Of a stretch of DNA of 64,000 bases, positions 1-64,000 are shown in pieces. Each line of letters starts with the position of its first letter. Position 1 is the first letter of the stretch. The DNA lies in NCBI RefSeq assembly GCF_000406945.1, contig NZ_KE136354.1, positions 2,297,245 through 2,361,244 on the forward strand, read 5' to 3'. Below the pieces are notes generated by a model. That model had not been told where the DNA came from, ran no database searches, and saw only the letters and a program-made list of their open reading frames with translations. Made by a program: the position numbers and the translations under genes. Source of the DNA: Enterococcus dispar ATCC 51266. GTDB taxonomy: Bacteria > Bacillota > Bacilli > Lactobacillales > Enterococcaceae.

Positions 1-2426
1 ATCAATCTGTTGGTTCAGAGCATTTATTATTGGCTTTGATTATTGAACAAGACGGTATTGGTGGGAAAGTTTTACGGGAAATGAATATTTCGGAAAATGA
101 TGTCAGAGAAGAAATCGAACACTTAACAGGCTATGGAACGATGAAATCTTATCCGGCAGGGGCATATTTACCTTATTCACCTCGGGCAAAACAAATTTTT
201 GCTTATGCTGGTGACGAAGCCAAACGCCTTGGGGCACCTAATATTGGGACAGAACATTTATTGTTAGGCCTTTTACGTGATGATGAAATTTTAGCTTCTC
301 GCATTATGGTCAATCTTGGTTTGAGTTTAGCCAGAATGCGCCAAATTTTGAAAAAGAAAATGGGTGTCAGTGAAAGTAAAGCACCAAATAATGGTCTGGG
401 AGGACGCCGTCGCCAAGCACCACAAGGGTCAAAAGGCACACAGCAAGGCACTCCTACTTTAGATGGGTTGGCGCGCGATCTTACCAAATTAGCGCGAGAA
501 AGCCGTTTAGATCCCGTAGTTGGGCGTAGTAAAGAAGTAAAACGTCTGATTCAAATTCTTTCCCGTCGGACAAAAAACAATCCGGTTTTGGTAGGTGAAC
601 CAGGTGTTGGTAAAACGGCTATTGCTGAAGGACTCGCACAACAAATCATCCGTGGCGAAGTCCCGGAAGATATGCAGCAAAAACGTTTGATGATGCTCGA
701 TATGGGTTCTCTTGTTGCTGGTACAAAATACCGGGGCGAATTTGAAGATCGTATGAAAAAGATTATTGATGAAATTTACCATGATGGGCAAATCATTTTA
801 TTTATTGATGAATTACACACGTTGATTGGGGCTGGGGGAGCAGAAGGCGCCATTGATGCTTCCAATATTTTAAAACCGGCTTTAGCTCGCGGTGAATTGC
901 AAACAATTGGTGCGACAACACTAGACGAATATCAAAAATATATTGAAAAAGACTCCGCTTTGGAACGTCGTTTTGCTCGTATTCAAGTAGATGAACCGAC
1001 ACCAGAAGAAGCTGAAGAAATCTTAAAAGGGCTGCGTCCCCGCTATGAAGAACATCATGGCGTTGAAATTTCTGATGATGCGCTTCATGCGGCTGTTCAA
1101 TTGTCCGTGCGTTACATCAACTCCCGGCAATTACCAGATAAAGCGATTGACTTAATGGATGAATCTGCGGCGAAAGTCCGCTTGGATAAAGCTGATGAAC
1201 CTTCTGAAATCATTGGGTTACAAGAGGATATTGCCAATTTAATGAGTGAAAAAGAAGAAGCGATTCAAAACCAAAACTTTGAAGCGGCTGCTCGTCTACG
1301 ACAAAAGGAGAAGAAATTAAGCCAACGTTTAGCAGAATTAGCCTTTGCGGAAACAAAAGAAGCATCCGGCTTTGCCGATCGGGTCACCGCAGAAGATGTA
1401 GCTTCTGTCGTTTCCCAATGGACGGGTGTGCCGTTGCAACAAATGGAGAAAAAAGAAAGCGAACGCTTATTGGATTTAGAAAAAATTCTTCACCAACGTG
1501 TTGTCGGGCAAGATGAAGCGGTGAAAGCTGTGGCGCGCTCCATTCGTCGTGCTAGAAGCGGGTTGAAAGATCCAAACCGTCCAATTGGTTCGTTTATGTT
1601 CTTAGGGCCAACAGGTGTCGGTAAAACGGAATTAGCCAAAACCTTAGCTGAAGCGATGTTTGGGAGTGAAGACGCCTTAATCCGCGTCGATATGTCAGAA
1701 TTCATGGAAAAATATAGTACCAGCCGTTTGATTGGTTCACCTCCAGGTTATGTAGGATATGATGAAGGGGGCCAACTAACAGAAAAAGTCCGTTCTAAAC
1801 CTTATTCGGTAATCTTATTAGATGAAGTAGAAAAAGCGCATCCAGATGTCTTTAATATTTTATTACAAGTCTTAGATGATGGACATTTGACTGATTCTAA
1901 AGGTCGAAAAGTCGATTTTCGCAATACGATCTTAATTATGACCTCAAATATTGGTGCCACTCAAATTCGTGAAGAAAAAAATGTCGGTTTTAACGTGACC
2001 GATCTTACGAAAGATCATGGGGCTATGCAAAAACGCATTTTAGAAGAGTTGAAAAAAGCGTTCCGTCCTGAATTTTTAAACCGAATTGATGAAACTGTGG
2101 TCTTCCGTTCATTAGGTGAAGCTGAGATTCAACAAATCGTGAAGATTATGAGTAAATCCATTGTGAAACGTTTAGACGAACAAGATATTCACTTGAAGAT
2201 TACGCCAGCTGCTAATGAAGTAATTGGTAAAGCTGGTTTTGACCCGGAATATGGCGCACGTCCAATTCGGCGGGCGCTCCAAAAAGAAGTGGAAGACCGT
2301 TTATCTGAAGCCTTGTTATCTGGCCAAATTCATTTAGGGGATAACGTCACAATTGGTGCAAAAAAAGGCAAGATTACCTTAACAGTGAAAGAAGCTGCAG
2401 AAAATCGCAAATTGCAAAAAGCTTAA
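1..2426 (+). CDS. clpC: ATP-dependent Clp protease ATP-binding subunit ClpC (5' truncated by window)
   Basis: ClpC is an AAA+ unfoldase of the Hsp100 family that feeds damaged or regulatory proteins into the ClpP protease in the cytosol. The reading frame is open from the first complete codon at base 3, whose residues ([12 protein letters not shown]) belong to the N-terminal Clp repeat domain, so the true start lies upstream and only about 30 residues are missing. Visible in order are the second N-domain repeat, a Gln/Gly linker, the first AAA module with Walker A GEPGVGKT, a UVR-like coiled middle region, and the second AAA module with Walker A GPTGVGKT and the LNRIDE region. In Firmicutes clpC is usually last in a ctsR operon; a terminator follows 20 bases after the stop, which fits the end of an operon. 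Identity is clear. Confidence 0.97.
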
Positions 2427-2444
2427 TTTTTGACTGAATTTGTA

Positions 2445-2488
2445 AAAGCCACAATGTTACGAAATTTCGTAGCGTTGTGGCTTTTTTT
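2445..2488 (+). terminator. Intrinsic terminator after clpC
   Basis: AAAGCCACAATG pairs with CGTTGTGGCTTT across a short loop and is followed by a run of T. It closes the clpC transcript. Confidence 0.9.
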
Positions 2489-2736
2489 GGGGGGTAAAGA
2501 GAATTATATGCTTTTCATAAGGAATAAGGCCGCTATACAAAAGTTGTCGGTGTTTCGTGCCACAAACGAACGTTTAACGACATTAAGAAAAAAGAGTAAA
2601 ACGCGTTTGGTTCATTTTTCTTGGTATTTAGTTTTTCTTCAATAATAAACTTTTAAAAATAGTAGGATTTTTGATTGCTACTTCTAAAATGACACACCCT
2701 GTGATAAGATAATTGAGTTATTAAAGGGGGAAGAAG
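2489..2736. other. Intergenic region upstream of trhP1
   Basis: No convincing gene is seen. A 71-codon open frame that starts beside the clpC stop overlaps the terminator and has no ribosome site, so it is not called. The last 20 bases carry a strong AAAGGGGGAAG ribosome site for the next gene. A TTGATT at 2671 and a GATAAG-like box near 2702 could be a promoter but the match is poor. Confidence 0.5.
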
Positions 2737-3660
2737 ATGATTGAACTAATCACAACGGTAGCTTCAGTTGATCAAGCCAAAGCAATGTTGGCTGCTGGCG
2801 TGGATACCATTTATTTTGGGGAAGAAACATTTGGGTTACGCCTACCGTATTCATTTTCACGTACAGAACAACAGGAATTAGTTAATTTAGCCCATGCTGC
2901 CGGGAAAAAAGCAGCGATTGCCGTCAATGGCATTATGCATCCCGAAAAGATGAAAATTGTGCCGGAATACTTAGCCTTTGTCAAAGAAATCGGTACTGAT
3001 CAAATCGTCGTAGGAGATCCCGGGGTCGTTTATGTCATGATGCAAGATGAAAAACTAGCAACTCCTTTTATTTATGACGGCGAAACTTTGGTCACCAGTG
3101 CACGGCAAATTAATTTTTGGGGTAAAAAAGGCGCAGTTGGGGCCGTATTAGCCAGAGAAGTTCCTTTTGCTGAAATGAAAGAATTAGCACCACAATTAAC
3201 AATACCAACGGAAGTTTTGGTCTATGGCGCCACTTGTATTCACCAATCCAAGCGCCCGCTTTTACAAAACTATTATAATTATACAAAACAAGATGAAAGT
3301 ACCAGTAAAGAACGTAATTTATTCTTATCTGAGCCGAAAAAGCCCGAGACCCATTACTCGATTTATGAAGACAGTCATGGCACCCATATTTTTGCCGATA
3401 ATGATGTGGACTTGATGAATGAGTTGGCGCAATTAGCCCAAACTGGCTTTAGGACTTGGAAATTAGAAGGTTTATTTACCGATGAAGAAAACTTTGTGGC
3501 TGTAGCGCAATTATTTGTAACGGCAAAAGCCGCAATTTTAGCTGGTACTTGGGATGAAACGCAAGCCAAAGCCCTAGACGAAAAACTTCGCGCTTTGCAT
3601 CCAGACAAGCGGGGATTAGATACCGGATTTTACTATTTAGACCCGAATAAAATTCGTTAA
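2737..3660 (+). CDS. trhP1: Peptidase U32-family protein, tRNA 5-hydroxyuridine synthesis (TrhP1/YrrN-like)
   Basis: This is a 307-residue U32-family protein matching the short YrrN type of Bacillus. Family members were named collagenase-like peptidases, but YrrN/YrrO (TrhP1/TrhP2) are now tied to prephenate-dependent hydroxylation of wobble uridine-34 in tRNA. The protein opens with the TIM-barrel-like pattern GVDTIYFGEETFGLR and has a central GATCIHQSKRPLLQNYY stretch corresponding to the family's conserved Cys region. The ATG is preceded by AAAGGGGGAAG at good spacing. The long partner trhP2 follows after a 294-base gap, the usual pairing. The exact enzymatic split between the two is inferred from the Bacillus pair rather than seen here. 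Confidence 0.85.
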   Translation: MIELITTVASVDQAKAMLAAGVDTIYFGEETFGLRLPYSFSRTEQQELVNLAHAAGKKAAIAVNGIMHPEKMKIVPEYLAFVKEIGTDQIVVGDPGVVYVMMQDEKLATPFIYDGETLVTSARQINFWGKKGAVGAVLAREVPFAEMKELAPQLTIPTEVLVYGATCIHQSKRPLLQNYYNYTKQDESTSKERNLFLSEPKKPETHYSIYEDSHGTHIFADNDVDLMNELAQLAQTGFRTWKLEGLFTDEENFVAVAQLFVTAKAAILAGTWDETQAKALDEKLRALHPDKRGLDTGFYYLDPNKIR

Positions 3661-3954
3661 AGTTAAAAGTAACTGTAACTTAAACTTAGTTGCAGTATGA
3701 AATTAAGTGAAAAAGAGCAAAAAAGTATGTCAATAAGTGGGAACTGAAATAAGCATAGACCGCTTCATCAGCTTCAGCTTTATTGCATTCTTTTAAGCGA
3801 GCTTTTTTCACAGCTAAGAAATTGAGGTGACAAAAGACCTGACAACGGGCTTTAAGCCCATTTCTTGAATGAGAGAAACGTATTAAGAGAGTGCAAGCTT
3901 AATGCAGGTATCAATGTGGTCTTTTAACATCTAAAGTAGGAGTGACAGGAAAAC
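3661..3954 (+). other. Intergenic leader before trhP2 with potential RNA structure
   Basis: No gene is seen. AAAAGACC at 3832-3839 can pair exactly with GGTCTTTT at 3918-3925, enclosing about 78 bases that include a GGGC-TTTAA-GCCC hairpin near 3847. This could be a structured 5' leader of trhP2 or a coincidence in AT-rich DNA. No T-box signature was found. Confidence 0.35.
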
Positions 3955-5199
3955 ATGACACAAAAAGTCTTGAAGCGCCCGGAGGTTTTGGCTCCGGCAG
4001 GGACATTGGAAAAATTAAAAACGGCAATTCACTATGGCGCTGATGCGGTTTATATCGGTGGAAATGCCTATGGTTTACGTAGCCGTGCGGGTAATTTTAC
4101 GTATGAAGATATGCAAGAAGGAGTAGCCTTTGCCAAAGCCCACAATGCCAAAGTGTATGTGGCGGCGAATATGGTAACGCATGAAGGCAATGAAGAAGGG
4201 GCGGGGGATTTTTTCCGGGAATTACGCGATGTTGGGATTAGTGCAGTTATCGTATCGGATCCAGCTTTAATTGAAATTTGTGCTACTGAAGCTCCAGGTT
4301 TACCGATTCATTTATCAACCCAAGCATCTGCCACGAATTTTGAAACATTGGAATTTTGGAAAAATGAAGGTTTGGAACGTGTTGTTTTAGCCCGAGAAGT
4401 TTCAATGGCCGAAGTAGCGGAAATTCGCAAAAATACAGATATTGAAATTGAAGCCTTTATTCATGGGGCAATGTGCATTTCGTATTCGGGACGTTGTACA
4501 TTATCAAACCATATGTCGATGCGGGATGCCAATCGCGGGGGGTGTTCCCAATCTTGCCGCTGGAAATATGAATTGTACGATATGCCCTTTGGAACGGAAC
4601 AACACCGCAGTTTGACTGATAAAGGACAAGTAACTGAAGAATTTTCCATGAGTGCAGTCGACATGACCATGATTGAACATATTCCAGATTTAATTGAAAA
4701 TGGCGTTGACAGTTTAAAAATTGAAGGACGGATGAAATCCATTCATTATGTTTCAACTGTTTCCAATGTTTATAAAGCAGCAGTTGATAGTTATATAGCT
4801 GATCCGGAAAATTATGTGTGCAAACAAGAGTGGATCGATGAATTGTGGAAAGTGGCTCAACGGGAGCTTTCTACGGGCTTTTACTACCATACTCCAAGTG
4901 AAAATGAACAATTATTTGGTCCCCGTCGCAAGATTCCGCAATACCAATTTGTCGGAGAAGTAATGGCATATGATCCGGCCACAAAAATTGCCACCATTCG
5001 CCAACGGAATCATTTTTCAGTTGGGGATGAAATTGAATTTTATTCACCAGGCTTTAAACATTTTGAACAATCCGTCGAATGGATGAAAAATGATGAAGAT
5101 GAAATGATTGATCGGGCACCAAATCCAATGATGATTTTAACGATGCCTGTCGTACAGGATGTCGCTGTTGGAGATATGATTCGTAAGAAAAAAGAATAA
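3955..5199 (+). CDS. trhP2: Peptidase U32-family protein, tRNA 5-hydroxyuridine synthesis (TrhP2/YrrO-like)
   Basis: This 414-residue protein is the long U32 type (YrrO/YegQ-like), the partner of the preceding gene. The start of the protein shows PEVLAPAGTLEKLKTAIHYG, a hallmark of the family. The signature region follows in the middle with EAFIHGAMCISYSGRC, SMRDANRGGCSQSC and RWKYEL, whose clustered cysteines are candidate Fe-S ligands. The C-terminal 80 residues form the small beta-barrel found only in the long members. In Bacillus and E. coli such proteins are needed for 5-hydroxyuridine at tRNA wobble positions. The ATG at 3955 follows AGGAGTGACAGG. A large hairpin terminator comes soon after the stop. 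Confidence 0.88.
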   Translation: MTQKVLKRPEVLAPAGTLEKLKTAIHYGADAVYIGGNAYGLRSRAGNFTYEDMQEGVAFAKAHNAKVYVAANMVTHEGNEEGAGDFFRELRDVGISAVIVSDPALIEICATEAPGLPIHLSTQASATNFETLEFWKNEGLERVVLAREVSMAEVAEIRKNTDIEIEAFIHGAMCISYSGRCTLSNHMSMRDANRGGCSQSCRWKYELYDMPFGTEQHRSLTDKGQVTEEFSMSAVDMTMIEHIPDLIENGVDSLKIEGRMKSIHYVSTVSNVYKAAVDSYIADPENYVCKQEWIDELWKVAQRELSTGFYYHTPSENEQLFGPRRKIPQYQFVGEVMAYDPATKIATIRQRNHFSVGDEIEFYSPGFKHFEQSVEWMKNDEDEMIDRAPNPMMILTMPVVQDVAVGDMIRKKKE

Positions 5200-5216
5200 T
5201 TGCTGTAAATAAAAAA

Positions 5217-5303
5217 CTCCTGTCTAAATGTGCAGATTGTGAAGCGTTCGATTTTTGACGAACGTTTGGCGATTGCGACCAATAGGCAGGCGTTTTTTTT
5301 ATA
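5217..5303 (+). terminator. Long compound hairpin terminator after trhP2
   Basis: An outer stem (CCTGTCTA with TAGGCAGG) encloses an inner stem (GCGTTCG with CGAACGT) and is followed by eight T. The hairpin is longer than a usual terminator, so a small RNA processed from the 3' end is possible. Confidence 0.75.
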
Positions 5304-5543
5304 GGTAAAGAGGCTCTTTGTTTTCTCCAAGAAATAAGAGCATAAAGCATTTCTAAAATCCAGCTTCATGAACTAGCTTATTGCTAGCGAGCTGAACGAG
5401 TTCATTTGGCTTTTCTTTGATCTAGCTTCCCAAACGAACTCTGTACGGTAATAAGCTGAAATTTGAAGAAATTTGGAAAACAATTTATTAAAATTCCATC
5501 TTATTACTTGAGAGTTACCCACGTTTGCTCAGCTTTTCTGACC
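5304..5543. other. Intergenic region between trhP2 and the VOC gene
   Basis: No gene is seen. A small inverted repeat ATGAACT...AGTTCAT lies at about 5368-5404. Both neighbouring genes converge on this region. Confidence 0.4.
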
Positions 5544-5927
5544 TTATTCATGTAATTCAAGGGGCAGACCATTGGGATCAAAGAAAAATGTCATTTTCTC
5601 ATTGGTGAAAGTATCATGACGGATTTCTTCACAGCGGACACCATTTGCTTTTAAGTAAGCGACTTGGGCTGTGATGTCATCTGTTTTAAAAGCTAAGTGG
5701 CGTAATCCAGCAGCTTCAGGAAAACTGGGGCGCTCAGGAGGATTTGGTACGGCAAAGATTTCCAACTCGCAATTTTCTAATTGTAAATCGAGTTTGGTAT
5801 CCTTTTTTTCCGGACGGTAATGTTCACGGATAATGGGTAAGCCTAGAATATCGACATAAAAATGTTTGGCCGCAGCCAAATCGGAGACGATAATGGCAAC
5901 GTGATGAATTCGGGTAAATTTTAGCAT
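5544..5927 (-). CDS. VOC family protein (glyoxalase I-like)
   Basis: This is a 127-residue single-domain vicinal-oxygen-chelate protein. It starts IHHVAIIVSDLAAAKHFYVDILG, the first beta-alpha-beta unit with the metal-ligand His, and ends FFFDPNGLPLELHE, the usual second half with the ligand Glu. The family includes glyoxalase I, fosfomycin resistance enzymes and dioxygenases; this compact type resembles the GloA2/YaeR-like group and may detoxify 2-oxoaldehydes, but the substrate cannot be read from sequence. The ATG has a clean ACGGAGGAAAACC ribosome site upstream on the minus strand. It stands alone, divergent from glutathione reductase, which could point to a shared role in electrophile stress. 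Confidence 0.85.
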   Translation of the reverse strand: MLKFTRIHHVAIIVSDLAAAKHFYVDILGLPIIREHYRPEKKDTKLDLQLENCELEIFAVPNPPERPSFPEAAGLRHLAFKTDDITAQVAYLKANGVRCEEIRHDTFTNEKMTFFFDPNGLPLELHE

Positions 5928-6099
5928 GGTTTTCCTCCGTTTATAGTCTAATAAATATTACGTAAACAGCAGATGCAATAAAGACAAATTTAAAATAAGT
6001 TTAGCCTATAAACAGCCTACTAGCTTATCATTTTTCTTTCAAGTACAATACAGATATTGAAAAATATGGTAATCCTGAAGTGATGAAGGGGAGAATAGT

Positions 6100-7449
6100 G
6101 TGAAAAGTTATGATTATATTGTTATCGGCGGCGGCAGTGGCGGGATTGCATCAGCAAACCGCGCTGGGATGCATGGTCAAAAAGTGCTACTGATTGAAGG
6201 AAAAGCACTTGGCGGAACTTGTGTTAATGTCGGTTGTGTGCCAAAAAAAGTAATGTGGCAAGCGAGTGAAATGTTGGAAATGATACATCGGGATGCCCCG
6301 AGTTATGGTATTACAGCAGATGTGAAAAAGTTTGATTTTACTGAACTGGTAAATCGCAGAGAAAAATACATTTCATTTTTACATGGTGCATATCAAAAAG
6401 GCTTGGATAGCAATAAAGTGGATGTAGTAACCGGCTACGCCAAATTTGTCGATGCTCAAACAGTTGTGGTAGGTGATGAAGAATTTTCTGCCCCTCACAT
6501 TTTGATTGCAACCGGCGGACGTCCCAGCCAAATGAATATCCCTGGGGGCGAGTATGCCATTGATTCAGACGGATTTTTTGCAATGACTGAAAAACCGGCC
6601 AGCATGATTGTATTGGGTGCAGGTTATATTGCAGCTGAGCTTTCTGGTATGGCCCAACAAATGGGAATTAAAACTACATGGGCTTATCGGCAAGGTCGGC
6701 CTTTGCGAACGTTTGATACTATGTTAAGCGACAATATTGTGGAAATGTATCAAGAAAACGGCGTGACGTTGTGCCCTGAGCACGTCGCCAAAGAGATTAT
6801 TAAAAATGAAGACGCCACATTTACTGTTGTTTTTGAAAATGGTGCAACTCACACAGCAGCACAAGTTTTGTTTGCCGGGGGACGCTTACCCAATAGTCAA
6901 AAACTTGGATTAGAAAAAATTGGCGTAAAATTAGACGAGCGCGGCTTTATTGTCGTGGACAAATTTCAAAATACTTCTGTAGCTGGTATCTATGCAGTCG
7001 GCGATATTATTGGCAAGGTGGAGTTGACCCCAGTTGCAATTGCGGCTGGCCGGCGTTTATCAGAACGCCTGTTTAATGGCAAGAAAGATTTGCATTTAGA
7101 TTATGATTTGATTCCAACTGTCATTTTCACGCATCCACCCATTGCGACAATTGGCTTAACAGAAGAACAAACCTATGAAAAATATCCAGATGAAAAAATA
7201 AAAGTCTATCGCTCGCGCTTTACACCAATGTATTTTGCTTTAAATGATTACCGCCAAAAATGCGAAATGAAACTGATTTGCGTCGGTGAAGAAGAACGAA
7301 TTGTCGGCTTACACGCGATTGGTATCGGAGTCGATGAAATGTTACAAGGTTTTGCTGTCGCCATTAAAATGGGCGCAACGAAAGCTGATTTTGACAATAC
7401 CGTTGCTATTCACCCCACTGGTGCTGAAGAATTTGTCACGATGCGCTAA
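6100..7449 (+). CDS. gor: Glutathione-disulfide reductase
   Basis: This 449-residue FAD/NAD(P)H flavoprotein reduces glutathione disulfide with NADPH in the cytosol. The N terminus has the FAD dinucleotide fold ([12 protein letters not shown]) followed by the redox-active disulfide [13 protein letters not shown] with Cys41 and Cys46. A second [11 protein letters not shown] fold binds NADPH, with nearby arginines ([10 protein letters not shown]) suited to the 2'-phosphate. The C-terminal dimer domain ends [11 protein letters not shown] with the catalytic His-Glu pair. The start is a GTG placed behind AAGGGGAG. It is a single-gene unit closed by a terminator. Enterococci make glutathione or import it, so a dedicated Gor is expected. 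A trypanothione-type substrate is unlikely. Confidence 0.93.
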
Positions 7450-7542
7450 GAGCTTGCTAGTATAGCGGTAGATGTTTTTGCAGAAATATGTTCTATTTCA
7501 TTAAGTTTTAGGCTTTAACGGATGAAATTAAGACTTATAATT

Positions 7543-7598
7543 TAAAAGAACCCGTCCCATGTCAGCTTTTCTACTAACGGGAGTCGGGTTCTTTTTTG
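7543..7598. terminator. Bidirectional terminator between gor and dmkB
   Basis: AAAAGAACCCG pairs with CGGGTTCTTTT, with A-run and T-run on the two sides, so it can end both the rightward gor and the leftward dmkB transcripts. Confidence 0.85.
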
Positions 7599-7628
7599 TG
7601 GTTATTTCAAAATAAGTATAATCTTTTG

Positions 7629-8615
7629 TTAATTTTTCCGCTCTAAAATCGTCTGAGTCAAGCGTAAAAGGATCGCTTTGGTATTTAAATCGTTGTCTGG
7701 AAGCTTTTTAATGCCTTTTAGGGCTTTATCTGTATAGTCTTCGGCATAGGCTTTAGCAGCCTCTACGCCACCAAATTCGTGGACATAACCATATAGGGTT
7801 TCCACTTCTTCATCTGTTATTTCCCCACGCTTTTCTAAAAGAGGCAACACTTGTTGGGGAGCTTTTTGCAAAGCCAACAATAAAGGCAGAGAGTATACTC
7901 CTTGGCGCACATCTTCTAGGACTGGTTTGCCGATAGCGGTTGCCGGTTGTGAATAGTCTAAAATATCATCAATGATTTGAAAGGCCATACCAATATTTTG
8001 ACCGATATCCCCACATTGTTTGGCAAAACGTTCGCCAGTACCACTTTCTAAGGCCCCTACAGAACAACTTAAGGAAAACAATTCTGCAGTTTTTCCCGAA
8101 ATATTTTCTAAATAATCATTAATGGTGACGTTTGTATCAAAACGTGTATCCATTTGACCTAATTCACCGTTTAAGATTTTTTCCATACTGCGAGAATTAA
8201 TTTGTAAGCTGCGCATTGAACTTGCGTAATCCGCCATTAACTTAAAGCAGCAGACAAAGAGAAAATCACCGGCATAAACGGCTACGGCATTGCCAAACTC
8301 TGAGCGAATCGTTTGGAGACCGCGGCGCAAATCCGCTTCATCGACAATGTCGTCATGAACTAAAGTAGCGGTGTGGAGCATTTCAATCGAGGCAGCTAAA
8401 GAAACAGCTTTTTTACGGTCTTGTTCTGGGCCAAATTGAGAAAAAAGGAGTTGATAGGCCGGGCGCAGTAATTTGCCTCCTGAGTGAATCATACTTAAAA
8501 TGGCATCGGCGACAGGTTTGTTTTTCAATTTAATCGAATCTTCCATTAGCGTCAATGTTTGGCGCAATTCGGGTTGTAAGGCAGGATATTCCTGCCAAAG
8601 TGGATGTAACTTCAT
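7629..8615 (-). CDS. dmkB: Polyprenyl diphosphate synthase for demethylmenaquinone (DmkB/HepT-like)
   Basis: This 328-residue trans-isoprenyl diphosphate synthase extends farnesyl or geranylgeranyl diphosphate with isopentenyl units to make the quinone side chain. The first aspartate-rich motif is HDDIVDEADLRRG (Asp88, Asp89, Asp92) and the second is QIIDDILDYSQ (Asp216, Asp217, Asp220). In Listeria the homologous gene of the extracellular electron-transfer locus was named dmkB, because it supplies a dedicated demethylmenaquinone pool. Here it is the last gene of a leftward eetA-eetB-dmkB run, 82 bases after eetB. The ATG follows AAAGGAGAATTTT. Chain length cannot be judged with certainty. 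Confidence 0.9.
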   Translation of the reverse strand: MKLHPLWQEYPALQPELRQTLTLMEDSIKLKNKPVADAILSMIHSGGKLLRPAYQLLFSQFGPEQDRKKAVSLAASIEMLHTATLVHDDIVDEADLRRGLQTIRSEFGNAVAVYAGDFLFVCCFKLMADYASSMRSLQINSRSMEKILNGELGQMDTRFDTNVTINDYLENISGKTAELFSLSCSVGALESGTGERFAKQCGDIGQNIGMAFQIIDDILDYSQPATAIGKPVLEDVRQGVYSLPLLLALQKAPQQVLPLLEKRGEITDEEVETLYGYVHEFGGVEAAKAYAEDYTDKALKGIKKLPDNDLNTKAILLRLTQTILERKN

Positions 8616-8697
8616 AAAATTCTCCTTTAGGTTTTAAAAGGCAAGAAATGCAGGTCCTTTCAATAATCAGTGGTAACAAGTATCAAAGAAAGCGTAA

Positions 8698-9246
8698 CTA
8701 ACGCCAACTTTGTTTGGTTTGGTTTTCATAGGCAATTTGGAATTTTTGCAACGTTTGGACGCGACGCAACAAAAAGTTCGCGGCAATCCCAATGGCAATT
8801 CCGGATAAAATACCAAAAAATGATAAGATTGGCAGATATAACATCACGGTCCATGATTGGGCAATAAAAGAAGCAGTGAGGAGTTGTCCTACATTATGCA
8901 TAAAACCGCCTGCAGCACTAATGCCAATAATACTAATGCGTTTTGGACCCAAAATGCGTAAGAAAGCCATCGCAAAATAGCTTAACATGGCACCGCTCAT
9001 ACTATAAAGAAAAGTTGAAAGGGTCCCGCCTAGCAGAGTGGTTAAAATCAAGCGCATCCAGACTAAAGTAAAGCTGTCTTTTTTAGGCATTGTGAAAAGG
9101 GAGATAATCGTAATTAAATTAGCTAAGCCCAATTTAGCACCAGGCGCAAAGGCAAACGGATAAGGAATCATATTTTCAACCAGACCAATAACCACGCCTT
9201 GAGCCACTAAAAGGGCAATATAAATCATTTTTTGTGTACGACTCAT
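8698..9246 (-). CDS. eetB: Extracellular electron transfer membrane protein EetB (Gx transporter / HepS-I-like fold)
   Basis: This 182-residue integral membrane protein has about five to six hydrophobic segments, beginning with MIYIALLVAQGVVIGLVENM and ending just before a basic tail. It belongs to the family annotated as heptaprenyl diphosphate synthase component I or Gx transporter, which resembles small-substrate ECF S components. In Listeria EetB is required for flavin-based electron transfer, probably passing electrons from membrane quinol to the outside together with EetA. It sits 16 bases downstream of eetA and upstream of dmkB, the order found in the Listeria locus. How electrons move through it is not known from sequence. 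Confidence 0.87.
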   Translation of the reverse strand: MSRTQKMIYIALLVAQGVVIGLVENMIPYPFAFAPGAKLGLANLITIISLFTMPKKDSFTLVWMRLILTTLLGGTLSTFLYSMSGAMLSYFAMAFLRILGPKRISIIGISAAGGFMHNVGQLLTASFIAQSWTVMLYLPILSFFGILSGIAIGIAANFLLRRVQTLQKFQIAYENQTKQSWR

Positions 9247-9262
9247 TTGATAGGACGTTTAA

Positions 9263-9688
9263 TTAATAAATTAAATCGTCGCTGTCACCTCCTTGACTAC
9301 CTTGTACTTCAATGACAAGTTTATGAGGCAAACAGACAATGGTCTCACCATTTTCTTTGGCCCAACCGCGTCTTACGCAGACTTGGTCGCCACAATTGGC
9401 TTCTTTGATTCTGATTTGATCGTCTTTTACTTCAATTAAATTGTAATCCCCATCGGCATCTTCGTAACGATAGGATTCGTTTTGGCCTTTAAAGAGTTTA
9501 AAGGACTTGATTTCTTTGCCATCGACACGTAAAACAGCTACTTTGGTGGTAACCGGCGCGTCTGTTTGTTGCAAACCAAAAATAATCGTTGGAATAAACG
9601 AAGCAATAATTAAAAAGACAACGATAATAAAATCCCAGGGTTTTAGTTTGCTGGCTTTGATAAATTCTTTTATTTTCAAAGGGGTCAC
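9263..9688 (-). CDS. eetA: Extracellular electron transfer protein EetA (NusG domain II protein)
   Basis: This 141-residue protein has one N-terminal membrane segment (about residues 18-38, FIIVVFLIIASFIPTIIFG) followed by an exported NusG-domain-II-like beta domain. The domain contains a conserved cysteine pair in EANCGDQVCVRRGW and a second pattern ETIVCLPHKLVIEV. This matches EetA of the Listeria electron-transfer locus, which acts with EetB between membrane quinone and the extracellular flavoprotein. It is the first gene of the leftward eetA-eetB-dmkB operon, with a GGTGACC-type ribosome site. The role of the cysteines (redox, metal or structural) is unknown. Confidence 0.87.
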   Translation of the reverse strand: MTPLKIKEFIKASKLKPWDFIIVVFLIIASFIPTIIFGLQQTDAPVTTKVAVLRVDGKEIKSFKLFKGQNESYRYEDADGDYNLIEVKDDQIRIKEANCGDQVCVRRGWAKENGETIVCLPHKLVIEVQGSQGGDSDDLIY

Positions 9689-9881
9689 CTTTCTAACTGC
9701 TTTTAAAACTGTGTTGCTGCAAAAAATAGACGTTTTATTCTATTGTAAGGTAGTGCTGCTGTTAAAAACTCGCGAATTTTAGTCCGGAATAAACAACTGA
9801 TTTGTTAAATTGCAACCGAATTTTAGCGCGAACTTTTAAGCAATCTTTATTTTAACATAGGAACTTGTCAGAGAACTAAGA

Positions 9882-9917
9882 AAAGACCCAGACAACAACT
9901 GCCCGGGTCTTTTTTAC
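9882..9917. terminator. Bidirectional terminator between eetA promoter region and ndh2
   Basis: AAAAGACCC pairs with GGGTCTTTT, with a T-run on the plus side and an A-run that becomes a T-run on the minus side. It lies just past the ndh2 stop and probably ends the leftward ndh2 transcript. Confidence 0.8.
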
Positions 9918-9933
9918 GTGCCTTACAGCAAGT

Positions 9934-11937
9934 TTATTTTTGATTGTAAAGTGATTTCGGCTTGCCGTACCACCAGCCGCCTAGTTTTTTCTGAATCCAA
10001 GGAATTACCCAGCGGTCTAAACCGACTGCACGGCCAGAACCGTTCATTAAGGCAAAGGCAACTGGAATAAACCAAATGTTAACCCAGTAGAACATCCCAG
10101 ACATACAAAACATTGCGACTAAGATAATTGTTGTTCCGTTCATTAACCAAGTGAATAAACCGGCCATGATACAAAGTGCAATACCGATTTCAACAAAGAC
10201 CATCATTTTTTGGAAGAACATTGCAACATCCATGTTTGGCATCATAACTTTCATAATACTGCTAAACCAGTCAGGTGCTTTATCTAACACAGCCATTGGT
10301 TCTTCACCGTAAGCATAACTTAAACCAAAGTGAGCCGCATGTGTTGCCGCTTCAGCGCCACCACTTGTCGCAGCATCAGCAGCCCCAGAAGCACCACCGA
10401 CAGCATCGGCAACACTTGAAGCACTTGTGGCAGCAGTAGCAGAAGCGCCACCGACAGCGTCAGCTGCACCAGAAGATGCTGTTGTTGCAGCTTCTTTGGC
10501 GTAATCCCAAGTCCAAGGGAAGACAGAGTTGCCAGTAAACCATGAACCTTCACCAAACCAAGTGGATGGTTTTAATACTTCGCCATTGCCGACGATTTTT
10601 TTGAAGGCTTCAATAAACCAAACTAAACCATAAAAGATACGCAGTGGAACACTCCACAAAACATTACCATAACGAGAAGAATGGCCACGAGTAACGTTGC
10701 GGTCATCTTTAATATGGAAGAATTCATGCATCATGTATTGGAACATATAGTAACCAGAACGAATATCAAAGAAATATTTCAAGTTGACGACATGTTTCAT
10801 AATAATGGCTAAGAAACCACTTAAATGGATTTTGCCGAATAATTCTGCGACACCCCATTTTGAACCAACAGAAACCATGAAACCTTGGTAGTTACTCTTA
10901 AATTTGTGTTTTTCACCGTCGCCTTTAATTGCTGAAACGACATTAGCTGCAGCACAATGTCCTGTTTGTTCAGCCGCTTGAACGATTTGTGGTGTTGGTG
11001 TATTTGGTTGTTCTTCGTAATAAACCAAATCTCCGATGATATAAATATTTTTATCTTCGTAACCTTTAGCTTCCATATATTCATTGGCAACTAAACGGTT
11101 CCCGCGAGCAGCTTCTAAACCAAAGTCGGCTGCATCAGAAGTTGCTTTAACACCAGCAGTCCAGATTAATGTGTGGGTGGGAATAGTTGAGCCGTCTTTT
11201 AATTGAATATGATCTGCATCAACTTCAACGATTGGGGCGTTTAAAACAAGTTCAACATTTTTCTTTTCCAAGTAACGAACTGCTTTGTTGGCATCATTAC
11301 GATTTAACATGTTCAAAATTGTTGGCATTGCTTCAACAACTTTTAAAGTAAATTCATTTGGATCTAATTTGTAGTCTTCTGCCAAGCGGTCTTTCCATTC
11401 CACTAATTCACCGATCATTTCAATCCCGGTAAAACCAGAACCACAGACAACAAATGTTAACATTGCTTTACGTTTTGTTGCATCTGGTTCAATCGCAGCT
11501 TTGGCTACTGTGTGTTCGATGTGTTCGCGAATCCGAACAGAATCTTCAAACGACCACAATGTGAAGCCGTGTTCTTTCACACCAGGGGTACCAAAATCGT
11601 TTGGTTCGCCACCCATACCAATTATTAAATGATCAAACGCGTAACTACCAGCTTGTGTTTTTACAACTTTTTGTTCTTTGTCGATTCCAACTACAGTATC
11701 TGTTACCAATTTGACATTTTTCTTACGGGAAAATAACCGTTGTAAGTCATATTGAATCGCAGTTGGTTCCACGCGGCCACCGGCAACTTCGTGTAGTTCT
11801 GTCATCATGGTGTGATAAGAATGACGATCGATTAATGTGATTTCCACATCATCTTTCTTCAATTTCTTAGCCATGAATTTAGTAGCGGCTACACCTGCGT
11901 AACCCGCACCCACAACGACAATGTTTTTCTTTGTCAT
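9934..11937 (-). CDS. ndh2: Type II NADH dehydrogenase with membrane C-terminal extension (Ndh2 of the FLEET locus)
   Basis: This 667-residue flavoprotein starts MTKKNIVVVGAGYAGVAATK, an FAD fold typical of NDH-2 enzymes that oxidise NADH and reduce membrane quinone without pumping protons. The second fold is FVVCGSGFTGIEMIGEL, and the quinone-side motif IVQAAEQTGHCAAANV is present. After the roughly 400-residue NDH-2 core comes an extension: an amphipathic or membrane part, a long Ala/Ser/Gly linker (about residues 478-536), and two or three hydrophobic helices near the C terminus. Such elongated Ndh2 enzymes feed demethylmenaquinone for extracellular electron transfer. The frame opens further upstream, but the ATG at 11937 with AAGGAGCG before it gives the family-type N terminus. 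It is divergent from pplA. Confidence 0.9.
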   Translation of the reverse strand: MTKKNIVVVGAGYAGVAATKFMAKKLKKDDVEITLIDRHSYHTMMTELHEVAGGRVEPTAIQYDLQRLFSRKKNVKLVTDTVVGIDKEQKVVKTQAGSYAFDHLIIGMGGEPNDFGTPGVKEHGFTLWSFEDSVRIREHIEHTVAKAAIEPDATKRKAMLTFVVCGSGFTGIEMIGELVEWKDRLAEDYKLDPNEFTLKVVEAMPTILNMLNRNDANKAVRYLEKKNVELVLNAPIVEVDADHIQLKDGSTIPTHTLIWTAGVKATSDAADFGLEAARGNRLVANEYMEAKGYEDKNIYIIGDLVYYEEQPNTPTPQIVQAAEQTGHCAAANVVSAIKGDGEKHKFKSNYQGFMVSVGSKWGVAELFGKIHLSGFLAIIMKHVVNLKYFFDIRSGYYMFQYMMHEFFHIKDDRNVTRGHSSRYGNVLWSVPLRIFYGLVWFIEAFKKIVGNGEVLKPSTWFGEGSWFTGNSVFPWTWDYAKEAATTASSGAADAVGGASATAATSASSVADAVGGASGAADAATSGGAEAATHAAHFGLSYAYGEEPMAVLDKAPDWFSSIMKVMMPNMDVAMFFQKMMVFVEIGIALCIMAGLFTWLMNGTTIILVAMFCMSGMFYWVNIWFIPVAFALMNGSGRAVGLDRWVIPWIQKKLGGWWYGKPKSLYNQK

Positions 11938-11994
11938 TGAATATCGCTCCTTAAAATATAAAAATAGTATGATAATTATTACACAATCCACCCT

Positions 11995-12023
11995 ATTATA
12001 CAGACAGAAAGACGGTTTGTCTA
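11995..12023 (-). promoter_or_regulatory. ndh2 promoter
   Basis: On the minus strand TAGACA and TATAAT are separated by 17 bases, with the start expected near 11988. A TGATAAT-T-ATTACAC box at 11970-11984 just downstream resembles half of a Fur/PerR-type operator. Confidence 0.65.
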
Positions 12024-12104
12024 TCCTAAAAAAATTATGAGAACGTGCTTTTTTTGAAAAAATAAGCTTGTGAAGATAGACCATTATTGTGAAATTTTCT
12101 CAAT

Positions 12105-12153
12105 ATTGAAAACGGTTGACTTTTAGGTAGCTTTAATTACAATGTAATGTGCA
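12105..12153 (+). promoter_or_regulatory. pplA promoter with dyad over the -10
   Basis: TTGACT (12116-12121) and TACAAT (12138-12143) are spaced by 16 bases. The -10 lies inside a perfect dyad ATTACA-A-TGTAAT (12136-12148). A cre-like TTGAAAACGGTTGAC overlaps the -35 but misses the 3' end of the consensus. The same arrangement recurs before the second lipoprotein gene. Confidence 0.75.
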
Positions 12154-12200
12154 TCACAAGTACTTCATAAAAAAACAAACGGAAGAGGGGAAACACAAAA

Positions 12201-13364
12201 ATGAAATCGAAAAAATTAGTAGTAGGGTTTACAGTTTTAACTTTTTCTGCCTTAGTATTGGGCGCTTGCAGTCCCGATAATAAAGATGACAGCGCAAGTT
12301 CATCATCTAAGACAGAACAAACAACAGCTTCATCAACCACTGCTTCAACAACAGCTGCCAATGCAGATGTAAAAATCGCTGACGGTAAAACAGCCAACGC
12401 TGAAGTGCCAGGTGCTGGGACTATCGTTATGCGTCAATTATACACAGCACCCCATGGGGACAAATCATTTGCCGTTGTCAATGTAACGTTAGATGGCGAC
12501 AAAATTCTTTCCGCACGTATGGATGAATTCCAATACGTTGAAAAAGGCGATGATTGGACTGGCGTTCCAAATGCCGATGCAAAATTAGGCGAAAACTTCC
12601 CGGAAGGCAATATTTTAGTTGCCAAAGAAGAAAACAGCAAAGCTTACTCAGCTATGATGAAAGATCATGGTGGCGCAACCCAAACATGGGATGAAAGCAT
12701 GACTGCAATCACCAACTTTGTTAAAGGTAAAACAATCGCTGAAGTGGAAAAAGCGGTAAAAGATCTTGATGCACAAGGAGAGGACGCAAAAGTTTCTGAC
12801 GTAGTATCAGGTGCGACATTCTCTGATACAAAGGGTTACTTACAATCTATCGTCGATGCTGCTAAATCTGGTATGGTTTCTGTTGGTGAAAAAACGAGCA
12901 ATACAGATTTAAAAGAAGCGATAATTTTAGCTGCTCCTCATGGTGATCAATCCTTTGCAACTGTAACAGTTGCCTTAGACGGTGATAAAGTAGCGGCAAC
13001 ATTTGTCGATGAATTCCAATATGTTGATCCAGCCGATTTTGGTGGCGTACCAAATTCTAATGCTGCATTTGGCGAAGGCATTAAAGACAATTTGGTTTTA
13101 GGTTCGAAATATGCTAACAATGAAGCTTATTCAGCTCTTATGAAAGACCATGCAAAAGCAACGCAAACATGGGAAGAAAATATTCATGCTGTTGATGCCT
13201 TTGCTAAAGGTAAAACAGTAGCCGAATTAGAAACGGCAGTGAAGGATCTGAAAGGCCAAGGCGAAGATGCTAAAGTTTCTGACGTCGTTTCTGGTGCAAC
13301 TTTTGCTGATACTGCTGGTTACTTACAAGCGATTATTGATGCAGCAAAAAAAGCCGCTGAATAA
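12201..13364 (+). CDS. pplA: FMN-binding extracellular lipoprotein, PplA paralogue 1
   Basis: This 387-residue lipoprotein has a signal peptide ending in the lipobox LGAC (Cys23), a Ser/Thr-rich linker, and two tandem FMN-binding domains. Each domain holds the flavinylation motif DVVSGAT, with acceptor threonines at Thr206 and Thr367, the site where ApbE/FmnB links FMN covalently. The two domains are close copies: APHGDKSFAVVNVTLDGDK in one and APHGDQSFATVTVALDGDK in the other, so the gene arose by internal duplication. PplA in Listeria is the terminal electron carrier that passes electrons from EetA/EetB to iron or other acceptors. It is followed by its own terminator and by a second lipoprotein gene. 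Confidence 0.9.
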   Translation: MKSKKLVVGFTVLTFSALVLGACSPDNKDDSASSSSKTEQTTASSTTASTTAANADVKIADGKTANAEVPGAGTIVMRQLYTAPHGDKSFAVVNVTLDGDKILSARMDEFQYVEKGDDWTGVPNADAKLGENFPEGNILVAKEENSKAYSAMMKDHGGATQTWDESMTAITNFVKGKTIAEVEKAVKDLDAQGEDAKVSDVVSGATFSDTKGYLQSIVDAAKSGMVSVGEKTSNTDLKEAIILAAPHGDQSFATVTVALDGDKVAATFVDEFQYVDPADFGGVPNSNAAFGEGIKDNLVLGSKYANNEAYSALMKDHAKATQTWEENIHAVDAFAKGKTVAELETAVKDLKGQGEDAKVSDVVSGATFADTAGYLQAIIDAAKKAAE

Positions 13365-13382
13365 TTTTAGTTAAATAATTTT

Positions 13383-13419
13383 ACAACTTCCAGTCGCTCG
13401 CAGGCTGGAAGTTTTTTTG
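13383..13419 (+). terminator. Terminator after pplA paralogue 1
   Basis: AACTTCCAG pairs with CTGGAAGTT across an 11-base loop, then a run of T. Confidence 0.9.
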
Positions 13420-13716
13420 TGAAAAATTGGTGGCTAATCCCTTACTTAGCTAAAAATACAAAATGTACAATAGTCGATCTGACACAGCTTTGGCAGTTAT
13501 TGAAGAAAGCCGTGGAAGACCCAAAACCATGTGAATTTTATTTCAAAATGAATGATAGATAAGAACAATGGCGAAAAAAAGATACAATAACAGTCATTGT
13601 AAATCGTTAATAAGCGTGGAAACGTTTGACTTTTTAGCAACTTTAATTACAATGTAATATGTATCACATACTCGGTGTGTGACAAGAATAAGTGAAATGA
13701 AGAGGGGAAATACAAA
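13420..13716 (+). promoter_or_regulatory. Promoter region of the second FMN lipoprotein
   Basis: No gene is seen in the first 190 bases. TTGACT (13626-13631) and TACAAT (13648-13653) with a 16-base spacer lie in the same context as the pplA promoter, including the dyad ATTACA-A-TGTAAT at 13646-13658 and the shared CTTTAATTACAATGTAAT block. A TGGAAACGTTTGAC cre-like sequence overlaps the -35. Confidence 0.75.
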
Positions 13717-14643
13717 ATGAAATCGAAAAAATTAGTAGCAGGTTTTACAGTCTTAGCTTTTTCTGCCTTATTATTAGGTGCATGTAGCTCAGACAATAAA
13801 GATGACAGCGCAGCAAGCTCATCTTCTGCGACAGAACAAACAACAGCATCATCTTCAAAAGAAGAAGCTAAAGTAATTGCTGGTGGCGAAATGAAAGACG
13901 GCACTTACAAATTAGAAGAAAAAAATTATTCAAATGGCTACCGTGCAACATTTGAAATGACTGTTAAAGACGGCAAAATTACAGATTCTAAATATGATAA
14001 CGTCAACAAAGACGGCAAATCAAAAACAGAAGATGCTGATTACAACAAACAAATGAAAGACAAAGCTGGAATTTCACCGGAAGAATTTATTCCTAAATTC
14101 AACGAAGAATTCGTTGCAGCACAAGATCCATCAAACATGGACGTTGTAACTGGTGCGACTCACTCATTTGAATCATTCCAAAACTATGCACAACAATTAA
14201 TTCAAGCAGCACAAGCTGGAAATACAGATACAATTGAAATTGACAATGGTGCAGCACTTCAAGACGGCACTTACTCATTGAAAGAAAAAAATGATAAAAA
14301 CGGCTACCACGTTGACTTCTCAATCGTAGTAAAAGACGGTAAAATTACAGAATCTAACTACGATAACTTAAACGCAGACGGTAAATCTAAAAAAGATGAT
14401 GCGGACTACGAAAAGAACATGAAAGACAAATCTGGCGTTGGTCCTAAAGAATATATCGAAGATTTGAACAAAAACTTCTTAGCTGCAATGGGCAAAGAAG
14501 ACGGTTCACCTGCTGATATGGACGTTGTAACTGGTGCAACTCACAGCTCACATACATTCATCATCTATGCTGAACAATTAATCAATGCCGCTGAAAAAGG
14601 CGACACTACACCAATCGAAATTGACAACATTGTAACTGAATAA
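13717..14643 (+). CDS. FMN-binding extracellular lipoprotein, PplA paralogue 2
   Basis: This 308-residue lipoprotein has a signal peptide almost identical to that of the preceding gene (lipobox LGAC, Cys23), a short Ser-rich linker and two FMN-binding domains. Their flavinylation motifs are DVVTGAT, with acceptor threonines at Thr148 and Thr275. The domains (GTYKLEEKNYSNGYRATFEM and GTYSLKEKNDKNGYHVDFSI) are closer to the usual pheromone-lipoprotein PplA type than those of paralogue 1. In other Firmicutes the signal peptide of such lipoproteins can be processed to a peptide pheromone. The pair probably gives two surface flavoproteins, possibly with different midpoint potentials; that difference is inference. 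Confidence 0.9.
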   Translation: MKSKKLVAGFTVLAFSALLLGACSSDNKDDSAASSSSATEQTTASSSKEEAKVIAGGEMKDGTYKLEEKNYSNGYRATFEMTVKDGKITDSKYDNVNKDGKSKTEDADYNKQMKDKAGISPEEFIPKFNEEFVAAQDPSNMDVVTGATHSFESFQNYAQQLIQAAQAGNTDTIEIDNGAALQDGTYSLKEKNDKNGYHVDFSIVVKDGKITESNYDNLNADGKSKKDDADYEKNMKDKSGVGPKEYIEDLNKNFLAAMGKEDGSPADMDVVTGATHSSHTFIIYAEQLINAAEKGDTTPIEIDNIVTE

Positions 14644-14657
14644 TTGTTTGTCTACTG

Positions 14658-14696
14658 AAAACCCGACCGCACTTTTCTATGCGGTCGGGTTTTTTG
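14658..14696 (+). terminator. Terminator after the second FMN lipoprotein
   Basis: AAACCCGACCGC pairs with GCGGTCGGGTTT around ACTTTTCTAT, then T residues. Confidence 0.92.
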
Positions 14697-14858
14697 CGAC
14701 TTCAACTAGGCGTTCTCTGCCGTAGTTGAATCGTATGGGAAACGAGGAAAAGGATTTTTGCTAAAAAAATCATCTCCTTAATTGGAGATAGCTGCGACTT
14801 CAACTAGGCGTTTTCTGCCGTAGTTGAATCGTATGGGAAGCGAGGAAAAGGATTTTGG
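14696..14858. repeat. Tandem hairpin-bearing intergenic repeat (two 65-base copies)
   Basis: A 65-base unit at 14696-14760 recurs at 14794-14858, differing at only a few positions. Each unit holds TTCAACTA...TAGTTGAA with an inner GGC/GCC pair, so each copy can fold into a hairpin. The 33 bases between the copies contain another small inverted repeat (ATCTCCTTAATTGGAGAT). This looks like a REP-type dispersed element. Confidence 0.75.
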
Positions 14859-15222
14859 TTTAACGAAAAGACGCTATTATTGCAAAAAACGAGCCTCAAA
14901 ATGAAAAATCTTTTTGCATTTTTCTGATTAAAAAATAATGAAATAGTATTAAATATCTTGTTTTGTTAAAAATAAGTGATAGCTTTCATTTTTTATTAAT
15001 GCGTAAGAATTACTTGTGAAAAAAACAAAAGTAAATTTTAAAATTATTGGTGTATCAAGTTATCTGTGGAATTGTTATTTTGCACAAGAGCTTTTTTTGA
15101 TATTGATGTTATTTCAAATTATGTTTAAATTTGGCTGATAACGCTTTTTTGACAAACTTGTGACTTTGCAAACAAGCCAAAAACAGCTATGATGTAAACG
15201 TTGATTTTAAGGAGGAAAGAAC
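14859..15222 (+). promoter_or_regulatory. AT-rich region and promoter of fmnB
   Basis: No gene is seen. TTGCAA (15166-15171) and TATGAT (15188-15193), 16 bases apart, are a plausible promoter about 30 bases before the fmnB start; an alternative -35 TTGACA sits at 15149. The rest is AT-rich without visible structure. Confidence 0.5.
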
Positions 15223-16305
15223 ATGAAAAAATATTGGCACCTCATGCTGGTTGCCTTCATCGGTATTTTCTTTTTAGCCGCTTGTGGCAAAGGCGACAGC
15301 GAAAAAAAGACGGCAAAATTAAGAGAAGAACCTTATTACCAAGAAAAATTTTTGATGGGAACTTACGTTAGAATTCGCGTTTACGATGAAGGCAAAGAAG
15401 ATGCATTGAAACCAGCCTTTGATCGGGTCAAAGAATTAGCGGATAAAATTACCATTAATCAAAAAGGCTCAGAAATTGATGCGATTAATGCACAAGCCGG
15501 TGTGAAACCAGTCAAAGTGACCAGTGATATGTATTATCTATTAAAAGAAGCATACAAATATAGTGAAGAAACCAATGAAGCATTTAATATGACCATTGGT
15601 GCGATTACGCAATTGTGGCGGATTGGTTTTGATGATGCTAGAAAACCGGCTCAAAGTGAAATTGATGCGGCATTGAAGAAAATTGATTTCCATAAAGTAA
15701 AATTCAATGACAAAGATCAAACCGTTTATTTAGAAGAAAAAGGAATGATCATTGATCTAGGGGCAATTGCCAAGGGCTATATCACCGATGAAGTGGTCAA
15801 AGTCCTAAAAGAAAAAGGCGTGACTTCAGCCATTGTCGATTTAGGCGGAAATGTCTACGTCTTAGGTCACAGTAATCGCGGTGAGAGTGATCCGTGGAAT
15901 GTGGGGATTCAAGACCCTAATAAAGATCGCGGTTCGATTGTGGGTAGTATCAAAGAAAAAAATCGGACAATTGTTACTTCCGGAATTTATGAACGATTTT
16001 TAGAAGTCGACGGTAAAAAATACCATCATATTTTTGATTCAAAAACCGGCTATCCTTATGATAACGATATTGCCGGTGTGTCAATTATTACCAATAAATC
16101 AATTGACGGCGATGCCCTGTCAACTTCTGTTTTTGCGATGGGAGTTAAAGAGGGTCTAGAATTTGTGGAAGAGCACGAAAAAGGCAGCGATGCGATTTTT
16201 GTTACGAAAGATGATAAAATTTATGTTACCAATGGGATTAAAGACAATTTCAAAATTGGTAAAGATTCGGGTTACACTATGGGAAATCGCAGCGAGTTGA
16301 AATAA
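15223..16305 (+). CDS. fmnB: FAD:protein FMN transferase (FmnB/ApbE), lipoprotein
   Basis: This 360-residue lipoprotein (lipobox LAAC, Cys21) is an ApbE-family enzyme. It uses FAD to attach FMN covalently to threonine in the D-x-x-[ST]-G-A-T motif of exported proteins, in a Mg-dependent reaction. Family marks seen are the early GTYVRIRVYD strand, IDLGAIAKGYITDEV, VDLGGNVYVLG for FAD binding, HHIFDSKTGYP and the C-terminal DGDALSTSVFAMG with metal-binding Asp. Its substrates are very likely the four motifs in the two upstream lipoproteins. The ATG follows AAGGAGGAAAGAAC. The gene has its own promoter and terminator, with dmkA starting 85 bases later. Confidence 0.93.
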   Translation: MKKYWHLMLVAFIGIFFLAACGKGDSEKKTAKLREEPYYQEKFLMGTYVRIRVYDEGKEDALKPAFDRVKELADKITINQKGSEIDAINAQAGVKPVKVTSDMYYLLKEAYKYSEETNEAFNMTIGAITQLWRIGFDDARKPAQSEIDAALKKIDFHKVKFNDKDQTVYLEEKGMIIDLGAIAKGYITDEVVKVLKEKGVTSAIVDLGGNVYVLGHSNRGESDPWNVGIQDPNKDRGSIVGSIKEKNRTIVTSGIYERFLEVDGKKYHHIFDSKTGYPYDNDIAGVSIITNKSIDGDALSTSVFAMGVKEGLEFVEEHEKGSDAIFVTKDDKIYVTNGIKDNFKIGKDSGYTMGNRSELK

Positions 16306-16307
16306 GC

Positions 16308-16338
16308 AAAAGCTGCCAACTTGTTGGCAGCTTTTCTT
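16308..16338 (+). terminator. Terminator after fmnB
   Basis: AAAGCTGCCAAC pairs with GTTGGCAGCTTTT immediately after the stop. It would separate fmnB from dmkA, at least partly. Confidence 0.85.
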
Positions 16339-16390
16339 CATAATGTGATGGGGAATTTTGATATGTTTTAAAAGAAAAGGAGTTTGGTTT

Positions 16391-17347
16391 ATGTCTTTAA
16401 AGGTTTTTTTGGAAGTTGTTGAGATTAAAACAAAAATTGCCAGTGTTTTTCCCTTTTTAGTAGGAGCTTTGTTTTCTGCTACTTTTTACCATTCATTTCA
16501 TTTAGGGTATACGTTGTTGTTTTTTGTCGCCATGTTAATTTTTGATTTGACGACAACGGCCATTAACAATTATATGGACTTTGAAAAAGCCCATTCCAAA
16601 ACGTATAAGTATCAAGAAAATGTTATCGGCAGAGAAAATGTTTCGCCACGCTTGGTGCGTCAAATGATTGTCGCAATGCTGATTATTGCGGCTGTTTTGG
16701 GTTTTATTTTAGCGTATCAGACGGGATGGTTATTGCTTGTCTTAGGTTTTGTATGTTGCTTTATCGGTGTGTTTTATACGTATGGCCCCATTCCTTTATC
16801 GCGTATGCCTCTGGGAGAAGTTTTCAGCGGGGTGACGATGGGCTTAGGGATTACGGCTATGGTCGTTTATATCAATACCACTAGTCCTGAGATAATGTAT
16901 TTGAATCTTGATATTGCAAGTGGAAAATTCTCCTTAACTGGTAATTTTTGGTTAGTAGCTGCGCTGGTTTTAGCCGCAGTACCGCTAATTTGTACGATTG
17001 CCAATATTATGTTGGCGAATAATTTGAGAGATTTAGAAACAGATATTAAAAATCACCGCTATACATTAGTCTATTATATTGGTCGTGAACACGGGATTCA
17101 CTTATTTTCTTACCTGATGTATGCCAGTTATGTGGCCATTTTAGCCGGCGTAATCTTGCAAGTATTCTCTTGGCCTTTACTACTTGTCTTTTTGACATTG
17201 CCAAAAGTGCGGCAAAACTTAGCAGCTCATAAAAAAGAATTACCAGCACCTCATAGCTTTGTCTATGCACTAAAAAATATGGTGCTTTTTAACAGCGCAT
17301 ATGTGATTTGTTTAGGACTGTCTCTAGTTTGGCAACTTCTCAGCTAA
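16391..17347 (+). CDS. dmkA: Demethylmenaquinone prenyltransferase (DmkA/MenA-like)
   Basis: This 318-residue UbiA-superfamily membrane enzyme attaches the polyprenyl chain to 1,4-dihydroxy-2-naphthoate. Two Asp-rich motifs, NNYMDFEKA near the N terminus and NNLRDLETD in the second half, bind the Mg-diphosphate. About eight hydrophobic segments are visible. The start at 16391 is chosen because GAAAAGGAG lies at good spacing; the open frame extends 11 codons further up without a ribosome site. In the Listeria locus the equivalent gene is dmkA, which makes the electron-transfer-specific quinone. Whether this cell has another menA elsewhere cannot be seen. Confidence 0.9.
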   Translation: MSLKVFLEVVEIKTKIASVFPFLVGALFSATFYHSFHLGYTLLFFVAMLIFDLTTTAINNYMDFEKAHSKTYKYQENVIGRENVSPRLVRQMIVAMLIIAAVLGFILAYQTGWLLLVLGFVCCFIGVFYTYGPIPLSRMPLGEVFSGVTMGLGITAMVVYINTTSPEIMYLNLDIASGKFSLTGNFWLVAALVLAAVPLICTIANIMLANNLRDLETDIKNHRYTLVYYIGREHGIHLFSYLMYASYVAILAGVILQVFSWPLLLVFLTLPKVRQNLAAHKKELPAPHSFVYALKNMVLFNSAYVICLGLSLVWQLLS

Positions 17348-17359
17348 TTTATCTATAAA

Positions 17360-17400
17360 AAACTGCCTTTTCTGCAAAAGCGGAAAAGGCAGTTTATTTC
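17360..17400. terminator. Terminator after dmkA
   Basis: AAACTGCCTTTTC pairs with GAAAAGGCAGTTT around a short loop. Symmetric A and T ends suggest it may also serve the converging birA transcript. Confidence 0.85.
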
Positions 17401-17486
17401 TATTAGCTAAAGGAAATGATTTTCCATAAGGGATGAGGGCGCGATATACCAAAAATTTCATCTTCTTGCTTTTGAGCTGAACACAT

Positions 17487-18452
17487 TCATTTCGTTTTTC
17501 CAATGGCACTTAAGCTAATTTCACCAGAGTTTAAGGTAAACGTTTGTTGCGGTGTTTTCACAACGAGCTGTCCTTCATCGGTAATATCTTGGGCAATGCC
17601 GCTGTAGGTTTGGCCGTTTTGATTAAAGCTAACATTTTGACCTAAGACAAAAGAACGTTTGCGGTATTCGGTTAAAAAATCTTGCTGCGGCAAAGCTGCC
17701 AGTAGTGCAAAGAAATGTTGCCAAATCTCATGAATAAGCAGATTTCGTTCAAATGGAGCAGTGCCGTCAGCAAAAAGTGAAGTGGCTTTTGTTTGCAAAT
17801 CGGCGGGGAAATCTTCTTGGGCAATGGCAAAATTTAACCCCATTCCAATAATGACATGGGAGATAATGCCAGATTCAAAGTCGCTTTGGGCTTCGGATAG
17901 GATGCCGCAAATTTTGCGTCCATCTAAATAAATGTCGTTCACCCATTTGATTTCTGGCTTGTAGGGCGTTAATTTTTCGATTGCCTGACAAACTGCGACC
18001 GCCGCTAAAATAGTATATTGTGGCAGTTCTGCAAAAGATTGGTTGGGAGTGAGTAATAAACTCATATAGATGCCTTCACCTTTTTGCGCGAAAAATGGGC
18101 GATTAAAGCGGCCATGAGCTGCTGTCTGCATATCAGCTACTACTAAAAATGGGGCTTTGACGCCGCTGACTTGCGCGAGCTTGGCATCTTTCATCGTTGA
18201 TTCTGAAATGTCTTTGGTGGCCACTGCTAGGTCTGGTAATCCAGTCGCGATTGCTAGATCATCCAAGCGATCTTGTGGCAAATAACGATACCCCGTTTTT
18301 GAATGTTCAAAAGTATAGCCGCCCTTTTCTAATTCCTTAATTGCTTTCCACACAGCCGTCCGAGAAATGGCTAATTTCTGGGCGATTTTTTCACCAGACA
18401 AGGTAGTGTTACTCTGTTTTAAAAGTTTGAGAACTTGCGCTTTGGTGGTCAA
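17487..18452 (-). CDS. birA: Biotin operon repressor / biotin--[acetyl-CoA-carboxylase] ligase
   Basis: This 321-residue bifunctional protein has an N-terminal winged helix (residues about 1-60, TLSGEKIAQKLAISRTAVWK) followed by the biotin protein ligase domain. The ligase activates biotin to biotinyl-AMP and transfers it to acetyl-CoA carboxylase. The ligand loop reads HGRFNRPFFAQKGEGIYMS, and KWVNDIYLDGRKICGIL holds the catalytic lysine region, with a small SH3-like C-terminal domain. The start is a TTG behind a strong AGGAGG. Because the DNA-binding domain is present, it probably also represses biotin uptake or synthesis genes elsewhere. It is followed on the same strand by nothing until dmkA's converging end. 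Confidence 0.92.
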   Translation of the reverse strand: MTTKAQVLKLLKQSNTTLSGEKIAQKLAISRTAVWKAIKELEKGGYTFEHSKTGYRYLPQDRLDDLAIATGLPDLAVATKDISESTMKDAKLAQVSGVKAPFLVVADMQTAAHGRFNRPFFAQKGEGIYMSLLLTPNQSFAELPQYTILAAVAVCQAIEKLTPYKPEIKWVNDIYLDGRKICGILSEAQSDFESGIISHVIIGMGLNFAIAQEDFPADLQTKATSLFADGTAPFERNLLIHEIWQHFFALLAALPQQDFLTEYRKRSFVLGQNVSFNQNGQTYSGIAQDITDEGQLVVKTPQQTFTLNSGEISLSAIGKTK

Positions 18453-18463
18453 TAAAAAACCTC

Positions 18464-18718
18464 CTATCGATTTTTATGGTCATATAAAAGATAAAGGATT
18501 AAAGCCAAAAAAGAAACAAAAAGACAGCCGATGCGAATCACCAATAATGTAGGGGATTCAAAATGACGGTGGTTTAACACTTGTCGAAAGAAAAATAATA
18601 ACGTTATCAATAAAGTTGCCAAGATGACTTTATGACGATTCCACTTAATAAAAAAAGCAGAGATTATCAAAAAGAGAGCGACGGGAATCCAAAAGATAAG
18701 ACCGCTAAGACGTTCCAT
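18464..18718 (-). CDS. Small membrane protein of unknown function
   Basis: This 84-residue protein is not recognised. It has three hydrophobic segments (about residues 6-22, 29-46 and 59-78) separated by short basic stretches, ending YDHKNR. The ATG at 18718 is preferred because GGAGTG lies upstream; a TTG five codons earlier is also in frame. It lies 11 bases upstream of birA on the same strand, so the two are probably co-transcribed. No catalytic motif is visible. Confidence 0.65.
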   Translation of the reverse strand: MERLSGLIFWIPVALFLIISAFFIKWNRHKVILATLLITLLFFFRQVLNHRHFESPTLLVIRIGCLFVSFLALILYLLYDHKNR

Positions 18719-19017
18719 AAAAAAACACTCCAAATAAAAGATTCAAATTTAAAAGTACTCCTATTGAACAATATTTTTTGTAAAATGTCACGAAAAAATT
18801 GTTAATAATTGAACAAGAAGCGAGATTTGTTTAAAACGATTGCATTTTTAAGGGCAAATGTAGCTTTTTTGAAACGCAAATGAATAAAATTGTTTGGATA
18901 AGCCAATGAAATGAGCCAAGAAGTGTGCAAATATTTGGCCAAAAACAAATCCGCTTTTTCTAATTATTTTTTTCTTAACAAAGTATTAAGGAAAAGCCCT
19001 GATTTGCATTGCAGCCA

Positions 19018-19046
19018 TTGACAAAACAATATTTCGTCTGTATAAT
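19018..19046 (+). promoter_or_regulatory. rpoBC promoter
   Basis: TTGACA and TATAAT are separated by exactly 17 bases. The start is expected near 19053, giving a leader of about 230 bases before rpoB. Confidence 0.9.
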
Positions 19047-19067
19047 CGACAGAGCAAAAACTATCTA

Positions 19068-19133
19068 ATGAAAAGAAGGAAGCAGGAACGATCTATTGTC
19101 CGTTTCGGCTTTGCCATAGGAAAACAAAAGTAG
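19068..19133 (+). other. Possible 21-codon leader reading frame upstream of rpoB
   Basis: An ATG about 15 bases after the predicted transcript start opens a 21-codon frame beginning MKRRKQERSIVRF, rich in Lys and Arg and with AGA/AGG codons. It stops at TAG inside the left arm of the terminator-like hairpin. No convincing ribosome site precedes the ATG, so translation is uncertain. Confidence 0.3.
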
Positions 19134-19171
19134 AAAGGTCAGTTTGAACGTTCTATCTTTTGGTTTTTTTT
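19124..19171 (+). terminator. Terminator-like hairpin in the rpoB leader (candidate attenuator)
   Basis: CAAAAGTAGAA pairs with TTCTATCTTTTG (one bulge) and is followed by eight T. It lies about 70 bases downstream of the predicted transcript start and 113 bases before rpoB. A second hairpin without T-run (GTTACGAAGATT with AATCTTTTTGTAAC) lies around 19201-19236. Confidence 0.65.
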
Positions 19172-19283
19172 ATGCCCAAAAGCCGCAAAAAATGCTTTTT
19201 GTTACGAAGATTTAATATTTGTAATCTTTTTGTAACGAAAGTTGGATAGCCTTTTTGAAAGAAATTTTTAAGGGGTGAAGAGC

Positions 19284-22200
19284 TTGGCTGGACACGTAGT
19301 AAAATACGGGAAACATCGCGAACGTAGAAGTTACGCTAGAATCAGTGAAGTATTGGAATTACCGAATTTGATTGAAATTCAAACCGACTCTTACCAATGG
19401 TTTTTAGATGAAGGTTTGCGTGAGATGTTTGAAGATATCTTACCAATCGATGACTTTAACGGTAATTTGTCACTGGAATTTGTTGATTACGACTTGAAGG
19501 AACCAAAATACACAGTTGAAGAAGCTCGTGCGCATGATGCAAACTACTCTGCGCCACTACACGTTACATTACGTTTGACAAACCGTGAAACAGGCGAAAT
19601 CAAATCACAAGAAGTTTTCTTTGGTGATTTCCCATTAATGACAGAACAAGGAACATTTATCATCAATGGTGCTGAACGGGTTATCGTATCTCAGTTGGTA
19701 CGTTCACCGGGTGTTTATTTCCACGGTAAAGTAGATAAAAATGGTAAAGAAGGTTTTGGCTCAACTGTTATTCCTAACCGTGGTGCATGGTTGGAAATGG
19801 AAACAGATGCTAAAGACATTTCTTATGTTCGGATTGACCGCACACGCAAAATTCCATTAACAGTTTTAGTCCGTGCCTTAGGTTTTGGCTCAGATGATAC
19901 TATTCTTGAAATTTTTGGCGAAAGCTTGTCATTACGCAACACAATTGAAAAAGACTTACACAAAAATGCAAGTGATTCTCGTACTGAAGAAGGCTTAAAA
20001 GATATTTACGAACGACTACGTCCAGGCGAACCAAAAACAGCCGACAGTTCTCGTAACCTTTTGAATGCCCGCTTCTTTGATCCAAAACGTTATGACCTTG
20101 CCAACGTTGGTCGTTACAAAGTAAATAAAAAATTAGACCTTAAAACACGTCTATTGAACTTAACCTTAGCGGAAACATTGGTTGACCCTGAAACAGGCGA
20201 AATCATCGTTGAAAAAGGAACTGTTTTGTCTCACCAAGAAATGGACAAATTAGCACCGTTCTTAGAAAACGGCTTGAATGCTGTAACTTACTATCCTTCA
20301 GAAGATGGTGTCGTGACAGAACCAATGACCGTACAAGTGATTAAAGTCTTTTCTCCAAAAGATCCAGAACGTGAAGTAAATGTGATTGGTAATGGCTATC
20401 CTGATGCGACTGTTAAAACAGTTCGTCCGGCTGATATCGTTGCTTCTATGAGCTATTTCTTCAACTTAATGGAAGGTATCGGCAATGTGGATGATATCGA
20501 TCACTTAGGTAACCGTCGTATTCGTTCAGTTGGTGAATTGTTACAAAACCAATTCCGTATCGGTTTAGCCCGGATGGAACGTGTGGTACGTGAACGGATG
20601 TCGATTCAAGATACCGAAACATTAACACCACAACAATTAATTAATATTCGTCCAGTGGTAGCAAGTATCAAAGAATTCTTTGGTTCTTCTCAGTTGTCAC
20701 AGTTCATGGACCAAACAAACCCATTAGGTGAGTTGACCCATAAACGTCGTCTATCAGCCTTAGGGCCTGGTGGTTTGACCCGAGATCGTGCTGGCTATGA
20801 AGTACGTGACGTTCACTATTCTCACTATGGTCGTATGTGTCCAATTGAAACGCCTGAAGGTCCAAATATCGGGTTGATCAATAGTTTGGCATCTTACGCT
20901 AAAGTAAATAAATATGGTTTTATTGAAACACCATACCGACGGGTTGATCGTGCAACAGGTCGCGTAACCGACCAAATCGACTATTTAACAGCCGATATTG
21001 AAGACCATTACGTTGTTGCCCAAGCAAACAGCCCATTAAATGAAGATGGTACGTTTAAAGAAGAATTGGTTATGGCCCGTGCGACTTCTGAAAACTTAGA
21101 AGTAACAATCGACAAAGTTGATTACATGGACGTATCACCAAAACAAGTAGTTGCCGTTGCGACTGCGTGTATTCCTTTCTTAGAAAACGATGACTCCAAC
21201 CGTGCCTTGATGGGTGCCAACATGCAGCGTCAAGCTGTACCGTTGATTAATCCTAAATCACCATGGGTTGGGACTGGGATGGAATATAAATCAGCCCATG
21301 ACTCAGGTGCTGCTTTATTATGTAAAAACCCAGGTGTTGTTGAATTTTGTGATGCATCTGAAATTCGTGTTCGTCGTGAAGATGGCGCGTTAGATGTTTA
21401 CTCTGTTACAAAATTCCGTCGTTCAAACTCAGGTACAAGCTACAACCAACGCCCATTAGTAAAACTAGGGGAAGAAGTTGAAAAAGGCGACATCTTAGCG
21501 GATGGACCTTCAATGGAAAACGGCGAAATGGCTTTAGGCCAAAACGTCTTGGTTGCCTTCATGACTTGGGAAGGTTACAACTATGAAGATGCTATCATCA
21601 TGAGCCGTCGTTTGGTGAAAGATGATGTTTATACTTCTATTCATATTGAAGAATATGAATCAGAAGCTCGTGATACAAAATTAGGGCCTGAAGAAATTAC
21701 CCGCGAAATTCCAAACGTTGGGGAAGACGCATTGAAGAACTTGGACGAAATGGGGATCATCCGCATTGGTGCTGAGGTTAAAGACGGAGACTTATTAGTT
21801 GGTAAAGTAACGCCAAAAGGTGTAACTGAATTATCTGCTGAAGAACGTCTTTTACACGCAATCTTCGGTGAAAAAGCCCGCGAAGTTCGCGATACTTCTC
21901 TACGTGTTCCTCACGGCGGTGGCGGTATTGTCCACGACGTGAAGATCTTTACCCGTGAAGCAGGCGATGAATTATCACCAGGGGTTAACATGTTAGTGCG
22001 CGTTTATATCGTGCAAAAACGTAAAATCCATGAAGGGGATAAAATGGCCGGTCGTCACGGTAATAAAGGGGTTGTATCTCGGATTATGCCAGAAGAAGAT
22101 ATGCCATATCTTCCAGACGGCACACCGGTTGATATCATGTTGAATCCTTTAGGGGTGCCATCACGGATGAACATCGGACAAGTGTTGGAATTACACTTAG

Positions 22201-22898
22201 GGATGGCTGCACGTCAATTAGGTATTCACGTTGCGACACCAGTATTTGATGGAGCTAACGATGAAGATGTTTGGGCAACAGTTAAAGAAGCAGGGATGGC
22301 CAGTGATGCCAAAACAGTTCTTTACGATGGCCGAACTGGGGAACCATTTGATGGTCGTATCTCCGTTGGGGTTATGTACATGATTAAACTAGCCCACATG
22401 GTTGACGATAAATTGCATGCCCGTTCAATTGGACCATACTCACTTGTTACCCAACAACCATTGGGTGGTAAAGCACAGTTTGGTGGACAACGTTTCGGGG
22501 AAATGGAAGTTTGGGCACTGGAAGCTTACGGTGCAGCGTATACCTTACAAGAAATCTTGACTTATAAATCAGATGACGTTGTGGGTCGTGTGAAAACATA
22601 CGAAGCTATCGTTAAAGGTGAACCAATTCCAAAACCTGGTGTACCAGAATCCTTCCGCGTATTAGTGAAAGAATTACAATCATTAGGTTTAAATATGCGC
22701 GTTCTTGATATCGATGATGAAGAAATTGAACTTCGTGATATGGACGACGATGATGATGATTTAATTACAGTAGATGCTTTGACGAAATTCGCCGAACAAC
22801 AATCTGCTAAAGAAGTTGAACAGGCAGCTGCTGCTGAAGAAAAAACTGCAGAAGAAGATTTGAACCAAGAAATCGAAACTGCCGAAGACGTTGAATAA
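19284..22898 (+). CDS. rpoB: DNA-directed RNA polymerase subunit beta
   Basis: This 1204-residue beta subunit is clearly enterococcal in sequence. The TTG at 19284 gives the family N terminus [16 protein letters not shown] and is preceded by AGGGGTG; a GTG three codons earlier lies inside the ribosome site. The rifampicin pocket reads [20 protein letters not shown] then [10 protein letters not shown], so the usual resistance positions (Gln, Asp, His, Arg, Ser) are wild type. The conserved [10 protein letters not shown] and the C-terminal [19 protein letters not shown] are intact. The tail is acidic and rich in Glu/Ala, variable in this family. It forms a two-gene unit with rpoC. Confidence 0.98.
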
Positions 22899-22911
22899 GC
22901 TTTAACATAAC

Positions 22912-22960
22912 GGAGAATTTGGCACTTTTTCGTACAAAAACGGCTAAGTGTCAAAACTCC
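22912..22960 (+). other. Long stem-loop between rpoB and rpoC
   Basis: GGAGAATTTGGCACTT can pair with AAGTGTCAAAACTCC over about 15 base pairs. No T-run follows, so it is not a terminator; a processing site, a transcript stabiliser or a pause element is possible. Confidence 0.6.
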
Positions 22961-23022
22961 CTTAAAAGCTTACGTTTATATTCAGTTGCAACCCGCTAGA
23001 AATGAAATGGAGGGAACCCCTT

Positions 23023-26000
23023 TTGATCGATGTAAATAAATTCGAAAGCATGCAAATAGGTCTGGCATCTCCTGAGAAAATCAGAAGCTGGTCATACGGG
23101 GAAGTTAAAAAACCTGAGACCATCAACTACCGCACGCTAAAACCGGAACGGGAAGGTTTGTTTGACGAACGCATCTTCGGTCCTACTAAAGACTGGGAAT
23201 GTGCTTGTGGTAAATACAAACGTATTCGTTACAAAGGCATCGTCTGTGACCGTTGTGGCGTGGAAGTAACACGCTCAAAAGTACGTCGTGAACGTATGGG
23301 TCATATTGAATTAGCTGCTCCGGTTTCACATATTTGGTATTTCAAAGGTATCCCATCACGGATGGGCTTAGTTTTAGACATGAGTCCACGGGCATTAGAA
23401 GAAGTTATTTACTTTGCTTCTTATGTCGTAATTGATCCAGGCGATACTTCATTAGAGAAAAAACAATTATTGACCGAAAGAGAATACCGTGAAAAACGAG
23501 ATCAATATGGTCAAACATTCACTGCTGCTATGGGTGCTGAAGCAATTAAACAATTGTTAGACAGCGTTGATTTAGATGGCGAAGCAGCTGAATTAAAAGA
23601 AGAATTAAAAACTGCTTCTGGTCAAAAACGGACACGGGCAATCCGCCGTTTAGACATTTTGGAAGCTTTCCGCAAATCTGGCAACAAACCAAGCTGGATG
23701 GTAATGGATGTTATTCCTGTTATCCCGCCAGATCTACGCCCAATGGTGCAATTAGAAGGTGGCCGTTTTGCAACGAGTGACTTAAATGACTTGTACCGTC
23801 GTGTAATTAACCGTAACAACCGGTTAAAACGTTTATTAGATTTAAATGCACCTTCTATTATCGTGCAAAACGAAAAACGGATGTTACAAGAAGCCGTTGA
23901 TGCGTTGATCGATAATGGTCGTCGCGGCCGTCCTGTTACAGGACCGGGTAACCGTCCATTAAAATCACTTTCTCATATGTTGAAAGGGAAACAAGGTCGT
24001 TTCCGTCAAAACTTATTAGGGAAACGTGTTGACTACTCTGGTCGTTCCGTTATCGTCGTTGGACCTTTCTTGAAAATGTATCAATGTGGTTTGCCAAAAG
24101 AAATGGCAATTGAATTGTTCAAACCATTTGTAATGAAAGAATTAGTTCAACGTGAAATTGCTTCTAACATCAAAAATGCCAAACGTAAAATCGAACGTAT
24201 GGAAGATGAAGTCTGGGACGTTTTAGAAGACGTCATCAAAGAACACCCTGTTCTATTGAACCGGGCACCTACTTTGCACAGATTAGGTATCCAAGCCTTT
24301 GAACCAGTCTTAGTTGAAGGTCGCGCTATTCGTTTGCACCCATTAGTGTGTGAAGCCTACAATGCCGATTTCGATGGTGACCAAATGGCCGTTCACGTAC
24401 CGTTAAATGACGAAGCACAAGCAGAAGCGCGGATGTTAATGTTAGCGGCACAAAACATCTTGAATCCAAAAGATGGTAAGCCAGTTGTAACTCCTTCTCA
24501 AGATATGGTCTTAGGGAACTATTACTTAACGATGGAAGAAGATGGCCGTGAAGGTGAAGGTATGATCTTCCGTGATATGGATGAAGCTGTGACTGCTTGG
24601 CGCAATGGCTACGTGCATTTACATTCACGTATTGCAGTTAACCCAAGAACTCTAGGGGACAAACCATTCACTGAAGAACAAAAAAATCGTTTAATGGTAA
24701 CCACAGTTGGTAAAGTAATCTTTAACTCGATTATGCCACCAGAATTCCCTTACCTAAACGAACCAACCGATTTCAACTTGACGATTCAAACGCCAGATAA
24801 ATACTTTGTGGAAGCTGGAACCGATATTCCAACCTTCATTAAAGAACAAGAACTCGTTGGACCATTCAAGAAGAAAAACTTAGGAAATATCATTGCCGAA
24901 GTCTTCAAACGTTTCAAAGTTACGGAAACTTCTAAAATGTTAGACCGCATGAAAGACTTAGGTTACAAACATTCAACTCATGCCGGTATCACAGTAGGTA
25001 TTGCCGATATCATGGTTTTAGCTGAAAAACATGACATCATTGAAAATGCCCACAAACAAGTCGAAACCATTACCAAACAATTCCGTCGTGGTTTGATTAC
25101 AGATGATGAACGTTATGAACGCGTTATTGGCGTTTGGAATGCTGCTAAAGATGAAATTCAACAAAAATTGATGGAATCCTTAGATGCCAAAAACCCAATC
25201 TTCATGATGAGTGACTCTGGTGCCCGTGGTAACATCTCCAACTTTACACAGCTTGCTGGTATGCGTGGTTTGATGGCGGCGCCAAATGGTCGAATCATGG
25301 AATTGCCAATCATCTCAAACTTCCGTGAAGGATTATCTGTCTTGGAAATGTTTATCTCCACTCACGGTGCCCGCAAAGGGATGACCGATACCGCCTTGAA
25401 GACTGCCGATTCTGGTTATCTTACACGTCGTTTAGTTGACGTGGCCCAAGACGTTATCATTCGTGAAGAAGATTGTGGCACAGACCGTGGTTTAGATATC
25501 AGCGCGATTCGCGAAGGTAACGAAATCATTGAATCACTAGAAGAACGTTTGGTTGGACGTTACACACGCAAGTCAGTCGTTAATCCTGAAACTGGTGAAA
25601 TCATGCTAGGCTCAGATGCTTTAATTACAGAAGATCTTGCAAGACAAATCGTTGACGCCGGGATTGAAACTGTTTCAATTCGTTCGGTCTTCACATGTAA
25701 TACCAAACATGGTGTATGTAAACATTGTTATGGCCGTAACTTGGCAACAGGTGCTGAAGTTGAAGTTGGTGAAGCAGTTGGTACTATCGCTGCCCAATCA
25801 ATTGGTGAACCAGGTACTCAGTTAACCATGCGTACATTCCATACCGGTGGGGTTGCCGGGGACGATATTACCCAAGGTCTTCCTCGTGTCCAAGAAATTT
25901 TTGAAGCCCGTAATCCAAAAGGACAAGCGGTCATCACCGAAGTTACGGGTGAAGTAATTGAAATTGCTGAAGATGCTGCAACTCGCAGTAAAGAAGTGAC

Positions 26001-26673
26001 AATCAAAGGCACGACCGATACACGGACATACACTGTTCCTTATACAGCCCGTATGAAAGTGGCAGAAGGAGATTACATCCATCGTGGTGCACCTCTAACT
26101 GAAGGTTCTATCGATCCTAAACAATTGTTACAAGTTCGCGATGTTTTATCTGTTGAAAACTACCTATTACGTGAAGTACAACGTGTTTACCGTATGCAAG
26201 GGGTAGAAATCGGCGATAAACATATCGAAGTGATGGTTCGTCAAATGTTGCGTAAAGTTCGCGTAATGGACCCAGGTGATACTGAAATCTTACCAGGTAC
26301 ATTATTAGACATTGCCGACTTTAAAGACCAAAACTACAACACATTGGTTGCTGGTGGCGTACCAGCAACATCTCGTCCAGTGTTACTAGGGATTACCAAA
26401 GCATCATTAGAAACAAACAGTTTCTTATCTGCTGCGTCATTCCAAGAAACAACACGGGTGTTAACAGACGCTGCTATTCGTGGCAAACGTGATCCATTGC
26501 TAGGTCTAAAAGAAAATGTTATCATCGGGAAAATTATTCCTGCTGGTACTGGTATGGCACGTTACCGCAATATGGAACCAAAAGAAGTCACTGTGGCTTC
26601 TGAAAATGTCTATAGTATTTCTGACATCGAAGCACAAATGGCTGCTGAAGATGCATTAAATAATCAAGACTAA
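23023..26673 (+). CDS. rpoC: DNA-directed RNA polymerase subunit beta'
   Basis: This 1216-residue catalytic subunit begins [19 protein letters not shown] at a TTG preceded by GGAGGG with 8-base spacing. The first zinc site CACGKYKR...CDRCG is intact. The active-site Mg loop NADFDGDQM lies at residues 447-455, and the second zinc site (CGTDRG...[13 protein letters not shown]) is present. The trigger-loop region [16 protein letters not shown] is unaltered. A strong terminator follows, so rpoB and rpoC end the unit here. Confidence 0.98.
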
Positions 26674-26675
26674 TT

Positions 26676-26711
26676 TAAAGGCCTCCTGTTTTAAACAGGA
26701 GGCCTTTTTGT
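26676..26711 (+). terminator. Terminator after rpoC
   Basis: AAAGGCCTCCTGTT pairs with AACAGGAGGCCTTT and is followed by T residues. Confidence 0.95.
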
Positions 26712-26783
26712 CTGGTGAAAAGTTAATTTGTGGCTGCCTCAAAAATTTTAAAGAGTCGCTCCTTTTTAACGCAAAAAAACATA

Positions 26784-26815
26784 TTGAACCGAAAGAAAGC
26801 AAAATATGCTATACT
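26784..26815 (+). promoter_or_regulatory. Promoter with extended -10 before the IIB-like gene
   Basis: TATACT (26810-26815) is preceded by TG at the extended -10 position; TTGAAC lies 20 bases further up, a long spacer that the extended -10 may compensate. Confidence 0.55.
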
Positions 26816-26852
26816 CTCTGTAACGAATTCGTGACAAAGAGGTGGAGTGGAG

Positions 26853-27770
26853 ATGTTTATTTACGTTGGCTGTTCTGGTGGCGGTACTTCCAGTATGTTT
26901 TGCCAAAAAATGGTAAAAGAGATTGCCAAGCAAGGAAATTTGAGTGCAGTATTTACCGATGTAACAACGGCTTTTTTAAAACGGCGAGAATATGGTAATG
27001 CCTATGATTTAGTTTTTGTGTATGGGGGTATTGGTATGATTACCCAAAATACGGTTGATGATTTTGGGCGATTGTTTGATGTGGTTTTTGTAGCGCCGCA
27101 AGTACGATTTTTAACGGAATCAATCCAAAAGTTATTAAAGAATTTTCCAACTATTGTGAAAGATATTCCTATGAAAATCTTTGGAAAAATGAACGCTTAT
27201 GATGCTTATGATTTACTTTTAGAAGAATTAATTTTTTTAGATGAAAAAAGAGCTTATCAATCGGATATGGTCACAGTTACCAAAGCACAGGATAAGGATA
27301 TTGAAATACTAGTAGTGGGAGGCAGTAGTCAGGAGAAATATTTTAAAAAACAATTTAGCCAATGGGAAAAGCAAGAAATTCTATTTTCGACTGAGCGTTT
27401 TTCTCTAATCGGACTTTATGATTTTCAACCGCAAGAAGATGTTTGTTTGCGATTGTTATTTTGCAATGGTGGCCAAATTAAAGAAGAAGAGTTAGCGCAA
27501 CTGACGCGGCGAATTGATGGCGTATGGTTAATGCCAGCTGCTTATTTAGGTTTTGAAAAAAAGTTAAAATGGTTTGAGGAGTATCAAATTCCTGTTTTTA
27601 GTCCTTCTTTTGAAGAAGTAAAAGACAGCTTTGAAAAAGATTTAGTGACTGACTTTTTACTCACAGTAGAGCAATACGCAGCTGCAGCAACTCAAAAAAG
27701 TGTCGCGTTACATGAAAATGTACAATTAAAGCCGCGCAAATCATTTTTGAATATTATCAGCTGGGGGTAA
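26853..27770 (+). CDS. PTS lactose/cellobiose IIB-like protein with unknown C-terminal half
   Basis: The 305-residue protein opens MFIYVGCSGGGTSSMFCQKM, which follows the phosphocysteine P-loop of cellobiose-type PTS IIB domains (C-S-x-G-x-S-[ST]-S). The first 110 residues fit that fold. The second half (about residues 140-305) is not recognised and no IIA or IIC gene is nearby, so an ordinary sugar transporter role is unlikely. It may be a regulatory or sensing protein that uses the IIB fold. The start at 26853 has GGTGGAG just before it. Its 3' end overlaps the converging HTH gene by 30 bases. Confidence 0.6.
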   Translation: MFIYVGCSGGGTSSMFCQKMVKEIAKQGNLSAVFTDVTTAFLKRREYGNAYDLVFVYGGIGMITQNTVDDFGRLFDVVFVAPQVRFLTESIQKLLKNFPTIVKDIPMKIFGKMNAYDAYDLLLEELIFLDEKRAYQSDMVTVTKAQDKDIEILVVGGSSQEKYFKKQFSQWEKQEILFSTERFSLIGLYDFQPQEDVCLRLLFCNGGQIKEEELAQLTRRIDGVWLMPAAYLGFEKKLKWFEEYQIPVFSPSFEEVKDSFEKDLVTDFLLTVEQYAAAATQKSVALHENVQLKPRKSFLNIISWG

Positions 27771-28154
27771 AAGATTCGCTACACGCACCCACTGTAAAAA
27801 ATCTTTTTCGTGTTGAAAAAGATATAAAATGCGTTCTTTGCCTAAAATATATTCTGTGATTTGAAGTTGTTTCCCAGATTTTAAAGCAGCTTGAATAACT
27901 TTGAGTTGGTCTGCTTTATTTTCTTGCAGTCCTTTAGTTAAAGCGTTTAAACTTAAACGTAAATTTTCCTGTGGTGGAAAACCAAAAACGCGAACCATCG
28001 CATCGTAAGTTGTTAACCAAACGGTGCCGCTTTTACGAACTTCACCGTCAAGAAATTTGCCCCGCAAGGCAGCTTGTCGGATTGTACTGCCGTTGGCTAA
28101 TCCCCATTTTTGAGCTGCTTCGGTGAAGGTTAAGACTTGATTCAAATCGATCAC
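27741..28154 (-). CDS. Helix-turn-helix DNA-binding protein
   Basis: This 137-residue protein starts MIDLNQVLTFTEAAQKWGLA, and residues 9-55 form a helix-turn-helix with a small wing (STIRQAALRGKFLDGEVRKS, then GTVWLTTYDAMVRVFG), similar to DNA-binding domains of small cytosolic regulators. The remainder is helical and not recognised. The start is a GTG with GAAAGGACG upstream. It converges on and overlaps the IIB-like gene, which could allow antisense control. The target is unknown. Confidence 0.65.
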   Translation of the reverse strand: MIDLNQVLTFTEAAQKWGLANGSTIRQAALRGKFLDGEVRKSGTVWLTTYDAMVRVFGFPPQENLRLSLNALTKGLQENKADQLKVIQAALKSGKQLQITEYILGKERILYLFQHEKDFLQWVRVANLLPPADNIQK

Positions 28155-28278
28155 AGGCTTTCACGTCCTTTCTCTATCATTTTAGCCTAAGGGTGCCAAG
28201 ATGAAAAGACGAGAAAACAAAAAGGAGAAGATAGTCAAAAACTGCAGCAATTTACATCTCATGATAAAATAAAGACAA

Positions 28279-28968
28279 TCAGAAGTTTTTAAGCACACAT
28301 GCAACTACAAATAATCCCCCACTTAAAAAAGGGATAAAGGGCAGCGTGTCGGTATGTTTTTTTACTATTTTGGCGCCTAAAAAGTAAAGCAGACCCAAGC
28401 TGCTGCTAATTAACAACAGGAGACAGAACTGGCGAAAAGAAAGCCAAGGACTCCAAGCAAGTAATAAATATAAATCGCCAGCTCCTATTTTATTTTGATA
28501 ATAACGGAGAAAAAAGCAGGCGAGAAGTCCACAATAAAGTAGCGTTTCCCAATGAAAGACCGAATGTAAGCTAAACTGAGCGCACCACAGCAGGAAAGTT
28601 GTCCCAAAAAAGATTTTGCTATCTAATGTTTGCGTATAAATATCAACGATGCTTAACAGCCAGGCAGTATAGAGCCAAAACACGAGTAATAAAGAGGTAG
28701 GCAGAATTTTAGCGGGTAAACAAAGTAAAAATACTAACCCGCAACTCAATTCTGCCCAAAAATAAGTGCTGGAAAATTTGACGTGACAATGACGACAGCG
28801 TCCAGATTGGATTAAAAAGCTGAAGAGGGGAATCAGTTCGTACCACGTGAGCTTACTTTTACAAGCTGTACAATGAGAAGGCGGCCATGCCGAAGAAATT
28901 CCTGCCATATGCCGGGTTATGAGAAGATAGCCAAATGAACCAAAACAACATCCGATAATAAATGTCAT
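28279..28968 (-). CDS. comC: Prepilin peptidase (type IV leader peptidase, ComC-like)
   Basis: This 229-residue integral membrane aspartyl protease cleaves and often methylates type IV prepilin-like proteins. The N-terminal zinc motif has CTAC and CRHC pairs, and the catalytic aspartates lie in SIVDIYTQTLD and in the GAGDLYLLL motif. Seven or so hydrophobic segments follow. In Gram-positive bacteria such an enzyme matures ComGC-type competence pseudopilins; the comG operon is not in this window. The ATG follows AAAGGAGAATTGCT. Assignment as ComC rather than another pilin peptidase rests on the absence of pilin genes nearby. Confidence 0.85.
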   Translation of the reverse strand: MTFIIGCCFGSFGYLLITRHMAGISSAWPPSHCTACKSKLTWYELIPLFSFLIQSGRCRHCHVKFSSTYFWAELSCGLVFLLCLPAKILPTSLLLVFWLYTAWLLSIVDIYTQTLDSKIFFGTTFLLWCAQFSLHSVFHWETLLYCGLLACFFLRYYQNKIGAGDLYLLLAWSPWLSFRQFCLLLLISSSLGLLYFLGAKIVKKHTDTLPFIPFLSGGLFVVACVLKNF

Positions 28969-29170
28969 AGCAATTCTCCTTTCAAAAGAAGATACGCAAA
29001 AAAATTGATTTTATTTTGGCACAATTTTATTAGGTTGAAGATTAACTGAGGTAGCGCAATAGTTGGCAAAACAATTTTCTATCAAAGAATAATAAAAGTG
29101 AATTGATTATGTGACGGGCATAAAAATTTGTAAAACTTGTTGTAAGGATCAAAAAAAGAGGTGGGAGAAA

Positions 29171-29878
29171 ATGAAGAAACGAAGTATTTTTTTGATGGTT
29201 TTAATGGCGTTTATTTTAGGTGGTTGTAGTCGCGCCATTCCGGCAGAAGATGCAGGAAAATTATTTGTTGATCGCGTAGTGTACGATAAGGACACCGAAA
29301 AATTTACCGAAAATTTTGCCAATGGGGAAGAGTTAAATAAAGGTTTTAAAGAAAATGAAAAAAATTTCAAAGACAATTTTACTGCAGGTCTAATCAGTGT
29401 TGGAGATGTGGTACCAGAAGACAAGGCAGATGAGTTAACCACATTGCTAAATAAGCAAATTAAAGACGTGACTTCTTATCAAGTGGAGATTAAAGCAGCT
29501 GGCAAAATCTCCAATGTCACTTATGAAGTTAAAGGGTTGGACTTTGCGGCAATCATGAAAGAAACGTCAAAGGGAATAACCAAAAAAATGATCGCGGACA
29601 ATAAATTGGCTAGTGATCAAAATAAAATAATCGAAGAAACGCTTGCTTTATTAAAGGAAAATATTCAAAAAGCCAAAGCCAAAGAAAAAGCCGTGCCGAT
29701 TATGATAGAAATGAAACCCGAAAAGGGCAAATGGACCGTTGTAAGAGGTCAAAGAGAACAAATTAATAACTTGTATTTTGCTTTTGTGGCGGGAGTCAAA
29801 GACCAAGAAGCATTGACAAATGAGTGGAATCAAGCAATGGCAGAAGTTGTAAAAGAAGTTCAAGAAGAATTGAAATAA
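29171..29878 (+). CDS. Lipoprotein of unknown function (DUF5105-like)
   Basis: This 235-residue lipoprotein has a signal peptide with lipobox LGGC (Cys19), so it is anchored on the outer face of the membrane. The mature part is Lys/Glu-rich and mostly helical with a strand-rich middle (VTSYQVEIKAAGKISNVTYE). It resembles the DUF5105 lipoproteins common in enterococci and listeria, but function is unknown. The ATG at 29171 is chosen for the AGGTGGGAG upstream; the longer open frame starts 20 codons earlier without a ribosome site. It is a single gene next to dps. Confidence 0.7.
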   Translation: MKKRSIFLMVLMAFILGGCSRAIPAEDAGKLFVDRVVYDKDTEKFTENFANGEELNKGFKENEKNFKDNFTAGLISVGDVVPEDKADELTTLLNKQIKDVTSYQVEIKAAGKISNVTYEVKGLDFAAIMKETSKGITKKMIADNKLASDQNKIIEETLALLKENIQKAKAKEKAVPIMIEMKPEKGKWTVVRGQREQINNLYFAFVAGVKDQEALTNEWNQAMAEVVKEVQEELK

Positions 29879-29966
29879 AAAAAGAGGGATTTTCAGTGAA
29901 GATTCAGTAAATTTACTTATTTTTCTAAAGTCATCCCTTATTTGAAATAACGCATGAAGTGTTTTG

Positions 29967-29996
29967 TTGTACTTTTTTTTAATTTCGTACTATGAT
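29967..29996 (+). promoter_or_regulatory. dps promoter
   Basis: TTGTAC and TATGAT are separated by 18 bases. The region just after the -10 (ATGATTTTAATGTAA) has partial similarity to a PerR box, too weak to claim. Confidence 0.6.
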
Positions 29997-30028
29997 TTTA
30001 ATGTAAACAATTTGAAGGAGGATGCGAA

Positions 30029-30496
30029 ATGAAATTTGCAAAAACAAAAGAAGTATTAAACCAATTAGTGGCAGATTTAAGTCAAATGTCTATGGTTATT
30101 CATCAAACACACTGGTACATGCGAGGACCTGGTTTCTTAACATTACACCCAATGATGGATGATTTCATGGATGATGTGAACGCACAATTAGATGAAATAT
30201 CTGAACGTTTAATCACATTAGATGGCTCTCCTTTTTCTACTTTGAAAGAAATGGCTGACAACACTAAAATTCCAGATGAAGTAGGCCGTTGGGATCGGAC
30301 AATGGAAGAACGTTTGACTACTTTAGTAGAAGGTTACCGCTATTTAGCTGACTTGTATCAAAAAGGGATTGAAGTATCAGGTGAAGAAGGCGACGATCCA
30401 ACTCAAGATATTTTCATCGAATTTAAAACAGCAACAGAAAAACGTATTTGGATGATTCAAGCACATTTAGGTAAAGCACCTGAAATTGATGCTTAA
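30029..30496 (+). CDS. dps: Dps family DNA-binding ferritin
   Basis: This 155-residue miniferritin forms a dodecamer that oxidises Fe(II) with peroxide and stores ferric iron, protecting DNA. The intersubunit ferroxidase ligands are present: His28 and His40 in HQTHW and LTLHPMMDD, then Asp44, Asp55 and Glu59 in the following helix. There is no long basic N-terminal tail, so DNA binding is probably weak, as in Listeria and enterococcal homologues. The start has a perfect AAGGAGG at good spacing. It is a single-gene unit with its own promoter and terminator. Confidence 0.94.
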   Translation: MKFAKTKEVLNQLVADLSQMSMVIHQTHWYMRGPGFLTLHPMMDDFMDDVNAQLDEISERLITLDGSPFSTLKEMADNTKIPDEVGRWDRTMEERLTTLVEGYRYLADLYQKGIEVSGEEGDDPTQDIFIEFKTATEKRIWMIQAHLGKAPEIDA

Positions 30497-30504
30497 AATG
30501 AAAT

Positions 30505-30542
30505 AAAAAAAGACTCAGCCTGTGGGCTGAGTCTTTTTTTAA
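30505..30542 (+). terminator. Terminator after dps
   Basis: AAAAAGACTCAGCC pairs with GGCTGAGTCTTTTT. Confidence 0.92.
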
Positions 30543-30931
30543 TAGGTAAAAGGTCTATTTTTTTTGATAAAATTTATATTTTTTTAGCTTAAATTGCATT
30601 TTTTTTATTTTTTTTAGGAAAATTTAATTTTATTTTGGTATAGCTGGTAATTTGTTTGTCTTACAAAGTAATTTTAGCTTTTTTTTGGTTGTTTTATTTT
30701 TGCGAATAATAAAATAATGAAAAAATAAACTTGGGGTCTGAGATCTAAATAGTTAAAACCGCCGTAATATAACTTTTGTCATCCAAAATGATTCTATTAA
30801 AGAAAACTAATTTTGGTTTTTTGATTTTAGGCCATTTCAACATTTATTATAAGAAAAATGTCATTTTAAATAAAAAAAAATATAGAAATAGAAGAAATGA
30901 TGTGATAATATTTAGACCGTGAAGGAGGTGA
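30543..30931. other. Very AT-rich intergenic region before the WxL locus
   Basis: No gene is seen. The region is dominated by long T and A tracts and likely carries the WxL operon promoter, which I could not place with confidence. Such AT-rich DNA ahead of a surface-protein operon often binds nucleoid proteins or the cognate regulator; here that would be the Mga-like protein at the locus end. Confidence 0.45.
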
Positions 30932-33592
30932 ATGAAAAAGATGTGGGTAAAAATGAAAATTTTATTATTTTCTATTTTGCTTTCTAATGTATTTATTGCA
31001 CCCATAAGTGAAGCAACTGCGACTTCAGAAAATTCTATAGCAGACATCCCCCCTCAGACTGAAGAAAGTGGGGACGTCTCATCATTACAAAGTAGTACAG
31101 GTGAAATGACAGCTACAACCTCGTCTAGTTTGGCAACTACTTCAGAGGAAAATTCAACGGCCAGTACAACGAGTTCGACTACTGAGAAAAAGACTTCCTC
31201 TGCTGAAAGTGAAACAAGTGACAGTACGATAACAAAACCTAAAAAATCAGCACGTTTAGCGGCAAATGAAGCAGAAGTAAATAATTGGGCGGATTTTGTC
31301 AGTGCGATTCAAAATGAGACCATTACAAAAATTATTTTGACAGCGAGTTTTGACAATCCGAGTTCATCAGACAGCTCTTTATCGGGGTATGTCCGTAAAA
31401 ATGACTTAGAAATTGACGGGCGCAATTATCGAGTCGATTTTAAAAATTCATCGATTCAATTGGGTGCGCCACAAAATGCGATTGGAAACTTTCATATGCA
31501 CGATATTGTCTTGAATCAACGATATGGGGGTGCTTCTTCAGAAGATATTGTCGGCACTCGGCTGAACAATACCAATGGTGCCAAATGGAAATATCGGTTT
31601 GGTAATATCACAACAGAGCCCGGCGTGCAACGTTTGGCTCGAGCGTCTTATTCCGAAGTTCGTGTTTATGGCAAGATGGATATTGATACACGGGCGGAAA
31701 ATTTTTATTTAGGTAGTCTCATTATGGAAGACGGAACGCAATATAAGGGAAACGTGAACAACTATGACTTTTCTATTTTTTGGTACAACGTAACAGCTAG
31801 TAATACTTCAACAGGTGCCTCACGAGAATTTACGATTGGTAAAAATTGTTATGTTGAAGCGGGCCAAACGCAGACTGGTGGACGAACTTATCCCGCTGTT
31901 TACAGTCATTATTTAGCGATAACGGTAGGAGAGAATAGTGTCTTTAACGTTGATATGCCAGGAAATGCGGTGCGGTTTGACGATAATGGCGCAGGGATGA
32001 CCATTAAAAAAGGTGCGGTGGTGAATTTAACTAGTAAACAAGCATCGGGTTCTGTGGTGGCATTTAGTAATGACAATACGTATTTAATAGCTGATCCGGG
32101 AAGCTATTTTTATGTCATTGGCACTAGTAGTCAGCCTTTAATTAATTTGGCAGCGAATGGTTTAGGAACGGGTAGTGTGATTCGTTCGGGGAATAGTTTT
32201 ACTTTGAATAGTCCGGCACAATACGATTTGCGTAATTTGAATAATAGCCAAAGCGCGGTGAACGTAGCTTATCTAAATCGTAGTGAAAATAGCTTTAATA
32301 TTTTAGATTCTGATATTGATTTGTGGAAAGTTGGTGTACCGGTTTTGGGCCCTTCAAGTGAAACGTATGCCAAAGTCCAAAATCTAAATGTTGTGGGGAG
32401 TGGAACAAGAGAAGTTGTCACCACCTCAGATGCTGGTTTGCAACAGTTCAAACAAGCCAACTATCGCCGCGTTTCAGGGATGAATCAAAATCCTAAAATT
32501 GAGTGGACGCCAGTGACAGATGCCGATCGCACGATTAAAGGACGTGTGATTATTGGGGAAGTACCAGATAATAACGGCTTAGTGAATGGGGAGATTCATT
32601 ATATACCAGTTTATGCTTCAGAAAATCAAGCGAATGTAACGTTAACTGATACTTACGGTAATGTACATGAAAATTTAATGACGGATTCCGAAGGTTATAT
32701 TACGTATACAGACGTGAGCAATCCCGCCCAATTTCAAAAAGCTGGTGAAAAAATAACGGGGATTGCAAAAAGAGGTCCTTGGGTAACGCCAGAGGCCATC
32801 GCAACGACAGTCTTAGATGTTACACCACCAGAACCCGCTAAAGTCGATAATTCGGACGCCATCCAAAGTATTACGACAAAATTAACGGGCACTGGAGAAC
32901 CTAACAGTATTATAACACTAACAGTAAATGATCAGCCACAAGCAATTCCAGCGCAAATGGTGAATGAAGACGGAAAATGGGAAATTGACATTTCCAGTCT
33001 TACTATAACTCGGGGTGACGTTATTCAAGTTTTTTTACAAGATCAAAGCGGTCTGGCAACCCAACTCAGTGAATCACAAAGACCAAGTACCAATAATGCG
33101 ATTGGAAATATTAATCCTGCTACAGATATGAATTATCGGGATGCTACTTTTAAAGCAGCCACAAAAGTTACCGTCGTCGGCTATCTATCACTAACAGCAG
33201 TACCAGATAGATTGGAATTTGGTACCAATCAGATTTCCAATCAAAATCAATATTATCAGCCAACGGTTGTAGGAAAACTGATTGTCTCTGATACAAGAGG
33301 TGGGGCCAAAAAGCCTTGGCGTTTAACCTTGCATCAGGCAGAAACGTTAAAAAACGGAACAGTATCATTAGAAAATGCCTTATCTTACACCTCCTCACTG
33401 GGGAAAAAGCAGATTACAGCGGCGACTCAAATAGTAGAATCCGGTGAATTCACAAGCGATGGCAGCAAAGAAATTTCAGCAAATTGGACGGGAAACAATG
33501 GATTTGAACTAACCGTTCCAGTTGAAAAACAACGTATTGGTGAATATACCGGAAAATTATCGTGGCAGCTAGAAGATGTTCCAGGAAATTAG
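30932..33592 (+). CDS. Large WxL-domain surface protein with pectate-lyase-like adhesive region
   Basis: This protein of about 886 residues has a signal peptide, a long Ser/Thr-rich stretch (to about residue 110), a beta-helix region (NNWADFVSAIQNETITKIIL and following) like the pectate-lyase-type adhesive domains of surface proteins, and an Ig-like repeat (TGTGEPNSIITLTVNDQP). It ends with a WxL domain, whose two motifs are visible as KPWRLTL and LSWQLEDV. WxL domains attach non-covalently to peptidoglycan. It heads a locus of WxL, DUF916 and sortase genes. AAGGAGGTG lies only three bases before this ATG, so the ATG at 30941 may be the real start. Confidence 0.85.
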   Translation: MKKMWVKMKILLFSILLSNVFIAPISEATATSENSIADIPPQTEESGDVSSLQSSTGEMTATTSSSLATTSEENSTASTTSSTTEKKTSSAESETSDSTITKPKKSARLAANEAEVNNWADFVSAIQNETITKIILTASFDNPSSSDSSLSGYVRKNDLEIDGRNYRVDFKNSSIQLGAPQNAIGNFHMHDIVLNQRYGGASSEDIVGTRLNNTNGAKWKYRFGNITTEPGVQRLARASYSEVRVYGKMDIDTRAENFYLGSLIMEDGTQYKGNVNNYDFSIFWYNVTASNTSTGASREFTIGKNCYVEAGQTQTGGRTYPAVYSHYLAITVGENSVFNVDMPGNAVRFDDNGAGMTIKKGAVVNLTSKQASGSVVAFSNDNTYLIADPGSYFYVIGTSSQPLINLAANGLGTGSVIRSGNSFTLNSPAQYDLRNLNNSQSAVNVAYLNRSENSFNILDSDIDLWKVGVPVLGPSSETYAKVQNLNVVGSGTREVVTTSDAGLQQFKQANYRRVSGMNQNPKIEWTPVTDADRTIKGRVIIGEVPDNNGLVNGEIHYIPVYASENQANVTLTDTYGNVHENLMTDSEGYITYTDVSNPAQFQKAGEKITGIAKRGPWVTPEAIATTVLDVTPPEPAKVDNSDAIQSITTKLTGTGEPNSIITLTVNDQPQAIPAQMVNEDGKWEIDISSLTITRGDVIQVFLQDQSGLATQLSESQRPSTNNAIGNINPATDMNYRDATFKAATKVTVVGYLSLTAVPDRLEFGTNQISNQNQYYQPTVVGKLIVSDTRGGAKKPWRLTLHQAETLKNGTVSLENALSYTSSLGKKQITAATQIVESGEFTSDGSKEISANWTGNNGFELTVPVEKQRIGEYTGKLSWQLEDVPGN

Positions 33593-33600
33593 GTGAGTAG

Positions 33601-33954
33601 ATGAAAAAAATACTAATTAGCGGCGTTATAACAATTTGGTGGTTATTCACGGCTGTACCTGTCTTTGCCACCGCGGGCAACTATGATAGTAATACTGCCA
33701 CTTCCTTTTACGGGCAATATGAGTATCAAGATCAAAACCCAAAAGATGCAAAAGAAGGAACAAACTTGACTCCAGGCAATCCGACTCCCAACTATGCCAG
33801 TTCTTTACCAGCATATAAGGGACAAGAAGTGATTATTCCCTTGACGGGGGACATTTCCTATCATCTAACTTCTGGAATCGGAATAAGTATGTTGCTGCTG
33901 ATTTTTTTCAAATTAAAAGGAGGCGGGAATACTGAAAAATTTTCAAATTATTAG
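33601..33954 (+). CDS. Small surface protein with variant sortase signal IPLTG
   Basis: This 117-residue protein has a signal peptide (residues 1-23), a short Asn/Pro-rich exposed part, then IPLTG at residues 79-83, a hydrophobic stretch (SGIGISMLLLIFF) and a positive tail. That is a sortase sorting signal with I in place of the usual L. It corresponds to the small LPxTG member (CscD type) of cell-surface-complex clusters. It starts 8 bases after the large WxL gene, and the next gene overlaps its 3' end. A dedicated sortase gene is present 3.5 kb downstream and is the natural partner. Confidence 0.8.
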   Translation: MKKILISGVITIWWLFTAVPVFATAGNYDSNTATSFYGQYEYQDQNPKDAKEGTNLTPGNPTPNYASSLPAYKGQEVIIPLTGDISYHLTSGIGISMLLLIFFKLKGGGNTEKFSNY

Positions 33955-34654
33955 TCTTCTTTGCCTTATTACTTTTATTTTGACTAGCGGTGGGAACGCT
34001 GAAGCTTCAGAGACAGCTACACACCTGAATTATCAAAGTAATGAAGATGCACTGATAAAACCATTGGATCCCTTGTTACCCGATCCGGCAAAACCGGTAT
34101 CTCCCGTTGACCCCACTGATCCTAATGGTCCAGCTACTGGTATAGGCGGAAGCCTTTCTTTAGATTTTGCCTCAAGTTTTCAGTTTGGACAGCAGGCAAT
34201 TTCTACAAAAGATAAAACTTATTATGCCCAGGCGCAAGAATATGTGACAGCTGCTGGTCTAAAAACAAGTGGCCCTAACTACGTACAAGTCACAGATATT
34301 CGCGGAACCGGCAGTGGTTGGCGCCTAGCAGTTAAACAAACAGCACAGTTTCAAAGCGCAACAGGAAAAGTACTAAAAGGAGCCGAACTTTCTTTTCAAC
34401 AAGGCGAAATGGTTTCAAATTTGTCAGCTGACTTAGCACCGACTGCTGTATCTTCATTTACTTTACCTCTTAATAGTGAAGTAGATGTAATAACCGCTCA
34501 AGCAGAAAAAGGAATGGGCACTTGGCTGTATCGCTTTGGCAATGATGAGGCAACAGGTGTAAAGGGAATTTCATTGCGTGTGCCCGGCAAAACAGTTAAA
34601 TACGCCCAGCGATATCAAACGGCATTGACGTGGACACTCAAAGATGTGCCATAG
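33932..34654 (+). CDS. WxL-domain surface protein, probable CTG start
   Basis: The 240-residue product has no ATG, GTG or TTG in frame ahead of a signal peptide. Starting at the CTG at 33932 gives KNFQIISLLCLITFILTSGG, a proper signal sequence, and places GGAGG 8 bases upstream. The first common start codon, the TTG at 33980, falls inside that signal. The mature part has a DPTDPNGP-rich linker and a WxL domain with GWRLAV and LTWTLKDV. The gene overlaps the upstream gene by 23 bases, so the two are translated from one transcript. A base error at the start codon is the main alternative. Confidence 0.8.
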   Translation: MKNFQIISLLCLITFILTSGGNAEASETATHLNYQSNEDALIKPLDPLLPDPAKPVSPVDPTDPNGPATGIGGSLSLDFASSFQFGQQAISTKDKTYYAQAQEYVTAAGLKTSGPNYVQVTDIRGTGSGWRLAVKQTAQFQSATGKVLKGAELSFQQGEMVSNLSADLAPTAVSSFTLPLNSEVDVITAQAEKGMGTWLYRFGNDEATGVKGISLRVPGKTVKYAQRYQTALTWTLKDVP

Positions 34655-34702
34655 CATAAGTGAAGAACGAAAAATAAAGAAATTGAAAAAGGAGTAGTGA
34701 AG

Positions 34703-35485
34703 ATGAAAAATATCCGTTTTATGACAGTTACGACAATTGCGGTACTATCGCTTTCTTTAGTGGGTGGCATTGCTTCTCATGCAGCGACAACAGCTGAATA
34801 CAATTCAAATGGGGTTGTCGAGTTTATCCCTAATCCTGATCCAACAAAACCTGTTGATCCAACAAATCCCGACCCCACGAATCCTGTTGACCCCGTTGAC
34901 CCAACAGATCCCAATGGCCCCAACCCTGGTATGGATGGTCCATTATCCATCGATTATGCTTCAAGTCTGGATTTTGGGGTTAATAAAATTACCAATAGTG
35001 ATCAAGTGTATTACGCTCGGGCGCAACAATATAAAGACGGTCGTAGCGCAACACCTAACTATGTTCAGATTTCAGATAATCGGGGGAATAATGCCGGTTG
35101 GACTTTAACCGTAAAACAAAACGGCCAATTCAAAGCCGGCAGTACGTTAAATGATACGTTAACTGGTTCGGTTGTAAAATTTGTGACACCAACAGTTGCC
35201 AGCAACTCGACAGCGACTTATCCGACAGCGGCTAATGAAATTACTTTAAATCCAGATGGAAGTGAAAGTTTAGTCATGTCCGCTAAAACAGGGGAAGGCG
35301 CTGGAACTTATGTGGATCGCTGGGGATCAGTAGAAACGGTGAAAGAAAAAGATAAAGCCGGCAATGAAGTAGACAGCGAAGTCACTAAAGCTATTACTTT
35401 ATCTGTTCCTGGCAGCACGCCAAAAGATGCTGTGAAATATAGCACTACACTAACATGGAGTTTGTCTGACGTACCGGCAAATTAA
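34703..35485 (+). CDS. WxL-domain surface protein with Pro/Asp repeat linker
   Basis: This 260-residue protein has a signal peptide ending near ASHA, a repeated Pro-Thr-Asp-Pro linker (PVDPTNPDPTNPVDPVDPTD), and a C-terminal WxL domain with AGWTLTV and LTWSLSDV. The start at 34703 is chosen because AAAAAGGAG lies 8 bases ahead; a GTG two codons earlier is in the ribosome site. It is the second of three adjacent small WxL genes with the same architecture, which suggests duplication within the locus. The linker probably spans the outer wall layer. Confidence 0.87.
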   Translation: MKNIRFMTVTTIAVLSLSLVGGIASHAATTAEYNSNGVVEFIPNPDPTKPVDPTNPDPTNPVDPVDPTDPNGPNPGMDGPLSIDYASSLDFGVNKITNSDQVYYARAQQYKDGRSATPNYVQISDNRGNNAGWTLTVKQNGQFKAGSTLNDTLTGSVVKFVTPTVASNSTATYPTAANEITLNPDGSESLVMSAKTGEGAGTYVDRWGSVETVKEKDKAGNEVDSEVTKAITLSVPGSTPKDAVKYSTTLTWSLSDVPAN

Positions 35486-35505
35486 TTAAAAAGGAGTATA
35501 CAATC

Positions 35506-36243
35506 ATGAAAAAAATGGGTTATTTATTTTTAGCAACTAGCATTTTAGCTGGTATGGCAGTTAGCAGCACGACCGCATTTGCGGCCAATGGGGCAAATTA
35601 TGATTCAAATGGGGTGATTACCTTTACCCCGAATGAAGATATTACGGATCCGGTTGATCCAATTGATCCAACCAATCCCGTTAAGCCGGTTGATCCTACT
35701 GATCCAAACGGGCCTAATCCTGGTACAGCAGGTCCTTTATCCATTGACTATGCCTCAAGTTTGGATTTTGGTTCCCAAAAAATTACCTCAAAAAATGAAA
35801 TCTATAAAGCGAAAGCACAAAAATATTTGGATAAAGATAATGTAGAAAAAACCGGTCCTAACTTCGTTCAAGTAACGGATAATCGGGGAACAGAAGCCGG
35901 CTGGACCTTACAAATGAAACAAAATCATCAATTTAAGACAGCCGATGATGAAGTATTGACAGGAGCAGAAGTTACTTTTAAAAACGGGAATGTCGTCACT
36001 GCTTCTGATTCAGCCAAACCAACGGGACAAGGGACAATTATTGCAGATCCAAATGGGGCATTACAAGATGTTATGGCCGCTAAAGCAGGACAAGGTGCCG
36101 GAACCTACTTGTTGGATTGGGGCACTGATGCCGCAACTGCTGCTGATAGTATTGAACTTAGTGTGCCAGGTTCTACAACCAAATATGCCAAAGAATATAC
36201 CACAACATTTACTTGGGTTTTAACAGATGCCCCTGGTAATTAA
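35506..36243 (+). CDS. WxL-domain surface protein with Pro/Asp repeat linker
   Basis: This 245-residue protein mirrors its upstream neighbour: signal peptide, NYDSNGVITF motif, a DPVDPIDPTNPVKPVDPTD linker, then a WxL domain with AGWTLQM and FTWVLTDA. The middle part, where these paralogues differ most, may carry ligand specificity. It starts 20 bases after the previous gene with AAAAAGGAG ahead. After the stop there are about 170 bases before the DUF916 gene. Confidence 0.87.
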   Translation: MKKMGYLFLATSILAGMAVSSTTAFAANGANYDSNGVITFTPNEDITDPVDPIDPTNPVKPVDPTDPNGPNPGTAGPLSIDYASSLDFGSQKITSKNEIYKAKAQKYLDKDNVEKTGPNFVQVTDNRGTEAGWTLQMKQNHQFKTADDEVLTGAEVTFKNGNVVTASDSAKPTGQGTIIADPNGALQDVMAAKAGQGAGTYLLDWGTDAATAADSIELSVPGSTTKYAKEYTTTFTWVLTDAPGN

Positions 36244-36412
36244 AAGCGATAAAAGAGTAATCCAAAACACAATAGAATAAGTATTCCCGAATAAGGGAGA
36301 ATAAAAAAGACAACCTGCAAAAAAGTTCGCTTTTTTCAAGTTGGGTCTTTCTTCTTCCTTGTTCGGGTCTTCTGTGTTGTATGTCTCTTTTTTACTGAAA
36401 GGATTAAATGAA

Positions 36413-37504
36413 ATGAAGTTTAAAAAGCTAATTGTACTTGTCACCATTGCTTTTGGCTGTGTACTATTCCCACAGCCAAATTTTGCTGCGGAATTCAATT
36501 TTGCAGTTACACCGCAGGCATCTGCTAATCAAATAGATAAAACCAAAACATACTTTGATTTGTTATTGGCACCAAACCAAACAGATGAATTAAGCGTGAA
36601 CTTACGTAATGATACGGCCCAAAAAGTTGTCGTCGAAGCTCAAATCAATAGTGCGACCACCAATAGTAATGGTGTGGTGGAATATAGCCCCAATACGATT
36701 AAAGCTGATCAAACGCTCAAATATAATATGAAAGATTTGGCAAAAGCACCTAGTGAAATAACGCTGCCGCCTCATTCTGCTGCTGAATATAAAGTAAAAC
36801 TAAAAATGCCGAATGAAAAGTTTGCCGGGGTTATTGCAGGGGGGATTACTTTTAGAGAAAAAACTGCAGAAAAGAAAAAAGAAGATGCTAGTCAAGAGGA
36901 TAAAGGTTTAGCAATAAAAAATGAGTATTCTTATGTTGTTGCCCTTTTAATGCGGCAAACAACGAAGAATGGCACTCCCGATTTGAAATTAACCCAAGTA
37001 GCAGCCAATCAGCGGAATGCACGAAATGTTATTCAAGGGAATTTACAAAATCCTAATCCTACTTATCTAAATCAATTGGCAACCAAAACGACCATTACAA
37101 AAAAGGATAGTGACAAAGCGCTTTTCACCTCAGAACAAATGGGGATGCAAATGGCGCCTAATTCTAATTTTGATTTAGCCGTTGCTTTAAATGGCGAGCC
37201 ACTAAAAGCAGGTCAGTATACCATGAAAATAGAAGCTTTTGGACAAGAAAATCCGCAAGGCCAATACCAGTTTAAAGGTAGCGGAGCTAAAACAAAGTAT
37301 GAATATCACTGGGTACTGGCAAAAGACTTTGAAATTAAAGCGGAAGTAGCCAAAAAATTAAATGATACCGACGTTACGATTAAAAAGGACTACACTTGGC
37401 TGTATATTCTAATTGGGCTCCTACTATTGCTGCTTATTCTTTTAATCGTTGTACTTTGGCGCAAAAAGAAAAATAAAGATGATGAAACCACAAATCCGGA
37501 TTAG
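36413..37504 (+). CDS. DUF916/DUF3324 cell-surface protein (CscA-like, WxL partner)
   Basis: This 363-residue protein has a signal peptide (ending near NFAA), the DUF916 domain starting FAVTPQASANQIDKTKTYFD, then a DUF3324-like region, and a C-terminal membrane segment (WLYILIGLLLLLLILLIVVL) with a basic tail. Such proteins are always linked to WxL genes and bind both peptidoglycan and WxL partners, holding the complex at the membrane or wall. The ATG at 36413 is preceded by GAAAGGA. Its end overlaps the sortase start by 26 bases, a sign of translational coupling. Confidence 0.87.
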   Translation: MKFKKLIVLVTIAFGCVLFPQPNFAAEFNFAVTPQASANQIDKTKTYFDLLLAPNQTDELSVNLRNDTAQKVVVEAQINSATTNSNGVVEYSPNTIKADQTLKYNMKDLAKAPSEITLPPHSAAEYKVKLKMPNEKFAGVIAGGITFREKTAEKKKEDASQEDKGLAIKNEYSYVVALLMRQTTKNGTPDLKLTQVAANQRNARNVIQGNLQNPNPTYLNQLATKTTITKKDSDKALFTSEQMGMQMAPNSNFDLAVALNGEPLKAGQYTMKIEAFGQENPQGQYQFKGSGAKTKYEYHWVLAKDFEIKAEVAKKLNDTDVTIKKDYTWLYILIGLLLLLLILLIVVLWRKKKNKDDETTNPD

Positions 37505-38243
37505 TCTGATTTTATTGTACTGTGTAGCGGTTTTTTTGCTCTTTTTACCCTTTTTAAAGCAGGCGCTACTCATCTATCAAGCAGAAAATATCACAATCAC
37601 AGCAGCTTCTTCAAAAGAAGTAGTAAATCCTGTTCCGCTGGAAGCAGTTCAACCGCCTGATTTAGCTGATGTGTTAGCTTTTAAGAAAAATACCGACTTT
37701 CAGGCAATGGGCAACATTGTCATTCCAGCTTTAGAAATGAGCGTGCCGGTTTTTAATGGCATTACGAATCAAAATCTATTAGTTGGCGCCGGTAGTCTAT
37801 TTCCTGAACGGCAACCATACAACCATAATATGGTGCTGATTGGCCATCATTTGGGATGGGAGAATTTATTATTTGGTAAATTATTGCAAATAAAATTAGG
37901 AGATAGTATTTATTTGCGTTATGAAGGGAAAATTTATCAATATGTGGTGAAAGAAACCACATTGGTACATCAAACAGAACTACAAGTATTAGATGATCAT
38001 CAACAAACAGAAATTACGTTAATTACTTGTGATAAACCGACTCAAACGCAATGGCGTTTTGTCGTGCGGGGACAACAGGTGCAAAAAAGCACCCAGAGTC
38101 TTGCGCAAATTAGACAGCAGGAAAAAACGATTGTGCAGAAAAATCAGCACCACAATCAAAGTTATGCTCTTTTTGTGGTCTTGTCGCTTTTTCTTTGCCT
38201 TTTATTGGGGATAATCACGATTAAAAAAATCAGTTCAGAATAA
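37479..38243 (+). CDS. Sortase (class A-like) of the WxL locus
   Basis: This 254-residue transpeptidase has an N-terminal membrane segment, then the sortase beta-barrel with GHHLGW (His123), LITCDKPTQ (Cys184) and RFVVRG (Arg193 or Arg197). A second hydrophobic segment near the C terminus (LFVVLSLFLCLLLGIITI) is unusual for class A and more like class C enzymes. It likely anchors the small IPLTG protein of this locus to the wall. Translation probably couples to the upstream DUF916 gene through the 26-base overlap, since the ribosome site is weak. Confidence 0.85.
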   Translation: MMKPQIRISLILLYCVAVFLLFLPFLKQALLIYQAENITITAASSKEVVNPVPLEAVQPPDLADVLAFKKNTDFQAMGNIVIPALEMSVPVFNGITNQNLLVGAGSLFPERQPYNHNMVLIGHHLGWENLLFGKLLQIKLGDSIYLRYEGKIYQYVVKETTLVHQTELQVLDDHQQTEITLITCDKPTQTQWRFVVRGQQVQKSTQSLAQIRQQEKTIVQKNQHHNQSYALFVVLSLFLCLLLGIITIKKISSE

Positions 38244-38254
38244 GGGGGGATAAA

Positions 38255-38824
38255 ATGAAAAAAAAGACGTATTCTGTATTTTTAGCATTAGGTGCTTCTG
38301 TTTTCTTATTTTCCGAACACGCTTTGGCTCATACAGTCATTTATGATCCCTTAAATCCTAAAAATGCGATTACACCGATTGCTAACGAGGAAACGCAATC
38401 CAGTACAGACAATAAGCAAACAAAAGCACAGCTAGCCTTAGATAATCCTAAAAAGCAGTCTGTCTCAGCAAAAAAAGTAGGGAATCATCTTGCGACAGAC
38501 AAAGATAAGGGGCCAAAGGCTAGCCGCAATTCCGCTTATTTATCAAATCGGCCAGTAAAAAATAAGAAAGCTAAATGGGCTGAAAATCCAGCATATATGC
38601 CACCCTACCATGCCCAGGCGAAAAATAATGTCTTAATTTTAGATGAGGAATTTTTTGCGCCAGCGACAATTGTGGCATTACCGCCAGAAGGAAATCACAA
38701 ATCAGGTAATGCTATTCATGAATGGACCGAAATTGCACAAAGCGCCTATTTATTATCTGGATTAGTATTATATGGCGAAAAAAGTGGCGAATTAGCAGTA
38801 GGGAGGGCTGAATTTGTTGGCTGA
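38255..38824 (+). CDS. Secreted protein of unknown function in the WxL locus
   Basis: I do not recognise this 189-residue protein. It has a signal peptide (cleavage near LAHT), a Lys/Asn/Ser-rich middle and a more ordered C-terminal 60 residues (NVLILDEEFFAPATIVALPP). No WxL motif, lipobox or sorting signal is seen. It begins behind AAGGGGGG, 11 bases after the sortase, and its stop overlaps the regulator gene by 11 bases, so it belongs to the same transcript. The linkage suggests a secreted partner or modulator of the surface complex. Confidence 0.7.
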   Translation: MKKKTYSVFLALGASVFLFSEHALAHTVIYDPLNPKNAITPIANEETQSSTDNKQTKAQLALDNPKKQSVSAKKVGNHLATDKDKGPKASRNSAYLSNRPVKNKKAKWAENPAYMPPYHAQAKNNVLILDEEFFAPATIVALPPEGNHKSGNAIHEWTEIAQSAYLLSGLVLYGEKSGELAVGRAEFVG

Positions 38825-40283
38825 ATTTTTAGCAAAAGAAGAGTGGCGTAAATATCAGATTGTAAAAAAATTGGAACGCAGCCCGTATTTTGCCATCCCG
38901 AAAAAAGAATTGATGGAAGATTTAGGAATATCAAATTACGTCTTGAAAAGTTTGATCGATCAACTCATTTTAGACTTAGAACACTATCAGCTGGCTGAGG
39001 AAATTCATATTTTTATTGAAGAACCTTTTTTACAGATGGAGATTACTGGTACCGCAAGTTCAGAAAGTTTATTGGAAAAGTATGTCGCAGCCTCTACCAG
39101 TTTTCAAATTTTAGCCGGATCTGCTTTAGGGCTGTTCAAATCTTTAAATGAACTTTCTGAAAAAAAGATGATCAGTTATCCCATTGCCCATAGTAATTAT
39201 AAAAATTTAAATGCCTATTTAAATCAGTTTGGCATGACTATCGATAAAAAATTTCGCTTAACAGGTCAAAGTGAAAAGAATGTGCGGTTATTTTTAACTG
39301 AACTATTTGCTCGTATTTTCAAAAATCAGCAAGTAATTTATGATTCAGCTGATAAAAGTCTGATTGAAGCCAAGTTGGCTACATTGAAAATCAGCAAGCT
39401 GACTATCCATCAAAAAATTAAGCTCATGCACTATCTTTACGTCACCAATTTACGTATCCAACAAAAATGTTATGTACAAGAACAACAGCTCACAATATTG
39501 CCTGCTGATATTTGGCTAAAGGAAATTGCAACGCCCTTTTTTTACCGTGTGCCTGAGGAATGGCGAAAATCAGAAGTAACTGCTTTTTTCTGTTATTATG
39601 GGGCACTAGCAAAAGAAGTGGGGATGACATTTCACTTAACGAAAAATTTACAGATTACACAGTGGAGTCAAAATTTGGCTGCGCAATTGCTCCAAGCATT
39701 CCCTAAATTGAGGCAAGCTCAAGAAAGTCAGGCTGACTTTTTGTCCCGCTGTAATTTCTTGCATTTTCAACTGTTGGAAACAAGCTCGGCTTATGAAAGT
39801 ATTCAGCCAGAAATTAATATTGTCTATTTTCAGCAAAATTATCCCGGCGTCCTGGCATTTTGTCGGGATTATATTACAAGTATTCAAACTGTCTTTCCCA
39901 CTTTATATCAAAAGAAGAAAAACTTGCTGTTACAATATTTATTTTTAATTTTGGATACATTTCCCAAGCACTTGTTGATTGAAGCAATTAATGTGTACGT
40001 TGACTTTTCTTATGGCGATTTGTATAACCACTTTATTGCTAAAAACTTAGATTTTTTCCAACAAGTAGGCACAAAAATTACTAATGATATTGCGGAAGCG
40101 GATATTTTATTAACGGATTCCCGTGAATTAGGCGAAATTTGTCAAAGGGATTGCGTTGTCTGGTTAGCGCCGCCCCGACCTTTAGATTGGGCGAACTTAG
40201 CGCAAAAAGTTATTCATAAAAGAGAAACAAAATACAGTGGGGATTGCCTTCCAACGAGTCCCGCTGAAGACATTTCTAAATAA
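38814..40283 (+). CDS. Mga-like transcriptional regulator
   Basis: This 489-residue protein begins with a winged-helix segment (IPKKELMEDLGISNYVLKSL, about residues 27-50) and an overall layout like the Mga/RofA/AtxA family of virulence regulators, including a long central region and a C-terminal part resembling a PTS IIB fold. Such regulators activate surface-protein genes, often in response to sugar-PTS phosphorylation. Being the last gene of the WxL locus, it probably controls that locus. The start is TTG (or the adjacent TTG) behind GGGAGGG. A terminator closes the operon. Confidence 0.75.
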   Translation: MLAEFLAKEEWRKYQIVKKLERSPYFAIPKKELMEDLGISNYVLKSLIDQLILDLEHYQLAEEIHIFIEEPFLQMEITGTASSESLLEKYVAASTSFQILAGSALGLFKSLNELSEKKMISYPIAHSNYKNLNAYLNQFGMTIDKKFRLTGQSEKNVRLFLTELFARIFKNQQVIYDSADKSLIEAKLATLKISKLTIHQKIKLMHYLYVTNLRIQQKCYVQEQQLTILPADIWLKEIATPFFYRVPEEWRKSEVTAFFCYYGALAKEVGMTFHLTKNLQITQWSQNLAAQLLQAFPKLRQAQESQADFLSRCNFLHFQLLETSSAYESIQPEINIVYFQQNYPGVLAFCRDYITSIQTVFPTLYQKKKNLLLQYLFLILDTFPKHLLIEAINVYVDFSYGDLYNHFIAKNLDFFQQVGTKITNDIAEADILLTDSRELGEICQRDCVVWLAPPRPLDWANLAQKVIHKRETKYSGDCLPTSPAEDISK

Positions 40284-40327
40284 TAGTAGCAAATTTCGAT
40301 GGGGAAAATTTGCTACTATTATTTATT
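40282..40327 (+). terminator. Terminator of the WxL locus
   Basis: AATAGTAGCAAATTT pairs with AAATTTGCTACTATT, a 15-base-pair stem followed by ATTTATTTT. Confidence 0.88.
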
Positions 40328-40423
40328 TTATACATTCACAATCGACTGTATTTTGTTAAAGAGTATGACGTGGTATAGTGGATTTAATAATAATTAAGGG
40401 ATAAAAATGAAGAAGGTGAGTAG

Positions 40424-40951
40424 ATGGGAGTAAAAACACATTTAGCAACAACTAAGGAAAAAGAGGCAGTGGTGGCATTTTTTGACAAAGTGATGGCTCA
40501 AATCGATTATCCAGTAGTCAGTTGGGTACCGGCGATTTATCCGTTAGTAACCGACTTAACGAAAGCTTTAGCAAACGAGGAACTTTATCTGGCAACTATA
40601 GCGGACGAGATTGTTGGAAGCGTTATTTTTAATCACACTCATGAAGCGGAATATAGTGAAATCGCTTGGGAAAATCGCACACTTTCAGATACTGCGTTTT
40701 TAGTGATTCACACGCTGCTAGCCGATTGTGATTACAAAGGACAAGGGGTTGGCAAAAGCTTACTTGCTTGTGCCAAAGAAGTTGCTTTAGCCAAACAATG
40801 TCAGGCGATTCGCTTAGATGTTTTTGCGGATAATCTTCCGGCTAAAAGCCTATACGAAAAATGTGGTTATCAGTGGCGGGAAAGAAAAGAATTACGTTCG
40901 TTTGATGATCGTGGTACAGATACATGTGATTTGTACGAACTGACTCTATAA
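40424..40951 (+). CDS. GNAT family N-acetyltransferase
   Basis: This 175-residue single-domain acetyl-CoA-dependent N-acetyltransferase shows the acetyl-CoA loop as DYKGQGVGKSLL and the late ADNLPAKSLYEKCGYQWRER strand-helix typical of the fold. The acceptor amine cannot be read from sequence. It has its own ribosome site (AAGGTGAG) and a terminator after it, so it is a single-gene unit. Confidence 0.85.
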   Translation: MGVKTHLATTKEKEAVVAFFDKVMAQIDYPVVSWVPAIYPLVTDLTKALANEELYLATIADEIVGSVIFNHTHEAEYSEIAWENRTLSDTAFLVIHTLLADCDYKGQGVGKSLLACAKEVALAKQCQAIRLDVFADNLPAKSLYEKCGYQWRERKELRSFDDRGTDTCDLYELTL

Positions 40952-40969
40952 GGGACAGGTTAAATTTGC

Positions 40970-41001
40970 AGCAGACGTCTTTTGACAGGCGTCTTTTTTC
41001 T
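40970..41001 (+). terminator. Terminator after the GNAT gene
   Basis: AGACGTC pairs imperfectly with GGCGTCT, followed by TTTTTTC. Confidence 0.75.
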
Positions 41002-41049
41002 TGTTAAAATACAAACATACGTTCGGTTTATAGAAGGGAGGAATTTACA

Positions 41050-42369
41050 ATGGATTTGACGAAGAAAATTGGAACTTTGGCTGATGCCGCCAAGTATGAT
41101 GTTTCGTGTTCCAGTAGTGGAGTCAGTGATACGAACCGTAGTGGCACGATTGGGAGCACGGCAGCTGCGGGTATTTGCCATTCTTTTACTGCTGACGGCC
41201 GTTGTGTTTCATTATTAAAAGTCTTATTTAGTAATGCCTGTATTTTTGACTGTCATTATTGTGTCAACCGGCGTTCCAATTTACGACCTCGGGCGACATT
41301 TAAACCGGCAGAACTGGCAAATTTAGTGATGGATTTTTATTTGCGCAATTATATTGAAGGCTTGTTTTTAAGTTCAGCGATTGTGAAATCACCCGATTAT
41401 ACTTGTGAGCTGATGATTAAAACATTGGAAATTTTACGTTTTGAAAAAGGGTTCCGCGGTTATATTCACGTCAAAGCCATTCCGGGAGCCGATAGTTTGT
41501 TAATTGAACGTTTGGGTTATTTGGCTGATCGGATGAGTGTCAATGTGGAATTACCTTCAAAAGACAGCTTGCAGCTTTTGGCACCGGATAAAGATCCTTA
41601 TGAACTTTATAAACCGATGAAACAAATTGCGCTAAAAAAAGAACAAGACAGCTTATTGCCCGCTGTCAGACAAAAGGCGACACCTTTTGTACCTGCCGGC
41701 CAGTCTACGCAGATGATTATTGGTGCCAGTCCTGAAACCGATCGGGCAATTGTCAAAATTTCCGGAAATTTATATCAAAAATATCAATTAAAACGTGTCT
41801 ATTACTCGGCATATATTCCCATGAATCAAGATTCCTTGTTGCCGGCAGTAACAGAAAAGCCGCCGCTATTGCGGGAACATCGTTTGTATCAGGCCGACTG
41901 GTTGATGCGTTTTTATAACTTTACCCCCGATGAAATTTTAAAAAAGGAACAGCCTAATTTTAATTTGTATTTAGATCCCAAAGCCAATTGGGCGATTCAA
42001 AATTTGGAGCGTTTTCCAGTCGATGTACAAAGTGCCAATTTAGATACTTTGTTGCGGGTGCCAGGAATTGGGCCCAAAAGTGCGCGCAATATTTTACGGG
42101 CGCGCAAATATTATCATTTGCATTTAAGCGATTTGAAAAAACTAGGGGTCGTGGTTAAACGCGCGCAATATTTTGTTACCTGTAATGGTGAAAAAGTAGC
42201 GGGACTTGTGCAAGATCCCCAGTGGATTATTGAAGCCTTAATTTCAAAGCGCCAGTTTAATCAACTAAAGGCCCTTAATACCCAAAGTTTTGGTGAGCAG
42301 ATGAGCTTATTTGATGTCGAACGTTTTGAACGCCAAAAAGGCGAGCAAAAACAGTTTGCCCTGCAATAA
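41050..42369 (+). CDS. Putative DNA modification/repair radical SAM protein (TIGR03916 type)
   Basis: This 439-residue protein has a radical-SAM cluster site CIFDCHYC (Cys64, Cys68, Cys71), followed by NRRSNLRPRATFKP. A helix-hairpin-helix unit near residues 330-350 (RVPGIGPKSARNILRARK) suggests binding to DNA. The family is annotated as a putative DNA modification or repair protein and always occurs beside a TIGR03915 partner, as here. The reaction is not established. The ATG has GAAGGGAGG before it. The partner starts 32 bases downstream. Confidence 0.85.
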   Translation: MDLTKKIGTLADAAKYDVSCSSSGVSDTNRSGTIGSTAAAGICHSFTADGRCVSLLKVLFSNACIFDCHYCVNRRSNLRPRATFKPAELANLVMDFYLRNYIEGLFLSSAIVKSPDYTCELMIKTLEILRFEKGFRGYIHVKAIPGADSLLIERLGYLADRMSVNVELPSKDSLQLLAPDKDPYELYKPMKQIALKKEQDSLLPAVRQKATPFVPAGQSTQMIIGASPETDRAIVKISGNLYQKYQLKRVYYSAYIPMNQDSLLPAVTEKPPLLREHRLYQADWLMRFYNFTPDEILKKEQPNFNLYLDPKANWAIQNLERFPVDVQSANLDTLLRVPGIGPKSARNILRARKYYHLHLSDLKKLGVVVKRAQYFVTCNGEKVAGLVQDPQWIIEALISKRQFNQLKALNTQSFGEQMSLFDVERFERQKGEQKQFALQ

Positions 42370-42401
42370 TCAGTTTAAGCAGCAGAAAGAAGGAATTGAA
42401 G

Positions 42402-43154
42402 ATGGTGTGGATGAAAGAAACCATCGATATTTTAGAATATGACGGTACATTGGCAGGCTTTTATACGGTGATTGATTTATCATTTCGCCGGCATCAGTTT
42501 CCGGCGGTGGTGTTAAACCCCGTGACAACAGAAAATAATTTATTTCCTCCTGAATGGATTAAAACCGATGAAAAAAAAGCGGCAAAAATTGGGCGCCGTT
42601 TGCGGGAAGTTTTGACGCCCAATAATTATGTTTTTTTACACGATGGTTTTAATACCAGTCTAGAAAACAAGGAAACGTATTTGTTGCACGCTTTGCATAT
42701 TGCCCTTGATACCAAAGATCATCTGCAAAATTTTATCGGAAAACCTGAAATTTTAGCTTTAGATACCGCCATTCGGGCATTATATGGAGAAGCGCATCAA
42801 TATAAAGGCTTTGTCCGTTTTGAATATGTAGAAGATGTGCTGTTTGCCACAATTACCCCCAAACACTATTGTCTACCTTATATCTGTCCCCATTTTGCCA
42901 AACGCTATCCAAAGGAAAAAGTGATGATTTATGATGAAACGCATCAATTACTTGCTTGCATGGAAAATGGTGGCTACCGTTTATTGGAAAATATTACGCT
43001 GCCTGAAGATCAGTTTTTACAAGGTAATGATATTGTTGGGGCACAGTGGAGGGCTTTTTTAGAAGGCGTAACCATTAAAGAACGCATTAATCCAGAAGCC
43101 CAACGCAATCATTTACCATTACGCTTTCGCTCCCAAATGACCGAGTTTCAGTAA
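42402..43154 (+). CDS. TIGR03915-family putative DNA repair protein
   Basis: This 250-residue protein, co-transcribed with the radical-SAM gene, belongs to the family annotated as putative DNA repair (related to uracil-DNA-glycosylase-associated proteins). Recognisable pieces are the N-terminal ETIDILEYDGTLAGFYTVID and a C-terminal AFLEGVTIKERINPEAQRNH then LPLRFR stretch near the end. The reading frame is open from a TTG at 42396, but the ATG at 42402 lies 8 bases after AGAAAGAAGGA. The two genes probably act on a damaged base as a pair; the chemistry is inference. Confidence 0.8.
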   Translation: MVWMKETIDILEYDGTLAGFYTVIDLSFRRHQFPAVVLNPVTTENNLFPPEWIKTDEKKAAKIGRRLREVLTPNNYVFLHDGFNTSLENKETYLLHALHIALDTKDHLQNFIGKPEILALDTAIRALYGEAHQYKGFVRFEYVEDVLFATITPKHYCLPYICPHFAKRYPKEKVMIYDETHQLLACMENGGYRLLENITLPEDQFLQGNDIVGAQWRAFLEGVTIKERINPEAQRNHLPLRFRSQMTEFQ

Positions 43155-43444
43155 ATAGCGAACTCGGAAAGCAAAATCTCCCCGGTGACAGCTAAGGATC
43201 AAGCCTGAACGGACAATTTAGTCATTTGCAGCAAAAAACTACCTATAATAATAGAAGCTTTTTGCTCTTGCTAAAAGCGGCGGCCGGTAGCGTTTAGATG
43301 CTAAAAATTTTTCTTCTATTATATATAGGTAGTCTGGAAACGGGATAAATTTTTGCTGTAGCAAGTGACAAACTGGTGTAACAAACCATAGTGATACTTA
43401 ATTTGCTGAATTTTAACAGGCATCTTTTAAGCGGAAATTCCTTA
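43155..43444. other. Intergenic region with a long hairpin (small RNA or MITE candidate)
   Basis: ACTACCTATAATAATAGAAG (43238-43257) is almost perfectly complementary to the segment at 43313-43333, leaving a 55-base central part that is GC-richer (GCGGCGGCCGG). There is no gene. It could be a MITE-like element or a structured RNA at the meeting point of two converging units. Confidence 0.55.
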
Positions 43445-44836
43445 CTATTGGGTCTCTTTTTCTTTTTGCAGTTGCACTTGGGCGGCTTTTACTTGCTTTT
43501 CTACTTGTGAAAAACCAGTGCCACCATAGGAATGACGATTTTTAACAGCATTGTAAGAAGACAGTTTTTCGTAGATGTCAGGGCCAATCACGTCTTGAAT
43601 TTGTTGGTACTCAGAAAGAGAGACATCTTGTAAATAAATCCCTCGTTTCAAACAAGACAATACCAGTTTTCCGACGATTTCATGGGCTTCTCTAAAGGGA
43701 ACACCGTGGCTGGCTAGGTAATCCGCGAGTTCTGTCGCGTTAGAAAAATCAGATTCGGTGGCTTTAGCCATCTGTTCTTTATTGACTTTCATGGTGTCAA
43801 TCATGCCGGCCATAATATCCAAACTCGTCAAAATCGTTTCAGCAGTATCAAACATGCCTTCTTTATCTTCTTGAAAATCTTTGTTGTAGGCTAATGGCAA
43901 ACCTTTCATCACTGTTAATAGACCAAATAAGTTGCCATAGACCCGTCCTGTTTTACCGCGAATCAGTTCAGCCATATCAGGATTTTTCTTTTGAGGCATA
44001 ATCGAGCTGCCGGTGGAAAAACTGTCCGTTAATTCGACAAACTGAAATTCATGGGAACACCATAAAATCAGCTCCTCACAAAAACGGGACAAATGCATCA
44101 TTAAAATGGCGCTATTGCTTAAAAATTCCAAAATAAAATCACGGTCACTAACGGCATCCAAACTATTGTTATAAACTTGGCTAAAACCTAATTTTTCCGC
44201 TGTAAAAAAACGGTCGATGGGAAAAGTAGTGCCTGCCAACGCTGCACTACCTAAAGGCATTACGTCAATGCGTTGCAAATTTTCTATAAAACGCGTCTGA
44301 TCTCTGGTAAGCATTTCGTAATACGCCAGTAAATGATGGGCAAAAGAAAGTGGCTGGGCATGTTGCATATGGGTATAGCCGGGCATAATAGTGTGCACAT
44401 TTTCGCTGGCTTTTTCCACTAAGACATCCCGAAAATGCTGTATTTTTGGAATGAGTTGAGATACGGTATCTTTTAAATACAAATGCATATCCGTTGCCAC
44501 TTGGTCGTTACGACTGCGGGCGGTATGGAGCTTTCCGGCGACTGGCCCAACTTCTGCTGCCAAATAGGTTTCCAAATTCATATGAATATCTTCATTTTCA
44601 ATCGTAAATTCTAAATTCCCCTGCGCTAGTTTTTCTTGTAAACTGTTTAAACCCGCGCTGATTTTGTCAGCTTCAGCTGCTGTAATAATACCAGTGTGGG
44701 CTAACATGCTCACATGGGCCAAACTCCCTTTAATGTCTTGTGCCGCCATTTTTTGATCAAAGGAAATGGATGCGCCAAAAGCGTCAATCCAACTTTCATT
44801 TTGACCATCAAAACGACCACCCCATAATTTTGCCAT
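43445..44836 (-). CDS. argH: Argininosuccinate lyase
   Basis: This 463-residue enzyme splits argininosuccinate to arginine and fumarate, the last step of arginine synthesis. Family marks are [16 protein letters not shown] at the N terminus, the catalytic region [24 protein letters not shown], and the signature [15 protein letters not shown]. The longer open frame starts upstream, but the ATG at 44836 gives the family N terminus behind GAGGTGG. It follows argG by 189 bases that contain a MITE-like repeat, so the two may be one operon. Confidence 0.95.
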
Positions 44837-44864
44837 TTTTCCACCTCGTTTGTTGTAAAAAAAG

Positions 44865-44980
44865 CTGTGACATAAGTTGTGATCAAACTTTAAAGTTCTC
44901 ATTTTTTGTAAAAAAGAACGTTCACTAATTTAAAATTCTTAACTTAGCAATTCAAAGTGTGTGTTCAACTTATGCCACAG
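44865..44980. repeat. MITE-like element with 15-base inverted ends between argG and argH
   Basis: CTGTGACATAAGTTG at 44865-44879 and CAACTTATGCCACAG at 44966-44980 are inverted copies (14 of 15 match), and weaker complementarity continues inward. The element is about 116 bases, AT-rich, without a gene. Flanking target duplication was not clear. Confidence 0.6.
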
Positions 44981-45025
44981 TCCTATTTTGTTTGATGATA
45001 GATAAAATAAAGTTCCTGTTTTTCT

Positions 45026-46240
45026 TTATTTTACCCAATTTTCTACTTGAAGTTGTGTTTGCACTTCAGCGTGAACTTTACTTGGTAGGCCCCATAGTTT
45101 AATGAAGCCAACTGCTGCATCTTGATCAAAGGTATCAGCAGAAGTGTAAGTAGCCAAGTTTTCAGAATACAAACTATTTTCTGATTTACGCCCTTCGACA
45201 ATTACGTTTCCTTTAAATAATTTCACGCGAACGATGCCATTAACATATTTTTGCGTTTCTTTTAAAAAGGCAATTAAGGCATCCGTTAAAGGATTGAACC
45301 AAAGTGCGTTATAGATGATGTTGCTTAATTGTTGTTCAATCAGCGGTTTAAAATGCGCGACTTCTCGCACAAAAGTCAAATCTTCCAACTCTTTGTGTGC
45401 AGTCATCAATGTCACTGCACCAGGACACTCATAGACTTCACGGGATTTAATCCCGACTAAACGATTTTCCACATGATCGATGCGGCCGATGCCGTGTTTG
45501 CCGGCTAATAAATTTAATTCCATAATAATATCGGCAAAATTATACGTTTCACCATTTAACGCCACCGGAACACCTTTTGAAAAAGTGATTTCCACAATAT
45601 CTGGCGTATCAGGTGTTTCTTCTAGTTCTGCCGTAATTTCGTAAGCTCCTTTAGGCGGTGTCGCCCACGGATCTTCCAAAATGCCGCATTCACAGGCGCG
45701 CCCCCAAATATTTTGATCAATGGAATAGGGATTATCCAAATTGGCGGGGATTGGGACACCTTTTTCAGCCGCATAGGCAATTTCTTCTTCACGGGACCAT
45801 TTCCACTCACGGACAGGTGCAATCACTTTTAATTCTGGCGCTAAAGAATTGATAGCAACCTCAAAACGCACTTGGTCATTTCCTTTACCAGTACAACCAT
45901 GTGCAACCGTTGTAGCGCCAGTTGATCGGGCTAGTTCAACTAATTTTTTCGCAATTAACGGTCGGGATAGAGCTGATACTAAAGGATAAGACTGTTCGTA
46001 AAAAGTGTGGCCTTGTAAAGCGATTAAGGCATACTCATTGGCAAACTCGTCTTTGGCATCAATGGCATAAGAAGCAACAGCGCCTACTTGCAATGCTTTT
46101 TCCTTAATAAACGCCGTATCTTTACCTTCTCCAATATCTAAACAACACGCGATGACATCGTAACCTTCATCGGTCAACCACTTAATGGATACGGAGGTAT
46201 CTAGTCCTCCTGAATATGCTAAGACAACCTTCTCTTTCAT
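45026..46240 (-). CDS. argG: Argininosuccinate synthase
   Basis: This 404-residue enzyme joins citrulline and aspartate using ATP. The N-terminal [15 protein letters not shown] loop binds ATP, and [14 protein letters not shown] is the citrulline/aspartate signature. The enzyme is full length. The ATG lies behind AGAAAGGGCG. Upstream are a TTGCTT/TACGAT promoter (17-base spacer) and an ArgR-like palindrome. Presence of argGH shows that citrulline can be converted to arginine, which several Enterococcus species lack. Other arginine genes are not in the window. Confidence 0.96.
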
Positions 46241-46295
46241 TGTAATACGCCCTTTCTGTTGTGCTTTTTAATGTGAGTAAAAATGTGTTGACGCT

Positions 46296-46346
46296 ATCGT
46301 ATCAAATTGAAAATTAAAAAGCAAGGCAAAGTATAAATATTTATAC
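46296..46346 (-). promoter_or_regulatory. argG promoter and ArgR-like box
   Basis: On the minus strand TTGCTT (46319-46324) and TACGAT (46296-46301) have a 17-base spacer with TG before the -10. The perfect palindrome GTATAAATATTTATAC (46331-46346) just upstream of the -35 resembles an ArgR operator; TTATACAAAAAT near 46371 and TGTATAAAT near 46405 may be further half sites. Confidence 0.6.
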
Positions 46347-46591
46347 AAAAATATTTCAAAAAAACGTAAATTATACAAAAATAAGGGTTTTATAAAATTA
46401 TTTTTGTATAAATCTGTGGATTAGAATAGTGAAAAGTAGAAATGGATTTTCTGAAAATAAGAGAAGTGGAGTGTGTTAAAGATTATTTTTGAAATAGATA
46501 AAAATGACAGAAGTGGATTTTTACTAATAGTAGAAAAAATGGAGACTCAAAAAGAAAGTTTAAAAATAGTTGGAAAAGCCGCGACTTTTGA
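46347..46591. other. Intergenic region between argG and rplM promoters
   Basis: No gene is seen. It is AT-rich and holds possible additional ArgR half sites close to argG. Confidence 0.4.
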
Positions 46592-46620
46592 TTGACTTTG
46601 CGCCATTTTACCGTTATTAT
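46592..46620 (+). promoter_or_regulatory. rplM-rpsI promoter
   Basis: TTGACT and TATTAT are separated by 17 bases. Confidence 0.75.
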
Positions 46621-46624
46621 GTTA

Positions 46625-46697
46625 AATGGTATTGTTTACCCCACAAAGAGCCCCGGAAACTCAAGTGATTGTAAACATTCGAAATTGAAATTGGAGG
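46625..46697 (+). ncRNA. L13 ribosomal-protein leader (candidate)
   Basis: Between the promoter and the rplM ribosome site lies GTTTAC...GTAAAC closing a segment with CCCACAAAGAGCCCCGG. This placement and composition fit the L13 autoregulatory leader of Firmicutes, where free L13 represses its own operon. The fold was not computed. Confidence 0.5.
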
Positions 46698-46705
46698 AAA
46701 AAATC

Positions 46706-47149
46706 TTGCGTACAACATATATGGCCAAACCAGGCGAAGTAGAACGTAAATGGTATGTAGTAGACGCTACTGATGTTCCAATGGGACGCCTTTCAGCAGT
46801 CGTAGCTTCAATCTTACGCGGTAAAAACAAACCAACTTTCACCCCCCATGTGGATACAGGTGATTTTGTAATCGTCATTAACGCTGACAAAGTGAAATTA
46901 ACAGGTAAAAAAGCAACTGATAAAATTTACTACCGTCACTCAAATCATCCTGGCGGCTTGAAACAAGTTTCAGCTGGTGAATTGCGTGCTAAAAATTCTC
47001 GTCGTTTGATCGAAACTTCTGTAAAAGGCATGTTACCTAAAAACACTTTAGGTCGTGCTCAAGGCATGAAATTGCATGTTTACGGTGGTGCTGAACATCC
47101 ACACGCAGCGCAACAACCAGAAGTATTAGACATTACAAACTTAATTTAA
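46706..47149 (+). CDS. rplM: 50S ribosomal protein L13
   Basis: This 147-residue ribosomal protein has the expected length. The TTG at 46706 behind GGAGG gives [20 protein letters not shown], the family N terminus; the frame is open further up without support. The C terminus contains the usual [13 protein letters not shown]. It is followed after 15 bases by rpsI, the standard pair. Confidence 0.97.
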
Positions 47150-47164
47150 TAGGAGGGAATTTCA

Positions 47165-47557
47165 TTGGCACAAGCTCAATATAGCGGCACAGGCCGTCGT
47201 AAAAATGCAGTAGCTCGCGTACGTTTGGTACCAGGTACTGGTAAAATTACTATCAACAAAAAAGACATTGAAGAATATATCCCACATGCTGATTTACGTT
47301 TAGTTATCAACCAACCATTTGGTGTAACTGAAACAAATGGCGCTTACGATGTAATGGTAAACGTAAACGGTGGGGGCTACGCTGGACAAGCTGGCGCAAT
47401 CCGCCACGGCATTTCACGTGCATTATTAGAAGTTGATCCTGACTTCCGTCTTGCATTAAAACGTGCTGGTTTATTAACACGTGACGCTCGTATGGTTGAA
47501 CGTAAAAAACCAGGTCTTAAGAAAGCCCGTAAAGCTTCTCAATTCTCTAAACGTTAA
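47165..47557 (+). CDS. rpsI: 30S ribosomal protein S9
   Basis: This 130-residue protein starts at TTG behind AGGAGGG ([20 protein letters not shown]) and ends [12 protein letters not shown], whose C-terminal Lys-Arg reach the P-site tRNA. The gene is intact. Its last 50 bases are the attachment site used by the adjacent genomic island, and a copy with synonymous changes lies 13.3 kb downstream, so integration leaves the protein unchanged. Confidence 0.97.
47508..47557 (+). repeat. attL: rpsI 3' end used as island attachment site
   Basis: This 50-base segment matches 60828-60877 at 45 of 50 positions; all five differences are third codon positions. Right after it, AATCGTTG-TTATAC-CAACGATT forms a perfect small hairpin. 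Confidence 0.85.
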
Positions 47558-47579
47558 TCGTTGTTATACCAACGATTTC

Positions 47580-47615
47580 AAGCACTTTCCATTCAGTTGG
47601 AAGGTGCTTTTTTTA
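47580..47615 (+). terminator. Terminator after rpsI, carried by the island end
   Basis: AAGCACTTTCC pairs with GGAAGGTGCTT, then seven T. It lies inside the island by the att assignment, so the element supplies rpsI with a new terminator. Confidence 0.88.
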
Positions 47616-47617
47616 TT

Positions 47618-47639
47618 TTGGTTACGAGTTTGGTTACGA
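47618..47639. repeat. Left arm-type repeats for the integrase
   Basis: TTGGTTACGA occurs twice (47618-47627 and 47630-47639), 12 bases apart. The same 10-mer recurs near the right end of the island at 60673-60723. Confidence 0.65.
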
Positions 47640-47648
47640 CTATTTTTT

Positions 47649-48836
47649 TCAACTTGTTTTTTGCCGGTAATCCTCCAAGTGCTTGACGGTTTCTTTCTGA
47701 ACTTCTGGATTTACATGCCCGTAAACATTTCGTGTAATCTCTGACGTTTCCGCATGACCGACTAGAGATTTTACGATTAAATCATCCACACCATTGTTTA
47801 AAAGGTCACTGACAAAAGTATGTCGTAAGCCGTGGGGTGTTATTTTTGGAAGGTCAAATTTCTTTGAAAGGGCATCAAGTTTATTGTTAAGGTAGTCTGG
47901 ATGCAAAGGTTGATTCAGTTCTCCCTTTTGAGTTGTATAAGTGAAGATAAATTGATCATCGGTTGGAAAAATATTGACTTGTTGAAGTTCATTAAATTGA
48001 ACCGTTTTCCATTTTGCCAATAGATTAATAACGGAATCTGCTACTGGAATCGTTCGAAATCGATAGGAGTTTTTCATCCCTTTTACACGTTCGTATTTTC
48101 CGGTAGCTTTATTTTTCACCAATTTATGCATGAGGGAAATCGTCTTGTTTTTGAAATCAATATCTGACCAGACCAAGGGATAAATTTCTCCTTTGGCTGC
48201 CCCTAATTGATAAATCAAAGAAAGTAACGTATAGTCTCGCACCCCATATTCTTGCTTCATCAAAGTTAACGCTTGTTGGATGAGTTCCTTAGAATAGTAC
48301 TTTTGCTGACGTTTTTTTTCCTTTTTGTTCTTTAGGTCTGCATTTACAGGCATCTCCAACAAATCATAGGGATTCTTTTGGATATAACCTTTCACTAGGG
48401 CATAGCGTAATACTTGTTTGGTGTAGGAGACACAGTGTTTATAGTTAGCATAAGGTTTAATGCCTTTTTCCTCATTGCCAAATGCCCACAAAATTTGGGT
48501 ATCTTCTAATAGGTCATAGGTAATCTTATTAATCGGAACATCCCCTAAGTAAGGAAGAATTCTCTTCTCAAAGCAAGTCTTAGTTCGATCCAAAGTAGAC
48601 TGCTCATGATGTTGTGTAACGGTGTATTTCTTATCCCACCACATTTGGTAAACCTCTTTGAATGTATAAGAACCTTTCTTCTTTTTCACTTCTCCTTTCA
48701 ATTTTTTTAGTTTTGCTTCTGTTTCTAAAATCTCTGCTTCATGTTTGCTGTCCGCATAAGCCACATATCGAGAAGCATCCGCCCCCATATAAACATTGAC
48801 TTTATACGAGCCATTTTCCATTAGACTAATTGCCAT
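47649..48836 (-). CDS. Tyrosine recombinase integrase of the rpsI island
   Basis: This 395-residue phage-type integrase has an N-terminal arm-binding domain (starting MAISLMENGSYKVNVYMG), a SAM-like core-binding domain and a catalytic domain. Visible catalytic parts are HGLRHTFVSDLL (box II His and Arg), LVGHAETSEITRNVYGHV with the nucleophile Tyr. At box I, where T-G-x-R-x-G-E is usual, it reads GAAKGEIYPLVW, so Ala214 replaces the first catalytic Arg. The gene sits directly beside the rpsI attachment site, pointing towards it. The island may therefore be locked in place, or this family tolerates the change. Confidence 0.9.
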   Translation of the reverse strand: MAISLMENGSYKVNVYMGADASRYVAYADSKHEAEILETEAKLKKLKGEVKKKKGSYTFKEVYQMWWDKKYTVTQHHEQSTLDRTKTCFEKRILPYLGDVPINKITYDLLEDTQILWAFGNEEKGIKPYANYKHCVSYTKQVLRYALVKGYIQKNPYDLLEMPVNADLKNKKEKKRQQKYYSKELIQQALTLMKQEYGVRDYTLLSLIYQLGAAKGEIYPLVWSDIDFKNKTISLMHKLVKNKATGKYERVKGMKNSYRFRTIPVADSVINLLAKWKTVQFNELQQVNIFPTDDQFIFTYTTQKGELNQPLHPDYLNNKLDALSKKFDLPKITPHGLRHTFVSDLLNNGVDDLIVKSLVGHAETSEITRNVYGHVNPEVQKETVKHLEDYRQKTS

Positions 48837-48883
48837 TTCTATCTTCCTTTCAAAAATGGCATATCAGTATCACTACACACTCA

Positions 48884-49174
48884 TCATACAGCGCCTTGCT
48901 GTGCTTTGGAATACTCCCTTAGCCATTTATCTATCTCTTCTCGCTGGAATCGTACAACACCCCAAAGATGTATCATGGGAAGTCCTGCATCAATCCATTT
49001 ATCAAGCGTGTTGTTGGCGATACCTAAATACTCACAAGTCTCTTTTTTTGATAAATAGCGATTCTCTAAATGTACGGCTATTCGTGCGTTTCTCACTTCA
49101 TCTACCATTAAGGTATACATATATTCTCTTAAACTCGTCTCTTGATCAGGCGAAAGTGTAATTTCAACTGCCAT
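48884..49174 (-). CDS. Excisionase-like helix-turn-helix protein
   Basis: This 96-residue protein has a C-terminal helix-turn-helix (ETCEYLGIANNTLDKWIDAG then LPMIHLWGVVRFQREEIDKW) of the excisionase/MerR-like type. It lies 47 bases upstream of the integrase on the same strand and behind GGAGGTAGATC. Its counterpart in the second element at 62261-62536 has the same layout. It probably directs excision and may regulate its own operon. Confidence 0.85.
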   Translation of the reverse strand: MAVEITLSPDQETSLREYMYTLMVDEVRNARIAVHLENRYLSKKETCEYLGIANNTLDKWIDAGLPMIHLWGVVRFQREEIDKWLREYSKAQQGAV

Positions 49175-49242
49175 TGATTGATCTACCTCCGATCTAGAAG
49201 TGAAAAGAAGAAAGGTGCTATTCAGTTTTCAAAGGGCATTTC

Positions 49243-49328
49243 AAAAGTACTTATAAAAGTACTTTTGTTTATCGTACACCCAATTCGATAGAATGTCAAT
49301 AAAATAAAGTTCGAAAATAAGTACTTTT
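49243..49328. promoter_or_regulatory. Three AAAGTACTTT operator palindromes
   Basis: AAAAGTACTT (49243-49252), AAAAGTACTTTT (49255-49266) and AAGTACTTTT (49319-49328) lie between the divergent excisionase and XRE regulator genes. The layout is like a lambdoid or Cro/CI operator set and is probably bound by the XRE protein. Confidence 0.7.
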
Positions 49329-49392
49329 GTATTTCGATTATTAAGAAGGTTTGATATGATTAAACTAGAAAAATATCGGAGTGATGAGGACT

Positions 49393-50217
49393 ATGAAAGT
49401 TGATCAACAAAGAGTAGCAAAAAAAATCCGTGAAATAAGGACGGATTTAGGCTACAGTATGGCTCAGTTTGGTGAGCTAATCAGTAATTCTCCCAAAACC
49501 ACAGTTAATAATTGGGAGCGAGGAATTAATCTGCCCAAAGAAGATAAACTAAAAAAAATCGCCTTATTGGGTAAGACGACGGTAGAAGAGCTATTGTATG
49601 GGACGTCAGAGGAAGTACTAACAAATTTATTGAAGGACCATTTTCAGTTACAAGTGAATCCAGCATTTCTACAACAAATGTTGGTATTCTTGAAACAGCA
49701 AAAAGTGGATGTCTATGATGAAATGACGATTATGGAGTTTCTGCAAGGAATTATGGATTCCGGTATGTTAGTGGAGAGAAATGATCCGTATCTAACGTAT
49801 TCCAAAGTTGAAGGAACAGATTCTCTTTATACGGCGGCCGCGGCTAATGACCCATTGGATCCATCACCACGTTATTATGCCTATGTAGACGTTAAGAACA
49901 ACCGAGTTCATTTGTTGCCTTATACATTTGCGAAGCGACAAAAATATCTATACCATAATTTTCCGGATTTAAGGAATCAAATTGAAATTGATTATTTTAC
50001 ACGAGCTTTTCCAATGCTAGGCGTAGACTTAACTAAGTCTAGAATTATTTACTATGGCTTTGAACGTGCGCAGGAAAAATTGAATATTGTTGAGTATAGT
50101 TATAACAGCCAGTCAAAACGATTTGAAGTTAAGAACGAAGATACTACGAATTTTATATACAAGGCTTTTAAATCTGAGGCAAGTAGAATGCAAATTTATT
50201 TTTTAAAATTGAAATAG
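49393..50217 (+). CDS. XRE-family transcriptional regulator of the island
   Basis: This 274-residue protein has an N-terminal XRE helix-turn-helix (about residues 7-62: KIREIRTDLGYSMAQFGELI then NNWERGINLPKEDKLKKIA). The long C-terminal part is not recognised and lacks the serine-lysine pair of LexA-type self-cleavage as far as I can see. It diverges from the excisionase-integrase pair across three palindromes, which fits a repressor that keeps the island silent. The ATG at 49393 is preferred over earlier in-frame starts because of ribosome-site spacing. Confidence 0.8.
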   Translation: MKVDQQRVAKKIREIRTDLGYSMAQFGELISNSPKTTVNNWERGINLPKEDKLKKIALLGKTTVEELLYGTSEEVLTNLLKDHFQLQVNPAFLQQMLVFLKQQKVDVYDEMTIMEFLQGIMDSGMLVERNDPYLTYSKVEGTDSLYTAAAANDPLDPSPRYYAYVDVKNNRVHLLPYTFAKRQKYLYHNFPDLRNQIEIDYFTRAFPMLGVDLTKSRIIYYGFERAQEKLNIVEYSYNSQSKRFEVKNEDTTNFIYKAFKSEASRMQIYFLKLK

Positions 50218-50338
50218 TGCGGTTGATACGTATAATTACTTGATAAATACCATCTATTACTTTTTGGGTGATAGGTAGTATTTACATTTTTGCAGTAAAG
50301 GTTTCAAAGTAAAGTAAGAAATAAAAAGACAGAAGCGA

Positions 50339-50367
50339 TTGACAATATATAGATGTTCATCTATATT
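50339..50367 (+). promoter_or_regulatory. arsR promoter and operator
   Basis: TTGACA and TATATT are 17 bases apart. Between and overlapping them is the perfect palindrome ATAGATG-TT-CATCTAT, followed by a second, CATAGA-CATCCA-TCTATG (about 50371-50388). These are the expected ArsR sites. Confidence 0.85.
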
Positions 50368-50404
50368 ATTCATAGACATCCATCTATGTAAAGGAGTAGA
50401 AGAT

Positions 50405-50752
50405 ATGAATTATGATGAAATATCGATAATGCTTAAGGCTCTTGCTGATCCAAAACGTTTAAAAATCATTGATATATTGTCTTGCGGTAGTTTGTGTGCC
50501 TGCGATATCTTAGATCACTTTGACTTCACTCAGCCAACTCTTTCACATCATATGAAAGTATTAGAAAAGGCTGGGATTGTCACAGTGACTAAGGATAAAA
50601 TATGGCATCATTATCAATTAACGGAAAGCTTCGCCGATCAATTTATGGGTTCAATGATGCAATTGTTTTCTGATAAAGATGATTGCATTTGTAATAAACT
50701 AAATTGTAATTGTAAAGGGGAAAAAAATGATGAAAAAATTGGAGCTATTTGA
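50405..50752 (+). CDS. arsR: Arsenical resistance repressor ArsR
   Basis: This 115-residue winged-helix repressor of the ArsR/SmtB family releases DNA on binding As(III) or Sb(III). The sensor region reads CGSLCACDILDHF with the paired cysteines next to the recognition helix (PTLSHHMKVLEKAG). A cysteine-rich tail (DDCICNKLNCNC) is unusual and may add metalloid binding. The start at 50405 follows AAGGAGTAG. It is the first gene of the ars operon and overlaps arsD by 26 bases. Confidence 0.92.
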   Translation: MNYDEISIMLKALADPKRLKIIDILSCGSLCACDILDHFDFTQPTLSHHMKVLEKAGIVTVTKDKIWHHYQLTESFADQFMGSMMQLFSDKDDCICNKLNCNCKGEKNDEKIGAI

Positions 50753-51104
50753 ACCAGCAATGTGTTGTTCAACAGGAGTCTGCGGTCCATCAGTTGATGA
50801 AGAATTACTAATGGTAACCTCAGTATTTGAAAATTTCGAAGGACTGGATTCAATTGACGCTTCTCGTCACAATTTAACCAGTGATCCAGATGCTTTTGTC
50901 AAAAATCCAACAATCTTGAAGTTGCTTCAAGAAAATGGTAATGATATTTTGCCGATAACCTTATTAGATGGAAAAATTGTCAAAGAAGGTTCTTATCCAA
51001 CCTTAGAGGAATTCGGAAAGTATGGAGAGGTTCGCTTTGTAGTTCAATCAGCTAGTTCTGGTAGCTGCTGTGGAGGGAATAATGGGAGCGAAGGCTGTTG
51101 TTAA
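50727..51104 (+). CDS. arsD: Arsenic metallochaperone ArsD
   Basis: This 125-residue protein delivers As(III) to the ArsA ATPase and weakly represses the operon. The metal site is MCCSTGVCGPS; with the second ATG (50730) as start, these cysteines become Cys12, Cys13 and Cys18, the standard numbering. The two C-terminal vicinal pairs (GSCCGG and EGCC) are also present. It overlaps arsR and is followed after 34 bases by arsA. Confidence 0.93.
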   Translation: MMKKLELFEPAMCCSTGVCGPSVDEELLMVTSVFENFEGLDSIDASRHNLTSDPDAFVKNPTILKLLQENGNDILPITLLDGKIVKEGSYPTLEEFGKYGEVRFVVQSASSGSCCGGNNGSEGCC

Positions 51105-51138
51105 TAGACCTCTTTAAAAGGGAAAGGGAGGAGATACA

Positions 51139-52866
51139 ATGCTTCAATATATACCAAAAAAGATAGAATTAACTAAATATCTGTTTTTCACAGGTAAAGG
51201 TGGGGTTGGGAAAACGACTACGGCTTGTGCCACGGCGACATCTTTAGCGGAAGACGGCAACCAGGTTATGCTAGTCAGCACAGACCCGGCTTCAAACCTG
51301 CAAGATGTTTTCCAAACAAAATTAACAAATAAACCGACTACGGTTGACGGAATTAGCCATTTGAAAGTTGCAAATTTTGATCCAATCACAGCGGCAGAAG
51401 AATACAAAGAGAGTATTGTCGGTCCTTATCGGGGAATCTTACCAGATAGTGCACTAGTTAATATGGAAGAACAATTATCAGGCTCTTGTACAGTAGAGAT
51501 TGCTGCTTTTAACGAGTTTGCGAACTTTTTAACTGATAAAGAAGTTGCAGAGCAATTTGATTATGTAATTTTTGACACCGCCCCCACTGGGCATACGCTA
51601 AGAATGCTACAATTACCTTCTGCTTGGAATAATTATCTGGATGAAAATACAACTGGAGTTTCTTGCTTGGGACAATTATCCGGATTGGGTGATAAAAAAG
51701 AGATATATGAAAAAGCAGTGGAGACACTTACAGATGCAACCCAAACATCTTTAATTTTAGTGACCAGACCGCAAAAAGCACCACTAATTGAAGCTGAACG
51801 TGCTTCCGAGGAACTATTGAAATTAGGGATTAAGAATCAATTACTAGTGGTTAACGGATTATTGAATAATCCTGATGATGTGATTTCTCAGGTAATCTAC
51901 GGTGAACAACAAAGTGATCTAGAAGAAATGCCAAAGCCTTTGAGCAAATTAGAAAAGTACTATATTCCACTTCGCCCATATAACGTTGCAGGAATAGATA
52001 AGCTTCAAATTTTATTGAGTAATCAACAGCCAGCTGTTCACCAACATGAACAGGAACCGATTGAGTTTCCAACGTTAGATTTTATTGTGAGTGAGTTTAT
52101 TCGAACGAATAAAAAGATTATTTTTACGATGGGAAAAGGTGGCGTTGGCAAGACAACTGTTGCTATTCAAATCGCAGAAAAATTGGCACAATCAGGTAAA
52201 AAAGTTCGTTTAGCGACAACGGATCCTGCCGATCATCTAAATCTTTTTATTTCGAATGAGTTGCCAATTTCAATCAGCCATATCGATGAAGAACAGGAAC
52301 TAGAATCTTACAAAAAAGAGGTTCTTTCAAAAGCTCGTCTGACGATGAATGCGGATGATGTCGCTTATGTCGAAGAAGACCTTCGTTCACCTTGCACGCA
52401 AGAAATTGCAGTATTTAGAGCATTTGCGGAAATTGTAGATAAGTCAGAAAATGAAATTGTGGTAATAGATACCGCTCCAACAGGACACACATTGCTTCTT
52501 TTGGATTCCACGCAAAGCTATGCCAAAGAAGTTGAAAGAAGTTCTGGCGAAGTGCCATTGTCGATTCAAAAGCTATTACCAAGATTACAAAATAGCAATG
52601 AAACGGAAGTATTGATGGTTACTCTGCCTGAAACAACGCCAGTGTACGAATCGATGCGTTTAGATGAAGATTTGAATCGTGCAAAGATTGCTCATACTTG
52701 GTGGCTAATCAATCAAAGTATGTATGCTACCGATACGTCCAATGAAGTATTAAAGGCGCGCGCTACAAATGAAATTGAGTGGATCAATAAAGTAAAAGAT
52801 CTTTCAGATGGGCATTTTGCGGTAACAGAGTGGGTTCCTAACTTTGACGCAAAATTAGTTCATTAA
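51139..52866 (+). CDS. arsA: Arsenite-stimulated ATPase ArsA (two-domain)
   Basis: This 575-residue ATPase energises arsenite export. It has two homologous halves, each with the deviant Walker A GKGGVGKTT (near residues 18 and 333). Signal-transduction motifs DTAPTGHTLR and DTAPTGHTLL are seen in both halves. Conserved cysteines in SGSCTVEIA, GVSCLGQL and LRSPCTQEIA fit the arsenite site. It is between arsD and the exporters; a second ArsR-type promoter follows its stop. Confidence 0.95.
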   Translation: MLQYIPKKIELTKYLFFTGKGGVGKTTTACATATSLAEDGNQVMLVSTDPASNLQDVFQTKLTNKPTTVDGISHLKVANFDPITAAEEYKESIVGPYRGILPDSALVNMEEQLSGSCTVEIAAFNEFANFLTDKEVAEQFDYVIFDTAPTGHTLRMLQLPSAWNNYLDENTTGVSCLGQLSGLGDKKEIYEKAVETLTDATQTSLILVTRPQKAPLIEAERASEELLKLGIKNQLLVVNGLLNNPDDVISQVIYGEQQSDLEEMPKPLSKLEKYYIPLRPYNVAGIDKLQILLSNQQPAVHQHEQEPIEFPTLDFIVSEFIRTNKKIIFTMGKGGVGKTTVAIQIAEKLAQSGKKVRLATTDPADHLNLFISNELPISISHIDEEQELESYKKEVLSKARLTMNADDVAYVEEDLRSPCTQEIAVFRAFAEIVDKSENEIVVIDTAPTGHTLLLLDSTQSYAKEVERSSGEVPLSIQKLLPRLQNSNETEVLMVTLPETTPVYESMRLDEDLNRAKIAHTWWLINQSMYATDTSNEVLKARATNEIEWINKVKDLSDGHFAVTEWVPNFDAKLVH

Positions 52867-52870
52867 TTTT

Positions 52871-52906
52871 TTGACCTATATATAGATAACAATCTATATA
52901 TAGGTT
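52871..52906 (+). promoter_or_regulatory. Second ars promoter with palindromic operator
   Basis: TTGACC and TATATA lie 18 bases apart in a perfect palindrome (CCTATATATAGAT-AACA-ATCTATATATAGG would be 30 bases; arms at 52875-52887 and 52892-52904). It shares the ATAGAT/ATCTAT core of the arsR operator, so ArsR probably binds here too. Confidence 0.75.
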
Positions 52907-52957
52907 CATCTATTCGTTTGAGGAAAATAAATTTTTTATTCTGCTGGAGATGGAAAA

Positions 52958-54016
52958 ATGAATCAAGTAACTAAGAAATTGTCTTTACTAGATCGATATT
53001 TGACATTATGGATTTTTATTGCAATGGCAATTGGTATAGGAATGGGGTATTTTTTTCCCAATATTCCTAAAGTAATAAATCATTTAGAAGTTGGGACGAC
53101 TTCGATTCCAATTGCAATAGGTTTAATTTTGATGATGTACCCACCACTTACAAAAGTAAAATATGAAGAAATGTGGCGTGTTTTTAAGGATTGGAAGGTA
53201 CTCTTACTTTCACTAGTTCAAAATTGGATTGTCGGTCCAATTATTATGTTTGTTTTAGCAGTAGTCTTTTTGCACAACTATCCAAGTTATATGGTTGGGT
53301 TAATTATGATTGGGCTTGCTCGATGTATTGCTATGGTAATCGTCTGGAGTGAGCTTGCCCAAGGAGACAACGAGTATACAGCTGGATTAGTAGCATTTAA
53401 TTCTATTTTTCAAATTGTATTTTACTCATTATTTGCATATATCTTTGTCACAGTATTACCGAACTGGCTTGGTTTAGAGACACATACGATTAATATTACA
53501 ATGGGAGAAATTGCCAAAAGCGTTTTTATTTATCTGGGAATCCCATTTATTGCAGGTTTTAGTTCAAGATTTATTTTGATCAAAATGAAAGGGAAAAAAT
53601 GGTTTGAAACTAAGTTTATCCCTAAAATAAGCCCAATAACTTTGGTTGCATTACTATTTACAATTATCGTAATGTTTTCCGTAAAGGGTGAAAAAGTGAT
53701 TGAGTTGCCATTAGATGTAGTTCGAATTGCTATCCCACTACTATTCTATTTTGTAATTATGTTTTTTGTATCATTTTTACTCTCAAAAAAAATGGGCACA
53801 AGTTATCCAATCGCGGCATCGTTATCTTTTACGGCTGCAAGTAATAATTTTGAACTAGCGATAGCCGTAGCAGTAGGTGTATTTGGGATCAATTCGGGTG
53901 AAGCATTTGCGGCGGTTATTGGCCCCTTGGTCGAAGTTCCAGTTTTAATTGCTTTAGTGAATGTTGCTTTAAAATTTAAACAAAAATATTTTTCGAAAGA
54001 AGGCGCAAGCCATTAG
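52958..54016 (+). CDS. Arsenite efflux permease Acr3, copy 1
   Basis: This 352-residue membrane protein has about ten hydrophobic segments and belongs to the ACR3 branch of the bile/arsenite/riboflavin transporter fold. The conserved cysteine of the fourth segment is in [19 protein letters not shown]. It pumps As(OH)3 or antiporter-type arsenite out, probably in partnership with ArsA. It starts at ATG 52958 behind CTGGAGATGG. A second, clearly different Acr3 gene follows 10 bases later. Confidence 0.9.
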
Positions 54017-54026
54017 GAGGAAATAA

Positions 54027-55112
54027 ATGAGTTCAGAGAATGAAAAACAAGGATTAGGTATTTTTGAAAAATATCTGACGTTATGGGTAATTGTGTGTAT
54101 GGTTATTGGGGTGCTAATTGGAAAATTTTTGCCGAGCGTTCCTGACACCTTAAGTAAGTTTGAATATTATCAGGTATCAATACCTACAGCAATTTTGATA
54201 TGGTTAATGATTTATCCAATGATGTTGAAGATTGATTTCACTAGTATTGTTAGTGCAGCCAAAAAGCCTAAAGGATTAGTTGTTACCTGCGTGACAAACT
54301 GGTTAATCAAACCTTTTACAATGTATGCTATATCCGCTTTTTTCTTCTATGTGATTTTTAAGAATCTTATACCTATAGAATTAGCAAAAGAGTACGTTGC
54401 TGGTGCTGTTATATTAGGTGCTGCACCTTGTACAGCTATGGTATTTGTATGGAGTTATCTAACGAAAGGTGACGCAGCATACACTCTGGTACAAGTAGCG
54501 ATCAATGATTTAATTATTTTGATTCTATTCGCACCCATTGTAGCGTTTCTACTTGGTGTGGACAATGTTGTTGTTCCAATGGGAACATTGCTATTATCTA
54601 CAGTTCTTTTTGTAGTAGTGCCACTACTTCTAGGTTTCGTTACTAGAGTAATGATAATAAAAAATAAAGGTAAGTACTATTTCGAAGATGTCTTTTTAAA
54701 GAAATTTGACTCTGTTACAATCATTGGATTATTGCTAACGTTGATTATTATTTTTTCTTTTCAAGGTGAAAAAATATTAGCCAATCCAATTCATATTTTA
54801 TTAATTGCAATTCCACTAACCATTCAAACGCTACTAATTTTTACTATTGCCTATGGGTGGTCAAGGTTTTGGAAGTTGCCTCATGAGATTGCCTCACCAG
54901 CTGGAATGATTGGTGCGAGCAATTTCTTTGAACTAGCGGTTGCTGTTGCGATTTCACTTTTCGGCCTACAGTCTGGCGCGACTTTAGCAACAGTTGTAGG
55001 AGTGTTAGTTGAGGTACCGATCATGTTGCTATTAGTAAAGATTTCCAACAATACTAAGTCATGGTTTGTTAAGTCAGGTGATACTAACCAAATTGAAAAT
55101 CTATATGAGTAG
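54027..55112 (+). CDS. Arsenite efflux permease Acr3, copy 2
   Basis: This 361-residue Acr3 paralogue has the variant signature GAAPCTAMVFVWSYLTKGD, the more common Acr3 form. Its sequence differs widely from copy 1, so the two were not created by recent duplication. Having both may broaden pH or substrate range; this is inference. It follows AGGAGGAAATAA and precedes the oxidoreductase gene by 14 bases. Confidence 0.9.
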   Translation: MSSENEKQGLGIFEKYLTLWVIVCMVIGVLIGKFLPSVPDTLSKFEYYQVSIPTAILIWLMIYPMMLKIDFTSIVSAAKKPKGLVVTCVTNWLIKPFTMYAISAFFFYVIFKNLIPIELAKEYVAGAVILGAAPCTAMVFVWSYLTKGDAAYTLVQVAINDLIILILFAPIVAFLLGVDNVVVPMGTLLLSTVLFVVVPLLLGFVTRVMIIKNKGKYYFEDVFLKKFDSVTIIGLLLTLIIIFSFQGEKILANPIHILLIAIPLTIQTLLIFTIAYGWSRFWKLPHEIASPAGMIGASNFFELAVAVAISLFGLQSGATLATVVGVLVEVPIMLLLVKISNNTKSWFVKSGDTNQIENLYE

Positions 55113-55126
55113 TTGGGGTGCATAGT

Positions 55127-56788
55127 ATGAAAATAATAATCATCGGGTCTGTTGCAGCAGGAACAAGTGTTGCTGCAAAAGCGAGAAGGAACACAGAAGA
55201 AGCGGAAATCATTCTATATGATAAAGATATCGACATCTCATATTCTGTTTGTGGAATTCCATATGCTGTTGGAGGAGAAGTTGAAAAATTCGATGAATTG
55301 ACTCCACGGAATGCTGAGTGGTTCAAAAAGAGATACAACGTAGATATTCATACTTCGCATGAAGTACAACGTATTGACCATAAAAAGAAACGTATTTACG
55401 GACTAAATTTGATTACTAGAAAGTCGTTTTCAGATGATTATGATGCATTAGTATTTGCAACAGGTTCAATTTACAATACACCGGCTATATTCTCTAATAG
55501 ACAATTTGAAAATGTATTTCAAATCAAAAATGTTTCCAGTGGTAAAAATATTCACAACTTTATTAAGACTAATAAAGTAGAAAAAGCTGTTATTGTAGGT
55601 GCTGGATATATTGGGTTAGAGATGGCTGAACAATTACAGAGACAAGGAATAGCTGTTTCGTTACTGCAACGAGGCAACCATCCAATGTCTCATTTAGATT
55701 GGGATATGGCTATAAGAATAGAGAACGAAGTAGCAAAACAACAGATTGATTTTAGGCCAAAAGAAACGGTTGTTGAATTAGTAGGTGAAGAACAACTAAC
55801 TGCTGTTAAGACTTCAAAAGGGAATGAATTATCAGCCGATTTATTTGTATTGGCAACAGGAGTAAGGCCAAATACAGAATTGGCTCAAACCATAGGAATA
55901 GAGTTGGGCAAAACGGGAGCAATTAAAGTAGACAATAGAATGGAAACCAATTTGAAAAATGTCTATGCAGTAGGGGATGTAGCAGAAAGCTACAATCGCA
56001 TTACTCAACAACCAATCTATCGTCCCTTGGCTTCGACTGCGAACAAGATGGGTAGAATTGCTGGTGACACAATTACTGGTGGCTCTTTACGATTTAAAGG
56101 AATATTAGGAACCGGTATTTTGCGCTTTTTTGATTTAGCCATTGCACAAACGGGTCTTACTGAAAAGGAAGCTCTTAAAGAAGGATTAGAAGTTGCCGTT
56201 TTATACAATATAAAACCAAATAAACCTGATTACATGGATGGCAAAGAAATGGTCATCAAAGCAATAGCAGATAAAAGCAGCGGTAGAGTTCTGGGTGCCC
56301 AAATTATCGGTTATGACGGAGTAGATAAAAGAATCGACGTGCTTGCTACGGCTATTTCCTTTGGAGCATTGGCGGAAGAACTGTTTGATTTAGATTTAGC
56401 TTATGCACCACCATTTTCAACAACCAAGGATCCCGTTCATTATACTGGAATGGCCTTAGATAACGCGGTGAAGAGAAGAGCGCCTTTGATGTCCCCGATT
56501 GAGTTAATTGAACGACAACACAGAAAAGAAAAGTTACAGATAATTGATACAAGATCCAAAAAGCAATTCGAAAAATCAAAGGTTAAAGGAGCTATTCATA
56601 TTCCATTATCTGATTTGAGGACACGCTACGATGAGTTAGACAAGAATGTTTTGACAATTACGTACTGTAATAAAGGTGTTACCGGGAATGCTGCACAAAA
56701 TATACTGTTAAACGAAGGATTCAAACACGTGTACAATCTTTCCGGAGGAAACAAAAATTATCAAGAAATTTATGAGAATATTGATTAA
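55127..56788 (+). CDS. FAD-dependent oxidoreductase with C-terminal rhodanese domain (CoA-disulfide-reductase-like)
   Basis: This 553-residue protein joins a pyridine-nucleotide oxidoreductase to a rhodanese. The N terminus has the FAD fold IIIGSVAAGTSVAAKAR and a single redox cysteine in SYSVCGIPYAVGG like CoA-disulfide reductases. The NAD(P) fold is VIVGAGYIGLEMAEQL. The last 95 residues form a rhodanese domain with active Cys in TYCNKGVTG. In ars operons such fusions are frequent; a role in thiol or arsenate redox has been suggested. Exact substrate is unknown. The start at 55127 has TTGGGG ahead; the frame is open from a GTG three codons earlier. Confidence 0.85.
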   Translation: MKIIIIGSVAAGTSVAAKARRNTEEAEIILYDKDIDISYSVCGIPYAVGGEVEKFDELTPRNAEWFKKRYNVDIHTSHEVQRIDHKKKRIYGLNLITRKSFSDDYDALVFATGSIYNTPAIFSNRQFENVFQIKNVSSGKNIHNFIKTNKVEKAVIVGAGYIGLEMAEQLQRQGIAVSLLQRGNHPMSHLDWDMAIRIENEVAKQQIDFRPKETVVELVGEEQLTAVKTSKGNELSADLFVLATGVRPNTELAQTIGIELGKTGAIKVDNRMETNLKNVYAVGDVAESYNRITQQPIYRPLASTANKMGRIAGDTITGGSLRFKGILGTGILRFFDLAIAQTGLTEKEALKEGLEVAVLYNIKPNKPDYMDGKEMVIKAIADKSSGRVLGAQIIGYDGVDKRIDVLATAISFGALAEELFDLDLAYAPPFSTTKDPVHYTGMALDNAVKRRAPLMSPIELIERQHRKEKLQIIDTRSKKQFEKSKVKGAIHIPLSDLRTRYDELDKNVLTITYCNKGVTGNAAQNILLNEGFKHVYNLSGGNKNYQEIYENID

Positions 56789-56816
56789 ATAGTAAATTGC
56801 TGAGGTAATATAATTT

Positions 56817-56990
56817 ATGTCTGAAGAAAAGAGAGCCGTTGCTAGATTATTTGGGATGTCACTGGCATTTATTCTAGCTAAATTACTAAATTATCCAATT
56901 AGTATTGGAATATTTATCAACTTTATTACGTTAATTTTGGTATTCTATTTATTGGCCAAAAGGAAAGAAAGACAAAGTAAGAAAAAATAA
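56817..56990 (+). CDS. Small membrane protein at the end of the ars operon
   Basis: This 57-residue frame (MSEEKRAVARLFGMSLAFIL at the start) has two hydrophobic stretches and a strongly basic C terminus (KRKERQSKKK). GAGG lies 11 bases ahead of the ATG. It is 28 bases after the oxidoreductase and is followed at once by a terminator, so it is probably expressed with the ars genes. I do not recognise the family. Confidence 0.55.
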   Translation: MSEEKRAVARLFGMSLAFILAKLLNYPISIGIFINFITLILVFYLLAKRKERQSKKK

Positions 56991-57023
56991 GGTCATGTGG
57001 TCAATTGACCACATGCCTTTTTA
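56991..57023 (+). terminator. ars operon terminator
   Basis: CATGTGGTCAA and TTGACCACATG form a perfect stem followed by CCTTTTT. Confidence 0.92.
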
Positions 57024-57082
57024 CAGTATAAAAGTTAGAGCGACTTCTAATTTAAGAATTGTTTTACGAAAGGAAAAAGTAT

Positions 57083-58018
57083 ATGGAATATGCACTTGAA
57101 ATAACGAATTTAAAAAAAATCTATGGAACAGGTGTTGAGGCATTACGTGGAATTGATCTCCAGGTTGAAGAGGGTGATTTCTATGCCCTTTTAGGGCCCA
57201 ATGGTGCTGGGAAGTCGACAACCATTGGTATTATTACTTCTCTTGTCAATAAAACATCTGGAATGGTAAAAGTTTTCGACTACGATCTTGATAAAGACTT
57301 AGAAAGAGCAAAGCAGCAAATTGGTCTTGTACCACAAGAATTCAACTTCAATCCATTTGAGACTGTTCAACAAATTGTAGTGAATCAGGCAGGTTATTAT
57401 GGTGTTCCGAGAAAAGAAGCATTGAAGCGCAGTGAGAAGTATTTGAAGCAATCAAATTTATGGGAAAAACGTAACGAACGTGCTCGGATGCTCTCTGGCG
57501 GGATGAAGCGCCGGCTGATGATCGCTCGAGCACTAATGCACGAACCAAAGCTATTAATTTTGGATGAACCAACCGCTGGGGTGGATATTGAACTGAGACG
57601 TGAAATGTGGTCCTTCTTAAAAGAATTAAACGAAAATGGAACCACTATTATCTTGACCACTCATTATTTGGAAGAAGCTGAAATGCTTTGTCGACACATA
57701 GGGATCATTCAATCAGGAGAATTGATTGAAAATACTAGTATGAAAGAACTTCTATCCAAATTACAATTTGAAACATTTATTTTAGATCTAGCACCTCATG
57801 ATGCAGTTCCTAAGATAGAAGGATATACGTATTCTTTAGAAGACGATCTGACTTTATCAGTGGAAGTTGAACGAAATCAAGGAGTAAATGATATTTTTAA
57901 TCAACTCAGTGATCAAGGGATGAAAGTTTTATCGATGCGGAATAAATCTAATCGTTTAGAAGAGTTATTTTTGAAAATCACCGAAGAAAAAAGATTTTTG
58001 GAGGAAACCAATGCGTGA
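57083..58018 (+). CDS. ABC-2 type transporter ATP-binding protein
   Basis: This 311-residue ATPase has Walker A GPNGAGKST, the signature LSGGMKRRL, and Walker B LLILDEPTAGVD, followed by an H-loop TTHYLEEAE. The C-terminal extension is typical of DrrA/YadG-type exporters. It pairs with the permease, whose start overlaps its stop (ATGCGTGA). The exported compound is unknown. The ATG at 57083 is preceded by AAAGGA. Confidence 0.9.
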   Translation: MEYALEITNLKKIYGTGVEALRGIDLQVEEGDFYALLGPNGAGKSTTIGIITSLVNKTSGMVKVFDYDLDKDLERAKQQIGLVPQEFNFNPFETVQQIVVNQAGYYGVPRKEALKRSEKYLKQSNLWEKRNERARMLSGGMKRRLMIARALMHEPKLLILDEPTAGVDIELRREMWSFLKELNENGTTIILTTHYLEEAEMLCRHIGIIQSGELIENTSMKELLSKLQFETFILDLAPHDAVPKIEGYTYSLEDDLTLSVEVERNQGVNDIFNQLSDQGMKVLSMRNKSNRLEELFLKITEEKRFLEETNA

Positions 58019-58781
58019 TATTTATCTTACTGCTTTAAAAAGTCTTGCTATTAAGGAAACTAACCGTTATCTACGTATTTGGGTACAAACTCTGGTGCCA
58101 CCAGTTATAACGACATCGTTGTATTTTATCATTTTTGGGAAAATGATTGGTGGCCGAATTGGAGATATGGGTGGGTTCACTTATATGGAATTTATCGTAC
58201 CCGGATTAATTATGATGTCAGCAATCACAAGCTCATACGCTAATGTATCTTCATCTTTTTTCTCTCAAAAGTTCCAAAAAAATATTGAAGAGCTATTAGT
58301 TGCTCCAGTACCAACACATATCATCATTTGGGGATTTGTTATTGGTGGGTTAGGACGAAGTATTCTCGTAGGATCACTTGTAACGATTATTTCCTTATTT
58401 TTTGTGCCACTTAATGTTCATTCATGGATTATTGTTATTCTCACGTTATTAATGACTGCAATATTATTTTCATTAGCTGGTTTGATAAACGGTGTTTTTG
58501 CTCAATCTTATGACGACGTATCGATCGTACCCACCTTCGTTTTACAGCCGTTAACTTATCTAGGAGGAGTATTTTATGCGATATCGATGTTGCCCCCATT
58601 CTGGCAAGGTGTTTCAAAAATAAATCCAATTGTTTATATGATCTCAGCGTTTAGATATGGATTTTTAGGAACAACCGATGTACCAATAGCTATGTCGATT
58701 ACAATACTTATTTTATTTATTGTTGTTCTTTATTCTATTTGTTACTATTTAGTCGATACAGGTAGAGGGTTAAGAAGTTAA
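58011..58781 (+). CDS. ABC-2 type transporter permease
   Basis: This 256-residue membrane protein has six hydrophobic segments and the ABC-2 pattern near PFWQGVSKINPIVYMISAFR. It overlaps the ATPase gene by 8 bases, so the two are translationally coupled. The pair resembles YadG/YadH-type exporters, which move lipids, drugs or polysaccharide parts. It is cargo of the island, next to the ars operon but with no evident link to arsenic. Confidence 0.87.
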   Translation: MRDIYLTALKSLAIKETNRYLRIWVQTLVPPVITTSLYFIIFGKMIGGRIGDMGGFTYMEFIVPGLIMMSAITSSYANVSSSFFSQKFQKNIEELLVAPVPTHIIIWGFVIGGLGRSILVGSLVTIISLFFVPLNVHSWIIVILTLLMTAILFSLAGLINGVFAQSYDDVSIVPTFVLQPLTYLGGVFYAISMLPPFWQGVSKINPIVYMISAFRYGFLGTTDVPIAMSITILILFIVVLYSICYYLVDTGRGLRS

Positions 58782-59057
58782 TGCTTTTACAATGATATCC
58801 CATTTAAAAGCTACAAATTAACATCGAATAGTTGTTTTTTTGAAGATCAGTCACAACTGATAAAAGCAATATCAACATTTAGAGCTTTAATTGTAGCTCT
58901 TACGTAGAATTTACTCTTTTTCCTAAAAAATCTACCAGTTAAAAGAAATTGGATTATCGAAGCTCACTAAAACTTAGTTTATTTGAATTGAATTTGTGAA
59001 ATACTTTTAGGGCTTTTTGTATTTGAATAGTAAAACTAATGTGATGATGAAATATAG
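58782..59057. other. Intergenic region before the fic gene
   Basis: No gene is seen. It is AT-rich; a weak hairpin (AGAGCTTTAATTGTAGCTCT) at about 58879 may end the ABC transcript. Confidence 0.4.
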
Positions 59058-59113
59058 TTTTCTCCGCCATTATTTGTTTTTCTCCGCCAAATAAGATAAA
59101 ATGGCGGAGAAAA
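59058..59113. promoter_or_regulatory. Triple TCTCCGCCA repeat at the fic promoter
   Basis: TTTTCTCCGCCA occurs at 59058-59069 and 59078-59089, and inverted as TGGCGGAGAAAA at 59102-59113, just before the fic ribosome site. The repeats flank a likely -10 and fit an operator, perhaps for the winged-helix domain of the Fic protein itself. Confidence 0.7.
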
Positions 59114-59120
59114 GAGGTGA

Positions 59121-60188
59121 ATGGCGGTGAAAGAATTTGATTATCATGAGTTGAAAAAGCTCTCTCTTAGTCATGATTTGCTAAATATGCTGACCAAGAT
59201 TCATGATTATAAGGGGAAACAAGAACTGTATATTGCCACAAAACCAGAGATTTTAGGCAAACTGACAGACTTGGCTTTGATTCAAAGTACAGAGGCTTCC
59301 AACAAAATTGAAGGAATTGCAACAACAGATGGCCGCTTGAAGCAAATCGTAGCGGAAAAAGTAAAACCTCGTAATCGGGATGAAGAAGAAATTGCCGGTT
59401 ATCGAGATGTGTTGAAACTGATTCATGATAGTTACGAGTATATTCGCGTCGTGCCCAACGATATTTTAACGTTACACAAAAATCTATATAATTACTCGGC
59501 TAAAAGTTACAAAGGTAAGTTTAAAAGTGGCGATAATGTTATTACGGAAAAAGATTTAGATGGTAACGAGCGAGTTCGGTTTGTACCAGCGCCTGCATAT
59601 TTGACACCTGATTTAATTGATGAGCTGTGCTACCAATACAATCAAGCCATTCAGAAGGCTGAGATTGATCCCTTACTGCTGATTCCTTGCTTTGTTTTAG
59701 ACTTTCTCTCAATTCATCCATTTAGTGATGGAAATGGGCGGATGTCTCGTTTATTGACATTGCTGTTGCTGTACAAGTCGGGCTATTTAGTCGGCAAGTA
59801 CATCAGTATTGAGATGCTGATTGAAGAATCGAAGCAAACTTACTATGAAGCGTTACAGGCGAGTTCTGTGGGATGGTTGGAAAATGAACAAGACTATACG
59901 CCGTTTGTTCGCTATCTTGTGGGAATCATTTTGCGAGCCTATGAAAACTTCTCAGAGCGTTTCGAGATTATTATCAATCAGGAGCTAACACCAGCAGAGC
60001 GGGTAGTAGAAGAACTAGAGAAGTCTTTTGAACCTCTAAGCAGAGCTGACATGGAGAACTTGTTGCCGGATATTAGCCAGCGAACGATAGAACGGGCCTT
60101 GGCTGGGCTACAAACAGAGAATAAGATTCAAAAAGTCGGGCAAGGCCGTTCGACTAAGTATCAGCTAATAAATGAATTCAAATCGTAA
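59121..60188 (+). CDS. Fic family protein with winged-helix C terminus (class II)
   Basis: This 355-residue protein transfers AMP (or another nucleotide part) to protein hydroxyls. The catalytic loop HPFSDGNGRMSR starts at His199 and matches HPFx(D/E)GNGRxxR. An N-terminal inhibitory helix carries SNKIEG (Ser60-Glu64-Gly65), so this is a class II Fic that is normally auto-inhibited. The C-terminal 70 residues look like a winged helix (PLSRADMENLLPDISQRTIE then RALAGL). Target proteins are unknown. GAGGTG is very close to the ATG, so GTG at 59127 may be the true start. Confidence 0.9.
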   Translation: MAVKEFDYHELKKLSLSHDLLNMLTKIHDYKGKQELYIATKPEILGKLTDLALIQSTEASNKIEGIATTDGRLKQIVAEKVKPRNRDEEEIAGYRDVLKLIHDSYEYIRVVPNDILTLHKNLYNYSAKSYKGKFKSGDNVITEKDLDGNERVRFVPAPAYLTPDLIDELCYQYNQAIQKAEIDPLLLIPCFVLDFLSIHPFSDGNGRMSRLLTLLLLYKSGYLVGKYISIEMLIEESKQTYYEALQASSVGWLENEQDYTPFVRYLVGIILRAYENFSERFEIIINQELTPAERVVEELEKSFEPLSRADMENLLPDISQRTIERALAGLQTENKIQKVGQGRSTKYQLINEFKS

Positions 60189-60422
60189 TACGATTCACGG
60201 GCCATTAATAGAAGCACAAAATCGGTAGTTTAAAATTCAATGAGGCTAATTGAAACTTGCATAACTAAAAATATTAGCTCAATACACTATTTGAAACTCG
60301 CTAAAACCAGTGAAAACAAAGTGTGAACTTTTTTAAATTAGTTTACACTTGTCAATAAGTGCTTATTTCCTTGGTATAACAGTGTTTGTACGTAGTTTTT
60401 CGATTGTTTTTCGTGTTTTTGT
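60189..60422. other. Intergenic region between fic and the oriT
   Basis: No gene is seen; AT-rich with no clear structure apart from the inverted repeat that follows. Confidence 0.4.
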
Positions 60423-60446
60423 ACCCCCCTGTTAGATAGGGGGGGT
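60423..60446. other. Candidate oriT of the ICEBs1/Tn916 (MobT) type
   Basis: On the minus strand it reads A, seven C, TATCTAACA, six G, T: 24 bases. As I recall it, the ICEBs1 oriT is A, seven C, ACGCTAACA, six G, T, and Tn916 has a similar GC-rich arm pair around TCTAACA. Length, arm sizes and the CTAACA core agree. No relaxase gene is in the island. Confidence 0.7.
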
Positions 60447-60451
60447 GAAAC

Positions 60452-60541
60452 AACACTCGCGGGCTAGCGCCCACTCGTGTTCAAGGCGAACTCTTTACGA
60501 AGGGGAATTCGCTTGAGGCGAACCCCTCCGCAAAGAGCGCC
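60452..60541. other. GC-rich paired hairpins beside the oriT (single-strand origin candidate)
   Basis: AACACTCGCGGGC pairs with GCCCACTCGTGTT (60452-60481), and a longer imperfect hairpin follows (60485-60541; GGCG...CTCTTT with AAAGAG...CGCC, inner AGGGG..TTCGC with GCGAACCCCT). It is much richer in G and C than the surroundings and non-coding. Confidence 0.55.
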
Positions 60542-60827
60542 TAACATTTGGAGGATTTGTTCTTTTATCTTTGACTTTGCAACGTTAAAAAGACCACATG
60601 GGTTTACCATGCAGTTTCTTCAATGGAAAGATAAAAAAGAAGTGTAGTAGATACTGATATGCTCTGAATTTGTCGTAACCAAATTGTCTTACGTTCAAAA
60701 TTGGTTACGAATCGTGGTTACGAGTGCCTAAAATCGACTGAAATCCAGTACAAATCTTGAGGCGAAAAATACTGATAAATCAGCATTTTTGATATTCATT
60801 GATTTAAAATAACACAGTTGAACTGCC
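60542..60827. other. Right end region of the island with arm-type repeats
   Basis: No gene is seen. TTGGTTACGA occurs at 60701-60710, a variant GTGGTTACGA at 60714-60723, and an inverted copy TCGTAACCAA at 60673-60682. A terminator-like palindrome AAAAATACTGAT with ATCAGCATTTTT is at 60765-60790. Confidence 0.65.
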
Positions 60828-60877
60828 AACCAGGTCTTAAAAAAGCTCGTAAAGCATCTCAATTTTCAAAACGTTAA
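60828..60877 (+). repeat. attR of island 1 / attL of element 2: second rpsI 3' end
   Basis: This 50-base copy of the rpsI end encodes the same residues ([15 protein letters not shown], stop) and differs from 47508-47557 only at five third codon positions. It is immediately followed by another integrase gene. Confidence 0.85.
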
Positions 60878-60898
60878 AAACAGCTTCATATCAGTACT

Positions 60899-60938
60899 TT
60901 CAGGCGTTTCGCAATTTACTTTGCGAAGCGTCTTTTTT
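60899..60938 (+). terminator. Terminator overlapping the 3' end of the second integrase gene
   Basis: GGCGTTTCGCAA pairs with TTGCGAAGCGTC, then seven T on the plus strand. It would terminate transcription from an adjacent rpsI and lies in the last codons of the integrase gene on the other strand. Confidence 0.75.
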
Positions 60939-62195
60939 TGAGTTGACACCATTGTTGACACCATTCCGGTCTGACTCTTTTTGAGACAATTTACGATAGG
61001 CAATTTCACCAATGGGCATTTGAATGACGTTTGGTGTATTTACATAAGTTCTTGTGATATTGGTATCGCTGTGAGTCAAGGCTTCAGAAATTTGTTCCAG
61101 AGCGACACCAGCTTGTTTGGCTAAAGTTGCCCCAGTATGTCGTAACTTATGTGGGGTCGCATGGGTAAGGTGTTTATGTCGTCGCTCAATGGATTTCATA
61201 CGGTAATTTAAATAATCTGTATGAAGTCTTTGATTGATATTCCCTTTATCATCAAAGAAGGTAAAGAGTAGCTGCTCTTCGGTTTGTTCGATTTCAAATT
61301 GAGCTAGTTCTTCTTTTTGTTGGACTTTCCACTGTTGAAGTAATTGCTTTAGTTCATTTGGAATATGGAAAATTGTCGTTTTATTCCCTTTGGTACTTTT
61401 TTCATTGCCGAACTTATCTAAGGCTTTACCAATCGTAATCTGGGAAGCAGTGAAATTCACATTCTTCCATTTGATGGCGTAAGTTTCTGATTTGCGATCA
61501 GATAAAAAGAAGGTAGTCAGAAATAATACATAGTCCTGTAAAGTTAGTTGTCCACTTTCATAATCGCTTTGGACGGCAGTTAGCCATTCTTGAAGTTGTT
61601 CAAAGGAGAGGTATAAATCTTCTTCTTTTTTAGCTTCTTGCAATTGGTTTTTCTTAGTAGCATTGATTCGTTTAAGCGATTTTTCTAGTTTATTCCGTTC
61701 GATGTATTCAAGCTCTTCCGCCCAATCGAAAATAGAATTAACGTAGCTACGTAGTATTTTGAAGTTTGCGTATTCGGCAGCCTTTTGTGTCATGATTTTT
61801 AGAACGAAAGCTTTATTTTGATTCAAATAGTTCAATGTGTATTTCCCAAACATTGGTAAGATGTGAAGTCGAAAAATATCTTTTGTATTCGCAATTGTCA
61901 CAGGAGTAGGAGACTTCGTGTTTCGAGAAGTTAAACCAGCTGTATAAGCATCGATCCAGATATCTTCATAGAAAGCTTTGAACAGTGCTTCACCACCTAG
62001 TTCAAAAGCATTCTTTTCTTTGTTTTCCCGTAGCTCTTTAATCTTGGCATAAAAATCAATTTCTGCTGCTTTTGCCTCCTTTCTAGTTTTGAAAGTTTTG
62101 GAATAAAGTTTGTTTACGCCTATCATCTCTTGGATATCTTGTGGATAGTAAAGCCGTAAACGGTAAGTCTCATTTTCTGTTTTGCTAATTGCCAT
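60900..62195 (-). CDS. Tyrosine recombinase integrase of element 2
   Basis: This 431-residue integrase has the same MAIS start and an arm-binding domain as that of island 1. Box I reads FLSDRKSETYAIKW with the catalytic Arg present, box II PHKLRHTGATLAK, and the tail ALTHSDTNITRTYVN carries the nucleophile Tyr. It points towards the second rpsI tail, so it is the integrase that made that junction. It is only distantly similar to the first integrase. The C-terminal residues are encoded within a terminator hairpin. Confidence 0.92.
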   Translation of the reverse strand: MAISKTENETYRLRLYYPQDIQEMIGVNKLYSKTFKTRKEAKAAEIDFYAKIKELRENKEKNAFELGGEALFKAFYEDIWIDAYTAGLTSRNTKSPTPVTIANTKDIFRLHILPMFGKYTLNYLNQNKAFVLKIMTQKAAEYANFKILRSYVNSIFDWAEELEYIERNKLEKSLKRINATKKNQLQEAKKEEDLYLSFEQLQEWLTAVQSDYESGQLTLQDYVLFLTTFFLSDRKSETYAIKWKNVNFTASQITIGKALDKFGNEKSTKGNKTTIFHIPNELKQLLQQWKVQQKEELAQFEIEQTEEQLLFTFFDDKGNINQRLHTDYLNYRMKSIERRHKHLTHATPHKLRHTGATLAKQAGVALEQISEALTHSDTNITRTYVNTPNVIQMPIGEIAYRKLSQKESDRNGVNNGVNSKKDASQSKLRNA

Positions 62196-62260
62196 AGCAT
62201 TTCCCTCCGAATTTGCGAGCCGAAATCAAATACTATATATGGAGTATAACGATGTCGGAA

Positions 62261-62536
62261 TTATTTTGCTAGGCTTGCAAGCCATTGATCAATGGCGATA
62301 CGGTCATATCTATTTGATCCGTGGATTTGAATAAGTGGTAAGCCATCTTTAATCCAGCCATCTAACGTATTATTGGAAACCTGTAGATAGTTACAAGTTT
62401 GCTTCTTATTCATATATCGGTGTTGTAGATTCTCTTGCGTTTTGATTTTTTCAATTTCTGATGTGATTAAATCAGATAGTTGAGTAGAAATGATACCCAT
62501 CTGATCATCACTGAGTAAAATTTTCATTTCGGTCAT
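62261..62536 (-). CDS. Excisionase-like helix-turn-helix protein of element 2
   Basis: This 91-residue protein has the same layout as the island 1 excisionase: an acidic helical N terminus then a helix-turn-helix (QTCNYLQVSNNTLDGWIKDG, then LPLIQIHGSNRYDRIAIDQW). It lies 65 bases upstream of the integrase on the same strand and downstream of the Rep gene. The ATG follows AAGGAAGTGAG. Confidence 0.85.
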   Translation of the reverse strand: MTEMKILLSDDQMGIISTQLSDLITSEIEKIKTQENLQHRYMNKKQTCNYLQVSNNTLDGWIKDGLPLIQIHGSNRYDRIAIDQWLASLAK

Positions 62537-62575
62537 ATTCTCACTTCCTTTGAAATTTGCGTACGGAATAATGAA

Positions 62576-63421
62576 TTATTTTTTTATCTTGGTATAGCGA
62601 ACAATGCTTTCTTGAAAATCCATCACTTGTTCTGGAGTTCCGCTTTCGTTTATCGCACTGTAAAATATTGGACGTCTTACAAGATACTCAATGGTATAAA
62701 GTACGTCTTGATTTGTGATATCAAAAGGTTGATTCACGAGTTGTTTTGTGACGCTGGGCACTTTGAGGTTGCGCGATTTGAAGAATGCCTTCTTCTTATG
62801 CTCTTTCAAATCTAAGTCCTTATCGAAGTATTTACTAATATAGCGCCCACGATTTTCGATACTATCCACATCAATTTTGTTGATTTTGACAAATCCATGT
62901 CCCCAGATGGTAGTAAGACGATTGACGGAGATAAAAGGAAAGTCAAACAGGATAATGTGATAATGGATGGCACCTCGTTCTTGTTTTTCCCACGTGGCAA
63001 GGTATTTTAGATGTGCTTTTTTTGTGTGATAGAGTTCGTAGTTTAGTCGTTTGATAAATTTTTTAAATTCATTATTCGCATAGGCAATGTCTTGAATGTT
63101 TTCTCTGAAAGTGAGGGTTAAAAATTTCGTCTGATTGTCAAAGTTCATATCCACGAGTCGGGCAATTTCAAATCGCATATTTTGATAGTGTTTTTGTTTT
63201 CGTTTTAAGCTGTCGTATTGTCCTTGAGCAGATAATTCATCATAGTTTTTTCTCTTGTCAGTGATGGTGTTTTCTTCTTCATAAAGCCAAGCTAATTCTT
63301 TCTTTCGTTTTGGATTGGTTTTATTTTCGTCTGCTTTTTGTTTCGGAGTAATGATTGCTTCATAATCATAAATTTCAAGGTACGTGGGAGTTTCAATGAT
63401 TTTCTGATTATAAGCCTTCAA
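62576..63421 (-). CDS. HUH-type rolling-circle Rep/relaxase-like protein
   Basis: This 281-residue protein has the HUH metal motif GAIHYHIILFDFP (His-Tyr-His) and, 50 residues later, RYISKYFDKD, a Y-x-x-K-Y motif with the likely DNA-cleaving Tyr. A conserved KFLTLTFRENI strand before the HUH fits motif I. These are the parts of rolling-circle replication initiators of small plasmids, satellites and ICE-type elements. It probably nicks the nearby hairpin-rich region. The ATG lies behind AGGAGTGATG. Confidence 0.88.
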   Translation of the reverse strand: MKAYNQKIIETPTYLEIYDYEAIITPKQKADENKTNPKRKKELAWLYEEENTITDKRKNYDELSAQGQYDSLKRKQKHYQNMRFEIARLVDMNFDNQTKFLTLTFRENIQDIAYANNEFKKFIKRLNYELYHTKKAHLKYLATWEKQERGAIHYHIILFDFPFISVNRLTTIWGHGFVKINKIDVDSIENRGRYISKYFDKDLDLKEHKKKAFFKSRNLKVPSVTKQLVNQPFDITNQDVLYTIEYLVRRPIFYSAINESGTPEQVMDFQESIVRYTKIKK

Positions 63422-63503
63422 AAATCATCACTCCTTGTTGTTTATTCAATTGTCAATGAGCCGTTTATTTTCTCTAGATGTTGTTCTATAAATCAAGTTA
63501 AGG

Positions 63504-63528
63504 GGAAGTCCTGCAAAGCAGTCCTTCC
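63504..63528. repeat. Small inverted repeat upstream of the Rep gene
   Basis: GGAAGTCCTGC and GCAGTCCTTCC form a hairpin with an AAA loop and symmetric TC mismatches. Confidence 0.55.
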
Positions 63529-63530
63529 AG

Positions 63531-63621
63531 CCTATGTGTTTATTGGGCGGTCTTAACGGACAGAAGCGGCTCTATGGCGCTGCCTCGCCGTTTCGTCCTA
63601 ACCACCCAACAAACCCATAGG
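63531..63621. other. Long imperfect hairpin, replication origin candidate of element 2
   Basis: Bases 63531-63570 pair with 63587-63621 over about 35 positions (CCTATG/CATAGG, TTGGG/CCCAA, GGAC/GTCC, GCGGC/GCCGT). The loop is about 16 bases. It lies between the Rep gene and the next gene, in the place expected for a double- or single-strand origin. Confidence 0.65.
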
Positions 63622-63625
63622 AAAA

Positions 63626-63976
63626 TTAGTTTTGCGTAGTGGGGCCTTGTTTTTTCGGAATCAAAGTTGCCGCATCTGCCGTGGCTGATAAACCATAGCT
63701 GACAAATTGACCGTTAGAGCGACCCCAAGGTGCAATCACTAAATTGGCAAATGTAACCATGGCTAAACCTTGTTGGGTAAGTTCTTCTGGAGTAATCACA
63801 GGAGTTTCAGATTTGACTTTGACACTGATTTTTTCGTATCGGAGTTTTGGTAGGATACATTCATAACTCCAACCTAAAAGTTCTCCGTCTTTTTGCCAGC
63901 GAGTAACATTGACGACTTGGTATTCTTTTTCGAGTTTTTCTTTTGGTAAGGTAAGATCGTTGATTTTAATTGGCAT
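63626..63976 (-). CDS. Unknown protein of the Rep module
   Basis: This 116-residue protein (MPIKINDLTLPKEKLEKEYQ at the start) is not recognised with certainty. It has no membrane segment and looks beta-rich, with a low-complexity Ala/Thr C terminus (SATADAATLIPKKQG). Position directly upstream of Rep and of the origin-like hairpin suggests a single-strand DNA-binding or replication accessory protein, as seen beside Rep genes in small rolling-circle elements. It has AAGGAGGGC before its ATG. Confidence 0.6.
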   Translation of the reverse strand: MPIKINDLTLPKEKLEKEYQVVNVTRWQKDGELLGWSYECILPKLRYEKISVKVKSETPVITPEELTQQGLAMVTFANLVIAPWGRSNGQFVSYGLSATADAATLIPKKQGPTTQN

Positions 63977-64000
63977 AATAGCCCTCCTTAGTTATATGTT

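Follow-up and report, generated by a model that had tools for sequence, protein, structure and literature searches.

Relaxase-less integrative elements that mimic the oriT of an ICE are known from Vibrio (PMC5397120; PMC5704250), and a 2024 review supplies the class name iOriT (PMC11389934). MTnSag1 is moved by Tn916, and its oriT is thought to be unrelated (PMC5704250). A streptococcal survey does not count integrase-bearing elements without a relaxase as IMEs (PMC7563491). For the oriT itself, a two-site layout has been described experimentally in ICESt3, whose MobT does not stably bind the nic hairpin and instead binds IR2, 68 bp further; Tn916 also has an IR2-type repeat (PMC9371924).

The locus described here is an arsenic island at rpsI in the window, by which we mean the whole 64-kb stretch of Enterococcus dispar DNA that was analysed. 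We consider it likely that this island belongs to the integrative elements that have an oriT and no relaxase (MGI/iOriT), and that Tn916-type ICEs mobilise it in trans.

Borders and gene content of the island

The direct repeats that border the island are 90% identical over 50 nt, and its genes run from an integrase at one end to a Fic-family protein beside the oriT at the other (Table 1). Pfam assigns the members of the arsenic cargo to ArsR, ArsD, ArsA, two SBF-family transporters, and a pyridine nucleotide-disulphide oxidoreductase with a rhodanese domain. The Fic protein may have a role in addiction, defence or regulation. It has a sub-threshold C-terminal winged-helix match, and its best PADLOC match is SoFic.

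Table 1. Features of the island and its oriT, in window coordinates.
Feature	Position	Strand	Basis or detail
attL, 3' end of rpsI (chromosomal side)	47508..47557	+	50-nt direct repeat
Tyrosine integrase, 395 aa	47649..48836	-	PF00589, E 7e-21
Excisionase-like HTH_17 protein, 96 aa	48884..49174	-	PF12728; role inferred from size and position
HTH_3 regulator, 278 aa	49381..50217	+	PF01381
Arsenic cargo	50402..56788	+	Pfam
ABC transporter ATPase and ABC-2 permease	57059..58781	+	Pfam
Fic-family protein, 355 aa	59121..60188	+	PF02661
IR2, predicted relaxase-binding site	60319..60350	-	AAGTGTAAACT-10 nt-AGTTCACACTT
181-bp low-change block around nic	60365..60545	.	Seven pairwise comparisons with the window
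IR1, nic hairpin of the oriT	60423..60446	-	Pattern scan, fold, covariation, alignment
Predicted nick, CT'AA	between 60434 and 60433	-	Aligned with the CT'AA nic of PMC9371924
Strong stem-loop 5' of the nic hairpin	60470..60550	-	DNA fold z -5.35; 0/200 shuffles fold equally well
attR, common to the next tandem element	60828..60877	+	50-nt direct repeat

An earlier note on this DNA, made from its letters, had seen no MobT, coupling protein or conjugation gene between the att sites, and this held. Relaxase, coupling and T4SS domains were absent from the 12 island proteins scanned with Pfam (small overlapping ORFs left out), and none of the three PF02486 matches in the genome falls within the window. 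With its own integrase and att sites and no relaxase or T4SS found between them, the island has the make-up of an MGI/iOriT. It lacks the relaxase of its own that marks a canonical IME, and its full-length integrase separates it from a CIME, which keeps att sites and has lost its integration genes.

The integrase has the motif GAAKGE, as against GLRISE in the Int of PDB entry 6emy (Tn1549 Int). This places Ala at the first catalytic Arg in 8/8 islands of the family described below, though these islands look recently mobile. Either the replacement is tolerated or the integrase of a neighbour supplies the activity.

A tandem array with four att copies of rpsI type begins with this island; two of the copies are its own, and the others lie at C1:2374708 and 2384153. 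The next element (window 60878-64000, L009:5800-19429) encodes an integrase, an HTH protein and a REP_ORF2-G2P Rep. By eye it also has three reverse-transcriptase-like ORFs (L009 11681-13465, 16012-17130 and 17312-19429), which are possible defence cargo. Another neighbour (L010:13263-19629; C1:2384.3-2390.6 kb) is an IME with a tyrosine integrase, a 418-aa MobT-type protein and its own oriT, and by eye it carries a metal P-type ATPase and an ArsR-type regulator.

A two-part oriT

On the minus strand, positions 60446 to 60423 read ACCCCCCCTATCTAACAGGGGGGT, which is exactly the string given in the earlier note (A, C7, TATCTAACA, G6, T). The pattern C7-NNN-CTAACA-G5, allowing up to three mismatches, has a single match in the 64 kb and none in 100 dinucleotide shuffles. 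In the whole 2.82 Mb genome, CCCCNNATCTAACAGGGG occurs at three places with up to two mismatches, and each of the other two adjoins a Rep_trans/MobT-type gene. As in MOBT-type oriTs, the CT'AA nic core lies in the loop of a GC hairpin.

The island hairpin differs at one position (23/24 identical) from the oriT hairpin of a Tn916-type module carried by an E. faecalis plasmid (L194; annotated YdcP, YdcP, FtsK, MobT, ArdA), and it is likewise 23/24 identical to that of the ICE resident in the same genome. The earlier note had called the site a Tn916/ICEBs1-type oriT. The island hairpin matches the ICEBs1 string, as quoted there, at 21/24 positions, with three differences. The match to a Tn916-type oriT holds, and the island oriT is closer to Tn916-type oriTs than to those of ICEBs1, the latter as quoted. 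Searching a viral contig collection with the ICEBs1 oriT pattern gave 0 matches, and no printed oriT letters were found in PMC7563843.

By itself, the hairpin's fold is unremarkable for its composition (z -1.49; 18/200 shuffles fold equally well). It is the sequence of the hairpin together with its IR2 partner that goes beyond chance, not the fold energy. When eleven hairpins were compared, four of them from islands or remnants, 93.3% of cells paired, a value reached by 0/500 shuffles, and the covariation score of the alignment was likewise reached by 0/500. Two of the five hairpin measures fail to beat shuffles, namely pairs changed on both sides (98/500) and further pair types (109/500). In an island copy from an Aerococcus MAG (L098), two hairpin pairs are changed on both sides (C-G to T-A and A-T to C-G), so the hairpin is preserved as a structure in that copy.

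The second part of the oriT, which the earlier note had not noticed, is IR2, an 11-bp inverted repeat with a 10-nt spacer and one mismatch. It starts 83 nt 3' of nic, and a repeat at a set distance downstream of nic is typical of MOBT-type oriTs: among the loci examined, the best repeat starts at +81 to +86 in 23/23 distinct ICE oriTs with an adjacent MobT. In dinucleotide shuffles of the downstream stretch, a repeat fell at +81 to +86 in 6/20,000 cases, and the same IR2-like repeat fell anywhere in the 213 nt in 201/20,000; the whole window holds seven IR2-like repeats. A hairpin with IR2 at the expected distance thus makes a two-part oriT and goes beyond a hairpin look-alike. This survey drew on 36 distinct pattern matches, of which five were set aside as chance. 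Matches to a looser oriT pattern at L117 and L165 were counted as chance, having neither MobT nor an IR2 at the right place. In 3/6 distinct oriT versions from islands or remnants, automatic IR2 detection chose a different register (+84, three mismatches) instead of the homologous repeat.

The same data bear on the possibility that the hairpin is an intrinsic terminator or a chance GC repeat. It stands about 235 nt past the Fic stop codon, and its fold energy alone is not unusual, as either origin would allow. However, no T-run follows the hairpin on either strand, the nic core is exact, IR2 is correctly spaced, and the oriT of the resident ICE is 76% identical over 155 nt. Given the missing T-run, the 0/100 shuffle matches and the IR2 shuffle control, we rejected both readings as extremely improbable.

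On the other side of the hairpin, the strong stem-loop is a candidate single-strand origin or terminator. A similar stem-loop stands beside the oriT of the resident ICE (z -7.52), and one of this type was looked for in the Aerococcus copy and not found. In Tn916 and ICEBs1, the MobT relaxase also initiates rolling-circle replication at oriT (PMC9371924; PMC6499999), and with a strong stem-loop adjoining it the MobT-nicked site might serve less for transfer than as a replication origin of the excised island. One role does not rule out the other, however, and islands that are nearly identical across species and genera (below) require some transfer route. We hold it very unlikely that replication is the main function.

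A family of rpsI islands without MobT

The earlier note had proposed looking for the same oriT in other relaxase-less rpsI islands, and we found it in seven further complete islands without a MobT match. The complete layout, att-Int-Xis-Reg-cargo-Fic-oriT-att without MobT matches from one att site to the other, occurs in eight genomes of three genera: that of the window, E. songbeiensis (G009), Enterococcus sp. MJM12 (G006), Enterococcus sp. MSG2901 (G031), E. florum (G016), E. hermanniensis (G018), E. viikkiensis (G029) and E. xiangfangensis (G030). In the seven further islands MobT was searched throughout (no match in 7/7) and other domains were scanned in part of the cargo. Compared with the window's, their integrase proteins are 96.7-99.5% identical and their HTH_3 regulators 80.6-99.6%. 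Integrase, excisionase-like protein and regulator are matched over their full or nearly full length across all eight islands, which are 97.6-100% identical over 170 nt of the oriT, and a Fic protein adjoins the oriT in 8/8.

The cargo is of four kinds (ars, Hachiman, methylase/ATPase and sugar genes). An ars block is the cargo of four islands. E. hermanniensis carries a Hachiman HamA/HamB pair (L082:11435-15392; PADLOC HamB E 0, HamA E 5e-100), to which ORFs in the E. xiangfangensis island are near-identical. The E. viikkiensis island has a cytosine methylase and an AAA ATPase, and that of E. florum a DeoR regulator (Pfam) and, by reading of the ORFs, sugar-phosphate genes.

More widely, Fic relatives (E<=1e-70) were found in 14/105 genomes and the strict hairpin pattern in 25/105. 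Outside Enterococcaceae, a MAG of Candidatus Atopostipes has a contig fragment of the island, and the Aerococcus MAG holds a 1.5-kb att-Fic-oriT-att unit without an integrase (L098:8595-10229). This unit is possibly the smallest form of the element, and it would fit the CIME definition. If the Atopostipes and Aerococcus contigs are rightly binned, they suggest that the island has spread beyond Enterococcaceae.

Two broader associations were rejected. Fic and oriT do not always occur together: among the best 80 of 228 Fic loci, 4/14 with at least 86% identity (named genomes) have no oriT, and an oriT accompanies 0/66 of the more distant ones. Nor is the oriT common to the whole integrase family, since five islands with 56-68% identical integrases show none in the stretches examined; three of them encode, instead, a Rep related to the REP_ORF2-G2P protein of the window. 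In another genome (G039, L206:11654-13278), a broken integrase relative, 91-94% identical in two pieces, belongs to a tandem rpsI array, and no oriT was seen close to it. Comparing the oriT-att region with a plasmid collection returned 75 records, none covering 80% of it, and among the 40 listed all match only the rpsI-end att (query base 649 on).

Sequence constancy around nic and signs of transfer

In the 5/7 genomes that could be compared, host rplM/rpsI share 83-96% identity with those of the window, and the integrase genes are 94.7-99.8% identical in 7/7. As the integrase genes are more alike than the host genes, the islands seem to have moved recently between species.

In the block around nic, E. 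songbeiensis, E. florum and E. viikkiensis have no change relative to the window, and the other four islands have two each. E. songbeiensis is identical to the window throughout the compared stretch. In E. florum and E. viikkiensis, the positions changed within 60189-60827 (38 and 41) all fall on either side of the block, and so long an unchanged run arises in at most 1/20,000 random placements (a test chosen post hoc and then applied to all seven islands). In the two Enterococcus sp. genomes, the 282 bp past the block show no change and the longest run is placed at 60403-60827, which suggests recombination that may explain part of the low change. E. hermanniensis and E. xiangfangensis have 2/181 positions changed in the block versus 19/176 before it, and their longest unchanged run, in a stretch cut at 60556, is not unusual (992 and 1014 of 20,000). 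Set against one neighbouring non-coding stretch, the oriT gives a weak contrast (Fisher p 0.005 for E. hermanniensis, 0.31 for E. florum and 0.08 for E. viikkiensis); three rows at the alignment's left edge, with a three-base offset, were left out of these counts.

These patterns also bear on whether the island is a vestige, i.e. a decayed ICE or CIME that has lost its transfer genes and whose oriT no longer works. Sites of the rpsI type often hold CIMEs and show tandem decay (PMC7563491; PMC5704250), the window itself sits in a tandem array, and rpsI islands in two genomes (G004 and G007) hold decayed Fic-oriT remnants with an altered core or arm. However, CIMEs have lost their integration genes, whereas those of the eight islands are about full length. 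The block around nic is little changed, hairpin pairing is kept through changes, and the scan of 12 island proteins revealed no ICE gene. We think a vestige unlikely.

Candidate helpers

The earlier note had pointed to resident Tn916- or ICEBs1-like elements as helpers, and the genome does hold, elsewhere in its chromosome, a MobT/T4SS module of the Tn916 superfamily (C1:611.8 kb). It includes an FtsK-type coupling protein, an oriT, a MobT (Rep_trans and HTH) and a VirB4-type AAA_10 ATPase, among others, and two small genes that resemble orf22/orf23 by eye. A PF00589 search found no integrase within 20 kb of the module, the nearest match being at C1:671.8 kb, and so this helper may be unable to excise; missing excision would not prevent it from acting in trans. 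By eye, copper genes and a SIR2-like/HerA pair lie near the region of the module (L007/L008; C1:about 606-622 kb).

As natural helpers, the Tn916 relatives of enterococci that these genomes hold are more probable. Of 105 Enterococcaceae genomes, 35 have a MobT relative (E<=1e-100, 48-100% identical). These include 7/8 of those with a complete island, against 28/97 of the others (Fisher p 0.0018, kinship ignored), and outside the window's genus the figures are 4/5 and 22/90 (p 0.019). Several observations count against mobilisation in trans. They include the Ala in the integrase, the oriT remnants in G004 and G007, the Fic loci without an oriT and the low change around nic that is not specific in every pair. 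In addition, each IR2 half-site of the island differs from the resident ICE's at 2/11 positions, the MobT relative of E. florum is only 49% identical, and E. hermanniensis has an IME-type MobT only.

This last genome would fit a different route, in which the island moves only in cis with its tandem array by way of a neighbour's relaxase, either the 418-aa MobT of the IME (C1:2385-2387 kb) or the Rep of the next element. The att copies do stand in tandem and the neighbours encode MobT-like or REP_ORF2-G2P proteins; E. hermanniensis has MobT of the neighbour type only, and in G006, G018 and G031 the element next to the island has a relaxase-type gene right after attR. However, such movement leaves the island's own oriT unexplained. 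The oriT of the neighbouring IME is a separate one that differs in its hairpin flank and lacks an IR2 of the island's type, and both cargo and neighbours vary between islands. We regard movement in cis alone as quite improbable.

Proposed route of transfer

Judging from its sequence, the arsenic island probably travels between bacteria by borrowed conjugation machinery. For mobilisation in trans, we infer excision, nicking and transfer, and which helper serves, as follows. The integrase and excisionase would cut the island out of rpsI as a circle. MobT of a co-resident Tn916-superfamily ICE would use its N-terminal HTH to bind the inverted repeat at +83 and would nick the CT'AA of the GC hairpin. 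The nicked strand would then be exported by the coupling protein and T4SS of the helper, and the island's own integrase would re-insert the island at the recipient's rpsI.

A more far-reaching proposal, which we offer tentatively and with some doubt, is that these islands are cargo-swapping satellites of Tn916-type ICEs that carry metal resistance and anti-phage genes across Enterococcaceae and neighbours. Their asymmetric IR2, in which each half-site resembles a different ICE class, might then serve several MobT relaxases.

Surveys of relaxase genes miss elements such as these islands. A short oriT rule (hairpin plus IR2 at +81 to +86) would reveal islands movable in trans by Tn916-type ICEs, which are a widespread group in Firmicutes, and the islands so found could include carriers of metal resistance or phage defence.

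Comparison with known systems

The kind of element is already known (MGI/iOriT); within the literature searched, what appears new is the MOBT-oriT island family. A MOBT-oriT mimic in a family of tyrosine-integrase islands with swapped cargo was not found in open-licence full-text literature, which leaves outside most subscription journals and all bioRxiv preprints.

The island shares with the oriTs of Tn916-superfamily ICEs (MOBT: Tn916, ICESt3, ICEBs1) the GC hairpin with a CT'AA nic and the IR2 at a set distance downstream; unlike these ICEs, it has no detected relaxase, coupling protein or T4SS gene. Streptococcal rpsI IMEs (e.g. IMESag-rpsI) use the same site but encode a MOBV1 relaxase (PMC5090054). 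The esp pathogenicity island of E. faecium also integrates at rpsI, with a 54-bp imperfect repeat, but is a large element; the comparison, from the text, covers the site only (PMC2858755). MTnSag1 and tISCpe8 are relaxase-less, come from Firmicutes and have Tn916 as helper. They differ in having a DDE transposase and an oriT that lies inside the resistance gene and is not significantly like that of Tn916 (PMC5704250). The Vibrio MGIs likewise carry an integrase and an oriT that mimics the one of an ICE, and this oriT is processed by the SXT/R391 relaxosome (PMC5397120). They occur in other bacteria, and the relaxase family on which the enterococcal islands would draw, MOBT, is a different one; the enterococcal islands would be a Gram-positive counterpart to these SXT-dependent islands.
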